Position numbers and translations under genes: made by a program. From the NCBI GenBank assembly GCA_017506865.1, contig JAFCMP010000246.1:992001-1056000 (forward strand): a DNA stretch of 64,000 nt. The letters are read 5' to 3'. The notes under the pieces are model-generated. The model did no database searches and had not been told where the DNA came from. It saw nothing but the letters and a program-made list of their open reading frames with translations. How positions within the stretch are numbered: position 1 is the first letter of the stretch; each line of letters begins with the position of its first letter. Origin of the DNA: Tribonema minus (lineage: Eukaryota; Sar; Xanthophyceae; Tribonematales; Tribonemataceae). Of the stretch, positions 1-64,000 are shown in pieces.

Positions 1-3000
1 CGCCCACGTCTACCGCACGCAGCACCGCCCCCCCTCGGCCACGAAGAGGCTGTGACGGCACTCTGCACTGCCATGCACGAGGCAGGGGCGACCATCGACG
101 AAGCGGCCCGCCTGCGCGCAACGCTGGAGCAGCCGGCTCAGGCATACGCAATCACTCCCGGAGACTCAGCTGCCTTGGCGGGGATGATGGGCCAGCTGCC
201 TCAGATCTGCGTCGGGCGCCAGTGCGCGGAGACCTTTGCTGTGGTGGGCTTTGACGCACTGGAGGCAGGAGTCGCCATGAACCCTTTGGGTGCACACCTC
301 CACCATTTTCCGGTGAGCGATGCTTCCCAAATTGGTGTCTATGTCAGTGTGCGCCACTCCAACACCCGATGGCACTACCGATGTCAGCTGCATGTGGTCG
401 AGTCATTTTCTTTTTTTGTGCGCAGCGTCGTCATCACATTAAGTAGACTGCGTCTGGTGCTGCTAGTGCGAGGATACAATTGGCAAATTGCTGAGCTCTC
501 ATCGACAGCGCAAGCTTGCCATATGCGCCACGTCCCATAGACTAGTGCCACGCACTGCCGCGGACAGTTTCCCATCGCCGTCCTGCTCATATGCTACGCA
601 CGTTCCAAACATACATGTGAGCACACGCCACCTCTGGGCAGCGGGCAGCGGCGCCACAGTGTGGTCATCAAGAGCCGCCCAGAAGTTCCACCGTGTGAAC
701 ACCTACAGGTGCTGCACGGGCTTCCATATCGACTCGGAGGAGCTGCTGAACATCCTGCACGACTGTCACAGCTACGAAGACATGCTCATCACCGACCTCT
801 TCCTGTTGGTAAACGGACCTCGGAGCGGCGGCATCAGCAAGGACACAAGCCACATGACTGTAGTGGCCAAAGTTCTGGAGAGGTTAGGGTTAGGGTTAGG
901 GTTAGGCATTCATCGCCACTGGTAGACCACGATGTCATGCCAGTTTCAAGATAGGTGGCAGTGCTCGAATATGGTCACATCGTGTCGCTGTACATGCATG
1001 GTGCCAGAACCAACCAAGACCATTTCCAGCACCAAAGTCGCCAGGCAGATGCATCATAGAACTTGAAGTTGGATGATGCCATGTTGCAGCGCCGTCTCAG
1101 GAGCACCCGATGCCTACTCTTTGCCTGAAGTTGACATCGAATTCTTATGTGTTCTCATACGTCTTGGCATTATGGTGCAATCTGAACTTGTCAGCTTCTT
1201 CCTGGACTTACAACGGTCACCACAGTGCAACCTTATGTCAACTTCAAGAAAGGGCGCCTGAGTGCAAGATGGTGCTTTCTCGACTTCGCTGATTTGCTTT
1301 TACCAACAAACCTGACCATAGCACTACTGCCTGGGTGGCTGCTTGGCTGTCGAGGTTGCCATTGAGACGAGAGACTCGGCGTTGAGCGATTGAAGATGAC
1401 GCTCCACCTCACCTCCAGAAAAAAATCCTCGTCCGCCTGGTGTTTGCAGGAGGGGCTCGGGTGCTGCGTGTGAGCTCGCGCACGGCGTGTGAGGCCGCAT
1501 TGCAGACGCTGGAGCGATGGACGGGTGCTGGGGGCAAGCACTACGACATGAAGGTAAATTGAATGCCGATTGATGTGGCAAATCCTTCCCATTATGCATA
1601 CTTAGTCTATGTACCAAAGCATGTTGTACTAGTCTCTCAACAAGGCACCAAAGGCATTGTGGTGATGTACATGACATGCGGCCTGTGTTGCTCACCGCAG
1701 CATTTCAAATTGTTTGGTTTGAACGCTGCATCTCATCCTATGGCTTGCTACACCACTCCAGTCTCCAGAATGATCACGCCATGCCGTAAAGTGTCATGCT
1801 GGAGCTGCACAAAGATCATCATCCGCACCACTACCGCGGTTGTGGTATTGCAGGCAGCAGTCGTGCTCGCCACTTGCTCACTCTTCAACAACAACGGATG
1901 ATCGGCTTTCTGACGTCATTAACCTTGATTATTCTGCATGCTCGTTTTGGTGGCACCACAGGTATCTTGTGTTGCTTACCACAGCATTCAAATTGCCACA
2001 TGCTCACTCCATTCATGTTATAACAATGGTGGATGGTTGGCTTTCTGAAGTCATTGACCTTGATTTGTCGCTGACCTTGATTTGTCGCGCATGCTCGTTT
2101 TGGTGGCACACAGGTGTTGGGCAGCCGCACACACGAGTTCACCGGGGTCACGGTGCCTGGCCTGCCAGTGGACGGCCCGATCGTCGCGGTCGTCATGGCG
2201 TCCGAGCACCTGTCCATGCTACGCCTGTCCATGCCGCGGGTCGCCGCTGACATCGTAAGGCAGGAGCTGCTGTTTTGCGCACTGGTCAACTTTTTTGCCC
2301 CGTCACCCTTGCAGCAGCCCAGCAGCTGTACAGCTACCTGGGCGACCACAACATCAGCCCTGAGGAGCAGAAGGAGGTATACAGCCTGTGGTGCAGCGAG
2401 CTGCCTGACGCCGACAAGGAGTGGGTGGATGCGAAGCTCAACGTCGGTGGCTGCACAACGCTGGAGGCGATGCGTTCCCTCTATGGGCACCGCGGAGGTA
2501 ATGCCGTTGATTTCTGAAGATTGCTGGAGTCATCTGTGCGCTTGCTGCCATCCACTGCGAGCGCTGGCGCCCCTTTACATTGAAGGTGAAGTTAGTGTGT
2601 GCGTGCGTACGTGCTCTCGGTGCTGCCATGCAAGCGTGGTCGGTGGTGTGCATGTGCAGGTGCATGGTGATGGCGGCGGGCTGCGCTAACAGCAAGGCAG
2701 GGCTCAGTGGCATCAAGTTGAAGTTGTGTGTAGTTGGGATTGCATCTGAGCTCTGGCACGAATCACTCACCATGGGCTGCGCCTCATGAAAGGGGTGCAT
2801 CACGGCTCAGCATCATGTTGAAGTTGCGGAGGCAGCGGCAGCAGCAGCGCTGGCGGACCGCCTTCACACACATGAAGCGCTGTTGGTGTTGCGCACTCTT
2901 GAGCAGTGCTGTTGCGCGCCATCTGCAGCAGTGCTCAACGCGCGCTGTCGCCAGGCGCATGCTGTCGCAGTCGGGAACTTTGAGGCTTGACTGGGTTTCT

Positions 3001-5614
3001 GGCTGTGAACTCTGGCGCGTCACCTCACTCAACATACTGCCGCTGCTGCTGCTGCTGGAGCGCGCACGGCTCTTGGCGCTGACACGGTGCGCTGCCGCTG
3101 CCGCTGCCGCTTTTTGCGCCACTGCTGCGACAGGCCTGGAGGCGACGTGGTGTGAGGGCGCCATCATCGCCGCAGCGCATCTGGAGGCGCTGCGCAGCAC
3201 CATTGTGCCGGAGGTCGCTGAGAGCACGGAGGAGCTGTGCGACCTGCAGCTGGACCGCGCGAAGAATGAGCACGGCGGGTACACTCTGTCCCTGCCCGAC
3301 GGGCGGGGCGGGGGGCAGTGTGCTCGCGACGGCAACGGCGTACAATGCCGTCATGGCCGCCGCGAACACCAGGCTGGGGGAGGGTGTCTTCGCCAGCCTC
3401 CACGCCAGACGCCGGGGTGAGTCACCTGGCCTTCGCAGTGGCGTACGCAGGCGCAGCATCTGCGCCGTGATCACTGACAGGTCGCACTTGAGGTTTGAGC
3501 ACGTCACACCGTGTTCTTCAATCTCAACATCAAGTCAGGCACGTCGCGGGCTCCAGAACACCAATTCCACGGTGTCATAGTCTACATAGCAGTTGCACTC
3601 GCCAGCGCTGGTTGCCGTCGGCGCTGCTGAAGGCGCATGCTCGCGCACCTACATAGCTGCAGGGGGTCACCTTCAAGTTCCATACTGACCGTGGGCTGCG
3701 CCACATGAAAGGGGTCCATCACGGCTCAGCATCATATTGAAGCTGCATGTAATTCACGTTGAACTGGGCACATTGCTGAAACATGTGATATGGCAAGCCA
3801 TAGGTGAAGTTGTACTTGGGTGGCGTTCACATCGCACTTGAAGTTGTGCCTTGGGGGGTTCAAGTGCCCCTTTTCACACTTAGCCAGGGGGCTGCAGGCG
3901 TGGGTCAAAGCTGCAGGCGCACGGTCGTGTGCATGTATAATTGCAGCAGCAGCAGCAGCAGGGCTCAGCACCCGCAGCGGCGCCCTTTCATCAGCACCAA
4001 TGGATCTGCGCTCAGTTTGGTCACGTTGAAGCTGGATGCAGTTGAGGCTGCGGTTGAGCTGTGACGCACGACTTCCAGCATGCTGCCTGCCGCTGCTGCA
4101 GCAGCGGCGCTCAACAGGCGCAGCATCAGCAGAGTTTTTGCTGCCTGCTGCGTCTCTTTTTAAGGTCAGGCTGCATCTCTTTGAAAGGTCAGGGTTCGGG
4201 TTAGGGTTGGCACGCTGTCTTGTGTGGCGTCACCTCTTGAACTCTGATGCTGCGCACAGCTAACAGACATGGGACATTGGACTTTGTGCTTGTGCAGCTG
4301 CCCTCCGCCAATGCCTGGATGCGGCGGTGCACGCAGTGGAGGCCGCCAACCAGGCTGGCGCAAAGCCGGAGGAGTTGGCTAAGCTGCAAGCCGCTCATCG
4401 GGAGGCCAAGCGTTAGGGTTAGGGTTAAGGTTAGTGTTAGGGTTAGGCACGAGAGGGCCCTCAGCGGCGAGGGGACGGCGAAGGGCGTGGGGTGGAAAAA
4501 GAATGGGGAGAAGAACGGTAAGAAAGCAGACCGCCTTCACGCGCGTGAAGTGCTGTCGGTGCTGCGCGCTCTTCAACGTGCTGTTGCACGCCATCTGCGG
4601 CAGTGATGAGCGCTGTTGCCAGGTGCGGTGCTCTCTGGGGGTGGCAGCGCTCATCAAAGGGGCGCGTCACGGCTCAGCGCGAGCAGTTCTCATGTTGAAG
4701 TTGCGTGTTATTGAGGTTGAACATCGTCACCAATGGATCCACGCTCAGTTTTGGTCATGTTGAAGTCGGATGCAATCGGGCTGCATTTGAGCTGTGATGC
4801 ATGACTACCCTCTGCACGTTGACCTTTTTGTCCTGGCAGCAGAGCATTCAACATTATGAACATGCACGCGTGCATCTGCCACCGCGGCGTCGCGTTGATG
4901 ATGTCATTCAGCAGTATGCGCTAGCAAAGGGCGCTGCTGTCGCCACTGCTCGTCCGCCTTCCACAGTTGCTCCGCTGTTGTTGCTGCGCAGACATGCCTG
5001 TGGCCGGCCTGTTCAGCAGAGGCAGCAGCTCTCAGTGGCTTGCATCTCTGGCTACTGCACCAACTGACACGACACGCTGGTGCGCGCAGCGATGCTCACA
5101 GGAGCCGATCACTGCCAGCACACGCTCGATCTCACATAGCAGTTGAAGTTGTGGTTTGCGGTTGTAGATCACATTGCGGTTGAAGTAGTTGCGCCTTGGA
5201 TGTTGAAGTGCCTCATTCACATCATTAACCAAGGGCTGCAGGTGTGGATGGGCGCTGAGACACTGCTCACTGCAAGGTCCCATGCATTGCTGCTCAATGT
5301 GATCTCCTTGCCGGTGGTGCTTTTCGGCAGCGACCACATGGACTGCGGACGAGGACGCCATACTGCGGCAGCACGTGGACGAGGTTGGCGCAGACAACTA
5401 AAGGGGCAAGTGGCCGGCCGTTGCGGAGCTCTTGGCACGGCACAACGCCAGGCGCTGCCGAGACCGCTGGCTTCAACACCTAAACCCCACGCTGGAGCGC
5501 ACAAAGAGTTCCTGGACGACGGCGGAGGAGAACGTGCTCTGGGATGCTCAACAGCGCCTTGGCAACAAATGGGTTGCCATTGCCAAGCTTCTGAAGGGGC
5601 GAACGGATAATGAT
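1..5614 (+). CDS. MYB-domain protein, partial at the 5' end, eight exons seen, possibly decaying
   Basis: Proposed exons are 1-312, 683-about 882, 1450-1553, 2114-2254, 2323-2497, 3134-3416, 4298-4411 and 5331-5614. Phases agree at every junction except exon 2/3, where the donor or a small exon is unresolved. The last exon is a clear R2R3-type MYB region: WTADEDAIL, then GKWPAVAELL..RRCRDRWLQHLNP, then SSWTTAEENVLWDAQQRLGNKW..IAKLLKGRTDND. This implies a nuclear DNA-binding protein. The first ~400 residues are not recognised; exon 7 is helical (ALRQCLDAAVHAVEAANQ). Oddities: exon 6 changes frame across a G-rich run near 3300-3316, an in-frame TAA lies at 5399-5401 inside the first MYB repeat, and a second TAA sits where the usual VKNHF Asn would be (5621-5623) unless GTAAAA at 5615 is a donor. 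The frame is open at base 1, so the start lies outside. Pseudogene decay or assembly error are both possible. Confidence 0.65.
883..907 (+). repeat. Interstitial telomere-type repeat (TTAGGG)4
   Basis: Four copies of TTAGGG begin directly after coding-looking sequence in the MYB gene. The first GTTAGG may itself serve as the intron 2 donor. Confidence 0.8.
2772..2959 (+). repeat. Intronic repeat blocks A1 and B1 (MYB gene intron 5)
   Basis: Block A1 (about 2772-2827) contains GGGCTGCGCC, AAAGGGGTGCATCACGGCTC and CATGTTGAAGTTGC. It recurs at about 3691-3746 and 4648-4705. Block B1 (about 2853-2959) starts at GACCGCCTTCAC and matches about 4526-4628 over roughly 100 bp with scattered differences. 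These repeats fill introns of one gene and do not look coding. Confidence 0.7.
3691..4074 (+). repeat. Intronic repeat blocks A2 and C1 (MYB gene intron 6)
   Basis: A2 (3691-3746) is a diverged copy of the block at 2772. C1 (about 3995-4074), starting CACCAATGGATC and including GTTGAGCTGTGACGCA, matches about 4728-4806 in the next intron. A short AGC run (about 3944-3961) lies between them. Confidence 0.65.
4411..4447 (+). repeat. Degenerate TTAGGG tract at the proposed exon 7 donor
   Basis: About five TTAGGG-like units, some changed to TTAAGG or TTAGTG, start at the proposed donor (AAGC then GTTAGG). A shorter GGGTTAGGGTTGG lies near 4197-4209 at the end of the preceding intron. Confidence 0.7.
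4526..4806 (+). repeat. Intronic repeat blocks B2, A3 and C2 (MYB gene intron 7)
   Basis: Diverged copies of the blocks in introns 5 and 6 lie in the order B2 (about 4526-4628), A3 (about 4648-4705) and C2 (about 4728-4806). Three introns of one gene therefore carry related filler. Confidence 0.65.
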
Positions 5615-6538
5615 GTAAAATAACATTTCTATGCCCATTTCTATACTCAACGAAAGATGGCGCGTAGGAAGTGAGCTTCACACCATTCGTGCCAGCAGCG
5701 GCGGCAGCGGCGGCGATGCAGCACCATTGCGCCTAAATAACCGCAGCAGCCACCGCCAGTAGCAGCAGCACACGAAGTCCTGCAAGAGAACGGATTTAGC
5801 GGAATCAGCAGCCTCAGCACCATCGGCAGCATCACCTGCAAAAGCGAGTAGCAATGACGTCAGCTGCAGCAGCCGCCTTCAACCAGCACCACAGGCACCT
5901 TCAGCATTAGCATGACTATGAAGCTAGCGACAGTGCACGTTTTGCCCCATCCTTCAAGGGAAAAGCATAGTGACTACCAGGGGGGCTCTGGGCATGCAAC
6001 AGTGGTCAGACTGCATGCGAGCTTTTCTTTTTGCAGTTTACTGTAGTTTCAAATGCAATGATTTGAGCAGCTTCAAGGAAATTGTGTTCTGGCAGTCAGC
6101 GTAGGTTTGCTTGAGATGAAAATGGCCAGAGGCACCCAGGGGACATGTCCACAGGATTATGCATCCACACAAGACAGCACAGCCTTGCATATTGAAAATT
6201 TGACAAGTTGAACATGGCGCACACAGACAAGAGAATGCATGTTGGAGTATCGCCTTCGTATGCCCCTCTTTCTTTGGACTTGCACAAGCTGCTGTGACTG
6301 CCCTTGCCATGTGTTCATGAAGCATTGCTTGGAATTCCGTGATCTGTTTTGATATTGCTTTCAGCAGTGTTTTGGCATCGCTCTGCATTATTCGCTGAGT
6401 ACATCAGCCTCATGATAGCGCAAGTCTGCGTGTTGTGCGATTTGTGTCATGTGATTACGGGGGGAACTTGATAGTCTGATTCAGTTTGTTGAAGTTGATC
6501 ATGCGTGTGTACCTCTGTGCGAAGGCGGGCTGGGCTAA
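5615..6538. other. Gap between the MYB gene and a LINE 3' end
   Basis: No convincing coding exon was found. A following MYB exon would be expected if 5615 is a real donor, but none was identified. The stretch is of mixed composition and may be intron or the 3' side of the MYB gene. Confidence 0.4.
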
Positions 6539-8425
6539 GTGCAACTAGAATTTGGAGCTGCAAGAGTGCCTGCGGATGCCGCATTTGCAAGATTTGCCCG
6601 ACCATACCCACAGCAGAGTGCGTGTCACCACTCATGGACATCACAGTATATGCAAGCACGGCTGAGGGCATTCAAGATGTGGCCTTGGCATTGCATTCAC
6701 TTTCTACTAGTAGTACACGACGCAGCTGCCGCTGGATCAGGGGCCGCGGCGGCAGCACAGGCGGCACCAGCGGCAGCAGCAGCAGCGGCGGCGCACGGCG
6801 CAACTACTCCGGCGGCAGCAGCAGCGGCGGCAGCAGCAGCTGCTCCAGCATCAGAGGCTGCTGCAGCAGCGGCAGCACATGTTGCACCTCAAGTGGCCTC
6901 GGCGGCATCACTAACTGCAGCATCAACAGCAGCGGCTGCGGGCATAGGCAACACAGCTGCTACAGGCCCTAGCCTAAGGGCTGCTGCAGCACCTCCAACA
7001 GGAGCAGCGTCGGCAGGCGGCGCCGCAACCGTGCCGGCTGCGACAGCGGCAATGGCGGTGGCAGCTGCCAATGCGGCAGGTGCTGCACCAACACCTGCGG
7101 CAGCAGCAACACCACTGGCAGCAGCAGCAACGGCAGGCGGCGCAGCTGCAGCACCAGCGCACGCAGCAGCGGCAGCCGTCAATGCAGGCGCTGCGCGTTC
7201 CACACCAGCAATGCTACAAGGCGCAGCAGCAGCAGAGGTGGCGCGCCTGCCCCTCATGCGGACGATCGCCACAGCTGCCACATCTCTACGTGCAGCAACA
7301 GGTGACAAGCTGGAACATATACTGCCACCAGCGCTAACGCCACTGCAGCAGCAACCACCTACGCAGCAGCCGCCGCTGCGGCCGACAGCAGGTGGTGGCA
7401 CTGGTGCGGATGCTGCTTGCGTACTTGACGCCAGTGCTCTGCAGTTGCAGTGTAGCCTGAAGCGCCCCAATCAGAGTGCGCTTGCAGATGCCGTCGCTAC
7501 CGAGCTTGCAGATAAGGTGGAGGCGGACCTGCAACAGCTGCCGCAGGGCACGCAACGCACGCAAGCACTTGCTCGATTCCGGTCGCAGCGCCACATGCAC
7601 TCGATCGGCATGGCATTCCTCAACGAGCCCATGTACTCCACAACGGCTTCGTTCGATGGCCTATCCTGGCAGCTGGCCGTCAAACGCGCCATCGGAGTAG
7701 AGGAGCAGACGGCAGGCTGCAAGCTGTGCGGGAAGTCGCCGGGCGGCACCCTGCATGCACGGCTGTGTCAAGCGCCACGCGTCAAGGCGCACGACACCAT
7801 CGTCCACAATAGCGTCAAGAGGGCCACGCAGCGCATCCTGCGGCAATACCTCAAAACGGGACTGGTGGACGAGGACTACACGCCGTTTCTGGGGTCCGCC
7901 GGGCCGCCGGGGAGTCGCAGGATGGACATCGTGCTGCCTGCCGACGCCTTCCCGGTGACCGGCTGCGACGACCCGACACGCCACCGACCGCTCATGGTGG
8001 ACGTTACCTGCTTCGAGGCACAGGTGGCGTCGCGGGCGGCGAAGACTGCAGCAGACCCCGAGCGATGCTGCCGCGACCAAGAGGCCGCCAAGACTACCCA
8101 CTATTCTGGTCATTATGATCAGAATTGCTACAAACTTGCCACTTTGGCAATAGGGTCATTTGGCAGCATCGGGGAGCAGGGGCGGAAGCTGCTGGAGGCT
8201 GTGGCGACGGAGTATGCCAGCAGGATGTCAGTGCCCGGAGGAGCGCGCCCTAAAGCTCTCAAGGGCATCGCCCTGGCGCGCTTACGCTCGGCACTGTCGG
8301 CAGCGCTCCGCATGGCGTACTCTGGCCGTGTCATGACACACATGGCAGAATCCAGGGGGGGGGGGCACATGGAGGAGGACGTAGGGGAGGACCCCGAGAT
8401 GCCATTTGGCGGCGGCGGCGTTTGA
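6539..8425 (+). CDS. LINE C-terminal protein: Ala-rich tract, CCHC-like knuckle, restriction-like endonuclease-like domain
   Basis: The frame is open for 628 codons; the first in-frame ATG is at 6650. The first part is Ala-rich and encoded by GCA/GCG repeats, with a Q/P tract near 7340-7380. The C-terminal ~330 residues carry ALARFRSQR, a Cys-rich knuckle CKLCGKSPGGTLHARLC, HDTIVHNSVKR, then RRMDIVLP and about 20 residues later LMVDVTCFEAQV, and AIGSFGSIGEQGRKLLE. This order (knuckle, basic helix, R/K-x-D...D strand pair, late FE/SxG motif) is that of proteins following the reverse transcriptase in RLE-type non-LTR retrotransposons. No reverse transcriptase precedes it, so it is probably a 5'-truncated copy whose start codon is not original. 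The ORF at 48 kb has the same layout with different sequence. Domestication is possible but unsupported. Confidence 0.6.
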   Translation: MQLEFGAARVPADAAFARFARPYPQQSACHHSWTSQYMQARLRAFKMWPWHCIHFLLVVHDAAAAGSGAAAAAQAAPAAAAAAAAHGATTPAAAAAAAAAAAPASEAAAAAAAHVAPQVASAASLTAASTAAAAGIGNTAATGPSLRAAAAPPTGAASAGGAATVPAATAAMAVAAANAAGAAPTPAAAATPLAAAATAGGAAAAPAHAAAAAVNAGAARSTPAMLQGAAAAEVARLPLMRTIATAATSLRAATGDKLEHILPPALTPLQQQPPTQQPPLRPTAGGGTGADAACVLDASALQLQCSLKRPNQSALADAVATELADKVEADLQQLPQGTQRTQALARFRSQRHMHSIGMAFLNEPMYSTTASFDGLSWQLAVKRAIGVEEQTAGCKLCGKSPGGTLHARLCQAPRVKAHDTIVHNSVKRATQRILRQYLKTGLVDEDYTPFLGSAGPPGSRRMDIVLPADAFPVTGCDDPTRHRPLMVDVTCFEAQVASRAAKTAADPERCCRDQEAAKTTHYSGHYDQNCYKLATLAIGSFGSIGEQGRKLLEAVATEYASRMSVPGGARPKALKGIALARLRSALSAALRMAYSGRVMTHMAESRGGGHMEEDVGEDPEMPFGGGGV

Positions 8426-8533
8426 GTGGTTGTCGTTGCGACACTTTCAGACTGTCATACGACATGTAGATTCCTTACAGCTAGATGCCAATCATCTGGG
8501 CTTTTTCGCGCCCTGAGCGAGAATTAATAAAAA
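6539..8533 (+). mobile_element. LINE family A, 3' portion, copy 1
   Basis: The ORF is followed by a ~108-bp 3' UTR ending AATTAATAAAAA at 8533. The last 70 bp recur almost exactly at 9378-9450, which fixes the 3' end. GTACGAGTACTCG follows immediately. The left end and 5' target duplication were not found, so the left boundary is only the start of the open frame. Confidence 0.6.
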
Positions 8534-8690
8534 GTACGAGTACTCGTCCTGTACGAGTACTGCCTTTGAAATCATGTACGAGTACTCGTCCTGTACGAGT
8601 ACGGCCTCCGAAATCATGTACGAGTACTCGTACAGTACGAGTACTTGCGTACGAGTGCTTCTACGAGTACGAGTAACGAGTAAATGACTT
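8534..8690 (+). repeat. 42-bp tandem repeat rich in GTACGAGTAC
   Basis: Two full 42-bp units (8534-8575 and 8576-8617) differ at about two positions. A degenerate tail with further GTACGAGTAC/CGAGTACTCG palindromes runs to about 8690. The array starts exactly at the 3' end of LINE family A. Confidence 0.85.
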
Positions 8691-9367
8691 GTCTCGTCCC
8701 AACTGTGAAAGCGTCGTACGTCCTGTTCATTTGATAGCATTGTCATAGCACCCTTCAACGCAATGGGCATTGCTGATGGAATGTGCTTGGCAATTGCTTG
8801 TGAAGTCGCTCAGCTCTCCTGCCTCCACCATCCATCGCTGTCCTTCATCCATTGCTGCTCTCCTTGCTCAGCCCAATTTGTACATAGTTGAAAGCTCTCA
8901 GACATAATGCAGCAGTAGAATTCAGTTGGAGCGCTGGTACCCACCTGCGCTTGCGTCGAGGATGCCTGGACACAAGGCAGGGACGTTCTGGTTGCGTGCT
9001 GAATGCGCGGGCTCTAATCATGGCTCCTCTGTGTGTGTGATTAGGGCACACAGATCGTTGAAAAAGCAGTGCCCGAGTTTCCTCGCGCGATCACAAACGG
9101 CACGTCCCCCGTTACCGTAACCGATCTCTTCGTCCTGCCGTTGTTGTTTTTTGCATACATTTATAAAACAAGAAAGATGTCCCAAGTGCACATTACAATC
9201 GTGAGAAATACCAGTCCTGTGGCTAACATACCTAAGGCACGCACGACCAGGCGTGGAGAGAGCTCTGGGCTGGCACATTGTGACAGCATTGCAGCATTGT
9301 TGCGAATGCAAGACGCGTCCATCCTCCTGAAACTGGCACAGAAGCGGCCAACAGGGAACTCACACAT
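8691..9367. other. Non-coding gap
   Basis: Only short unsupported open frames are seen, with no known motif or strong repeat. Confidence 0.4.
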
Positions 9368-9460
9368 GTACACACTCGACATGTAGATTCCTTACAGCTA
9401 GATGCCAATCATCTGGGCTTTTTCGCGCCCTGAGCGAGAATTAATAAAAAGTACACACTC
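9368..9460 (+). mobile_element. LINE family A, 73-bp 3' tail copy with target duplication
   Basis: Positions 9378-9450 match the 3' UTR end of the copy at 6.5-8.5 kb (GACATGTAGATTCC to AATTAATAAAAA). The insert is flanked by a perfect 10-bp direct repeat, GTACACACTC, at 9368-9377 and 9451-9460. Severe 5' truncation plus a target duplication is the signature of target-primed reverse transcription. Confidence 0.85.
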
Positions 9461-10282
9461 ATGGTCACACTTGAGGCGCAGTGCGCGTCTGCCATCACAT
9501 ATTGACAGCTGTCTGGCTACAGGAGCGCACAATGCAGGCACCAGTCACAGGAGTGCTGCTGACTCTGACATCATGGCATTACACAAAGATCGCCACGTGC
9601 TCACAATATGCTGTCCACACCTCTACAAAAGAGTCATTGCAATGCTTCCGTTTGCATCAACTTAAAGGTTAAGCTGGCACCAAAGACATCAGAGCGGAAG
9701 TGAACGCATCCTGACCGCATGCAGGACAACATGCCAAGGCACTAGACCACTGGCAGTAGATGAGGTGAAGAAAAACGGGCAGACCTTGCGGAAACACACA
9801 ATGTCCACCCACAAAATGTAGGAATGTAACATTTACCAACATATGTGCCATCTGGATTGTATGTACACTACAGTGCCTGCATTATAGCTTGCTGGGGACC
9901 TTGATCCCCTTCAATAAGGAATTTAGCTTCATGGATTTCATAACACTGCCTGCACAACGCACACAGGCAGAGAACACCAGTGAAAAAGGCAGAGGTGGGT
10001 TGGCGATCGGATGGTTACAGTGGTCAGCGCAGCAGTGCACAGTCACAAGTTAGCTAAGCAGACCACAAATAACATGCATGACGAAAGGTGTGTGGCGTTA
10101 CATGAGCTCAAAACATGGCACGCAGCTTCTGTACTTGTGCATAATGTGGCCATTTCAAGATATGACAACTCTGCAGAGCACAAGTGAAGAAGCAGACGGG
10201 GAGCAGATGGGGAGCGGACGTGCTCATGTGCAATGAGCAGAGATGGCGCGTAGTGCGTAGCGTAGAATTTTTTGACAAGTGC
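9461..10282. other. Non-coding gap
   Basis: No gene-like exon, RNA gene or clear repeat was recognised between the LINE tail and the GTACAAGTT-rich block. Confidence 0.4.
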
Positions 10283-10440
10283 GCGTACGAGTATTCCAAA
10301 ACTTGTAGCTGTGGCTACCCGTACAAGTTTAACTGGGGAGCTGTGCCAACCGGTACCCGTATACTTCCCGTGTACTCGTTGCACCGGTTATTACTGGTTC
10401 AACAAGTTTTTCACCAGCTGCACCAGTTATTTGGAAGGCT
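10283..10440. repeat. Degenerate GTACAAGTT / ACCGGTAC repeat block, left
   Basis: The stretch is packed with variants of ACTTGTA, CCGTACAAGTTTAAC, AACCGGTACC, GCACCGGTTA and TTCAACAAGTT. A similar, mostly opposite-sense block lies at about 10905-11105, with about 465 bp between them. Confidence 0.5.
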
Positions 10441-10904
10441 TACCAGTATTCATGTGATGCAAACGTCATAGTATGCTCATGTACTGACTCATAACTGGCA
10501 TGAATGTGAAGGCTGCAAGAGGTGGGCACGCATTTGCACGCGAATGTCTCAAAAGTGTAATTTGCATGATAGCATAGCGTGCGGCACACACGTCACAGCA
10601 GCAGCATGCCAGCACAGCTTGTCCTCTACGAATGACTCACGAAGTGAACGCATCAAGCTGAAAGCCGCGTGCTGTGCAGCACTGCTTGCTGTCGGCGTCG
10701 GCACCTGTGTTCTGCAGGCGGCCGAGCGTGCGTGCGTCGCTACACATAGTTTCATGAACTCTAACCTCGTCCTGCTCAAAGCTGGAAGGACTTTTCGAGC
10801 TGCTCAATCGGAAGGAAGTGGCAAACATCGCTTGCCATCGGTCGCTACCATAACCATGATGTTCCCTCGGCAAAACTCCCGAGCACCGACAGAATAAAGC
10901 GGGC

Positions 10905-11105
10905 ATTTAACTTGTACCGCAAGTTATCAGCTGCGGGACCGATGGGTGTTTACGCGTCGCCTTCCACGGCAAGTTACACGTACCGGTTAACGTGTGCGGC
11001 GCAGCGGGCCACCGGTTACGGATTAAAACCGGTACAAAAACTTGTACTTGTACCGGTGCAACAAGTTAACGCGCCACAGCTGACAAACAAGTTCCCTACT
11101 GGTTG
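10905..11105. repeat. Degenerate ACCGGTAC / AACTTGTAC repeat block, right
   Basis: The words AACTTGTACC, CACGTACCGGTTAAC, CACCGGTTACGG and ACTTGTACCGGTGCAACAAG recur here. It overlaps the last codons of the SCP2 gene and its candidate TGTAA poly(A) signal (TTACA on the + strand at 10974-10978). With the left block it may form the ends of an unclassified element. Confidence 0.5.
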
Positions 11106-12153
11106 AGGATCTATGCTCGCGGCAGCGAGCGTGTGAGCTGTTGAGCAGCCACAGTGGTTTTAATGGTGCCACATCCAAGGACAGCATCTTGATGTCTTTC
11201 AACGTTACAACTGCCTGGGCGTGAAGTACCTCGACGTGCAGATGAGCGAAAGCAATGCTCACAACAGCATGTAATTATGTTCTGGCATAGCAGTCAACAT
11301 GAGCTGCAACACAGAACGGACAAAGCAAAGTGTATGCTGGGTATGCTGAGCATTGTGCTCACCTTTGACCTTCATCTTGCCCTTCATGAAGGCTGCCTGC
11401 GGCGTGAGCTTGCCACTACAAATCAGCAACAGATTTGCCTCGTCCAACTCTATCGTCGCTTCTGCGGGGGATTCCTGGAGAAGGTACGGCAGCGATGCAG
11501 GGTATTCAGTCTCTGCGCCCCAGAATTAAGTGCACCATCCAGTGGCGTAAGACTCACTCTATTTTGAAAGAGGGTCACTACTGAGCGCCAGGGGACAAGG
11601 CTGATGTTTGCGGCCCTGCATTCAATATTGCTGGTGATACCATGTGTGGCGCATGATAGGTGGAGCATGACCACAGCTAGCAGAATGCAATGTCTTACTC
11701 TTGGGAAAGAGGTGCGGTGGCATTGCTGAACCGCACGGAGCGGCTGCGATCTATCACGGGGAAAGAGGAGCCGCAGCATTTGGCTAACAAAAACGCACAA
11801 TGCAGCTGCAGTCGTGCTGAAACTCATTGCTCGCGCGTTTCCCATAGAGTGCCTGAGGCAATCGTCTGCAGACTGAGTCTCTCGCCTCACAAGGCATTCT
11901 GTCTGGCGGGGGGTCACAACGCTGAACATCATGATAATATGTGTGCAGCAGTGCTCACCGTATCACCCTCCTTGATGCTGCCTGTGCCATTCTTCAAGTC
12001 CACCAACCACACCTTCTGCAACTCCGCCTCACCGCCAGATGCTGGTATGGTCACCATGAACCGGAACACTGCTCCCACACGCCGCACCATTTTGGTGCCC
12101 TCTGCTGCCACCTTTTCTGCCATTATGCCAAACAGCACATCTGCCACTGCCAT
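11023..12153 (-). CDS. SCP2-domain (sterol/lipid carrier) protein, three exons
   Basis: Exons on the - strand are 12153-11959, 11474-11363 and 11195-11023; all splice sites are GT..AG and phases agree. The ATG lies in CCACCATGGCA. The protein (~159 aa) is a single SCP2 domain: VLFGIMAEKVAAEGTKMVRRV, then AVFRFMVTI, KVWLVDLKNGTGSIKEGDT, TIELDEANLLLICSGKL and TPQAAFMKGKMKVKGDIKM. SCP2 domains bind sterols, fatty acids or acyl-CoAs in a hydrophobic tunnel and are often peroxisomal; the last residues (LYRF) are not a classical PTS1. The last ~25 residues read into a low-complexity repeat block, so the native C-terminus may be shorter or recently replaced. It is transcribed divergently from ARPC1. 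The domain call is firm; its cellular role is family inference. Confidence 0.85.
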
Positions 12154-13197
12154 GGTGGCAGCTAGCGTTTGCCCTTCAGGCCTTCTTGGATGGAGGACAG
12201 CCCAACAGTGCCTTTTTTCGCTTTTCAAGTCCAGCGTGAGGGCCTGTGGCACCTGTCACTGTGAAACGAATGGAGATCGTCAGGGGTGCATCGAATGTGG
12301 TGGCCTGTGATGTCAGGCAAGACCTGGTTCTGTAAATGGTCACGCACCATCATGGCAGGTGTATGCATTGCATGAGACCAAGCGTGACTTCATTGTAGAA
12401 CATCACATTGAAGAGGTCATGTTGGCAGAGAGCTGCAACCTGGTCTGCGACCGAGCTTCACCTCTACTAAGGAGCTTGACCTCTACCAAGGAGCAATTGG
12501 ACAGCAACGGCAAACTTTGCACAGGGCTCAAACTCGCTTTTTCTTTGCATTGGCGGCGGCTGACAGCACCCCGGCAGCAAGCCAGACCCCTGTCCGCTGA
12601 ACATTACGAAGAGGACAGCTTGCACTTCGTGCTGCCCTCTTACCGTGTGAGCGATTGAATTGCTGTCAGCGGGCAGCACCACTGAGGTATCAGCAGCGGA
12701 GGGCCGTTGCTATGCTGCACTCTCGCAGTAGCAACGACGCCTCAGCCCGCAATGGCATCGTGCGGATGCCTGGTAGGTGGGGCCTGACTGGCGGCTGACA
12801 GAGCTGCTGCCCTGAACACCACACGTGCCGGGGGGCGCCAGCATCGCCTGCCTCAACCTTTTTTCTTGTTTATCACTGCCCTGTGCTGTGTTTACGCTTC
12901 GCTACGCTGGCATGGGATTAAGCTGGATCATGGCGGATCATGTTTGACATCGTGAGTCCCATACCTTATTCGCTGGATCCGTGCTCCTGAGGCTTACGCG
13001 GCGATATTGCGGAGCGCAGTATACATCCAGCAACGCTGCAGCTGCGCCGCCTTGGCCACCTACGTCCACAGAACCTGAGTATGGGAGAATTGAAGTAGCG
13101 CAGTTACTTAGCGGGTTCTAGCTGCATGAAAATCCATCTTTCCATTACAAGGAGAGAGGTGGAGTAAGCAGCTGTGGCTGGCGCCAGAGGGGACGGC
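12154..13197. promoter_or_regulatory. Divergent intergenic region between SCP2 and ARPC1
   Basis: About 1.04 kb separates the two start codons on opposite strands, so it should hold both promoters and 5' UTRs. No certain TATA box was recognised. The open frame at 12359-12658 matches nothing known to me. Confidence 0.4.
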
Positions 13198-16100
13198 ATG
13201 GTTCGGGCGCATCAAATCGTGCCTCAGGCAGCTGGCATCACGTGCCATGCCTGGAACAGCACTGGCGACAGTAAGTTGATGTTGCCAGTTAATCTGAAGA
13301 TTGCAACAGTTGCAGATAGCCAGCCAACTCGCAGCATCGCTGCTACCATGTTGCAATATTAGCGTGATTTTTCTCGTGCAACTACGCAGTAACATCAGCA
13401 GCACCTCAAAAACGTGAGCAGCGATAAATACCTAGCCAGAGTTTATTGAAGTTTCAGATATCTTACGGTACAGATTGAAATCATTAGGGTACTGCAACTT
13501 GCCCTCGTGGGCGCATTTTGATTTCTCGAAAATGAGTGTTGCGGTGTACATCAATGAGTACATTCGACGTGTTGGTATGGTGCACTAACTGACAAGCGCA
13601 AGTGATACACCCAGCAAAAATCCACAAAGTAGAACAGGGTGAAACACAGCAAACACACAATATTCAAGCAAGTTGAGAAAGATGAACAAAGCACACTTTC
13701 TTCTAGGCTATCCTGCTTGAGCGATTGCAATATTCATGCACAACAGCACTCGTTGCTTGGGGAACGCTGTGAAATGGTTTCGCGCTGTGCAAGGCAACAC
13801 GTTCAGCACAGCGCTAAACCAAACTTATCATATTGTAGCCACTTGTAGCACTTGGACTTGAAAGTTGAGTGTCGCACCGCATGCTACACGTCTAGCCAGC
13901 ACAGCAACAGATGAGCAATCGCTCGCAACGACCGCTTACATGGCCTTTGTTAAGCAGTATGCTGCCCTGCTTGCCATTGCTGCCAAGCAGGGGCACACAG
14001 TTGTTGCTGCTTTGGCTCAATGCACGCCAATAGACGACTGTTGCGTGGCCTGATTCAAAGTGTGCTTCCTATCTGTCGCTTTGTGTCAGTGACAAGACTG
14101 TTAGTAATCAGTCGGTGCACTTGCAGGGTATCCGCGTGCTACTATTGGGACCACCTGTGCATCAACGGTATCGTGGTGCCTCTGCAGCTGCAGGCGCACT
14201 TGTCAGCTGCAGCCTCTAACTACGCTTTACGCTGGAGACACTGCTGATTTGCACATGTTGTGAACTATTGTCGCTGTACACTAACAGCTTCACTGTACAT
14301 GAACAGCTTTGCATCGTGCTGCTGTGTCGTGCGCATTGCAGTGTTGGCGCTGTGCCCCAACAACAATGAATTGCACATTTATGAAGGCTGCAATTCAGCG
14401 GACATGGCATCTTGGCGACGGGCCCACGTCTTGGCTGAGGTGTGTTGCTTCAACACTAACCTCAACCCTTATCGGCACCCTAGTGCTGGACAAGGTTGAT
14501 GTTGACAGAGATTGAAAATGTCGCATCAGCGTATACCGGCATATGCAAGCTACGGCATCACCGCCTATGATAAGCGATGAAGTGTCTGTTGCTTACAAGC
14601 GTCAAGCACATTGTCGACAATCCGCTGCTAACACTACTATAGTGGCGCTCCATGCTGAAGTAAAAGCATCCATTGCGATGTCACACTCACTGAGGGTGCT
14701 TGAATATACATGTATCACACTGAGATACATTATCTGAACATATACTCCTGCGCATGCTATATGTTTGAGTGAGGCAGGGTCGCCATGCTGGATTGCCGCC
14801 TTGTTATTTCTGGTGTTCACGCTTGAACTTAGGAGATCATGGCGTAAGCCCCTACATGTCTACTTGTAAACTACACCTGCATGGCTCATTGACGTTTCGT
14901 TGCGCAGCGCTGCCTACTGATGTTGAAACTGCCCTCAGGGTTGCCAGAACTGCTCGGAAGTGTAGCAGCAGTGCGGAGCCTGTGCTTCCAGGGTCCTAGC
15001 TGGTCCTTAACCAGCAGTGACAGTGACGAAATGTGTACAAGCTCTTGTGCATGTGTGGCTGGTACTAGCCTTGGGCCTGTACATAATTGATGGCCTTTAT
15101 CAATCATTACGTTGAGCATTGTACATGCACAATAAGCGTTGGTGTGCAACAACGTGTTCACACATATGCAACCCCTTGTGCGCCGGTTTTTGTGCGTTTG
15201 TGTCAACGCTCAGCATAACTTCAACTCTCACGCACAACAGGTCGCAGTTAGTCATCTCCGTTTCCATTGTTGCTGCTGCACAGACACAGCGGTTGCGCTA
15301 GGTGTGAAAGCAAACTGCCAGACACTTCAAACTTGAAGTTGAACTCTGAGTTTCTGCGCGATTTCTGTACTTGTTGCTGTCCTGCGCGCCGCAACCCCGC
15401 ACAGCACGACATGATCATCTCCGGCATCAGCTGGAGCCACGCCAACAACAAGATCGTCACGTGCAGCCACGACCGCAATGCCTTTGTCTGGAAGTTCGAC
15501 GCCGCGGCCAACCGCTGGGTGCCCACGCTGTGCGTGCTGCGCATTGACAGGGCAGCGCTCAGCGTGGAGTGGTCGCCCGACGGCACCAAGTTTGCGGTGG
15601 GCAGCGGCAGCAAGAGCGTGCCCGTGTGCTTCCACGACAACTCGCAGTACACGGACTGGTACGTGAGCAAGATGATCAAGAAGCACAAGAGCACGGTGAG
15701 AGCCGCCGCGCGCACACATGCAGAAGGTCATGTGCGTGCGAGCGGGTTTTGTGGTGTGGTGCATGACGTCAGCGCTCATCTCCTCTGCTAGAATCACTGT
15801 GTTGCAGGCCTACATTTGTACATACACGTGTCGAGCACTGCATAGTCTATAGCAATGGGACTGGAGCGGCAGGTGTTGCCGCCACCCCCACTCTCTGCAG
15901 GAGCTGTTGCATTCCGGCTGCCTGACAAAGTGCCTCACTACGTCCACAGAAGCATGTGTCAACACGTGCATCGAGGCACTGACCCGTGACTGATCATTGT
16001 TCCAGGTCGTTCAAGTGTAGAATACCACCTCTACCTGTGAGAGTGACACTGACCCACACACTGGTGATTTATCGCTGATCAGGTGATTCAAGTGGCGTGG

Positions 16101-19100
16101 CACCCCAACAGCCAGATCATCGCGACCGTCTGCAGTGACAGGCGCTGCCGCGTAATCAGCGCGACGATGCAGGAGGTGGATGCCACAGCTGATGCAGGGC
16201 CCTTTGGCCAGCCTGCGGCTTTTGGCGAGGTGAGGCGTAGTGTAGATGAGTCATGAGTCCTTGATAGAGTCACTCGGGTAGAATACGTAGGTGCGCAGAA
16301 GCGGGCTGGTAGGGTGTGAAGTCCAGTACATGTTAGTTGCAATATTGACATCGCGCAAATCACCGTGCAGAGGAACCTGAGCTTGAGCCATGACAGCAAC
16401 AAGTCACACACACGTGCTAGTGTGTTGGAAAGGAAGTGATACTACAAAGCACAGCAAGCCTGGGCATTCCAGCTCAGGATTGCTGAGTCATCCATGAAAA
16501 AGATCTCGAACTGATCTCGAACAGATCTCGAACAAACTGCAATGTCAAGTGCACAACTTCAAGTGCAACCTGACTGCTACAAAACAGTGCTCAATTCAAC
16601 ACCCTCCCCCAGTCAACACTCCCATGAGCTTGACTGTCAAAACTGAAATGACAACTGTGGCAGAGCCTGGTGCCTTACTCTGCGCTGCCACTAAACAACA
16701 ACTGCAATCATGCGCTGCCCAAAAGCGCCGCTGTGTGGAAGTGGTGCTGAACTGTTGGTCAGCACATCTGCATGCTGCTCCTGTGTGCGCACTGACTCTA
16801 CTGAAACTAGTCCAGCCTGCACTTGCTCGCGCACATAATGGTACTTTACATCAATGTGCTTAGTGCGCTGCGAGGCACCTGCGTCCGCAGCTAAATGGAT
16901 CGCCGCTGCATTGTCCTCCATAATGCGCACCACCCCCTGCTCCGCGCCAAGAAACTCCAGCAGCTGCGCCAAAGGCCGCACTTCCTTGCTAGCCTCGCAA
17001 AGCGCCACGTACTCCGCCTCCGTTGAAGAAAGCGTGACGCAAGGCTGCAGTTTCGAGCGCCAAACTACCGCCGCTCCGCAGAGCAGAAACGCGTAGCCGG
17101 TCTGACTGCGCCGCGTAGAGCTGTCGCTGGCGAACGACGCGTCCGCATAGCCGACCAGTTGCAGCTGCGCTCCCTCCTGCCGCCTGTAGGTGATACCTGT
17201 GGGGTGGCCCATCAGGCAATGCAGCACGCGCTTGGCTGCCTCCATGTGGCACCGCTTGGGCTGCGCCATGTGCCGCTGTAGCTGCGACACCGTAAAGCTG
17301 ATGTCCGGGTGCGTGCAAGTGGCTATCCACTGCAGTCCGCCAACCATGCTCTGGTACTCTGCTACCTGAGCTCCCTCCAGCTGCGCTGACTCCTCTGCTG
17401 CAATAGCCGTTGTCGCCGCTGGGTTGTGTGCCGGATGCGCGCCTAGCTGGTGGTGACGCTCCAGCAGCGTGTTGATGTAGTCTGGTTGCGAGAGCGTGAT
17501 GCTGCCGTCGTCGTGGCGCGTGAAGTTGATGCCGAGGAACCGCGTGGGAAATCCCAGGTCCTTGATGGCGAACTCGCTGGCGATGAGGTCAACGGTCGCC
17601 TGCAGCACGCCGCTGTCCGTGCTGCCCGTTGTGAACACGTCGTCCACGTAGATGACCACGATGACTCCGTTGCTGCAGTTGCGCAGCACGCAAGCGTCCG
17701 CCGGTGACTGAACAAAGCCGTGCTCCAGCAGAAAGTCGATCAGCTTCCTGTGCCAAAGCGCTGGGCTCTGGTGCAAGCCGTAAAGTCCCTTGTGCAGCTG
17801 CATCACAAGAGGCTCGCCGTCTGCTCCGCGCTGCACGTAGCCCTCTGGCTGCCGCACGAATGTAGGCTTGTCGATGTCGGCTTGGACGAACGCGTTCATG
17901 ACGTCGCAGATGTGTAGCTGCCAGCCGTGATGAGCAGCTAGCGCCACAACAGACCGTAGTGACTTGATGTCTGCGGTGGGCGCGTAGACGTCGTCGAAGT
18001 CGATGCCGGGTCACTGCTGATTGCCCCGCACTACTAGCCGCGCCTTGTGACGAACAACCTCGCCTTGCTCGCCGAACTTGGTCTTGAAGACCCAAGTGCA
18101 GCCAAGCACTTTGGCGCCCACCTCCACCTCACTGCGTGGAATGAGACTCCAAGTGCCCCTGCCCTGCAGCTCCGCAATCTCGCGATCGCACGCTGCTCGC
18201 CGCTTGCCGCCATCAGTGCCCGAGACAGCCTCCCTGTACGACTTGGGGTCTGCTGGCACCTGCTCCGCCAAGGCAGCAAATCTCGCGGCAGGCTGAGCCG
18301 AGTAACCGCGCCCGCTGCGCGTACGCGACGCCTCAGGTGCTACTCAGGCGCCCTCCCCGGGCTCTGCTGCTTCCACATCTGCTGCATCTGCTGTTGCGTC
18401 TGCTGCATCTGCTGCGTGCGCGCCAGTAGGTTGAGGCTGCTGCTGTTCTCCCTCCTCCACTGATGGCGCGTCAATAGTGGCAGGCGACTCTCCGGGCATT
18501 TCTATGAAGGTGACATTCCTGCTGACCACTACTTGCCGGGTGCGCTCGTTGTAGATAAGGTATCCTCCGCGAACAGACTCTGACCAGCCGACCAGCCGCC
18601 CGCGCCAGCCCTTGTTGGTCATCTTGCCCTGTTCGCCTTCCGCGCACACGTACGCATAGGAGCCAAACACCCGTATGTGCTCCAGGTTCGCCACCTTGCC
18701 CGTCCACGCCTCGTACGCCGTCTGCCCCCCTATGGCTGAATGAGGGCTCCTGTTGATGAGGTAAACTGCCGCCTGCACTGCATGCTCCCATAGAAATAGT
18801 GGGAGGGAAGCATGCTGCAGCATGCAGCGGGCCTTGCTGTTGATTGTGCGCCAAGCCCGCTCCGCGATGCCGTTGGACTCCGGAGTGTACGGCGAAGAGT
18901 GGCTGAGCAAGTACCCCGCCGAGCGCGCGTGCTCCTGAAGATCTGCGCTAATGAACTCCTTTGCGCAGTCCATGTGCAATTCGTGCATATGCACCGCTGC
19001 AGGCGCCAGTACCTCCCTGCGCAGCCGCTCCACGTCTGCCACCTGGTCACCCTTGTGCCGGTGACACAGTAAATTACATGGTACCTAGATACCTCGTCGA

Positions 19101-22100
19101 TGAACACCCAAGCGTAGAGGCTCCTGTTGCGGCTCTCCACCTCGTAGGGCCCGGCCGTGTCCGAGTGCCAAAGCTGTCCTTTGGCAGTAGCACCCTGTGT
19201 GGCCTGAGGGGGGTGCGGCTGGTGAGCTGCCTTGCCCAAATGGCAGGTCTCACAAGGCTCCAGCTCCCCAACTGGAAGTTGAACTCCGGTCCCCTCCGTA
19301 TCTGCAAGCCTCCGCATGTCCGCCAGGTTGAGGTGCCCCAGCCGCTGATGCCATCGCTGCAGAGAAACCTTCGCTGCATAAGCGGCTGCGCCCTCCTTAC
19401 CGCCTCCAGCAAGCTGTGCGGCTTTGCTGTCCAGACGCACCCTGAAGCGGAAAAGGCCTCCGTATGGCTCCAAACGTACCTCCTCGCGAGGTTCTCCAGG
19501 CAGAATTAACTTGGAGTGATGCTTGCTGAGAATGACACTGCCGCCATGCTTGGTCAGCTGTGAGGCACTGAGCAGTAACTGTCCTGACCCGGGAATTACT
19601 ACTGCCTCCCGCACCAGCAGCTGCTCCTCGCGCCCGTGCTTGACTGGCACCTTGATGTGCAAGTCCGCTACGCCCACCGACACCGTGACCTCCCCAGAAG
19701 CTGAAGCATGAGCAGTCTCCACCGGGATACGATCGGGCCGCCATGCTGAAACTACTGAGCTCAAGTCGACCCCAAGCTGCAAAGGGTCAATGATGTGCCG
19801 GTTTGCTCCACTGTCCACGTAAATGTAGACATCGCCAGACGCCTGCTGCTGCTCAGGCACAGCTGCTGCTAAAGCAGTGCCCTCACCCTGCGACTCTCCG
19901 ACCCGAGCGATGCAAGCCCGTGTAGGATCCTCGCCGCCTGCCTCTTGCTGACGACGCTGCTGCTTCGCCAAGGACTTCTTTGCCGCAAATGACCCTGGCG
20001 CCGGCTTCTTGCCGGCCTTTTTCTGTTTGCACTCGTAAGCCCAGTGACCTACGCGCCCGCACCAATGACACGCGCCCTTGACTTGAGGCACGCTCCTGTC
20101 CAGACCCTTGCCTGGAACCTGTGCTGCAAAGGCTGCCGCGCCCTTGCCGGTCCTCGCAGCTGCGACCTCCGCGTCGTAGTGCGCCTTGAGCTGCCGCTCC
20201 GCCTCATCCAAGTCCATGCGTGGCATGCACCGGAGATTAGTAGCCACCATCCGGTAACATTCCGTGTTGGGGAGACCCCGCAACAAAAGCAGCAGCAGCT
20301 CGCCATCAGCCATCGCTATACCCAGCGTGGCCAATCTGGACCGCAGGTAGCGCGCGTGACCGAAATACTCCGCCACCGAGCGCTCCCCCATCTCCAGAGA
20401 GTGCAGCTGGTCCGATATTGCCATGGCCGTACTGACGCTCCTAGGCTCGAACCTCCGCTGCAACGCCCTGAAGGACTCCCTTCCGTGCCTGTTGTTCCCG
20501 TCGCGTAGTAGGATGTAGTGGACGTCAGTCGCCTTGCGGGACACGCAGGCGACCAACGCTGAGTAAATCCTGACGTCCAGCTCGTCGTAGACGCGCTGGT
20601 TGCTGGCCCGCAGCCCAACGTCGAACTGCTCTCCCCATTGCACCATGCATGCCGGGACTCCTTCGCACAGCAGTGCCGACTCAAACGCGTTGGCGAACAT
20701 AGGCCAATCCTCCTCCTTGCGGTCGAATAACTCTAACTTCAGCTTGAGCTTAAGGCTCATAACCGTTGCAATATTGACATCGCGCAAATCACCGTGCAGA
20801 GGAACCTGAGCTTGAGCCATGACAGCAACAAGTCACACACACGTGCTAGTGTGTTGGGAAGGAAGTGATATTACAAAGCACAGCAAGCCTGGGCATTCCA
20901 GCTCAGGATTGCTGAGTCATCCATGAAAAAGATCTCGAACTGATCTCGAACAGATCTCGAACAAACTGCAACGTCAAGTGCACAACTTCAAGTGCAACCT
21001 GACTGCTACAAAACAGTGCTCATTTCAACAGTTAGGTTCACCGTACGGGTTACCCTTTTTGCTGTCAGTATGCCGCCTAACCCTAAACCCAACCCTAGTT
21101 GCCCATGCAGTCATACCTTGTGCACTTGTTTTGATTTGAGTATACAGCAAATATGCTCCTGCACATCACTCTCGCTCTCTCTGTGGGCGTTCACATCCAC
21201 TGCAATGCAGATACGCCCAGCTGGGCAGAGCTGATGCAACTTCTATGCATATCGTTAACCCTAACCCTGGCCCTGACGCATGTCTGCACAAGTGAAAGCA
21301 TCAGCTCTGGCTCAAACATACTCCAACTCTGAGCCTCAACTGCTCTGTGTCAGGACTAGGATTGCGCTTGGGATTAAATTGGTTCTTAAGGTCACCTATT
21401 GCAGGATCACAAAGTTTCGGTTGACAAAGCACTGACCCCCCCCCCCCTTCCTTCCCCCCCTGCCCGTATTGCAGGTATACCCCAACGCCGAGTACCCATG
21501 CGCGGGCTGGGCAGTGGCTGCCGCTTGGAGCCCCTCCGGCACAAAATTGTGCTTTGCCGCCCACGACAGCAGCATACACATTGTAGACTACGCAGCAGGC
21601 GGCACGGTGTGCGCCGTCAACTACAGCCTGCTGCCACTGTCGGCGGTAATGTTCTTGGGCGAGGGCGCCGTGGTGGGAGGGGGGCATGACATGGAGCCGC
21701 TGCTGTTCAGCCGTGACGCGCAGGGCGGCTGGTGAGTTGTTTCACTTGCACTTGAGAAATTGAAGTTGGGGTTTTACTCTTTGTTTTGATAAGCGGAGTG
21801 ATACATGCGAGTGCACTTCCAATACTGTCAAGAGACATGTACGCGTGTGTCGTGTGTGAGCATACGGCGTTCAGCAGTTTTGCTGCGCAAACTCTGTGGC
21901 AAATGCCATCTACCGCATACTGTTCATGGGTATAAGCCAGGTGTAGTATTGTTATTGTCGTGCGGTGTTGTCGGGGGAGCTTGAAGGGAGTAGAGGCCAC
22001 ATGGACCTTACTTGGTTTTGGTGGTGACCTGCATGTCACCTGGCAGTGACACCTGTATACCCACCTCTTGACCCACCCGCTGCAATCACTTCTCATCTTC

Positions 22101-22562
22101 CATGTTGTGGGCTTTGCCACAATGGACCCCAACTTCAAATGTCTATAGCCGCAACTGCTGAGACCCACCTGTGGTGAGGACGCTGGCAACTCATCTCTCA
22201 CGGCGGAGATACTGACTTCCACTTGTGCTGCGTGCGCGCTGCGCAGGGCCATGAAGACGCGCCTGGACACGGACTTCAGCGCATCGCGCAAGGGCTCGCA
22301 GCAGGCCGCCGTCACCAAGATCTCCGCCGCGCGCGCCATGTTCCAGGCCAAGACCACGCGCGGAGAGGAGGCCTCTGATGGCGTGTCTGCCACTTTCAAG
22401 ACAACGCACAGGAACGCCATCACCTGCATCCGTGCCGTGCCCAGTGGCGGCGGCGGCGGTGGTGGTGGTGGTGGGCAGTTCTCGACTACCGCGCTGGACG
22501 GGCAGATAGCCATGTGGGAGACGTCGTCGCTCAATGTGGATATGGGCGCCTTGCGCATCTGA
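13198..22562 (+). CDS. ARPC1: Arp2/3 complex subunit 1 (ARPC1/p40), WD40 protein, six exons
   Basis: Exons are 13198-13270, 14342-14439, 15405-15695, 16083-16229, 21475-21731 and 22247-22562. All junctions are GT..AG with matching phases, giving 393 aa (family about 370). Hallmarks in order: GITCHAWN; LALCPNNNELHIYE; HDMIISGISWSHANNKIVTCSHDRNAFVW; PTLCVLRIDRAALSVEWSPDGTKFAVGSGSK; VIQVAWHPNSQIIATVCSDRRCRV; PFGQPAAFGE; CAGWAVAAAWSPSGTKLCFA; and a C-terminal blade with TTALDGQIAMWE before TGA. ARPC1 is the beta-propeller subunit of the Arp2/3 complex, which nucleates branched actin filaments in the cytoplasm. A run of ten Gly (GGC/GGT repeat, near 22445-22475) lies in the C-terminal insert before the last blade. 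Intron 4 is ~5.2 kb because a copia element sits in it; intron 1 is ~1.07 kb. No defect was seen in the gene. Confidence 0.95.
16337..16601 (-). repeat. Downstream LTR of the copia element
   Basis: Direct repeat of 20766-21030 with about four differences. In element sense it opens TGTTG and ends near TTGCA. It contains three spaced copies of GATCTCGAAC. Confidence 0.95.
20766..21030 (-). repeat. Upstream LTR of the copia element
   Basis: Partner of 16337-16601. The gag frame seems to begin inside or just next to this LTR, and the candidate primer-binding site lies at about 20754-20764. Confidence 0.95.
21079..21269. repeat. Telomere-type motifs in ARPC1 intron 4
   Basis: Degenerate CCTAAACC/CCTAACCC words occur near 21079-21095 and CTAACCCTAACCC near 21255-21267, in the intron to the right of the copia insertion. 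Confidence 0.6.
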
Positions 22563-23408
22563 ACCTACAGTATGCGGTTTCACTGCCGCAGCGCTCAATT
22601 GGTGCATTGCGGTGGTGCATCGTTTGGCATGGGCACTGGCACGCGCTGCGCATGTACCCCGACATAGCCCCGAGGCGGCTACTGGTGCTAGTAGTTCACA
22701 GCAGTTCAGGGCCAGACCACTGTCTACTGCGCGTCGACCTCAGTGATGCAGATTGTCGCTGGCCCTGAGGGTAGTCGACGTAGTTGCTGTGGGAGGGGGG
22801 CAATGCGCAGTGAACGGTGGCATCAGAGCCAGCGGCACTGGCAAGGGGGGGCCTCATGGAACGTCTTGTGGTGTACATAAGAATAAAGCATGTGGCCGCA
22901 AAAAATGCCCAATGGAGCATGCGCACCTAGCACTGCCGTGTGCAACCAGCGTGGCAGCTGTATGTGTGTGTTGAGCAGAGTGGTGACAGTTGCCAGTGCT
23001 GTGTCCCTGATCCTGGGTAATATGATGACAATGGCTGCGCACGATGCACCCCGTTGCATGGTGTCTTCTGAGCTAGCTTGCACATGTCGGTGATGTGTCC
23101 GCTGCAATCATGCCCCCAGTCATATATGTTGCCCTACATACCTTACCCGGATACTCTGCCAGGTCTTCATCAAGGGGTCGGATGTAACTATATGTGGTTC
23201 TTTTGGCGGAGCTGAGGACAGGAGCGACTCTGTCCACAGCACTTAAAATGCCATTGACATTAGGTGCACCATTCCCCACCTCCTCCGAGGACAGGAGCGA
23301 CTCTGTCCACAGCACAGCTAAAGTGCCATTGACTTCCCCCACCTCCCTCCCTTCCTTTTCCTCCCCAAAATGTAACCGTTGACAGTTGATCGCTTGGTGA
23401 GCAGACAC
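22563..23408. other. Intergenic region ARPC1 to VPS26-like gene, with a 73-bp partial duplication
   Basis: A segment starting GAGGACAGGAGCGACTCTG at 23214 recurs at 23287. Both copies end in CCATTGAC and a CCCCACCTCC tract, giving an imperfect tandem duplication. The rest is probably the ARPC1 3' UTR and the promoter of the next gene. Confidence 0.6.
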
Positions 23409-26400
23409 ATGCGCAGTGCGGAGAGAGAGCAGGCTGCTGCACATTGGAAAGGAGCGCGGTCACTGCAGCAAAGCAGCACAAAGCATATTAGTGAGCTCAC
23501 GCTGGCGAACCAACTGCCAGCAGCCGCAGCAGCGGCAGTCATCGAGCTGGGTCCATCAGACAGCTGCACAGATATGGAGGGGATAGAACTCAAGGAGGTG
23601 GAGCTGGGTAGTCATGCTGGTGCAGAAGTGCTTAGTCCACCGGCAATCAAGCGTAGCGATCGTGCACCCAGGCCTCGTCGCCTTTCCCTCAATGACACAG
23701 GAGTGACCGCAGAGCAAACGCCAGCGCAGGAGGGAGACGACGCTCCAGAAGTCAGCCTGTGCAACTCGATATGCAGTATGGACGCATTAAGAGCAGGGGG
23801 TCCTGGCTGGTTTGCGGACGCATTGCAGATCAACGTGGACCTGGCAACGGACCAAAAGGTCAGAGATGATCCCGCTCTCAGCGTAGTGGCCCCTGATCTG
23901 TTCAAGCCCTGGGTGCCTCTTGTCGATGCCTCGCACTCTATCAAAGGCACCATTACTCTGCAAGCGCCACACGGCCGGAGAGTCTGGATAACATCGCTAT
24001 CTGTTACCCTCGAAGAGCATCTGGCGCTGCTTGACACCGTAGGCAGCGCACTGCTGAGCACCGCCACAATCTCAGTGGCGGGGGGGCGGTACGTGGAGGG
24101 CACGTGCACCCTCGACTTCATACTCACCATGGACGACCTGGCGGGCATGGGGGAGGGGGGTCTGAGGGAGGGGTACATAGGGGACATGCTCGCAGTCCGC
24201 CACCTCCTGACAGTTACGGCCGCACGGCCCTGGTACACGTTCAACCTGGAGCACACGGTGCCCCTCGCGGTGCAGCGCGTGTCCCCCCCTCCCGCTGGCA
24301 GCGCCACAACGCAGGGGCCGCAGAACGAGGAGGGCGGCCCCAACACGGTGATGCTCATACCGGACTGCAACGGGCGCGCGGAGTTCACGTTTGAGCGCGA
24401 CACGCTGGCGCTGGACGGCACCGTGGAGGGCACGGTGGAGCTCAAGGAGCTGAGCGCTGCCATCGCCGCGGCGCACGTCATGATCATCCGGACGGAGATG
24501 CTCAGCGGCAGCATGTTTGAGGTGCGTATGTCTGTAATTCTGTCATTCTGATGCCACTTTACGATGGTCACATGATAAGGCCTGCGCTGGGAGCGCTGTG
24601 ATGCCCGTTGTGCGCATGGCGCTCGTCTGAATGCAAGTGTACAGAGCTGCAGCATGTCTCAGGCAGGCGTGCTTTGTGCATGTAGGTAGGTACAAGTACT
24701 TGTGGGTATGTGTATGCATTTCTTGAGTGAGTGCAGGTAATGCGTAGTGACAGTGTGCATGTGCAGCACGAGGGCCTTGTTACTGCTGCTGCGTCCACGC
24801 ACGGCTCACTCACCCACATTTACATGCTTGGCGACAGTACACGACATTTGCGTTGGTCACTTGTTGTAGAATTGCTTCACACAGTGTCAGCTGCCTGCAT
24901 CTACCATTACGCCTGCACATCAGTATGTGCTCGCTGTGGTTGCTTTGTCGATCGACAGCGGACTTGCTGACTCGCTTGGCATCATTTCGGTTACAGTGTA
25001 ACTGTAATGCCAGGGGCTGGCCAACTGTGCTGTCCCCCCACAGCACGTTGTCAATGTCGTGGTGGCTGAGCATGCCGGTTACTGTGGTGCGTCTTGAGTG
25101 CTTCTGCGCCATGCGCACTGCTGATGATTTTGTTGAACACGCGTGTACCTTTTCTCCAACGAATGATCGCATCAGCATGTTGTCTTTCACAATGCTGCCC
25201 CTAGGAGTACCCTTAGCACTTCATGTGCCTTGTGCCTTCTCGCGTAACGCCACCTTGTCTGTACCATCAGCACACTTGCTGATAATAACTGCTGCATCTC
25301 CCGCTGCAGACCGTGATCGGGGAGCACACCATTCTGGGCCTGTCCACCCCCGAGGGACTGGCCAACCGCGCCATACCCAAACACGCCGCCAACGGCCTCA
25401 TGGACGACCAGGACTTTGTGGCATGCCCCTTCGTAGAGTTCCGCCACCCGCACGTGTGCGTCACGGAGCAGGAGGGGTGCCAGACGCTGCCCGTCAAAGG
25501 CAATGCGACGATCGCCGTACGCTTCTCGCTGGCGGGCATGCCCCTCACCCCCACCATGCGGTATGTAGGGGCGGAGGCCCCCCCCTCTGGCACCCCCCCC
25601 AAGGAGGGGGAGAAGCACCAGGGGGGTGACGAGGATGGGGAGGATGGTGTGGTGGGTGTGCGCTACTTCATGCGGCTTGTGCTTGAGGGCCAGGAGAGCG
25701 CTTGGGAACCGGCGCCCACGTACTGGAACACGCACGAGATTTTTCTGTACCGTTCCAGGTGAGTGGTTGTGAACACCGCTCTTGTGGAAAACTGCTTGAA
25801 TGCACACTTCAATTTGAACAAATGTGTGCTTGGGTGCGCCATCAGAGCTGCTGTCGCGATTGATTTGGATAACAGAGGTTCACTGAATGGCTGGTAGACT
25901 CACTCACTGTGCTGGTGCCATGGGCTGTATACCATCATCTGCCTGGCTGCCATATACTCAAGCCGTGGCATGCCATCTACTAACCCTAAGTAGTGGCGTA
26001 GTGCATACAACTGAAATGCTGTACCTCATGCAGCCTATGCCAAGCCTCCGCGGTTGCAATGACATTGCGGCAAGGGCTGGGATCAGCTGATCCAATGTTC
26101 ATGTACGTGCTTGCATTCTGCTGCGTGTACGCGCTCTTGAGTTGCTATGGTTTAGCTAACCCTAACCCTAACCCTAAGCTTGATGCCGTCATATACACAA
26201 TTTCGTCAGCACACTCTGTGCTGGGGCTGAAGTAGCCGCAACGCCTCATGGCGTTGTACGATGGGAGAACCAAGCGCACCAACTCTCATTGTACTGGGCA
26301 GTGTGCCATGGCTGCAACACCCGTGCATACCACCTGCTACGGTATTGCACACTCCAACCACCTGGCTGCGCACACATGTGTCGGACAGTCAGTCGCTTTT

Positions 26401-26671
26401 AAGATTCAACAAAAAAACTTGCAACAACATGCTTTCTCACTTACGAACATTGACTTGAATGTGCTGCTGCAGGCTCTCACCGGGGGACCCAACTGCTGAT
26501 CCCGACCTTGACCATGGCGATGTGCTCAAGATGAGCTCACACTCAACTAGCAGCAGCGATGGCGACACCAGCATCGACAGCGCACGGCAAGATTCACTTG
26601 AAGTTGAAGATGAGCCTATTGGGGGGAAGGGCGGCAGTGCCACGCCAAGCAAAGCATCACGCACTCGGTGA
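23409..26671 (+). CDS. VPS26/arrestin-fold protein, three exons
   Basis: Exons are 23409-24521, 25310-25758 and 26473-26671, GT..AG, phases consistent, about 586 aa. Residues 1-~140 are low-complexity and Ser/Glu-rich. The N-terminal arrestin sandwich follows (ALQINVDL, KGTITLQAP, RRVWITSLSVTLEEH, GTCTLDFILTMDD, GYIGDMLAVRHLLTVTAARPWYTF). The C-terminal sandwich starts near AEFTFERDTLALDGTVEGTVELKEL and ends YFMRLVLEGQE..WNTHEIFLYRSR, the typical VPS26-like end. Family proteins are cargo-adaptor subunits of retromer or retriever on endosomes. The ~60-residue tail after the domain is acidic and Ser-rich (SSHSTSSSDGDTS). Canonical VPS26 is ~300-330 aa, so both extensions and acidic loop inserts are unusual. 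It could instead be a VPS26C-like or generic alpha-arrestin paralogue. An in-frame ATG at 23409 is taken as start; a later one lies in MEGIELKEVEL. Confidence 0.75.
26156..26177. repeat. Interstitial telomere-type repeat (CCCTAA)3-4
   Basis: CTAACCCTAACCCTAACCCTAA lies in the second intron of the VPS26-like gene. Confidence 0.85.
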
Positions 26672-27661
26672 ACTTCAACTTTGCGGTTGTTGAGCGTTGT
26701 CAGCCTTTTTGGCAGTGACGCTCCAGCACTGGCAAGAAGCGGAGCGGTGGTGGCAATGGCATGGACCTTCTGCACTTGGTCACACAGCGCTTCTTAGCTC
26801 AGCGAGCGTCATCAGACAGCGTTCAGCAGGCCACAATGGTGCAGTGTCATGATGTCGTCGACACCTGTTTAGAAGGTGCATTAGCCTACTGCTTGTATGG
26901 TGGTTTTTAGTACACAAGGAGGGTATCCTGTTCGAGAGAGTGAAGCCTGCAGTGACTGCATCAGCTGAGGCGTGCTATGCGTTGAGTATGTTCGGTACAC
27001 AATTGCTTCATGCACTCGCAATTGTCCACGCAAGCAAGACCATAACGCCGCCAGTGTGTGCGTCCTTGTTGCTGTAGATATATCAGGACGCGGTACATTT
27101 ACGGTGTGCGCCATGGCGGTGCCTCCGCGGCGCGCGCACCGGTGCGATCAATACAATCACATCAGCAAACTGCTGCCTTGCTGTGGGTACCCCATGGGCT
27201 TCTGATGCTTCAAGCATGTGATCACTGCATTGCTGTTAAATGTGGGATGACAGCAGCTATAGATACAAGCAAGCTGTCTGGTAGTGTGAATTATGATCAT
27301 ACAGTCAAGCATCGAGCAAAGTCTATACACTTCATGTGCGTGCATCGACGCAACATGCATTGCATGCGCAATTGGGCCCACTTATTCTATGCTAATATTG
27401 ACGCTACTACAAAAAGGGACCAAACCAAGAAGGACTTAAAGTGAAAATCAACATGAGCAAACGGGCGTATTCGAATATTCGACAAAAGTCGACAACGTCT
27501 GGCTCTAGCCGGCTGCTCCTCGGTTTAATCGCATTCGGACGTTGCCGAGCGTTGGAGTTGGAGCAGCGGCTGCGTGTGCCGCTTTGGCACTCTTCAGGCA
27601 CTCGTCACGTGCGGCCGGCAAGCCCGTGGCCACTGCATGTGAGCAGCACGCTGCATGGAGG
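26672..27661. other. Intergenic region before the beta-helix gene
   Basis: It holds the VPS26-like 3' UTR and the presumed promoter of the next gene. No exon with domain similarity or clear promoter element was recognised. The frame of the next gene's first exon is open upstream of its ATG, but no signal favours an earlier start. Confidence 0.4.
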
Positions 27662-30600
27662 ATGACACTCCAGGCCATTTGCGCTTGGCTGCTGCTCTTG
27701 GTGGGTGCCAATGCTCTGCCATGCGTGCCTGCGGTCCAGAGCGTGGTGGTGGGTGGGCCTGGCGCATTGACGGCTGCAGGATTGGCGCAGCTGGTGCAAT
27801 GCACAGGTGGATCCATTACCGCGGAGTGGCGAGCACAGGTTGCTATCGCCGAACCAGTTCGAATAGGTTTCGGGACTTCCCTCAGCATTGTGGGTGCTGC
27901 GAAGCCATTGGCTGCTGTTGCTGATGGCGGAGGCGTCTCAAGCCTGTTTGCCGTGCCGAACGGAGCTGTACTGCTGCTGAACGGACTGAGGCTGGAGAAT
28001 GGCAAGGCGAAAGGCGATAGCCAGGGAGGTGCAGTCACTGTAGAGGAAGGCGGCGAGCTACAGGCGAACTCATGCACATTCAGTGGCAACACGGGTAAGT
28101 GCAAAAGTTGTCCAAGCAACATGCTTTTATCGAGTGTGAAACTCAGTGCCAGAGCTTAGCTCACATCACACTGGCAGACGTTTTTGCATGGTTCAGCTTT
28201 ATTTACAAATAAGTTTGTTCTTTTGAGATTTTATGCAGCAGTCGTTTGCGTATGCACCTTGCTTGGGTTCACTCCGTTGCGGTCTGAATTTTTTTCAGCA
28301 TTTCCTGCATTGAATCACAGCGTTTGTGATCAGCAGCTGGCACAGAGTGCAGTCATCCTGCAGCCATTACAGTGAGGGTCGAACAAAACCACAGTCGCAA
28401 ACAGATGATTGACTTCCGTACACAAGACAAGATCTCAGTCAATAGAGAACAAAATCCACTCCACATTCCCGCACCAGATGCACCTCACGAATGTCAACGA
28501 AACTAGGCTAGCCATTGATTGTGATGAATGCTCTCACGATGTGCTGCAATAACTCAGGATAAGGGCGGTGTGAACACCAAGCCAGAGTGGCAATAGCTAC
28601 TGATCATCCATTGCTGCTGATCCTGCTGAGTGTGAATAAAGGCTGGACCTGAGTTTGCTGGCACATGCACACGCAACAACCTTTTGCCCTTGCCCGGAAC
28701 TAGCACAGCATGGCAGCTCCAGTGCTGATGATCGCTGAACTTCGGCACACAGGCACTTCAGTGCCAATTCTTGTTGAGCACTGGTGGCTGCGGCAGTCAC
28801 ACACATGCAGTAGAGTGTCATTTGCCCCACTGCTGTGTGCAAAGTGCAGGGCGTCTATGCGCAGGGGATGAGCGTGTCACAAGTGTATTTATAAATCGCT
28901 GACAGAGGTACATACTGCGGAAGTATTTCTTATAATCAAGGCAGCGTGGCAGGGGACAACTTGTACTTGATCGTCATGGGTAGTGCGGACTGTGATTTTA
29001 CATTTGACCTGACCTGAGCAGATGAGTGCTTGATTAGAATCTCAGGCTATACTCGCTGTGCGACTGATTTGTGCCAAATGCGCTGGCTCGAGTGCACTCA
29101 CGCAAAACTGTCACGCCATAGTTCACATCTGCATAGCAAGCTGTGAATCAAAGGGCTTAGCAGTTACCGTTGTACAGCGTGCAACGCGCTGAAACTATTT
29201 TCACCGCACGGGATGTCAATACCACATTGCTGTGACAAGTTCTGTCACCGGTGTGACATGAGGCCTTGTGTTGCAGTTGCTCGGAAGTACCCAGTGAAGA
29301 GTACTGGTGCATTGCGCCAGGCAAAATACTAATATATGCGCACACTTTATTCCATTGTGGCCAAGTACTGACGCTGCCTGCGAATGTAAGTTTGAAGTAA
29401 ACTTTCATGCACCTTGCATGTGTGTAACTGCCAGGTGCCCAGAGTCTCATGAGAATGAATGCGTATGGTTGCTGACTACAATCGCAGCGACCTACGGTGG
29501 TGCAATAGCGGCGCTGGCAGGCTCTACGGTGACTGTCACGGAGTGCTTACTTACCAACTCGGAGGCGGAGTTTTCTGGCGCAATTGACACTGGCAAGGGC
29601 GCCACTGTGAGCATCATCGAGTCCCAATTTATTGGCAACAAAGGTATGATATTCAACTGGACAAGTGACTCAATGCGCAAACTCCTGTTTGACCTCAGTG
29701 TAAAAAGTTGAAATAACTTGTGTGCATCATATGTTTGAGGCTGCAAGTACTTGTCGCTGTACTGGAATAAATACACATCCTAACGCGCTTTGCATGTTGG
29801 ACTAGTTGAGTGCTGCTGAGCAAATGTAGTGCTTGTGTTCTTAAAGCACGTGCGCCACAGGTGTGCAATGTCAGCCCCTGGCACACCTGAGGCTGCACAT
29901 TATTTGCCGCCACTGGCGTTGCGACAGCCGATTGATACGCTACAGCATCATTTGCACTGCTGTACACAGCACAGGTACCGTTGGTGCCCATCCTGGTGCT
30001 CTTGCAGGCAGATGTCATGCTCAAGTGGCGTTAGGGTTAGAGTCAGGGTATGCATGATGCCTCCAGCAACCTTCTCTCATAACCGCAAGTTGTAACTGCC
30101 AATTCTCAGCGCGCATGTCTCGCCATACACGCATTAAATTGCATAGGCGCTTCACCATTCTCACTTCTGACAGTCTTATGTACGCTCTTTCACGTGCAGC
30201 CAGCGGCAATGGAGGCGATGTTGGCGGTGTGATGGGGTCTAGAATCATGATCAACAGCAGCCAGTTCACAGGCGGAGCAGCAGTGAGCCAGGGAGGGTCG
30301 CTGGGCATAGAGGGAGTGCTGGAGCTCTACAACTCCACATTTGCGGGCAGCAAAGGTACGCCGTGCAATGCTGTGCGTGCAATGGCTTGCTGACAAAAAG
30401 TGCTTTTCCACAACAACGACGGATACTGTGTGTGGGAAGCGGCATCATTGCGTGGCTGCCATTTGTCGGCACTATGTGCCTTGTCAGAGGATGCTGGTAC
30501 TGAATTTTTTTTTAATTCTAACACCACACCCTGTGCTACAATAACATGGTCTCTGGCAGCAGATGGTGTCTGCAGTCGCTGCCTTGTGCTGCTGTTTTGC

Positions 30601-33600
30601 CATGGACCTTGATGCATGTTGCACATAAATTGATGCGTGTTCGGTCGGTAGCAGTTGCTTACAGTTGCTTTGCCACGTGCACATCCGCCTTGGACGTGAT
30701 GCAGTGGTTATGCTAAACGTTTGCATGTGACCGTAAAACGTATCGACATTGGATTATCGGCGACCAGATGTGGGGAAGGCTAGCAAACCACGAATTCAGT
30801 GACAGCCATTCTTCAGTGGACGGATCGGAGCTTTTATTTTTACTTCATGCGCAGCTCATACATTCGTCTTGTGCGTCTCCAACCAGTAGCCCAAATGTTG
30901 TTCTGCTGTACTACGCATAGCATTCTTGAGGAGCGCTGGCTGCTGTTGGGGTTGGGATTAGCATGGGCTGGAGCTGCTTTGTGCCATGTACATGGATCAG
31001 GTCAACATTCACCCATTGACGGTAACTCATGGTGACACTCATATATCAAGTCTCTATGAAAGTGAAATGAGATTGGTTGTCGTTCATGGCTCAACAGGCA
31101 CCTCACGCCTGGAGCTGTTTGTTGCTTAAGTCGGAGAGTGCATCTTCACCCATGACCTGCATGTCACACTTTCCTCCCCGCAGCCGACTCTGGAGGAGCA
31201 ATCGTTGGCGGGCCTGGGTCGCAGCTAACTGTGCGCCTGAGTCACTTTGTCAACACCACCGCCAACATGTTTGGTGGTGCCATAGCCATGTATGGCGGCT
31301 TACTCAACTGCACCTCATCAGCTTTCAACGGCAACCAAGGTAAGGTCATGTGTGTTCTGAGTGGACCTCTGTGCACACCTTGCCCAAGTCATCGCAATGT
31401 GCCAGACATATGGTCCAACGAGGAGTCATCTCAACTGTCTACTAGTACTAGCAGTGATACCTACCCCGAAGGCCACCGTCAGTACACTTTGGCAGCCAGA
31501 GGTGCATTATTTGTGGTGACTCCGAGACTTAAAAGCCACTGTGATGGCATCATGGCGCTTTGAATGGCTTCTCGGATGCAAGGCATAAATTCAAACCCAT
31601 TGCAGGCCCAGGTGCCTGCAGTAATTGATTGATCTCAGTCGTCAAGGTTGTCGCAATATTCAGCTTCACATCAGTCGTATGCAATGCTTTTATGCAATTC
31701 TGACCCTGCAGAATAAGGGTTAGAGTTGGCTACTTTGATCCTCACCTAACGTCATGGAATATCTTATTTCTTGAGGCAGCAAGCTCGGCTATGGACCTGC
31801 TTTCCGCATTGTATTAGTATTGCAGCTTGAATTGCTTGGTACATGAAATGAAGTGAATGTTCAACACGCAAGACCACCAGTCAGCGCTCATCACGCTAGG
31901 GGGTATAGTGAGAGATTGTGGAGCTGACGGGCCACCGTGCGCCATTCACGCTGCCACTGCAGCGAGCGAACTGGGTGGATCCGTCTATGGGACAGCGGAT
32001 GCCACAGTTGGAGTACCCGCCAAGATGGCCATGGATGACTGCACCTTTGCAGAGTCAACTGCGGGAGACGGTGGTGGCGCTGTGGCGGCGAGCCCCTCTG
32101 TGCTCCTGGCCACTGACTGCAACTTTACCCGTAACGGAGGTGAGACTGTGCTGACCCTAACCCTAGCCCTACATACACACAAACCGCAACCCTATCAGTC
32201 AGTGCAGCCGGGGAGGGCGCGGGGGGAAGTAAAGGGGCCAGATTTGGCCTCGCAGCTTGCACCGCTTTGGCTAACCCTAACCCTAAGTGCCTCGCGCCGG
32301 CGGGGTCGCTCGAGTTAGCAAGCGTTCTTTCAAGTGCATGTCATGCATGCAACAGGGTATGCCTGCAATTGCACAACAGAGCATAGGTTGCTGTTGCACA
32401 ACCACACACCACATTCTGACGTGCAGTAGCACCCTGCTGACTATGGCCCCAAGTACTATTGTCGGTGTCCAGCTGCATCGTTCGATGTCGCTTTTCCGCG
32501 TCGACCATTCTGCAGCAGAGCGCAATGCTTCAGTTGCCCTTCCTACTGCAAATGAGCAATAACGCTGTGACCATACCTCTCTGAGTGCTCGTAGCGTATG
32601 TTGGTACATGCTTGGTTGGTACGCTGCACAACTCACTTTTCTCCTGCAACTCCATGAACGGGGCTTGTTGTGAGGGCTGTTGTGATGATGTCAATGAAAC
32701 ATCATCAGCACACTCAGCTGGTTGCCTGGCATACAGTACTTCAAGTTTAGCCAATATCGCTTTCATCCTTGTGCCCTCTAATACCGCAGCCCCTCATGTC
32801 TCAAACATGTGTCATGTGCATGCCATTATAATCAAACTTTAATTTGGGTTTGTGTTCACATGACCTCTGGTAGCAAGCTGAGCACTGTGTTTTGTTGTTG
32901 TGTCTGCAACAGCGGCGGTCAGAGGCGGCGCTGTATTTGTGGACAATGACTCATCAGCCGTGCTCTACGACTGCATTCTGGTAAAGAATGGGGCCAACGA
33001 GTACGGCGGAGGGGTGTACACCAAGGGCTCCCTCATCAGCGACTCCAATGTGTTTCATGACAACCAAGGCGAGTCACTTCAACTTCGGGGTTGAGCATGC
33101 CATTTAGGTACTTGTGCTTCAACACATGCATTGGATGGCGTTGTAGGTAGGTGCAAGAGACAATCAATTGAGCAATGCTAGTGCCAGTTGGCAGCAAAAC
33201 CCTATCCCTAGCTCAAACGCAAGTCAACTGCTGGTATCAACATGATCTCAGGTCTTGGAAGCCTAGTCTAAGTTGACCGAGTGCCTAGTGATCAGCAATG
33301 CTGGTATGCCCATTTGCGCGCAATGCATGAGCAGTCTTGCACAGAAACACGCCCTGGAACAAAAGCGGGTTCCACACTGTCAGAATCCTTGGGCGGATGC
33401 AGCTTCGGTCACAGCAAGCGTCAATTTGAACATGTGAGCCCGAAGGGCCAGTGCTGAGGTTAGCATCCTTCATGACAGCAGTGTCGGTGGTGGTGTTGGC
33501 AACACTGATGGCGACATTGCGCATGACGGTGGCTAAATGTGATGCCCCGCAATGGTCCCCACTCTATGCTGCCCCTACCTCAAACTCATACACTTACATA

Positions 33601-36600
33601 TATACCGCGCCTGCAGCATAGAATGCGCTTTCCTGTTTTCAGACGAGCACTGGTGCTCTCTGAGTATGTGTGTATGCGCTTCGCGTATGCTCTCTATGGA
33701 GCGGTAGTGCAGTCAGCTGTGACGTGGGCCACCAGGACAATAGTTACCACAGTACAAGAGCGACGCCAGCTCCTGTAGATCATCACCAGTTCACGCAGCC
33801 TTGTTTACCCCAATCAACTCTTCTTGGTGTTTGTTATTTTCAGCTGGCAAGGAAGGAGGCGCCGCTTACTGCGCAGAGGAGTCGGCATTACAGGTGATCA
33901 GCACCAACTTCACCTTCAACTCAGCTACCAGCGGTGGTGCTTTGTCAGCGGAGGGGAACGTCACCTGTGAAGATGCGGTGTTCACTGACAATTCAGGTGA
34001 CGCGTGTGAAGTGCTGCATACATGCATACGCTTACCGGACATGCAATGTGGAGGTGGTCGGTGTGCTCTGGCTTGAAAGGAGGTTATGAGCAGGTTTCCA
34101 TGACGACACGCATGCTCTGACATGACACAGGTGATGCACAGTGTAATGTAGACCATGTGTAAAAGGCAGCGCATGTGCGTACATACAGAACGGACCGGCG
34201 CAGCTGAGACAGAGCATAGTTTGCCACACATGGTGTCCCCTTGGTGCTGAAATGGCCTGCTGGAATTACGTAGCATCTTTGCCGATGCTGCTGCGACTGC
34301 TTGCCAAAACAGATTGATCTGCTCTCGCACTGCAAGTAGTATGTAGAGCAATGAGAACTGGCCTTGTGATCGTTCGTCCTTGGCCAGTTGAACTCTTTCT
34401 ACTTTGCTGCCTCATGACAGAGGTCTTCGATACTGACAAGATGAGGCAGTGCGTGCTCACTTCAAGCGTGACGCAGAGACTGCAGTGGTTCTCACGCATC
34501 ATCTGCCAGAACTGTTGTTTGTCATACCGCATCGCACATGGCTGTTCACAGCGGTGTGCTTGCGACAGATGCATGACGGGATGTTGCGGATATGTTTGCA
34601 TCGCAGTTCTGATACTGAACCACATACAACCCCCTTCCCTTCCGCCCCCACAATACCTGTGCAGCTGACAGCGGCGGATCCCTGTTTGGCAACGCTGGCT
34701 CCATCATATCACTCACAAACACAGCACTGCTCAACTCCTGGGCTGTTGTGTCCGGGGGCGCCATAGAAACAACTGGGGCCCTCAACCTAGAGTCCTGCCA
34801 GTGTGTCAACAACACAGGTATGTGCTTGCAAGGCAGTCGTGCAGTTGCATACCATTCCGGAACGTGCACTTGAATCGAGTGGTGTTGTGATAGCGGGTTT
34901 GCAACAGGCAATTCAATGGGCATGGGCTTGTGGTGGTGCGTTGGCAAAGTCATGGACATGACACTGGGATGAAGCGCGTCCTTTGGTGACATGATGTTGT
35001 GCCAAGTACTGCCGCTGCGCTCAAGTACTGCTGCTGCTTCTGTATGCAATGTGCACATTTGAAGTATCGAGGAACAAAAGATTTCAGAGTGTGCCCAGAA
35101 TGTGCCGCACGCAAGCAACAGCAAAGCGTGATACAATAGCATGCTGGTACGCCAAGCCATAACACTGCATGCGAGCAATTGGTCGGCCGGCTCAGTCAAC
35201 ACTGCTGGATGTCTATCAATACACCCATGTGAACGCTTGCGGCTGCCTCAGCAGTTAGACGCCAGTGCTAGATGTCCACCATGATATGCACCCATCTTTG
35301 GCATGATTGCACAGTGACACGCAGCGCTCGGCAAACGCACCATGCTTGTCTGCAGATCTTATAGTCTCTCGCTTCACAATGCGCCATAAGACTTGGTCCA
35401 GTGGCTTGCTGCCAATGCTCGAGCTTGCGTTCCGCTCGGCAAGTGCCTCATGCACCCGAGTTCCGATCGTTGCATTTCCATCGCAGCTTCAACATCGGGA
35501 GGGTCAATTCATGGCAACATCAACTCCGTCCTCAACTTCAACAGCGTCACCTTCAGCGGCTCACAAGCCAGCGTTGGCGGAGCCGTGGCAGCTGACGGCA
35601 ATCTCACATGCTCAAACGCTGAGTTTCTGGGGAACGTTGGTACGTGTTGGTGTGGTTGTGGATGCGCATGTCATTTGCACAGTTGTCGTCAAGGCTCATC
35701 GTGAAGTATGCAGTGCGATCAGTGTGCAGTATTGAACTTCGCTATCAGGCGCCACTTGTTTGGCTTGGCACCAACTGTTATACATACATGCATGGCTGTG
35801 TAACACAACATTATCGAGAGCAGACAGACCTTATGGTGAACTGCTGTCTTGTCCGGTTTCAAAAAACACTGTTTGACATTCGCATGATCTGCATGCGCAG
35901 CAGTGCACAACACCCTGGCAAAGGTGGTTTTGCAGCGAGATTGAAACTTCAGCGTGATTTTTATGCATGCTTTGCGGTATATGTTCATATGAACGTGTGT
36001 GCAAATCCCCAGCACATGACATGTTGAACGCGGTCGATGTGCTGCTGCTGGTCACAGTGGCGTGCTTTTGACCCCACATGCAGTTTTACAGTTCTCCGGA
36101 ACAGACCCTGCACCATGTGGCTGATGGCGTCTACTATGCACACTAACCCCAACCCTGACTACTGCCACCTGTGTTGGTGCAGGCGACAGGGGCGGTGCCC
36201 TCTCCATTTCCGCTGCACATGCGGCTTCCTCGGTCCTCTCAGACTCTTCCTTCATTGGCAACACAGCTAGCAAGGTGGCCGGAGCACTGCTGCTCGCGTC
36301 ACCTGTGTCGGGGAGTGTCACCAACTGCACCTTCACCAACAACACCAGCATCACGGCCGGCGCCGTGTTCATAGAGGTCTCCACCCCCATGGCCTTTGCC
36401 ATTCACAACACCACGCTAGTTGGCAACATTGCTACTGGCGGCGCGGGCGGCGGCATCCTGCAGCAGGGGGAGGAACTTCAAGTTGAAGTTGATGAAGGGA
36501 CGCTTGTGGTGGGGGGGAATGAGGGGCAGTGCTGCTATGCGGGAGGGGAGGGGGACAGCCTCACATCAGCGTCTTGTCTAGACGTGTCAGCTGGTCACAG

Positions 36601-39600
36601 CACTGGCTGGTGAGTACATTGAAGTCACACTTGATGTTGACAGCGCAGGATCAGATTGTGCACCTGTCCCGCAATATGAAGACATTGTGCATTTGTACCT
36701 ACTGTCGCTCTGCACTGGCTGCTCATTGATGCTGCTCAAAACCGTTTTTGTCAAATGTACTATGTGTAGTAGTGACAGCATGGTTTTCACAGATCCACAT
36801 GATAGTGGCAGTACACTGGCTCCCGTCGTAGCACTGGGTCATTGCTCGCTGGACCTGCTTTCACGTGTGTGCGTTACTTGTAAACCAACTGCTTCAGAGC
36901 ATGAATTCAAGCATCGCTGTCTGCTCAGTAAGCTAACCACTCTGAGTGCAGTGACCTTGAATGAAGCGGCCACAGAGGCTTGAGAGGGGCTAGGGAGGGA
37001 AATCTGATCCTCATCTTGCGTTTTAATGATGCTTCACGTCACCCTGATGTGTGCTGACAATCTGCTTCCCTTGCAACATTACCGTGTCCTCTGCAGGCCG
37101 TGCTGCAGCAGAGGCGAGTACATTGGCAAGCGCGACACCTCCACGCACTTCTCGTCCTCCCTGGAAGCAGACGGCTTGTCTCTCACGTGCCTGCTCTGTG
37201 ACCCTCAAACAATGGACTGCGGCAGCGCTGTAGGCATCACCACCGCAACGCTGCCTCTGGCAAGCGGTCACTGGCGCGAGAGCGCAACCACAGAGACCAT
37301 CAGAGACTGCTGGTACCCTGGTGCCTGTGATGGGGGTGTCATGGAGCTGGGGGCGACTCCTGACGCCTACTGTGCCACGGGTTACGAGGGGCCATGTGAG
37401 TGACTGTGCAAGGGACTGGTATTTTGTATGTTTAGCGATGATGCTGTTTACTCTAACGCTGTCTCACTTGAGTGATAACGTAGCAAAGGCACGCTTTTAC
37501 GGATGGCTACTGTGCCATCAGTGGCTTGGATTATGTAAACACTACTATACTGGTCTGCGCCAGATTAGAGTGGGGCCAGCATAACCACGGTCCTTGCAGC
37601 CGCACCATCTGTTTGCTCGCAGCGTGGGCTTGCAACCCTTGCTGCACAGAGGAACGCGCATGTTGACTTGTAGAAGTCCATGCTGCTGTGACGGGAGGCC
37701 TCTACTGTTGTTGGATGCCTCTGCACACTACAGCACCCCACAACAACATTTCATCTAGGTCATGCTCGTAGCAAGATGATTGTTCACTCCTATCCCCTCT
37801 GTGTGTGCACATGAGCAGCTGTATGTTTGAAAAGGATGACGAGCCTCCTCTCTTTGGTCATCACATACTGATCGCTGTGCCATAGAAGGTGAGTAGACCT
37901 CCACAGTAGTCAGTGTGCTCATGTCGCAGCAGCAGCACAGTGGCCATCAGCAGCGCCACCGCATGCTCGCCTAAACTGTAGTTAACTTCATATGTGTAGC
38001 ATTTAGAACCTTCATCTTGTCGCCTTTTCTCTTCTCTCACAAACGTGAGCTGTGACAGAAATCGACAACTCTACTGTACCTGTTGCGTCAAGCGCAGCAA
38101 CATGGCAGCCATGATGATGGACAGCGGCACCAGATGATCAGGTGTTGATTGCCGGTGCGTGTGGTTCTTCTGCCCTGATTTATAATCCACTTCTGCGGAT
38201 GCCATGTGCACTTCTTGACGTGCTCTCTCTCTCTCGCTGCTCTCTGTTTGTCCTACAATGCAGATTGTGCGCTGTGTCAAAGTGGCTGGATAGACCTCCA
38301 CGGCGGCCACTGCGTCAAGTGCAGCAGCAGCGCAGCAGCGATCAGCAGCACCATCATATGCGGCAGCCTCGTCGTGCTATTAGTGGTGTTGTGGCTGGCA
38401 TTTGCGGCCGCGTCAGGCGTTGACGACCTCCGCGACAGCATGTCAACGGCTCAGTCAGCGGGATCCTTCATCTTCAAAGGCGCGCGCTTTGCCAGGGAGC
38501 TGCTGCGCGCGCTGCGTGTACCCTTTGTTGCATTCCAGGTACGTTCAATTCAGAAGTTGTATTGAAACTGTTCACTAATGTTTTTAGCTATTGAACCTGT
38601 TCTCTATGTTTTTAAAGGAAAACGCCAGCTGTTGGGCTGGCAGGCTTCGTCAACAGATGCTCAAACAACTCAGTCATACACGAATATAACATCCAGCGAT
38701 TTGATAGCGGTAGCAGCACTGCACAGGAGATCCTTCGTTTTCGCAAGGTGCGCTGCACAGACTAGTTTGTCTTTTACGCGCACACGCTTGACAGCTGCGC
38801 GCACATACGCGGCAGTCAAGCACATGTCCTCTCACACACCCCTTCCAAGAAGTGGCGCTGCCGGCTGCTGAGGATCCTGTGCGCTTGTGTTAGACTTGGT
38901 TTTCTATGTGCACGCTATGCGATGCCCTTTGCGTGCGCTGCAAAAGTGCCTGCAACCCCAGAACACTTAGATACCATGGCTGTTCAAACGTTGCACTTAG
39001 CACGCATGCTGAAGTAGATGCAGCGTGTTGCACACATATGCTTCGCCTTCAGTGACCTAATGTATATACAATTACGCGATTTATAAACAGTAGCCCGACC
39101 TCGCATTCAGTACGACAGGCAGCAACTGAAAAATGAAATTTCTACTTTGAAACAAGTAGCCTGATGATTTTTTTGACACACATGCCCAATGAAAGGGTTC
39201 TTAGATATGCTTGCTCTCTGGCGTGATTGCAGAAGTTGCATGGGCTGGCAACACACATGCCCAATGAAAGGGTTCTTAGATATGCTTGCTCTCTGACGTG
39301 ATTGCAGAAGTTACATGGGCTGGCAAATCGCTGTGACGGTTTTTCACATACAACACCTGTTCGTTTCAGTTTGTACATAGAACACCTGGTCGTTTCAGTC
39401 ATCATATGGCATTCATACCGTTTTTTGTTGTGAAGTGAACACACAGCCAAATACCAGCGTTGGCACGAGGTGATGGCGGGCCAACAGTCATTCCACGTCG
39501 TGGCCCGTCTTTCCCAATACGGAAACAGCAGTATAACCAACTTAGAGCTGACTTACCCTCTAACCTTTACCCTAACGTGCCTCTTCAGGAGATGTGCGGC

Positions 39601-42180
39601 TGACATGCGCTGTTCCCTCTATTGCCATTGCCGTCGCTGTGACCCAGATCATAACCCAGTACGTGAGCATCACCGGCGTGACACTGCCGCTGGCCTACCA
39701 GCAGTTCCTGCGGTGGCTGGATGTAGTCAACCTGGACGTCAGGTGGATCCTGTCAATTGGGTGCTTCTTCAGGGTCAACTTCTACCAGAAACTTCTGGTG
39801 ACGACGCTCACGCCGCTCGTGCTAGTGGCAGTGGCCGTTGGGGCGTGTTGGGCTTTGATTCGCTACAGCTGCGAAGCGGGTCAGCTGCGGAGGCGTGTCA
39901 TGCATTTCAGTGCTCGGCGCCTCCACGTCTTTCTGGTTTTCACCTTCGTGATCTTCAGCGGTGAGTCAGGATGGCCAAATGTATGCATCACAGTGTCACA
40001 TTGTTGAAATAGAGTAGCATTATCTGCAATTCCATGCTATTGACCCGGGCAGCGTCCTCATCCAATTGGTGACATTTAATGGCAAGCATGGTTGGCGTTG
40101 TAGACATGCTGTAGTGCGGCCACAACAGCACCTTTTTCTGTTGCACCTTAAATATATCAAATTTCATGCAGCGTGCAGCTTTGTAAAAGTTGGGTCATCC
40201 GGCGGGTTTGGGAAATTGTGCTTGAGAACCCCTAGCACTCCCCTCCATGACTGGTGGCTCAGGGGTCTGCTGCTGTGTTGTCGTGCTAGCGATCCTGCTG
40301 ATGCGCTGAACATGCCCAACTACTTGCAGGCAATGCCATGAGATGTGTCTTCGCAGTCTGAGAGCTGCTTCGTCGCAGTCAGAATGCCTTGAACACACAT
40401 GGCCTGGATTGGACTCTCAGTGGCTGCATCTCAGATCCAGCTGCCTAACGCAGCGTTGTACACCTTTCGAACGCATCCAAGGAACAGCTGCTAAACCATG
40501 CAGATCTGCCAAACCATACAATCCGGCCAATGGCATGCACGGCTGCTTGCATTCAATTCGAAGTTCAACGTGGTCACATGACTCACATCCATGTGCAAGT
40601 CAAATCTTGAGTGACACTGTGACTCAGCATCACCCAGTCAGTCGCGTGTACATGCCACTAGTCGATACCTGCCATTATCCAGGAAGAAATGTAAGAAATA
40701 TCACCATATGCTTTGTCAAAGCCTTACAATATCAAACATGAACCGTGTTCAATTAAAGCTGTTCAAGTCTTCGTTTTTCCACGACCTGGAATTGCACTGG
40801 TGATCAATGCGTCTTGACTTGAGTTGCAATAATTGTTTTGAGAAGCAAAGACCACTTGCACACTGCGGGAGCTGAAGCGGCTGATGCGCACTATGCAGCA
40901 GCAGCGGTGCGTGTGGTGTGCAGTTGCTACTGCTCTGCCCTGTCGAGGCTGCTGAAAAGCGGCTATATAGTGGCAGCCCTGAGTGACAAATCTCGCAGGC
41001 TGACAGACTCCCTTTCTGGTGCTTGTGCGTACAGTAGCTACAATCTCTCGCAAATCATTCAATGAAGTAGCTTGTGAGAAATCTTGTCATTCTGTATAAA
41101 ACTTCGTTATGTAAATACACAAATAATATTGCCTTGAAATAACATCGACACTGCTTGCTCATTTGCAGTTCTCCGCAAAGGTTGTTGTGAGGATGCCCGC
41201 AAATCACGATAATAAATGCATACTTTGACGCACAATCAAAGCATCTTGATCGCCAGCAACCAGCCCCCAACATTGTAACTATGATAATCACTTGTGTCGT
41301 ATCAATGGTGTCAGCAAGTCCCGTCGTGGTTTGCTTGGTCTGCCCACCTGTTGCAGGCGTGTCCACCTGCATCTTCCAGACCTTTGCGTGCGACTTTCTG
41401 GCGGGCACCGGGGAGGCCTACCTTCGCGCCGACTACTCTCTACGCTGCTACACGCCCCAGCACGACGCCTTCCGCATCTATGCAGGAGCAATGATCCTGG
41501 TATACCCCATTGGCATCCCAGCGCTCTACGCCTGGGTCCTGTGGCAGCACCACAGGGCCTTGGAAGAGCGGCGCAGCGGCAGCAGCGGCAGCAGTGCTCA
41601 GGAAGCTGACTTAGGGGCAGCAGCGACCACGGAGGCATCGTCGTTTCTCTGGAAGCCCTACAAGGAGCGAGCGTACTTTTGGGAGACGATAGAGTGCTTC
41701 AGGCGTCTCGCGCTGACGAGTCTGCTTGTGTTCATTGTGCCTGGTACAGCGGGCCAGAGTGCGGTGGGGTGTCTGATGAGTTTTTTTACGATAATGGCGT
41801 ATGGGATGGTGCTGCCACACCATTTGCGGGGGGACCACTGGCAGTACGCGCTCGGCGCCACCACCATATTCATTACCATGTTCACAGGATTCGTGCTCGA
41901 GAACGATTATATGCAAGAGACGGGGCAGGATGCCGTAGGTGGCGTCCTGATAGTGTTGAACCTGCTGCTACTACTACTGGCTGTGGTGCAGGCGTTCTAT
42001 GTTTCCCGGGATGCCTTGGAATCTGCGCGTGAAGTGAAGAGGGAGTCGATGTTCGGCCTTTGGGGCGAAACCGAAGAGCCAAACAAAGAAGGCTCACAAT
42101 TTCAGCTCAGGAGCCCCAGGCCCTCACAGTCCACCAACCTTGAAACCGGGCGGAGCCTACCTCCAGGCCCCATGTACTAG
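27662..42180 (+). CDS. Secreted-type beta-helix (Pmp-like GGAI/FxxN repeats) protein with TRP-like multi-pass C-terminus, at least 14 exons
   Basis: Exons: 27662-28094, 29488-29643, 30200-30355, 31184-31339, 31963-32139, 32913-33068, 33844-33996, 34665-34817, 35487-35639, 36183-36609, 37097-37395, 38264-38538, 39589-39960 and 41357-42180, about 1,300 aa. It starts with a signal peptide (MTLQAICAWLLLLVGANA). Repeats of the polymorphic membrane protein type follow: GGAI/GGAV/GGS words paired with FxxN (FSGNT, FIGNK, FNGNQ, FTDNS, FLGNV). Then come a Cys-rich EGF-like stretch (YCATGYEGP..CALCQSGW), a hydrophobic segment, and a multi-pass domain with WLDVVNLDVRW, RIYAGAMILVYPIGIPALY, ECFRRLALTSLLVFIVPG and NLLLLLLAVVQAFY. 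This suggests a plasma-membrane sensor or adhesin with an extracellular beta-solenoid; function is inference. The intron after 33068 has a GC donor. The 38538/39589 junction is one nucleotide out of phase, so a microexon or another donor (GTTCAA at 38543) is likely. Confidence 0.85.
28095..29487 (+). other. Intron 1 of the beta-helix gene (1.4 kb)
   Basis: No further GGAI/FxxN exon was found here, and nothing else was recognised. Confidence 0.5.
32153..32286. repeat. Two telomere-type tracts in intron 5 of the beta-helix gene
   Basis: GACCCTAACCCTAGCCCT begins 13 bp after the donor (32153-32170), and CTAACCCTAACCCTAA lies at 32271-32286. Single-unit versions occur in other introns of this gene (near 30028, 31726 and 36144). 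Confidence 0.8.
39177..39326 (+). repeat. 75-bp tandem duplication in an intron of the beta-helix gene
   Basis: Two adjacent 75-bp units (39177-39251 and 39252-39326) start CACACATGCCCAATG and differ at about two positions. A shorter repeat with CACCTG(T/G)TCGTTTCAG lies just downstream, near 39350-39400. Confidence 0.9.
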
Positions 42181-42967
42181 CTGAGCGCGTTGTTGCGTTC
42201 CACCAAACTTTGATCCAGCTTTACAATGCACAATGGTTTCACCCGGCCGTACGCCTGCAACGGGCTTACGCTTTATTCATGTTGTCCATTTTTTTGTCCA
42301 TCTCGATGACACATTTGCAGTCCTTCAAGCATGAAGCAGATCTTCAAATTGTGCGCTGGGATGCGTTGTGGAAGTATTGACAACAGTAGTTACATCTGGA
42401 TGCACTAAATATTTTCAGGTTGTTTGGAATTTTCACACATACCTTCACACATACTTCAGAAGTATATATTGTCCATTAGCCATACGGACCGTGTGCGCAA
42501 TGGCCACACGTCATTGTGCTTGTCGCAACGGCCATGGATGCATGTACATACATGGGTCAACTTGTATATGGATGCATGCACGTACATTGGTCAGATATAC
42601 ACGCTTGCTGGAAGATGATGTACGATGAGTCTACGATGAGTCTATCGACGTGCCACATCGCTTCATTTGTTTACTGGCAAGCTGACATATGTTGCACATG
42701 GTGTACGCGGGCAGCGGCAGACTGGATCATCACTGACTAAGCCACAGCTGATTAAACACCAGTCGCGTGTAGATTTGAATATGCTTGCTATTGTACTCCG
42801 TCCACCAGCCAGTCCACACACACCAAATGCCGTTGTCGTCCGCGTGCATCAGCCATAGAAGTAACATATGAATGCTGCAGTAATGTGCCTGCATTTCTGG
42901 GTTCAACTGCCTTGACACCTCCCCTTTCAACACCGTCCTCACCCGACATTCATCTGTGCTGTGGCAG
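42181..42967. other. Downstream flank of the beta-helix gene
   Basis: Probably 3' UTR and spacer. Only short unsupported open frames are present. Confidence 0.35.
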
Positions 42968-43069
42968 GCTCATTCAAGGCAGGCCGTCATGATGCTGTAC
43001 CCATGGAGGATGCATCATGACAGCAGCATTCTGGTCAATGCACCTACGGTGGTGGGCGTCACACTGCAG
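42968..43069 (+). CDS. Candidate isolated exon, unknown protein
   Basis: A 102-nt frame lies between an AG acceptor (GTGGCAG) and a GTGAGG donor, with phase 0 at both ends. It encodes AHSRQAVMMLYPWRMHHDSS followed by ILVNAPTVVGVTLQ. It looks coding, but no partner exon was found and the family is unknown. Confidence 0.25.
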
Positions 43070-44080
43070 GTGAGGCACTGAACACCACAGTACCTCGTAA
43101 CAAATTACCTCATGTTTTGTTAATGTCTTGTCCCCGCAATCTGACGGCAGTGCTCACTGCACCAATTAGATGTGATTTACTAGTACATAGAATCCTGCCA
43201 CCAGTAGCACTTGTGACATGTTGCCCAGCAGATCTGGTCATTGTGCATCACAGCAGGTACACACAGTTGACTCTGCTGCAATTTTGCAAGTTGTAATGTA
43301 TCAGTTGCGCATTACTGCTGCAGCGCTCAGTACATGCTGTGCTGCTGTCCTGGAAAGCGCTGGTTTTTTTTTAGTTGACAGGCACCCGCTCACCAGTGCT
43401 TGTACACTTTTGTAGGCATCGCATGTGCGCACGAGTCTGTGTGCCACATTGGTGCTCAGTTTGAAGCAAGGAGATTTCAACACTCCAGTCAGTAGTTCAA
43501 GCTGCACCTCAAGCTCAACAATGCCGTACTTGCAATTGCATCTAATCACCTGGTGTATGCTGCGCACATGCCGACAGAAATAACGCCAACTTTACTTGTC
43601 TACTTGCACTTGTTTTAAGTTGCAAAACCCCGCAAATTCCAGGACATTCAACAACAGTGAGCCGCACAACAGGGCAGCAACATCTAGATGCCCGTCCGTA
43701 CCTGCCATGCCTAGACTGCACAGAAATCGAGCTACGGCCGCCATGCCAGACCGCACTGTTAGTCGTATCACAGATTGGCAATATCGGCTGTCATCTCATC
43801 AGCCTCATGCGCGTAGCAAGCAATAGTGCACCACCATACTTGCTCAATGCTCAGTTCCTCATGACTGTTACTAGCTGCAAAACATCTGGGTGTCTTGTCA
43901 GAGGTCGTGCATGTGACTGCAACATGTGACACGGAGCAAGGTTATAATGAAGCACTCCATCAATGAGACAGTGATGTACTCGATGCACTTGCGAATCAAT
44001 GCCGGGAATACGGTGAACCGCAAGGCGAAAACAGCCATTTCCTAATTGAGTGACTGCAGAAACGGTGGTAGCCGAAGTGT
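43070..44080. other. Non-coding gap
   Basis: No supported gene, RNA or repeat was recognised. Confidence 0.35.
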
Positions 44081-44084
44081 GCAT

Positions 44085-44553
44085 CGCAATATCTATAATT
44101 AAGCCCACGGGAGACTTTTTTTTATGAGTTTCCGAGCCCTCACAAATGACGCCCCACCCTTATTATATGCTCAATAAAAAGGTGCCCCCCCAAAACAGGC
44201 GTACGCAGCATGTATCCTCTGCGTATGTGTAATCTGCACACTCAGTGCCTCATGCTACATCACCACATTGTGTGTGGGCATGCATTTCATGTCAGCAACA
44301 TGCAGAGCAGACAGAAAGACAGCCAACAACAAAATGCTCCCAGAAGCAGCAGCTGACTTTCCGACAGTTGAACCGGTCTCAGGAGTGGCGCAGAAGCATG
44401 CTGGCACCTCATGATGGTGATAGATTAGCTTAAAATGGCTCAAACATAAATGCACCCCGCCCTTGTTTTCTCCATATATTAATGGCACCCCACCCCGCTT
44501 TTTCGCTCTCATTAAACACGTCCCATGGGCTTATAATTATAGATAATACGGTA
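44085..44553. mobile_element. MITE-like element with TATCTATAATTA inverted ends
   Basis: The left end reads ATATCTATAATTAAGCCCACGG. The right end, reversed, reads TACCGTATTATCTATAATTA then TAAGCCCATGGGAC. Internal C-rich tracts (GCCCCACCCTT, GGCACCCCACCCCG) and AATAAA/ATTAAT words resemble the element at 51.8 kb. The extreme left end is diverged and no reliable target duplication was seen. Confidence 0.45.
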
Positions 44554-45798
44554 CTTGGACTGGCAAGTGCTTGACCCACGCCTGGTATACTCACATGTGT
44601 CCACACCTTTTGTGTAATTGTGCGACGTGGCTGTTGCCTGTCATGATGGAGAGCAGCTTGCCTCTGCGGTGGTGCTGTATGCAGCCTTAATATCGCTTGC
44701 GCCACCAGTCATCAACATGCCCAACGTCTTGGTACCCGTTGGTGAACTATCGTGCTGCAGGGGGCGAAGGGTAGGGTCCATCGCAGGTCAAGAGTATGAC
44801 CGTGCGGCCATAAAAATACCTCTCCCTCCAGGACCTGCTACTGCCAGGAGTGGTGTTGTTCAGCCTGCGCAGTACTGACGTCTTTCCAACAGAACGGTAC
44901 ATCCACCAATGGCAATCTGGCAGAAATGCAAAAAAATCATATGCAAGGTCTTTTGGACTGCTATACAGCTGGACCAGGAGCTGGGGAGCCCAAATGCCTC
45001 GGCATGCGCAGTATGCACCAGCAATGTACTTGGTGGCACACCCCGCTCGCAGTGGCAGCAGATGCTCAGCACGGAGCTGCCACACAAGCACATTTTGAAG
45101 GCACCTGCCCCTCAAAACACACAAGTACATGCTTAGCGTGCTGAATGCCAACATTCCATGCCATGCTTGCTGCAGCCATCCCAAATTGCGAATCGCGGAC
45201 CCCCCCTCTTTACTCTCGTACTGCGAATGTTGGACCCAGCCCATGATATCGAAAACGACAGTATGATTGTAATGACTATATCTTGATGTTGAATGTATTA
45301 TAATATATATAGTGCACTGTAGTAACATACCATAAATGAAATTAATTTTGTTTTTGAAATCAATATCATACTCAGTTTGACAGATTGATGTCAAATCTTA
45401 ACGTTTTTCTTTCATTATATGTAAGTTATTGAAAAGCATTTCAAATGAGTATTGACTTTAACCAGTAAGTCACTTTGTTGATGACTGAATCCTTGTACGG
45501 TACTACTAGTAAGTCTTGTGGAATTGCCAGTGGGCCTCAAGGGAGCCTCCTGAGGCTGGCGTCCTGTATCATGATGTAATAACATAAATGAATCTCACTC
45601 TCAATAGTAGGCAGCAGTCAACTGATTAGATACTCCTGATGTGCACTGCGCCCTCACAGATATGCCAAGAGCTTGGACACCAGCTGCATTAGTGACAGGC
45701 AAATCAGAATCTGATTCTGATGAAGATGGCAAGATGAGACTGCTGCATTCATGCTATTGGAAGTAAACTTTATAAGGTTAGGGTTAGGGTCACGGGTA
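44554..45798. other. Gap; AT-rich from about 45.2 to 45.8 kb
   Basis: The composition drops sharply in GC from about 45240, with TATAATATATATAG near 45299. The minus-strand 215-codon frame (44747-45394) shows no domain. TTAGGGTTAGGG lies near 45778-45789. Confidence 0.35.
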
Positions 45799-45879
45799 GC
45801 GTAGCTTGTGTGTAGTGATGTGGTTCATGTCTGGTTTGCAGTGACCGTTACAACGGTCACTCAACCGATGCCACCATGC
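45799..45879 (+). repeat. Dispersed ~80-bp repeat, copy 1
   Basis: It matches 47621-47700 closely, including TGTCTGGTTTGCAGTGACCG and GCCACCATG. Its core is a 9-bp inverted repeat, GTGACCGTT / AACGGTCAC, with a 2-bp loop. Confidence 0.75.
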
Positions 45880-46159
45880 CTATATCACGCCTCAACGAGA
45901 GGCACGCGCACGCGGCGGTTCGGCCGCGTGAGTTGCAGGCCGCCGCGTCTCGGCAGCGGCGCGGTCCACGGCGGCGGCGGCGGCGCGCCAGCTGCGCCGG
46001 CGCTGCCACAGCCGCACATCTCCGCTTGGCGCAGGACGTCAACAGCTATAGCCCTAGGGGGGAGCGGTAGCAGTTGTGGCGACGGCGGCGGCGGCCGTCT
46101 CCCTGACACCGAGGGCAAGGGCGAAGCGGAGGGGCGGGGGGGCGGGGCGTCGTGGCAGC

Positions 46160-46209
<50 letters not shown>

Positions 46210-46446
46210 CGTGGCTCTGCAGGTTTGTTCGAGCCTGCGCCTAGAAGCAGGACCAGGGACGGAGACGATGCCCTTGAGACCGAACGGCGGCGGCGGCAGC
46301 GGTGGCGGGGGGGTGGAGACCAAAGCTGTGGCGCCGATGCTGCGCGCTGCGTGCTGCGCGCGTGGCGCGAGGCTGCCGCGGCAGCGGCCGCGGCGTGCAG
46401 CCTTTGTGTACTGCCGTTTGCAGGTGTGGCTGCTTCACCGCAATAA
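45808..46446 (+). CDS. Ala/Arg-rich open frame with CAG repeat, uncertain
   Basis: The 212-codon frame is Gly/Ala/Arg-rich and includes a poly-Ala run encoded by the CAG/GCA microsatellite. It ends in CVLRAWREAAAAAAAA, a W-R helical pattern also seen in nearby candidate exons. A second frame through the same repeat reads poly-Gln. High GC alone can keep several frames open here, so this may be one or two exons of a larger gene, or nothing. Confidence 0.25.
46161..46208 (+). repeat. (AGC)16 microsatellite
   Basis: Sixteen uninterrupted AGC units, preceded by a GGGGCGGGG-rich stretch. Confidence 0.95.
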
Positions 46447-47461
46447 TCTTTCTGTTGAAGGGGAGCCATTGTTGTATATTCGTTTGAGTGTTTTTACGTG
46501 GGGCAACTTTGAGTTTCTTGCAGTGGCTGCGCAGTGTCGTTGTTGCTTGCAGATGCGGAAGTGGCGTGCTCGCTGGTGCCCAATTATTTCCTGTGCCGCA
46601 CGATCAAGCTGCTTACCGCGCCTGAGCACACGCAACCGTCCCACAGTCTTGGCTGATGAGCCCAGGTCTGCCAGCCACGACCTGCTTGCAGGCTTTGATA
46701 AGAGCAATGCAAGCTCATGAGGGCTTTTGTGACCTTAACCCTAAGTTACAACACATCTACTTCAACTGGAGACGTGCCTGGCAGCTGATTGCGCTGCTTA
46801 TGCGCTGCAGTATTCGGATCGCTAGCACGCGATCATTCCAAGCTTGCGCTGTTGCGCTGCGCCGTTGTCTGCAAACGGTGCGTCAGCAGCTATTCTGCTC
46901 GTCTTTGCAGCAATGTTGTCATCCCCAAGCTGCCGGCTCCCCCTGTGCGTGGCTGTTGGCGCGCTCAACCCGCTGGGTAATGAGTCATTCTAGATGAAAC
47001 ACGCCAGGATTGCGAGTCTGACGAAAGAGGAACATGCAAAAGAGGGTGTGGGTAAGGGTTAGGGTGCGCGCGCGAGCTCCGGCATGCATGCCGCCGCGAC
47101 CCCTAAAGGCCAGCATTGAATCAGCCTCAGCGCCAAATCAAGTGGCGTTTGGTGCGTCATCTCTACGTATACTGTACCCCGCACCCAATTCGCAAAAAAT
47201 CGCTGTACACCTCAGTTGAGGACCGCTGCGGCACCAGACTCTCACCGCCGGCAGCGCGAGGCCCTGCAAACATTGCGGTACCCAGCACTGAGCACTGAGC
47301 ACGCGAGAGGCTACGCGCCAGCAGCACAGCGGCGCCAACAGCACAGCGTCGCGCCGCACTGACGCCGCGCCCACCCACCATCGCGCAATCTGGCCCTCGC
47401 CCCCCCCACTTGTTGAACCCTAACCCTCACCCTAACTCTAACCCTCAAGCACGACAAACAG
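46447..47461. other. Mixed gap with telomere-type motifs
   Basis: No firm exon was found. A helical frame HIYFNWRRAWQLIALLMRC near 46752-46808 is suggestive only. GTAAGGGTTAGGGTG lies near 47051, and a CCCTAA-type tract (AACCCTAACCCTCACCCTAA and onward) at 47416-47446. Confidence 0.35.
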
Positions 47462-47519
47462 GTCTTCCGCCGCGGCGGCGCGCGTCGCTCTTGCGGCACG
47501 GGAGGCGCAGGCCGCCCTG
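47462..47519 (+). CDS. Candidate small exon, Ala-rich helix
   Basis: Between AAACAG and GTCAGT, the frame SSAAAARVALAAREAQAAL is a typical coiled-coil or helical segment. It is similar in style to HAHAAVRPRELQAAASRQRR near 45900. No complete gene could be assembled. Confidence 0.25.
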
Positions 47520-47620
47520 GTCAGTGCTCAGTCAGAGTTTTGTCCAAATACACACCTTTTGGAATCCGCCTGGCAGTTGACAAGCGCCAGGCACAGCGTT
47601 GCATTATGGGCTTGTTCTGA

Positions 47621-47700
47621 GCGTAGCCTGTATGTAGTGATGTGCATCTTGTCTGGTTTGCAGTGACCGTTACAACAGTCACGCAACCGACGCCACCATG
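47621..47700 (+). repeat. Dispersed ~80-bp repeat, copy 2
   Basis: Copy of 45799-45879, with the inverted core changed at one base (AACAGTCAC). Confidence 0.75.
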
Positions 47701-47912
47701 CTTGTTTTACATCATGTTGGTGGCGATGACGGACATTATTAATGTCCGCGGTGCGGTGGTGGAGGCTGTCAGTGGGGTGCGCAGGCTGTCGAGCGCTGTT
47801 ACAGTAACGGCACCGATGCGTGCGTCGATTTAGGGTGGGGCGTGAGCTTTGGGTTAGGCTAGGTTCGAGGTCAGCTGCAAGCATGCACCACCTTGACGGA
47901 GGCCATCAACTT

Positions 47913-48943
47913 GTACATAGTCTCGGCTGGTGCCGTGGGCAAGCCGACGCAGGCTACACTTATTGGTGACTCGCGTGACACCAGCCGCCGCCGCCAACAG
48001 GCTAGCGCGCGGGTCCTGGCGCAGCTGCGCAGCCAGCGTGCGTCCGGGGCAATGGCGTGGATGAGCGTGCCACCCGTTGCCAATGACCGCCCGGGTGCGG
48101 CGCCCATGTCCAGTATGGCAGCAGCCACGATGATTTTGGTTGCGATATTTATAGACGGGTGGGGCATACAGGGCGAGGTGTGCCCATGGCGGTGCAGTGA
48201 CGTGAGCCCCACCTCCACGCATGCGATCAGCTGCCCCAGCCAGCACATACGGGGGCACAACGCGACACACACTGCCCAAAAGCGGTGCCTACAGCGCATC
48301 TTGAGACAGCACCAGGTCTCTATTGTCCGCAATGAGGACGCTAGCGTCTTCAAGGTACCGGGGTATCGGGCGGACACAGTCATTGACCCAGGGTGTCTGC
48401 ACTTTAGCATTGCATACCGTAACAAGGGAATAGTGCTAGACACAAGTGTGCGCGCGCCCACAGCGAGCTCGTACCTGACAGGCAAAACAAATGCCTCGAA
48501 CACGGACGGCTATGCTGCTGGGGTGGGGGAGGACACGAAGGTCAAGCACCACACCGGCACCTTGACGTCATCTTGGGCTTTTGTGCCATTCGTGCAGGAG
48601 TCGTACGGACGGCTGGGCAAGCAGACAAGCCTTTTTGTTAAGGAGTTGGCAATGCACTCCAGCACTGTGCTCAGGGGGGGGGAAGGCAGATGTGTTACGC
48701 AAGGCCGGGTTAGCTAAGCGTCAGATCCACATTGAGCTGAGCATATCGCTGGCGCGGGAGTTGGCGGAGCGCATCATGGCATACACACGTGGAGCGCGAA
48801 TGCTGGGCTGTGTTTCGGCGCCGGTATCCAAACTCCTAGGGCACAGCGCAGACTAGGCTGCTGCGTTGACGCAAGCTTTTCGATTGCATAGGCAACCCGG
48901 CCTCCCTTGGGCCCTTATAAATACAAGTCCATACGTACATAGT
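47913..48943 (+). mobile_element. LINE family B, copy 1 (1,013 bp, 5'-truncated) with target duplication
   Basis: The insert 47922-48934 is bounded by a perfect 9-bp direct repeat, GTACATAGT (47913-47921 and 48935-48943). The 3' end, TTATAAATACAAGTCCATAC, is shared exactly or nearly so by copies at 53.4, 55.7 and 63.1 kb. It encodes the C-terminal part of a LINE polyprotein. Confidence 0.9.
47922..48855 (+). CDS. LINE family B C-terminal polyprotein fragment
   Basis: The frame enters from flanking DNA and is coding from 47922. It shows LAQLRSQRASGAMAWMSVPP, a zinc-knuckle-like CPWRC..STHAISC, IRGHNATHTAQKR, YRADTVIDPG..GIVLDTSVRAPT, TGTLTSSWAFVPFVQESYGR, then LGKQTSLFVKELAMHSS. This is the AWL..P / knuckle / RHN / ADV..D / PLVxExxG arrangement seen after the reverse transcriptase in many algal non-LTR elements. 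The frame stops at 48717. A one-base difference from copy 2 near 48660 separates it from the last ~45 codons, which end KLLGHSAD at 48855. No reverse transcriptase is present because the copy is 5'-truncated. Confidence 0.7.
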
Positions 48944-49821
48944 ACTGCTGGTCTCACAGCACAGCGCGACACCATACACGCAGACAGAGACTGGTGGCAC
49001 TGCAGTGCCACAGTGTGTGCGACGCGCGCGCTGAGCTGTTGTCCGCGTCGGGGCACCCGTTCAGGGTAAGAATCAGGGTTAAGCTTTAAGCTCATGCGCG
49101 GGGGCGCGCACGAGGTCCTTCACGAGGGTGTGACAACAACGCCGCAAGCGCATCGCTGCCCTAGGCACACCGCACGGTGGCTCTTATGCAATGTCCACGT
49201 GCGGTTCGCATGCTGCAGCCACGGCCCTTTTGTGTGGCTGCTCTGTGCACGAAGCCTGAGGTTGTGCCTCTCGTGCGCCGGCTGCACCTGCCTTGCGCTC
49301 CCTCGGCGGCGCCGGACACCCACAAGCGCAGCACTACGCACTCCACAAGCGCAGCACTACGCACTTCTTTGGAAAAAGGTTTTGACATGAAATGAAATAC
49401 TACTCATGCGCGGCGCTGCGCGCAGGCACAGGCAGCGACACCAAGCCGCCTTGTAGTAAGTGTCCTGTTCAGCCACGGAGACTCAGTGTAGAAACCGTGA
49501 CAGAACCTGGCCCTTCACCACAGCAGCGCGTGTAAGGAAACTCGTATCATACCCAGCAGCAGCGCTTGACGGTGCTGATTGACGCCCCCGTCCCCCTCTT
49601 GCCACGCGGCCGTCATACGACGAAAAGAACAAGCGAGAAGGGAAAACAGCGGAGCAACAGTGGCACGCAGATGCATCAGCGTGACCAAACAAGTTATTCT
49701 GAAAGCACGCACCGGTTGCCGCAACCTGAGCGTGCGAGTGAGAGACTTGCAGTACACGCCCCCCACCAGCAGCGGCGATCAACAGTGCTGACGCCCCCTC
49801 CCCCCCCCGTACGGCCCTCAG
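48944..49821. other. Non-coding gap
   Basis: No domain-bearing exon was found. A short direct repeat (GCGCAGCACTACGCAC twice near 49325-49365) was seen. Confidence 0.35.
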
Positions 49822-49916
49822 GCGGAGCGCCGGAGCTACGCAGCGGCCGCGACGTAGCACAACGCGTGCGACAGCTGCGCCGCGTGCTTGCGGTGTGGCG
49901 CGCCAGCGCAGTTCAG
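49822..49916 (+). CDS. Candidate exon, Arg-rich helix
   Basis: Acceptor CCCTCAG and donor GTCAGC bound a frame reading GAPELRSGRDVAQRVRQLRR then VLAVWRASAVQ. The W-R helical style resembles CVLRAWREAAAA at 46.3 kb. Family unknown. Confidence 0.3.
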
Positions 49917-51227
49917 GTCAGCGGAGCACGCTCAGCTTTGATTGAGCAATTCTTCAGACTGGGGTTGCGGTGCACGTTCGGCTTTGATCGGGCAACTTCT
50001 CACTGCAGGTGGCGCTTTCGGTGCGCAGCGCTGGTGGTGGCGGCAGTGGCGGCCGGGGGCTGACGCGTTGCACAGGATTGATGGTCGTCCTGCAACGCGT
50101 GCTACCACTAGCATTCCCTTCTTGTTCCGCGAGTTCGGCCGCTCAAGGCAGGCGAACATCACTCCCCCACCCTGCTCTCGCGGTCGCAGCGGCTTTCAGC
50201 ATATACCTCATTTGCACAACACCTTCGCAGCGACTCACGCTACCACCTCGTGATGCTCTCAAACATCACACCCCTCACCCCGCGGCGCCCTCGCAGCTGC
50301 GCGAGGAGTGCGCAGAGGCAGCACACAAGGGCCGCCACGAATGCACTGCAGCGACACCATCAGCTGCGCATCAACCTCACATCACCCTCTGTGGACAAGC
50401 CTCGTCACAGCGGTTCTTGACAATCTTGCAATACCGAGAGGGAGCTCACCCCACAGTTCCGGCCCTCCCCCCCCCCCTTGCAGCTGCACCACAAGCGCAC
50501 GGAGGCTGCACACGAGGCCGCTGCAGGGCTCTCGTGGCGGCGGCGGTGAGCGCGGTCGGCGAGCGCGCTGCTGCCGCTGTCGCACCGCCTAAGCAAGCGA
50601 CGCATGGTGCCAGCGCTCATCTCAGCGGACGCAGCAGCGGCGGCGCGCCCGCCAGTGCCTGCGGTGAGTGGCGATGAGAGGGGGCGGGGGGTGCTGATGC
50701 CAGCAGCAGCGTGTGATGTGCATCTTGCGCGTTTGACTCATTTGACTACTATACACGACTGAAGGTTGCGGCACCTAGGGCTGCGTTGAGCACTGTGATC
50801 AGCAGACATTCAGGCGCAGCAGCACAGTGCGTCATGCCGAAGTTGGCGGCTGCTGACTCTGTGACTTTCCGCCTCGCCCCAAGAAGACTTCATTGAAGCG
50901 TGCTGTGTGGCATGGAAATCGCTTCGCATTATCGCCCAAGCAGCGTCGTGCCGCGTGCGTGTTTGAGCACGTCAGCGCCGCGGTGGGAAATTGGCCCGGG
51001 GCTCCGTTTATGCTGTTCCAGAGTGATGTGCCAGTGGCAATGGCAGCAGTGCGCAGCACAATGATGATGATGGTTGCTGGCACGTGCTCTGCGTTTTACC
51101 GCAGAACATACTTCAAGTATGAAGTGCATATGCAACAGCGGCCTAAACACTCGTACGCAGCATTGTCATGACGACTGGCCCTTGCTGCTTGTGCCGTTGC
51201 TGCGTGCATGCGCCCCCCTCGCACCAG
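49917..51227. other. Gap with weak helical frames
   Basis: Short acceptor-bounded frames LREECAEAAHKGRHEC (from 50297) and LHHKRTEAAHEAAAGLSWRR (from about 50480, before a GTGAGC donor) resemble each other and could be exons of one coiled-coil gene. Evidence is weak. Confidence 0.25.
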
Positions 51228-51346
51228 GCGCCAGTGGCGCCGCGGCTGCGGCAGCAGCGGCGGCGGCAGCGGCGGCGGTGCGGCGCTCCGCCGAGGAGCG
51301 CAAGCGCGTGCAACTGGAGCGCGCCGAGACGCAGCACAAGCGGCAG
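51228..51346 (+). CDS. Candidate exon, poly-Ala then coiled coil
   Basis: Between CACCAG and GTGCGC the frame is GASG, an Ala run of about 12, then VRRSAEERKRVQLERAETQH and KRQ, a strongly charged coiled coil. It may belong with the other helical exon candidates at 46-50 kb. Confidence 0.3.
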
Positions 51347-51841
51347 GTGCGCGTTGCACGAGGAGAGACGCCAGATGCTGCCGTTTAAACACATTTGAAC
51401 TGATGTACCAAACTGAGTCCTCAGAGAGAAGTATTTTTAGGTGCTTAGACACAGTCTTGACAGAATTCGACCAAAGGCCACTGTGACATTCCCGAGTAAG
51501 TTTTGGCAGTCATCTTAACCGACACTGCTTTTGCCCTAGCTCATCATTACTTCGTGCCTCGTAGGCGTCGCGTGCACCTCAACTTCCAATCAGCAGCCTC
51601 TGTTTGCAACCTTTGGTACACGTCAGGTCCCCCGAACCTGATTAGCGATTTAGCTGGCCTTTCATTGCCCTCATTTGTTTTCAAGATTTGAGCACAAGTA
51701 ATCGGCCACGTCAACTTGTTGAACACAAAAAAGGCGACTTGCTCGTGTTCGCTCCCCCATGTTCGCTGGGCGGTCCCGTTTAAGACTGGGTCTTACTGCT
51801 TCAAAATTCTATGTGGAGTACTTCAAGATCTATCTCTCAAT
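51347..51841. other. Non-coding gap
   Basis: No gene or strong repeat was recognised. Confidence 0.35.
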
Positions 51842-52459
51842 CTTGTACCGTAAATGCCCCAGTAAACGCCCCCCCGGGAGTGCGGATCTGGACCTTTGCA
51901 CGCACGCCCATGGGCGTTTACACAGGGGAGGGGCCTGTACACGGGGGGGGGGCGGCTTCGCTGCTTCATTTGGAATTGCTAGCTTCAAGGGGGCGTTCAC
52001 AAGAGGGGGGGGGGGCCAGGGTTTACTAGGGTCCGGAGGGGCGTTTACAAGGTGCGGCAAAAAGTAGTGGGGTGGCGATAGCGGATGTCTCTGATGACAG
52101 CAATGGCGGTGCTGCTGTAGCTATGACAGCTCTTGCAAGCGAGCATTGTGGCCTGTGTGACCATCCATTGACAGCAGAGAACTCAGAACGATAATGAGTT
52201 GAAGTTTGGCTTCAAATTGGCTTAATTGAATGCTTTTTCCAGCTGTTTTTGCAAGGCCCCGTGCCACTCTACATCCATTATGATAATGGTTATGGTTGCA
52301 AGGGGGCGTTTTGAACGGGGGAGTGGGCGTTGTTGCCCAATTTGCCCTAGGGCTGGCAGCAGTCGCCAGTGGCACGCCCATGGACGTTTGCGAGGGGGAT
52401 GGGCCTATACAGGAGCCCTGAGGGGAGGGGGCGTACTACTCGGGCATTCATGGTACTTG
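51842..52459. mobile_element. MITE-like element with imperfect ~28-bp inverted ends and GGCGTTTAC repeats
   Basis: The left end (51846 on) reads TACCGTAAATGCCCCAGTAA then ACGCCCCC. The right end, reversed from 52455, reads TACCATGAATGCCCGAGTAG then TACGCCCCC. CTTG flanks both sides (51842-51845, 52456-52459). The inside is packed with GGGCGTTTAC / ACGCCCATGG units and G runs. No coding capacity is seen, so it would need a transposase in trans. Confidence 0.6.
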
Positions 52460-53347
52460 TGTACCATTTTATAAAAAAAAAAAGAGAAAGCCTTAGGAAA
52501 GTGGCACACATTTATTCACCCTCCTGAAGCCATTTGTTGGACTGACCAAACAGACAAATGTGGGACACGGCACCTTGAGACTTGACTGCTCACAAAACAC
52601 GTGTGATTTACACTAATGCGCAATGGCAGGCACCTGGCACAGGCGCCACTGACAGCAGGCCCTCAGGGGCAATAAGGAGGCCCTGGGGTGAACAATTATT
52701 ATAGACTCTCGGAGACACACGCATTTGCACCACCTTCAAGTTGACTGCGCATGCGTTGTAACCATTGTATTGACGATGTTTTCCAGCGTGGTGGAGGTCC
52801 ACAACTTGAAGTGCCTCTGTTACAGTAGATGTTCTGTGCTCATTTAAGGCCTTTTTCGTGGGCCAAAGACACTGAGTCTTTGTGCCAATTCACTGTATTC
52901 CCAAAGTTGCCCCATGGTACTGCTGTTCCTGCCAGTGGACCAGTTCTGTTGCCGCTGGACCGTGACACCTCTACACAATATGCATCACACAGCTGCCCTT
53001 GTGCTGCAAGAATTTCAGAATCGAAACACACTGCAACGGCGTTGTTGCTACTAGTAGTACTGATATGTGACCACATCAGGCCAATCTGAAAGCAGACACC
53101 TCACTGGCAGGCGGCCTGTACCAGTTGTAATGGGACCGAATGCCCAAATCATGATGCCAGTGCTGCTGAATGTTGCTGCGAACTTCATTGAACACGCCAC
53201 TGCTCAGCGGCTTCAAGTTCAATACCACTCAGTTAGGCTGCTGCAGCAGCCTGAGATGGTCCACATTTCTACATGACAGATTACATTAAATTTTTCCTGG
53301 AGTACGGAAGCCTCTGAGTCACTCAGAGCAGTTTGGTACTACTAGTA
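52460..53347. other. Non-coding gap
   Basis: A poly-A run (about 52472-52482) follows the MITE. No gene was recognised. The DNA becomes less GC-rich from here rightwards. Confidence 0.35.
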
Positions 53348-53711
53348 GTACGGTAAAGCAAGCAGACAACATGAAGCCTTTTTGTCAAGGAGTTGGCAAT
53401 GCACTCAGCACTGTGCTCAGGGGAGGGGAAGGCAGATGTGTTACGCAAGGCCGGGTTAGCTAAGCGTCAGATCCTCATTGAGCTGAGCATACTATAATAG
53501 TATCGCTGGCGCGGGAGTTAGCGGAGCGCGTCATCATGATGGCGTACGCACGTGCAGCGCGAATGCTGGGCTCAGCCTGTGTTGCAGTGCCGGTATCCAA
53601 GCTCCTAGGGCACAGCGCAGACTAGGCTGCTGCGTTGACGCAAGCTTTTCGATTGCATAGGCAACCCGGCCTCCCTTGGGCCTTTATAAATACTAGTCCA
53701 TACGTACGGTA
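53348..53711 (+). mobile_element. LINE family B, copy 2 (~348 bp) with target duplication
   Basis: The insert 53356-53703 matches the last ~340 bp of copy 1. It is flanked by GTACGGTA at 53348-53355 and 53704-53711. It carries small insertions relative to copy 1, including one near 53492 that reads CTATAATAG. Its C-terminal frame ends in the same LLGHSAD motif. Confidence 0.9.
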
Positions 53712-55666
53712 GAGCCCTAGGAGAACCGTTGACTGCAGTCGTCGCAGCGGGCCCCACTGGCAGCTTGAAGCGTCTGCTCGCATTCTTTAAACTTGAAGGG
53801 AGCTGAGGATTGCCAACTTGTCAAATTGTTTAAACTTCGACTAAATGTAACATTCAATGTAATTCAAATTACCCTTTCATTGACAAGTTGATGTGACACA
53901 CTGTGCTGTTTGAAAACGCACGCACGCACTGCACTGCATGGCATGCACAAGTAAGTGCAGGCGCCGGACTCGGAGTATACCGTTACGGTAACGCCGTAAC
54001 GCCTGGACTGACTCAGAGTATTACAGACACCGACGTCTGGGCGCGCAGGCGCACACAAGCGAGCAGGGATGGAGCATGACTCTACGACCTGAGCTAGCTT
54101 TCAAGGTTCAACTTGGCAATGCTATTTTATCTGCGAGCGAAGCTCGCAGCAGGGCCCCTGGCCTTGCCGAGCAGAGCGAGAATCTAGGCCGCGCGCGTGT
54201 GCGCGTATGTGTCGGGGAAGGCGACCCAAAGTCTGTTTGTTTGTCTTCGACAAAAACTTTTCCTGGGAAATTTACTTTCGAGTTTTGACGCAAAACAAAG
54301 ACTGTATGCCTGGGGCCAGGCTGAGCGCTAGCAGCTTCGCAGCCATGGCGGCTAGCTCAGCAGAAGTTTCGCAGCCATGGCGGCTAGTGGCTCGGGCAGT
54401 CTCAAGTTTGTGTTCTGGATGCCAACCAGCACCGCAAGTTGGGCGCGTGAGCTCCTAACCGGTGACCCATGGTGGTGCCAGCAGTGACCCTCCTGCTCAG
54501 TCCTGCTCAGTCCTGTGCTGTATGACCATTCTATGAGCCGCTCCTGAACCGCAGGGCATGCTTGACAAATTGGTTGCAGGCCAGCTAAAAGGCGAGGGAT
54601 GTGAGCTTCCCTGCTGATGGGAGCTTCACTGCACCTGCTCTCTTTACCTATTAGTGCAAGACAGACAGCAGCGCTTGCAAAGCACCACCGACCAACTGCA
54701 TGGCGACACACCTGAAGGCGGCTGCTACTGCAACGTTTAGCTGCAACATGCTGCAAAGCTGGACAGCCAACTTGAAGGAGGAAAGGGCTCAGGAGCAGGG
54801 CTCTGTGGATATGGTCACTCACGGTGTACTGTGGTTGACGAGGTAGTGCGCTATCTTGGACGCAAGAAGCAACAGGGTAAGGATTAGGGAGACTCAAAGA
54901 GGTCATGCAGAGAGCACTGATGTAATTGAAGTGGACTTCGACCTCAGCATGTTATTCCTCTTCCAACTTACTAATTGGCAGCACAGTGACTGTGCATACA
55001 GTGCCACAGTCACTGTGTCCGGTCGGGCTTCATTGCGGAGCAACCGCCCCAGTGCCGCCACTGCAGTGCGCAGTTGCACTGCTGCTGTAAGTAGTGCACT
55101 GCAGTGCTATGCCTTCAGGCTGTCTCTGGCATAGCTGTATTATGAAACAACTTGAAGCAGCACTGCCGCAGCACCAGGTGCAGCTCAAGCATGTGCAACT
55201 TGAATGCAAAATTTAATCTGGCTGGCTCAGGCTGGTGGGTTTGTAGTGTGACCGGGTGTTACCATCTCATGCGTCAGTGTATGGCAAACATAGTAATACC
55301 ATGGACAAGTACTGTAGCTCAAGCAGAACATACGTGTAGTGCGGCACTAGGCATTCTGTCAGTGAAAATCTACTGGACTGTTACGTTCTCTCATTAAATT
55401 GACAACTGGGTAAATTGAACACTTCATCCGTCAAGACTAAGTCAAACTATAGTATAATACTATAGTACCTGTAATTGGTTGCTGCTGCATCACTTAATAA
55501 CATGCAATAAAATCCACCAAGACTTCATTTTGTAACACACCAGTTTTAAAATCAGAGCAGGATTAACCGGAGGTTATGGGCCTGCACTGATCATGTCAGC
55601 TTCGCTCGCAGGCCCATAGGCTTTGCCTACAAGTATTATATGCCGGGCGACCCGGCAGCGCACAGT
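53712..55666. other. Repeat-rich non-coding gap
   Basis: No supported gene. Contents include palindromic CACAGTCACTGTG-type words (54990-55020), a duplicated TTCGCAGCCATGGCGGCTAG (54332-54390) and TGCAAAATTTAATC-type AT-rich DNA. Confidence 0.4.
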
Positions 55667-55829
55667 GTACTCAGTGTGGAGCGCGAATGCTGGGCTGTGT
55701 TGCGGCGCCGGTATCCAAACTCCTCGGGCACAGCGCAGACTAGGCTGCTGCGTTGACGCAAGCTTTTCGATTGCATAGGCAACCCGGCCTCCCTTGTGCC
55801 TTTATAAATACAAGTCCATACGTACTCAG
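55667..55829 (+). mobile_element. LINE family B, copy 3 (147 bp) with target duplication
   Basis: The insert 55675-55821 is nearly identical to the last 147 bp of copy 1. It is flanked by GTACTCAG at 55667-55674 and 55822-55829. Confidence 0.9.
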
Positions 55830-57639
55830 ACTGAGTGCAACAGTCGCGGTCACGTCACAGACTGAGTGCGCCTCCCTGTCGCACGGTGCAATTGCACCTG
55901 GCAAATTAACAAGTCAACACAGCACAGCAGCAGCTTTGTAAACTGTAATTGCGTATATGTAATTGCACTGCGTATAATAACTGCGCCGCAGTGCGTATAT
56001 CGCCTCGAAGTTATGCAACACCCACACCCTGCACTCAACTGCAGTGCAACAACCCGCAACTGTTACAGTCTCTGAGTCCTTTGAATGTTAGGCAACAAGT
56101 TGCGTAAAGTGACACTGTGCAGGGCAGTCAGCAGTCGGTCACAGTGGAAGTGCCGTGTTGCCATCAGGATGGCACGCGGCGCCCTTGGTCCCGCACGCAC
56201 ATGCTTCAAGATGGCATACGCGCACTTTCCTGGCACTTGCCTGGCATAATGATGAAAAGGTGCCGGGGTGACTCCTGATCTCCGGCCGAGGAGTCATCTT
56301 GTTCTGAAGCAATTTCCTTATCAAGCTTCCGGGGTCTCTATGTCTTCAAAAGAGCTCTCACACTACTCTCCCGACACTTCCTGTACTCTTCAGGGCAACC
56401 ATGCGAGGTTATGGGGCTGCCAGTGCGGCGCTCTTTGTGCTGGCCGCATTCACCGCGCAAGAATCGACAGCTGCCGCGAAAGTTTGCCGCTGTAGCATCA
56501 GGTATGACTGCGCGCCGGGGTACTAGCTGTTTTCAGATGGCGGCGTCTGTGCGCGATGCTCAGGCTGCACGCGCTGCAGCGTTTGTGCGCGTAGCTGCCT
56601 GCATCACAGCTGATGATGCGTGCACGTGCTGCTGGCCCCGATCATCGCGCTTGCACGCTAAGCCTTGTGCTTTTCGCAGTCCAGCGCGGCGCCTCATTGA
56701 CAAGGCTTGAAGTAGTGCGACAGACTGAGTGTTGCGGCAGTTGCTTCGCGTGCTGGACAGCGCGGGGGCGCCTTCTGCAGTGCTCAGCGCAACTATCGTG
56801 GCGCATGCACGGCTCGGTGCTCTCATGCTGCGCAGGTATGACGACTCCGAGTGGGGTTCCTCGTCTGGCTCCAAGGACTCCTGCCCGCAGCCTGTGTGCC
56901 CGGTAAGCCGAGCATCGAGTAGCCTAAGGGTTACCGTAGTAGATCCGATTTGCTGCGGAAGTCTGAGCAGTCAATGACATTTACTGCTGTGCAAAGCTGC
57001 AGATTCATCACTTTGAATCTATTGATTTTGAAATTTTCAAGTATACTAACCGTAACGGTTGCACTGTGACAGCCACGGCCTTCGCCAGCCCGTTTCATCG
57101 TGTGCTCAGCCAGGTCCAGGACATGATGCAAATCTTCCACAGTGCCTTCCGCCTTTCACTGATGGCTTTTGAATCAGATCTTAACAGTACCACAGTATAT
57201 CTTGTATGGCATCATGATGCTTAAGCAATTGTTGCTTTGGAAAGCATTCAGCCTGTCAGCAAACTGCAAATGCGCGTGTCACTCACTGACTAAGGCTGGC
57301 GTCAAAAGCCTTGATCATTATGCTAGTGTAGTACCCCTATGTGCTAGTACTAGCTTCAGTCATGCTGCAGCCTGAGCCTCTGAGCATGCAGGATCTGATT
57401 CAAGCAACTTGAAGTTGAACTTAAAGTTTGAATTTCCAAATTAAATTTTGAATGACCAGACGCACCCCCCGGAGCTGGCCCGGCGGGCGTAGATCTAGTA
57501 GTCGCAAAGCCAATTTCGTGTGCAGCTGGCTAGCCTATGCAGTCCAGGACATAATATTCATGAGACTTCCACAGTCACTGTGACTCACTTCCGCATTTCA
57601 TCAAGACTTAGTCTGGTGGCATTTGAATCCGATCGGTGA
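55830..57639. other. Non-coding gap
   Basis: A helical frame LLRVLDSAGAPSAVLSATIV (about 56738-56800) is the only coding-like stretch and is weak. The rest shows no gene. Confidence 0.35.
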
Positions 57640-60288
57640 CTCATCATTAGGGTTGGCACAATGCGTATATTTGGATTTTACATACCCGTTAATATACGTA
57701 TTTTTGGCGTATAATACGTATATACTGCGTATATTAGCGTATATGACAAAGCCACAATGACATAACTGCCACTTCCTGTTATTGAATTTCTCTCAAACCA
57801 AGTGCATTCGAACAGGCTCAGACTGCAGGCTACAGATATGCAAACATCAGAACAGATTGCACCAAATTCAAAAAGAAAGAACGAAACAGGTTTGTTGATG
57901 GTATTGAGACGTTGTTGGACGTGTAACGTTGACTAGCCTAGGCGCCCTCCTCCAGCAGCTCAAGCATGACCTCCTCATCAAGCACATCGGCAGCCTTCTT
58001 GTCGTTGCCCTTGATGAACACCAGCTTCTCGCCCTTTGCAAGAGCGAGGTTGCTGCGGCACTTGGTGTACACCGTGCCCCACAGCGACCAGTTCCGTTCA
58101 GTGGCGCACGCGGTAGCGTGAAACGATAGAAGTCTCACAGCCACCTTGGACACAAGAGGGAAGTGCTGGCGGCCTACAGTCTGCCACCAACCGCGGCGCA
58201 TGGTTCCATTGGCTAGCTGCACCTTACCAGACGCCAGCGTGGTGCGCTCCGTCAGCGTTGGCAGCGACTCCCACATGACCTCTGGCAAGGGCGCCAGCTG
58301 CATGCGAACAAGCTCCGCGGTGATAGCCGCCGCATGCTCCGCTCCGCCCAGCTTCAGGATGCAGGCCTTGGCAGCCGCGAGCTCCATGGGCTCCAGCGAT
58401 CCGAAGGGCAAGAACCACTCGCCGTCCGTCTGCACCGCGTAGCAGGGGTCAACAACGTAGGCGGCCACCCACTCCTTGGCCCGATGCAACTCGTACCGCC
58501 GCTCGAACAGCGGCAGCGCGGCTGCGCGGCCCTCGTTGTCGGGATGGGCGTCAAAGTTGGCGGCGTGCTTCAGCAGCTGCTTCCAAATGGGAAACAACTG
58601 GCTGAGCAGCGCCTTATCAGCCTCCAGCTGGTGGATGGCGTCGCTCACCGGCTGCACCAGCGTCTTCAGCGCACTGGCCTCGCTGAAGAAGCGGTATGCC
58701 GGCGTGCGGCCGCGCGCGGGCACCATGGTGGCAGCACCGGCAAACTCGTCCGCGTGCGTTGTGGTGCCAGAGATGGTGGGCCAGTCGCGCGCGGACGCCA
58801 TGCGCCTGATGGCCTCCTCAGACGCCAACAGGTCGCAGATGATGAAGTGCAGGATAGCAAAACGCGTGGGGCAGTGCGTGCGGACGCCCTTGACGCTGCC
58901 GTACATCTCCTTCTGCTGCTCGCGCAGCGCGCGCTTGACCGGCTCGCAGCCGTTGATGGTGTTGGACATCATGAGGCCGGTGGCGTACGCCTTCTTGGAC
59001 CAGGGCAGCCGCGTAGTCTTGTCGCCGTGAAGGTCCTTGATGAGCAGGGCCAAAGCATGAGCCTGGCACCCGAGCAGAATCCACTGAGGGTGCTGCGCCT
59101 TCATCATGTCCATGGCTTTTCTGTTAGCCTGCGGGTGCAGCGCGACACATGCACATTGCACGAAGATGTTGAGTCAAGCACTAAACTTGATCATGATGCG
59201 CGCATCAAGACACCATTAGCACACTTCATTTGTCACACTAGGTATGGTCGCATACACATGACAAAAAAGAAGCATAGAGAAACTTTGTTACATCAAGAAC
59301 GGTTGCATAACGTGATATAAGAAGCTTACCTTGGTGTTGTCCATCACCATGCCCAGCATCCGGCTGAGATCACCCTCCGTGACCTCGTGTGCCCAGCGCA
59401 GATGCTGCTCCTTAATCCACTCGGCGTTCTTGCACACGCCCCGCGCTGCCTCCACCTTGACGAAGCGGGACCCTCCCTTCGGCTTCAACACCATCACGTT
59501 GATGAGGGGCGCGCCATCGGCGCAGTGATTGCGCCGCCACCCGTCTGTTGAAAGCTGGAGCAGGAAGAGCTGACGGATCTCCTGCCAGACGTCAGCTCTC
59601 ACCCGCTCGTACTCCGCGTCCAGCATCTTGTTGGCCAGTTGCTTGCGGCTAGGGAGGGTGAGGCCTAGGGCCTTGAACGAAGCCAGCAGGTCCTCCTGCT
59701 CGATAAGGTGCAGAGCCACGCCGCTTTTGTAGAAGAAGCGGGCCAGACAGGTGGTTGCCTGGGTGATCTGATGCGCTGAGACCATGTGCTGCCTCACGTC
59801 CTTTGCAGGCACAGGGCTGGCCAGTTCAGCGGCTGTACGAGGCCGCTTGTGTCCACTCCCACCTTCCTCTTCCACATCAGTCGCAGCGGCCGCTGCTGCA
59901 GCAGCTGACGCAGCCTCCGTAGCGACTGCAAAAGCCCTGGTGCAGGCTCGGCTGTTCAGGTGTGAAGTTGCCCGAGCCGACGGGTTAAGGGCGCTGAGCT
60001 GCTCCGGGCAGCGAAGGCATTGCAGGACAACCTCTGTGGCTGAGAGCATCACCACGTCAAAGCTGCTCCACCAATGAGCTCTGCCTTTGAGCTTCTGGCC
60101 CCTCAGCTTGTCAAACAGAGCCCTAGCTTCCTTGCCCTTGTCGGGCCCAGGGTCAGGGGCGTCGTCCATGGCTTAAAGTGAATATACGCAAAAATACGCA
60201 CCCGAATGGCGTCTACGCGTATATATACGCGTATATACCAATATACCGTATATATACTATCTACGCAAGTGCCAACCCTACTCATCAT
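57640..60288 (-). mobile_element. hAT DNA transposon, apparently complete and autonomous
   Basis: The element spans 57648-60280 (2,633 bp) with an 8-bp target duplication CTCATCAT (57640-57647 and 60281-60288). Terminal inverted repeats start TAGGGTTGGCAC (12 bp perfect), then TGCGTA. The subterminal zones (about 57664-57750 and 60180-60270) are crowded with TACGTATA/GCGTATATACGC palindromes, likely transposase-binding sites. One intact two-exon transposase gene lies inside on the - strand. Confidence 0.92.
57938..60169 (-). CDS. hAT transposase with BED-type zinc finger, two exons
   Basis: Exon 1 is 60169-59330 and exon 2 is 59128-57938, joined in phase 0 by GT..AG, 676 aa, ending TAG. Order: a BED-like finger (HWWSSFDV..CLRC..SHLNSRAC, residues ~30-80), a spacer with GHKRPRTAAE (possible nuclear signal), the first catalytic Asp in LQLSTDGWRR, the second in MVMDN just before the splice, the hAT CxxH motif in GCQAHALALLIKDL, and the C-terminal dimerisation region with GWWQTVGRQHFPLVSKVAVR and FHATACATERNWSLWG. 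It cuts and pastes elements bearing the TAGGGTTGGCAC ends. No stop or frameshift interrupts it, so the element could be active or only recently silenced. Confidence 0.9.
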
Positions 60289-61607
60289 CATGCCACCGTG
60301 ATCACTGACCGTCTGGCAGCTGCTGCTGCAGCAGCTGCAGCAGCTGCTGCAGTTAATTTCAAAGTTGCTGCTGCTGCATCAGTGACAGTAACAGTCACAG
60401 TGACTGTGGTACGTTGCAGCTGATGGCGCTCAGGCTGCAGCCTGTCCGTGACTCTCAGACTGCTGCATTCACAACGATTACTTTATTTCAAATTAACATC
60501 ATGATGCTGCGACTTGCACTGCACTGCCTGCACGCTGACAGGAGTCTCCGGACTTTGCCGGAGCTGAGCCCTGCTCCCTTTATGCGCCCTGCCTCACAAG
60601 GTACTACTACTGTAACAATCGTCATGATTATCGATGGCGATAGTGTTCGACAAGTCACTGTAATTTAATAGTACTAGTCCTTTGAGGTCTGACTCACTAC
60701 CCACTAGTATTCAGGGCATTGCAGGCTCCCCCGAGGAGTAGACTCAATAGCAGAGACCGCGTCAGCGCCTACACTCAGAGTCTTAGTACTACTACTAGTA
60801 GTAGCTGCTGCGAAGTCTGTGTTCCGTATTCCGGGCCCCCATACTAGTAGAGGTCAAAGGTACTACTAGACCATTAGTGACTAGAGCAGCACTGTGACAG
60901 TGACGTAAACTGGTAAGAGTATTGGTAAGTGCTTGAAGCTCTGACTCAGAGGCTCCGAGTCAGCAAGCCTTTAAGTTACTAATAGTCTAAGACTATAATA
61001 AGTATTACTAGTAGGCTTAAGTTTAATTACTCACTGACAGCTCAACCTTGAAGTTTTAGCCAATTCTCAATATTTGGTGCAAAATGAGTCAATCCATTCA
61101 CCTTCCAAGTTGCTATGCTGGCCACGAGTGAGTCACTGACTCAGTCGACAACTATCACAACCATGATGGTTCAACTTACCAACTTGAAGTTGAAGTTAAA
61201 CACACGTTGTATGCTGGCACCCCTCAACCCTTAGGCTTCAAATTGGCCATTCAAGCTCAACCAATATGAGGGAAATTGCAAAAAACGGGACCTGTCAGTG
61301 CATCAAAAAATATTCATTTTTCTACGTCCAGGATCTCGATATGTTCCATGTTGAACTCGGACAGCAATCTCAAATGGCAACTTTTGCAAAAGATGGAAGT
61401 TCAAGATACAATTGAAGTGCTGGACTTCTAACCAAGATCAACACTAAGTCTAGCACACTCAGTCTGTCAGTGTGCAACAATCACTGTGGTGTGCCACAGT
61501 CACTGTGGTGAGAGTACCTGGTTTGGTGACTCGTGACACTCCAACGAATGAAAGCTTAATAACTTATAGTATTAACTTGAAACTTGAAGTTGAATGTAAT
61601 CAAATGC
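60289..61607. other. AT-rich gap with short palindromes
   Basis: Non-coding. It holds a CAGCTGCTGCAG palindromic run (about 60318-60350), CACAGTGACTGTG words, many ACTAGTAGTA words (60780-61010) and AACTTGAAGTTGAAGTTAAA near 61180-61199. Confidence 0.4.
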
Positions 61608-62423
61608 CACAAGTTTAGGGTTCGTCATAGGCGGACCAAAACCGAATATATTCAACAGGCTGTTGAGCCACACCGATTAAACCAAATAACAGGCAGCGTG
61701 CCCGGCACTGCCAAAAACGCCTGTTTTTGAGGTATTAGGCTATTAGGCAAATAGGCTGCCGGCGCCAAATATGGCCCAAAATCCTGCTCTGCAGCACTGT
61801 GCAGTGTGCAGCGCTGCCGCCAACGGGCAGTGCCAAGGCAACGCATATGGCAAGCGCAAGAAAAATACTTCAAGCTCTTGAGAAGGTGTAAGGTATGTGG
61901 CGTGATGAAAGAAGATGTATTAACAAATTGTGCTGTCCAAGTACTTGCCGCCGCACTGTGATTACTGCTGGTGCGGCTTCTGCGCGGCCCATTCACGGTG
62001 ACCCAGCAATTGCGGAGGAACACTAGCAGGGTAACTGCGTTACTGGTCAGGCGGTTGCGCTGCTTGGTGACAGTTAAGCCAGCCGTTGAAAACAGGCGCT
62101 CTGATGGCGCTGAAGTCGCGGGCACACACAGCACTCGCCGCGCAAGCTTTGCGAGGTTGGGGTACTGCAGCTGGCGCTCGCGCCACCAGGACAGCGGGTT
62201 GGTGGGGACCTGCTTGCCGTTCACCATGGTGTACATGGGAAGAATGGGCAGCTGCTTGCCTACTGTGCTGACTGGGGCCACAACCAAGCTTTTTGATGAA
62301 GTTGAAGTTAAACTTCAACAACAGGCATAACAGGTGCCCAGCCTGTTACCTGTTACCCAAATAACCGAATATTAGTATTAGGACCAAATATATTAGGTGC
62401 CTATTCCAAACCCTACACAAGTT
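61608..62423 (-). mobile_element. Internally shortened hAT element (800 bp) with target duplication
   Basis: The element 61616-62415 has inverted ends TAGGGTTCGTCATAGGC / TAGGGTTTGGAATAGGC and an 8-bp duplication CACAAGTT (61608-61615, 62416-62423). It keeps only the C-terminal transposase part, and it differs in sequence from the intact hAT at 57.6 kb. Confidence 0.88.
61652..62287 (-). pseudogene. hAT transposase C-terminal (dimerisation) remnant
   Basis: The frame includes NPLSWWRERQLQYPNLAKLA, RRVLCVPATSAPSERLFSTA and GLTVTKQRNRLTSNAVTLLV, the conserved hAT dimerisation motif (WW...Y..LA, ATSAPSER.FS). The BED finger and both catalytic Asp regions are missing. The last ~100 codons have no similarity and are probably read-through. 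It cannot encode a working transposase. Confidence 0.85.
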
Positions 62424-63130
62424 GCAGCACTTCAGAGGCACTGTGACCATGGTGGCACCCACTGACAGGCTGCTCAGAGCTCTGCTAACTACTAGTAATC
62501 GTATATATATATATTGAGGTTTAAATTTAGTTTAGTACTTGCGCAGGTCATCACATTGTGCTCATTCGAGTTGCAGTAACTTCCACTAGGCCAACTTAAA
62601 GCTCAACAAACTACCGCCGCTTCTTCATCTGATTCAGCAACATCTTAAAAACAGTTGGCAGGTGCGCCTCAAGTGACTTATTGACAAAAAAGTTTTGCAA
62701 CAATCGATAACCTTGCAATCGATCTCTGCCTCAAACTGGGTTAGCAGCTGCAAGCCCGACGTGCCACCTTGGGGCCATATTGGTCTGCTGATTGCTGCAT
62801 GTCTGCCTCCGGCTGAGACTGTGCTGCGTGTGACCTATCCTCGAACCATCGCCTTCCCCCTCCTCTGCGCCTCTTGCTGGTTCCTGGTTTTTGGCTCCAT
62901 TTTGTGCCAAAATTGCCGAAAACTTTGAAATTGTAACACTTAAGTAGATGTGTGAGCAAAGTGTGCATGCAAGGCACCGCCAATAGCAGCTAGTGACTGT
63001 CACTGTGACAGTCATGTGTCTGCAGATCAAAGACAGTCAGTCAGTCAGTGACTCAAAGCAGCTTAAACACTCATGAATGGAAGTTTAGGCTAGTAGACAA
63101 AACAGGAATTTCATAATTTGAACTCCAGGA
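62424..63130. other. Non-coding gap
   Basis: No gene was recognised. GTGACTGTCACTGTGACAGT and CAGTCAGTCAGTCAGTGAC lie at 62994-63052. Confidence 0.35.
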
Positions 63131-63170
63131 CCTGTACGTATGTCGGACTTGTATTTATAAAGGCCTGTAC
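63131..63170 (-). mobile_element. LINE family B, copy 4: 26-bp remnant with target duplication
   Basis: On the - strand, 63163-63138 reads CCTTTATAAATACAAGTCC then GACATAC, the extreme 3' end of family B with a 2-bp change. It is flanked by GTACAGG (CCTGTAC on the + strand at 63131-63137 and 63164-63170). Confidence 0.75.
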
Positions 63171-64000
63171 TACTAGTAGTGTAAGAGTATACTATGACGA
63201 AGTCTGCATACTTGTCAAAGTTTAACACTGCCAGTAACAGTAACTGAGTGACTGGTCCAGGAGCAGACAAGTGCATCATGATGATCCACGTAAATTAATT
63301 TAAATTATAATACTTTGCTCCCAGCCTGAGCTCACAGACTCTGAGAGAAAAGCGGCCCCGCCGGCACAGTGTCAAGCTGAATAGTATTACGATCAAATGA
63401 TGTACACACGTTTTGTATACGACATGATGCATATATTCGATGGTTGCGAAATGCAGTGCCTAGTAGTAGGGGTGTCATTACTCAGTGTGGTGCACATCCG
63501 AGTCGACAAGCAGATTCTACAGTAACATTTCGGAACGTACTTTCGGAGGAACTGCTGTTGCTCGCTTGCAGCAGAGCCATGCAGTCCTGGAGCATATGCT
63601 GAGTCCGACAGCCAGCAGGTCAGGTCTAGAATGATCTTGAGCTGTTAACAGCGTCGATTTGGTATTACCATACACCAAAGTGGAACACCAAACTGACACT
63701 GTCAATTCAGCTTCTGAACCTGCCTCGCAGTGACATGCACGGTGTGTCATGCTCTACGTCAGAGTCCGACTCGGAGAGCCTGCCAGCGACAGTCACTGGG
63801 TGTTGTGTTGACTGAATGCGCGGTCCAGTCACTACTAGCAACTGGCTTGGAAATATTTGAATCATCAGAGTCTGACTCACTGACAGAGTCCGACAGACTG
63901 ACACACTCTCCTTCATTGACGATCTGCTTGGCAGGTGCACAGGCTGCAGCATGCCGAGTGTAGCAGCACCAGCGGCGCCCGCGGAAACTGCGGTGACTGC
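63171..64000. other. Right-edge region, no gene recognised
   Basis: Short open frames rich in Ser (near 63707-63963) look like chance reading of GAGTCCGACTC-type repeats. GC rises again in the last ~50 bases, so an exon may start at or beyond the edge. Confidence 0.3.

Follow-up and report, generated by a model that had tools for sequence, protein, structure and literature searches.

Two distantly related LINE families, termed A and B, insert mostly at the palindrome GTAC in the genome of Tribonema minus. The window (the whole stretch of 64,000 nucleotides that was analyzed) contains three copies of family B on the plus strand, with sizes of 1,013, 348 and 147 bp, which have a common 3′ end but different 5′ truncation points. 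Each is flanked by a perfect direct repeat: copy 1 (47922..48934) by GTACATAGT at 47913..47921 and 48935..48943, copy 2 (53356..53703) by GTACGGTA at 53348..53355 and 53704..53711, and copy 3 (55675..55821) by GTACTCAG at 55667..55674 and 55822..55829. All of the coordinates given for these copies in a preliminary description check, and the perfect repeats starting with GTAC that it reported were borne out at all three. Alignment with a longer genomic copy showed that copy 1 is a 5′-truncated LINE equivalent to position 5729 to the end (6740) of the longer copy. Its coding part (47923..48660, with motifs picked by eye) contains a zinc knuckle, CPWRCSDVSPTSTHAISC, from 48181, and a region resembling a restriction-like endonuclease (RLE), in which RAD stands at 48367 and another D follows 22 residues later.

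The host genome (158 Mb, 554 contigs) was scanned for the exact family B 3′ end, which occurred 1,116 times; like all of our whole-genome counts of 3′ ends, this includes any haplotype or segmental duplicates. The bases that came next were GT in 1,078 cases (96.6%), GTNC in 1,047 (93.8%) and GTAC in 898 (80.5%). Strictness was unequal by position, with C at position 4 in 1,047 of the 1,078 GT sites, and A at position 3 in 898 of the 1,047. The presence of GTAC after 898 of 1,116 ends is beyond chance when set against its background frequency, i.e., 242 occurrences in the 64,000 bases of the window (about 0.4% of positions), or 1,154 in the 354,601 bases of the window plus fetched loci. The claim that all copies lie in GTAC duplications holds for the window, but not for the genome, where a different tetramer, mostly GTNC, comes after the other 218 exact-ended copies (19.5%). 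Thus, GTAC is strongly preferred for family B insertion, but is not an absolute requirement.

We compared both flanks of 44 distinct family B copies that had both ends readable, carrying out the flank alignment that the preliminary description had proposed alongside the genome search; both results matched its prediction. Most of these copies came from a search that put the sequences nearest to the window 3′ end at the top, so that young copies are over-represented in the sample; eight more came from the first ten places of the exact-3′-end list, two neighbors on C1 being skipped. Left out of the 44 were L012 (its flank duplicates that of L006), the repeat records of copies that had been fetched twice, and copies with a 5′ end beyond the stretch (L009, L014, L017, L018, L021, L039 at 4633, L061 and L062). 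Target duplications of 7-16 bp were present in 31 of the 44, at many different 5′ truncation points, and all 31 started with GT (27 GTAC, 2 GTGC, 1 GTCC and 1 GTAA). Among these we counted L027, despite one mismatch in 9 bp, and L035, L036 and L049, although 6-12 bases separate the duplication from the aligned element start. By the searches made, 12 of the 44 had no duplication of at least 5 bp; one of them was the plus-strand copy of L041, a diverged one followed by TAATTG, not GT. The remaining copy, L006, is part of a tandem array; its duplication is ambiguous and was excluded from the 31. In a flank-swap control with 24 copies, an 8-bp match was found near the 5′ junction in 23 of 24 cases using their own flanks, compared with 10 of 552 swapped pairings. 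A constant 3′ end, varying 5′ truncation and duplications of varying length are LINE traits of family B. Duplications lacking GTAC do exist, as a minority (4/31; L029, L031, L036 and L038), and their off-consensus starts (GTGC, GTCC or GTAA) agree on both flanks, so that the motif must originate in the target.

The base preceding the site was A or T in 24 of 26 family B copies, compared with 295 of 484 background GTAC sites (p = 4e-4 in a post hoc test), and in 29 of 31 once further copies were added. This base lies outside both the duplication and the presumed primer.

Ten sites, joined by removing the insertion, were searched in one query, which listed 54 matches. At the L031 site, the junction was spanned contiguously by four matches (100% for two of them, 94% and 91% for the others), and in the two that were fetched the site is present uninserted, with a single copy of its tetramer. 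The site of window copy 1 matched two places in C530 at 83-84%; both were fetched and are uninserted, with GTAC at the site but with 3 bp of the duplicated stretch missing. None of the 54 matches listed spanned the junction of any of the remaining eight joined sites.

The 3′ end of family A is unrelated to that of family B, and the same tetramer comes next: genome-wide, GTAC directly follows 1,609 of 1,716 exact family A ends. In the window, on the plus strand, this family has a 628-aa ORF (6539..8422), with a C-terminal zinc knuckle at 7718 and an RLE-like RRMD at 7916 (picked by eye), and a 3′ end, GAATTAATAAAAA, followed by GTAC at 8534-8537 (together 8521..8537). A short plus-strand copy of 73 bp (9378..9450) lies between duplications GTACACACTC at 9368..9377 and 9451..9460. 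Families A and B are 28% identical in the C-terminal knuckle/RLE-like region. A Pfam scan of the window family A copy found no reverse transcriptase (RT).

It is very probable that A and B are non-LTR retrotransposons using target-primed reverse transcription to enter dispersed (A/T)^GTAC sites, with an element nuclease nicking the GTAC edge. Judging from the junctions, the element protein would recognize the tetranucleotide and place its bottom-strand nick precisely at the GTAC edge, leaving a ...GTAC-3′OH primer on which the element RNA would be copied from its exact 3′ end. In the order of nicks that we propose, the top strand would then be cut at a distance of 7-16 bp; our small sample shows no strong sequence preference there. 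Such staggered cuts would create duplications starting with GTAC and then varying, and copies would commonly be 5′-truncated. Also speaking for this reading, the two families meet tail-to-tail at a single GTAC in 16 places, as do pairs of B copies in five, and GTACATTTTACA is repeated in an A-A-B stack. The recognition of GTAC may be a function of the C-terminal restriction-like endonuclease.

An alternative that we consider improbable is that base pairing sets the target, with read-through RNA ending in ...GUAC annealing to any nick that ends in GTAC-3′, and a nuclease that is unspecific. The tetramer is self-complementary, and read-through RNA would carry GUAC because GTAC adjoins most exact-ended A and B copies downstream. 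However, the A/T preference (24 of 26) concerns a base past the primer, across the nick from it, and GTGC and GTCC sites are used with their own letters kept on both sides, although this does not by itself exclude imperfect pairing. Somewhat less probable again is that the bias has its source not in recognition by the element protein but in where GTAC DNA is open or unmethylated, or in a host factor or nuclease. That the target is common to two distantly related families would fit such a source, as would the 16 places at which A and B lie tail-to-tail on one GTAC, compared with about 2.4 expected (a rough uniform estimate, duplicates included); against it, the junction falls exactly before GT in 1,078 of 1,116 exact copies, and unequal strictness by position is expected of an enzyme reading sequence. 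Finally, there is hardly any chance that GTAC forms the 3′ end of the element itself, the GTAC found on the 5′ side being due to coincidence or end-joining microhomology, as might be suggested by GT after 96.6% of exact copies: past the tetramer, the duplications continue for 3-12 bp in agreement with the 5′ side, the same tetramer follows the unrelated end of family A, and we regard the off-consensus tetramers that co-vary on both sides and the uninserted L031 site with its one tetramer as refuting it, so that GTAC is ruled out as part of the element and is the target, as the preliminary description had thought likely.

One long copy of family B, with 9,770 bp between duplications GTACAAAAAAGC, has a 2,993-codon open frame encoding an RT and a C-terminal zinc-knuckle/restriction-endonuclease-like region, the RLE-like part being picked by eye. 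The sole credible family in Pfam scans of the element proteins was RVT_1 (PF00078), which scored 30.0 bits on the RT-RLE part, just above the cut-off of 29.6, and 28.3, under the cut-off, on a longer fragment. PDB sequence searches with the element proteins gave no credible match, and neither Pfam nor PDB matched the RLE-like region. The knuckle spacings are CX3CX8HX3C in family B and CX2CX8HX3C in family A, with a last spacing of 3, whereas it is 4 in the CX2-3CX7-8HX4C knuckle described as following the RT of RLE LINEs (PMC5678591). The RLE-like residues picked by eye, i.e., RAD...VLD (22 apart) in family B and RRMD...MVD (25 apart) in family A, differ from the catalytic motif described as PD(X)10-14D (PMC3118788) in that the canonical proline is absent and the D-to-D distance is longer. 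AlphaFold2 prediction of this region from a two-sequence window alignment gave a mean pLDDT of 35.6 and no usable model. The assignment to RLE-type LINEs made in the preliminary description is the weaker part of our reading: its basis is the domain order, together with a zinc knuckle and a catalytic motif that is degenerate and was picked by eye.

Inspection of the N-terminal half by eye picked up a motif resembling that of OTU proteases (GNGNC...GHF), which had no Pfam or PDB support and was dropped. No relatives were confirmed in viral contigs, no part of the window matched Rfam at gathering scores, and the two 3′ ends showed no clear excess of RNA folding stability over shuffled sequences (z = -0.13 and -1.30).

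L1-type APE LINEs share with A and B a short preferred nick site, dispersed insertion, variable duplications and 5′ truncation, but have an APE endonuclease, a degenerate T-rich site and a poly-A tail. Dualen/RandI elements have a large ORF in an algal genome, as here. Both an APE and an RLE are described for them (PMC4640811), whereas here no Pfam endonuclease or APE family was found in 2,974 of the 2,993 codons (the part within L044), in scans that also missed the RLE. RLE LINEs are said to target mostly one repeated-gene site or microsatellite (PMC4640811). R2, R4, NeSL, CRE and Utopia have an RT, then a zinc knuckle and a C-terminal RLE, and insert by target priming (PMC4640811, PMC5678591), as would be predicted for A and B, but mostly use one site in a multicopy gene or microsatellite (PMC4640811) and not a dispersed 4-bp site. 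The HERO clade also consists of RLE LINEs, many of its families being described as non-specific and some as microsatellite-specific (PMC4640811), whereas A and B use GTAC. Comparable to A and B is Entamoeba EhLINE1/SINE1, in which the RLE LINE endonuclease carries CCHC and PD(X)10-14D motifs, duplications vary from site to site, and the EhLINE1 endonuclease has preferred nick sites, one being the SINE1 insertion point (PMC3118788). It is reported to have nicking hot spots with contextual bases (PMC3118788), whereas A and B use one palindromic tetramer at 80-94% of exact-ended copies. Compared with the long, repeated sites that LINEs with an RLE-type enzyme are usually reported to use, GTAC is far shorter.

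Literature searches whose scope excluded Repbase and most subscription papers found no paper in which GTAC occurs together with restriction-like endonuclease, non-LTR retrotransposon and target site duplication, or together with retrotransposon, target site duplications and LINE; in a looser search, one of the first 15 of 1,402 matches contained GTAC, a paper on a chicken retrovirus. With two families, a dispersed 4-bp palindrome as target and thousands of copies, a binding matrix becomes readable, and A and B would allow a direct test of the extent to which LINE target specificity is set by the endonuclease itself. According to a review (PMC12203849), the R2 endonuclease has a share in integration specificity, and the question is also relevant to R2-based gene insertion tools.

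On balance, we lean slightly towards A and B representing a LINE lineage whose RLE reads a 4-bp palindrome like a four-cutter, except that it nicks in a strand-specific way at one edge, with specificity kept at about 28% identity in the nuclease region. Such a nick at a palindrome edge would allow entry from either strand, with each insertion remaking its own target.

The three 5'-truncated copies of the LINE family B in the window and their direct repeats lie exactly at the coordinates assigned to them in the preliminary description, as checked against the window sequence. The copies share the 3' end ...(A/T)AGTCCATAC and differ at their 5' starts, and each is flanked by a perfect repeat starting with GTAC. 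In the genome containing the window (158 Mb, 554 contigs), the exact 3' end TATAAATACNAGTCCATAC occurred 1,116 times, with none for a reversed-pattern control, and allowing up to one mismatch raised this to 1,369 (control 1). The proposal that GTAC would follow this end genome-wide was borne out for 898 of the 1,116 exact copies, with GT following in 1,078 and GTNC in 1,047; these whole-genome pattern counts include possible assembly duplicates. The background was 242 GTAC per 64,000 bases of the window.

Both ends were read for 44 distinct family B copies, i.e., the three in the window and others from fetched genomic loci. With a threshold of at least 5 bp in the main searches, a target duplication was present at the element 5' end in 31 of the 44, including one with a single mismatch (L027); in three of these 31, 6-12 unaligned bases separated the duplication from the element. 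In 26 copies, the first tetramer of the duplication was GTAC in 22, GTGC in two, GTCC in one and GTAA in one, and of eight further copies drawn from the first entries in the genome-wide list, five had a duplication, all starting with GTAC. When 3' flanks were swapped among 24 copies as a control, an 8-bp match was found in 10/552 pairings, compared with 23/24 for a copy's own flank. The base preceding the target site was A or T in 24/26 copies (p = 4e-4 in a post hoc comparison with the window's GTAC sites). Duplications were 7-16 bp long, mostly 8-9 and 11-13 bp; within the small sample of 26 copies, none was 10 bp.

No duplication of at least 5 bp was found in 12/44 copies (L003, L005, L026 minus strand, L032, L039 at 8944, L040, L041 on both strands, L042 at 8902, L045, L046 and L059), of which the one on the L041 plus strand is a diverged copy followed by TAATTG. 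The status of a copy within a tandem array (L006) was ambiguous. At L045 (C551), which was not counted as having a duplication, GTACACAT stands at the 5' end and GTATATAG after the 3' end; these differ by two C/T changes, which may have arisen by mutation after a GTAC duplication had formed. The truncated copy at L026 (C12), whose 5' end is at minus-strand position 170, abuts telomere-like (CCCTAA)n repeats, which looks like a chromosome-end break within the element followed by healing.

The GTAC motif is part of the target, not of the element. Copies at GTGC, GTCC and GTAA had the identical tetramer on both flanks. The site occupied at L031 also exists uninserted elsewhere, with 66 bp identical across the junction and a single GTCCGTTTTGA. 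For the window copy at 47922-48934 (plus strand), two diverged paralogs of the site are uninserted, with GTAC present and 3 bp of the duplicated stretch missing.

The constant 3' junction at the GTAC edge implies a bottom-strand nick, which would leave ...GTAC-3'OH, and variability at the opposite end implies that another cut is made elsewhere, which would usually fall 7-16 bp off. Symmetrical cutting at both GTAC edges would instead yield 4-bp duplications, for which a 4-bp recheck of the 12 duplication-less copies gave a sole possible candidate, L042 (GTGC, with a one-base overlap with the element). Because the A/T preference lies outside the primer, it argues that a protein reads the target site.

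A tblastn search with the family B protein revealed a second, distantly related LINE family in the window, family A (ORF 6539-8422; 24.9% identity, E 1e-6). The family A 3' end, ...GAGAATTAATAAAAA, does not resemble the family B end, and GTAC came next in 1,609/1,716 exact copies genome-wide. Allowing up to three differences, the fetched DNA contained 14 A-type ends, 13 followed by GTAC and one by GTAT (L043). Clear duplications were seen in three of the 12 among these that were examined (GTACACACTC, GTACTTG and GTACAGCGCGGG), and in none of seven further ends, of which five were stretches of about 356 bases that probably do not reach the 5' end and one (L063) was followed by GTAG, itself within family A sequence. 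The insertion within the 12-bp duplication GTACAGCGCGGG, near position 1710 of L027, is strikingly short, being a 12-bp family A remnant (AATTAATAAAAA).

Families A and B lay tail-to-tail on one common GTAC at 16 places, where a rough uniform estimate predicts about 2.4, and two family B copies did so on a single GTAC at five places on three contigs, not all independent. In a stack of A, A and B at one GTAC site (L065), GTACATTTTACA occurs three times, at the beginning of the stack and on either side of B, and GTACATCTTACG separates the two A copies. These shared and stacked sites imply that every insertion provides the next with a GTAC at either end. Family B at A 3' junctions was about 7-fold above the rough uniform estimate (C57, C60, C96 and 13 other contigs, duplicates included).

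The longest family B copy read (L044+L051) spans 9,770 bp between duplications GTACAAAAAAGC and carries a 2,993-codon open frame, with the first ATG at codon 44. Over the last 1,000 bases, agreement among 17 long copies picked from the best matches was 98.4-100%, which makes at least this set young. The protein contains, in order, an RVT_1 match (barely above the cut-off), a zinc knuckle and a region resembling a restriction-like endonuclease (RLE), in which the PD motif lacks its proline and has a D-to-D spacing of 22 residues. The knuckle-RLE regions of A and B align with 28% identity. No confirmation of a nuclease in this region came from Pfam, PDB or AlphaFold2, so the RLE assignment rests on domain order, the knuckle and the likeness between A and B.

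No report of a GTAC target was found in the literature searched, which had Repbase and most subscription journals outside its coverage. One account of RLE LINEs (PMC4640811) presents most of them as dedicated to a single site, in repeated genes or microsatellites, and HERO as frequently lacking specificity. The nearest functional parallel to these GTAC-targeting families is EhLINE1 (PMC3118788).

Elsewhere in the window, long open frames like those of a Copia-type LTR element were recognized by eye at 16694-20832 (minus strand). The chlorophyll a/b-binding family PF00504 had 92 matches in the genome; the best PDB matches of one light-harvesting fragment were fucoxanthin chlorophyll a/c proteins, and those of a second were named LHCI, chlorophyll a-b binding and ACPI. 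These matches indicate that the host is photosynthetic and probably an alga, presumably with a red-lineage plastid to judge from the names of the light-harvesting proteins.
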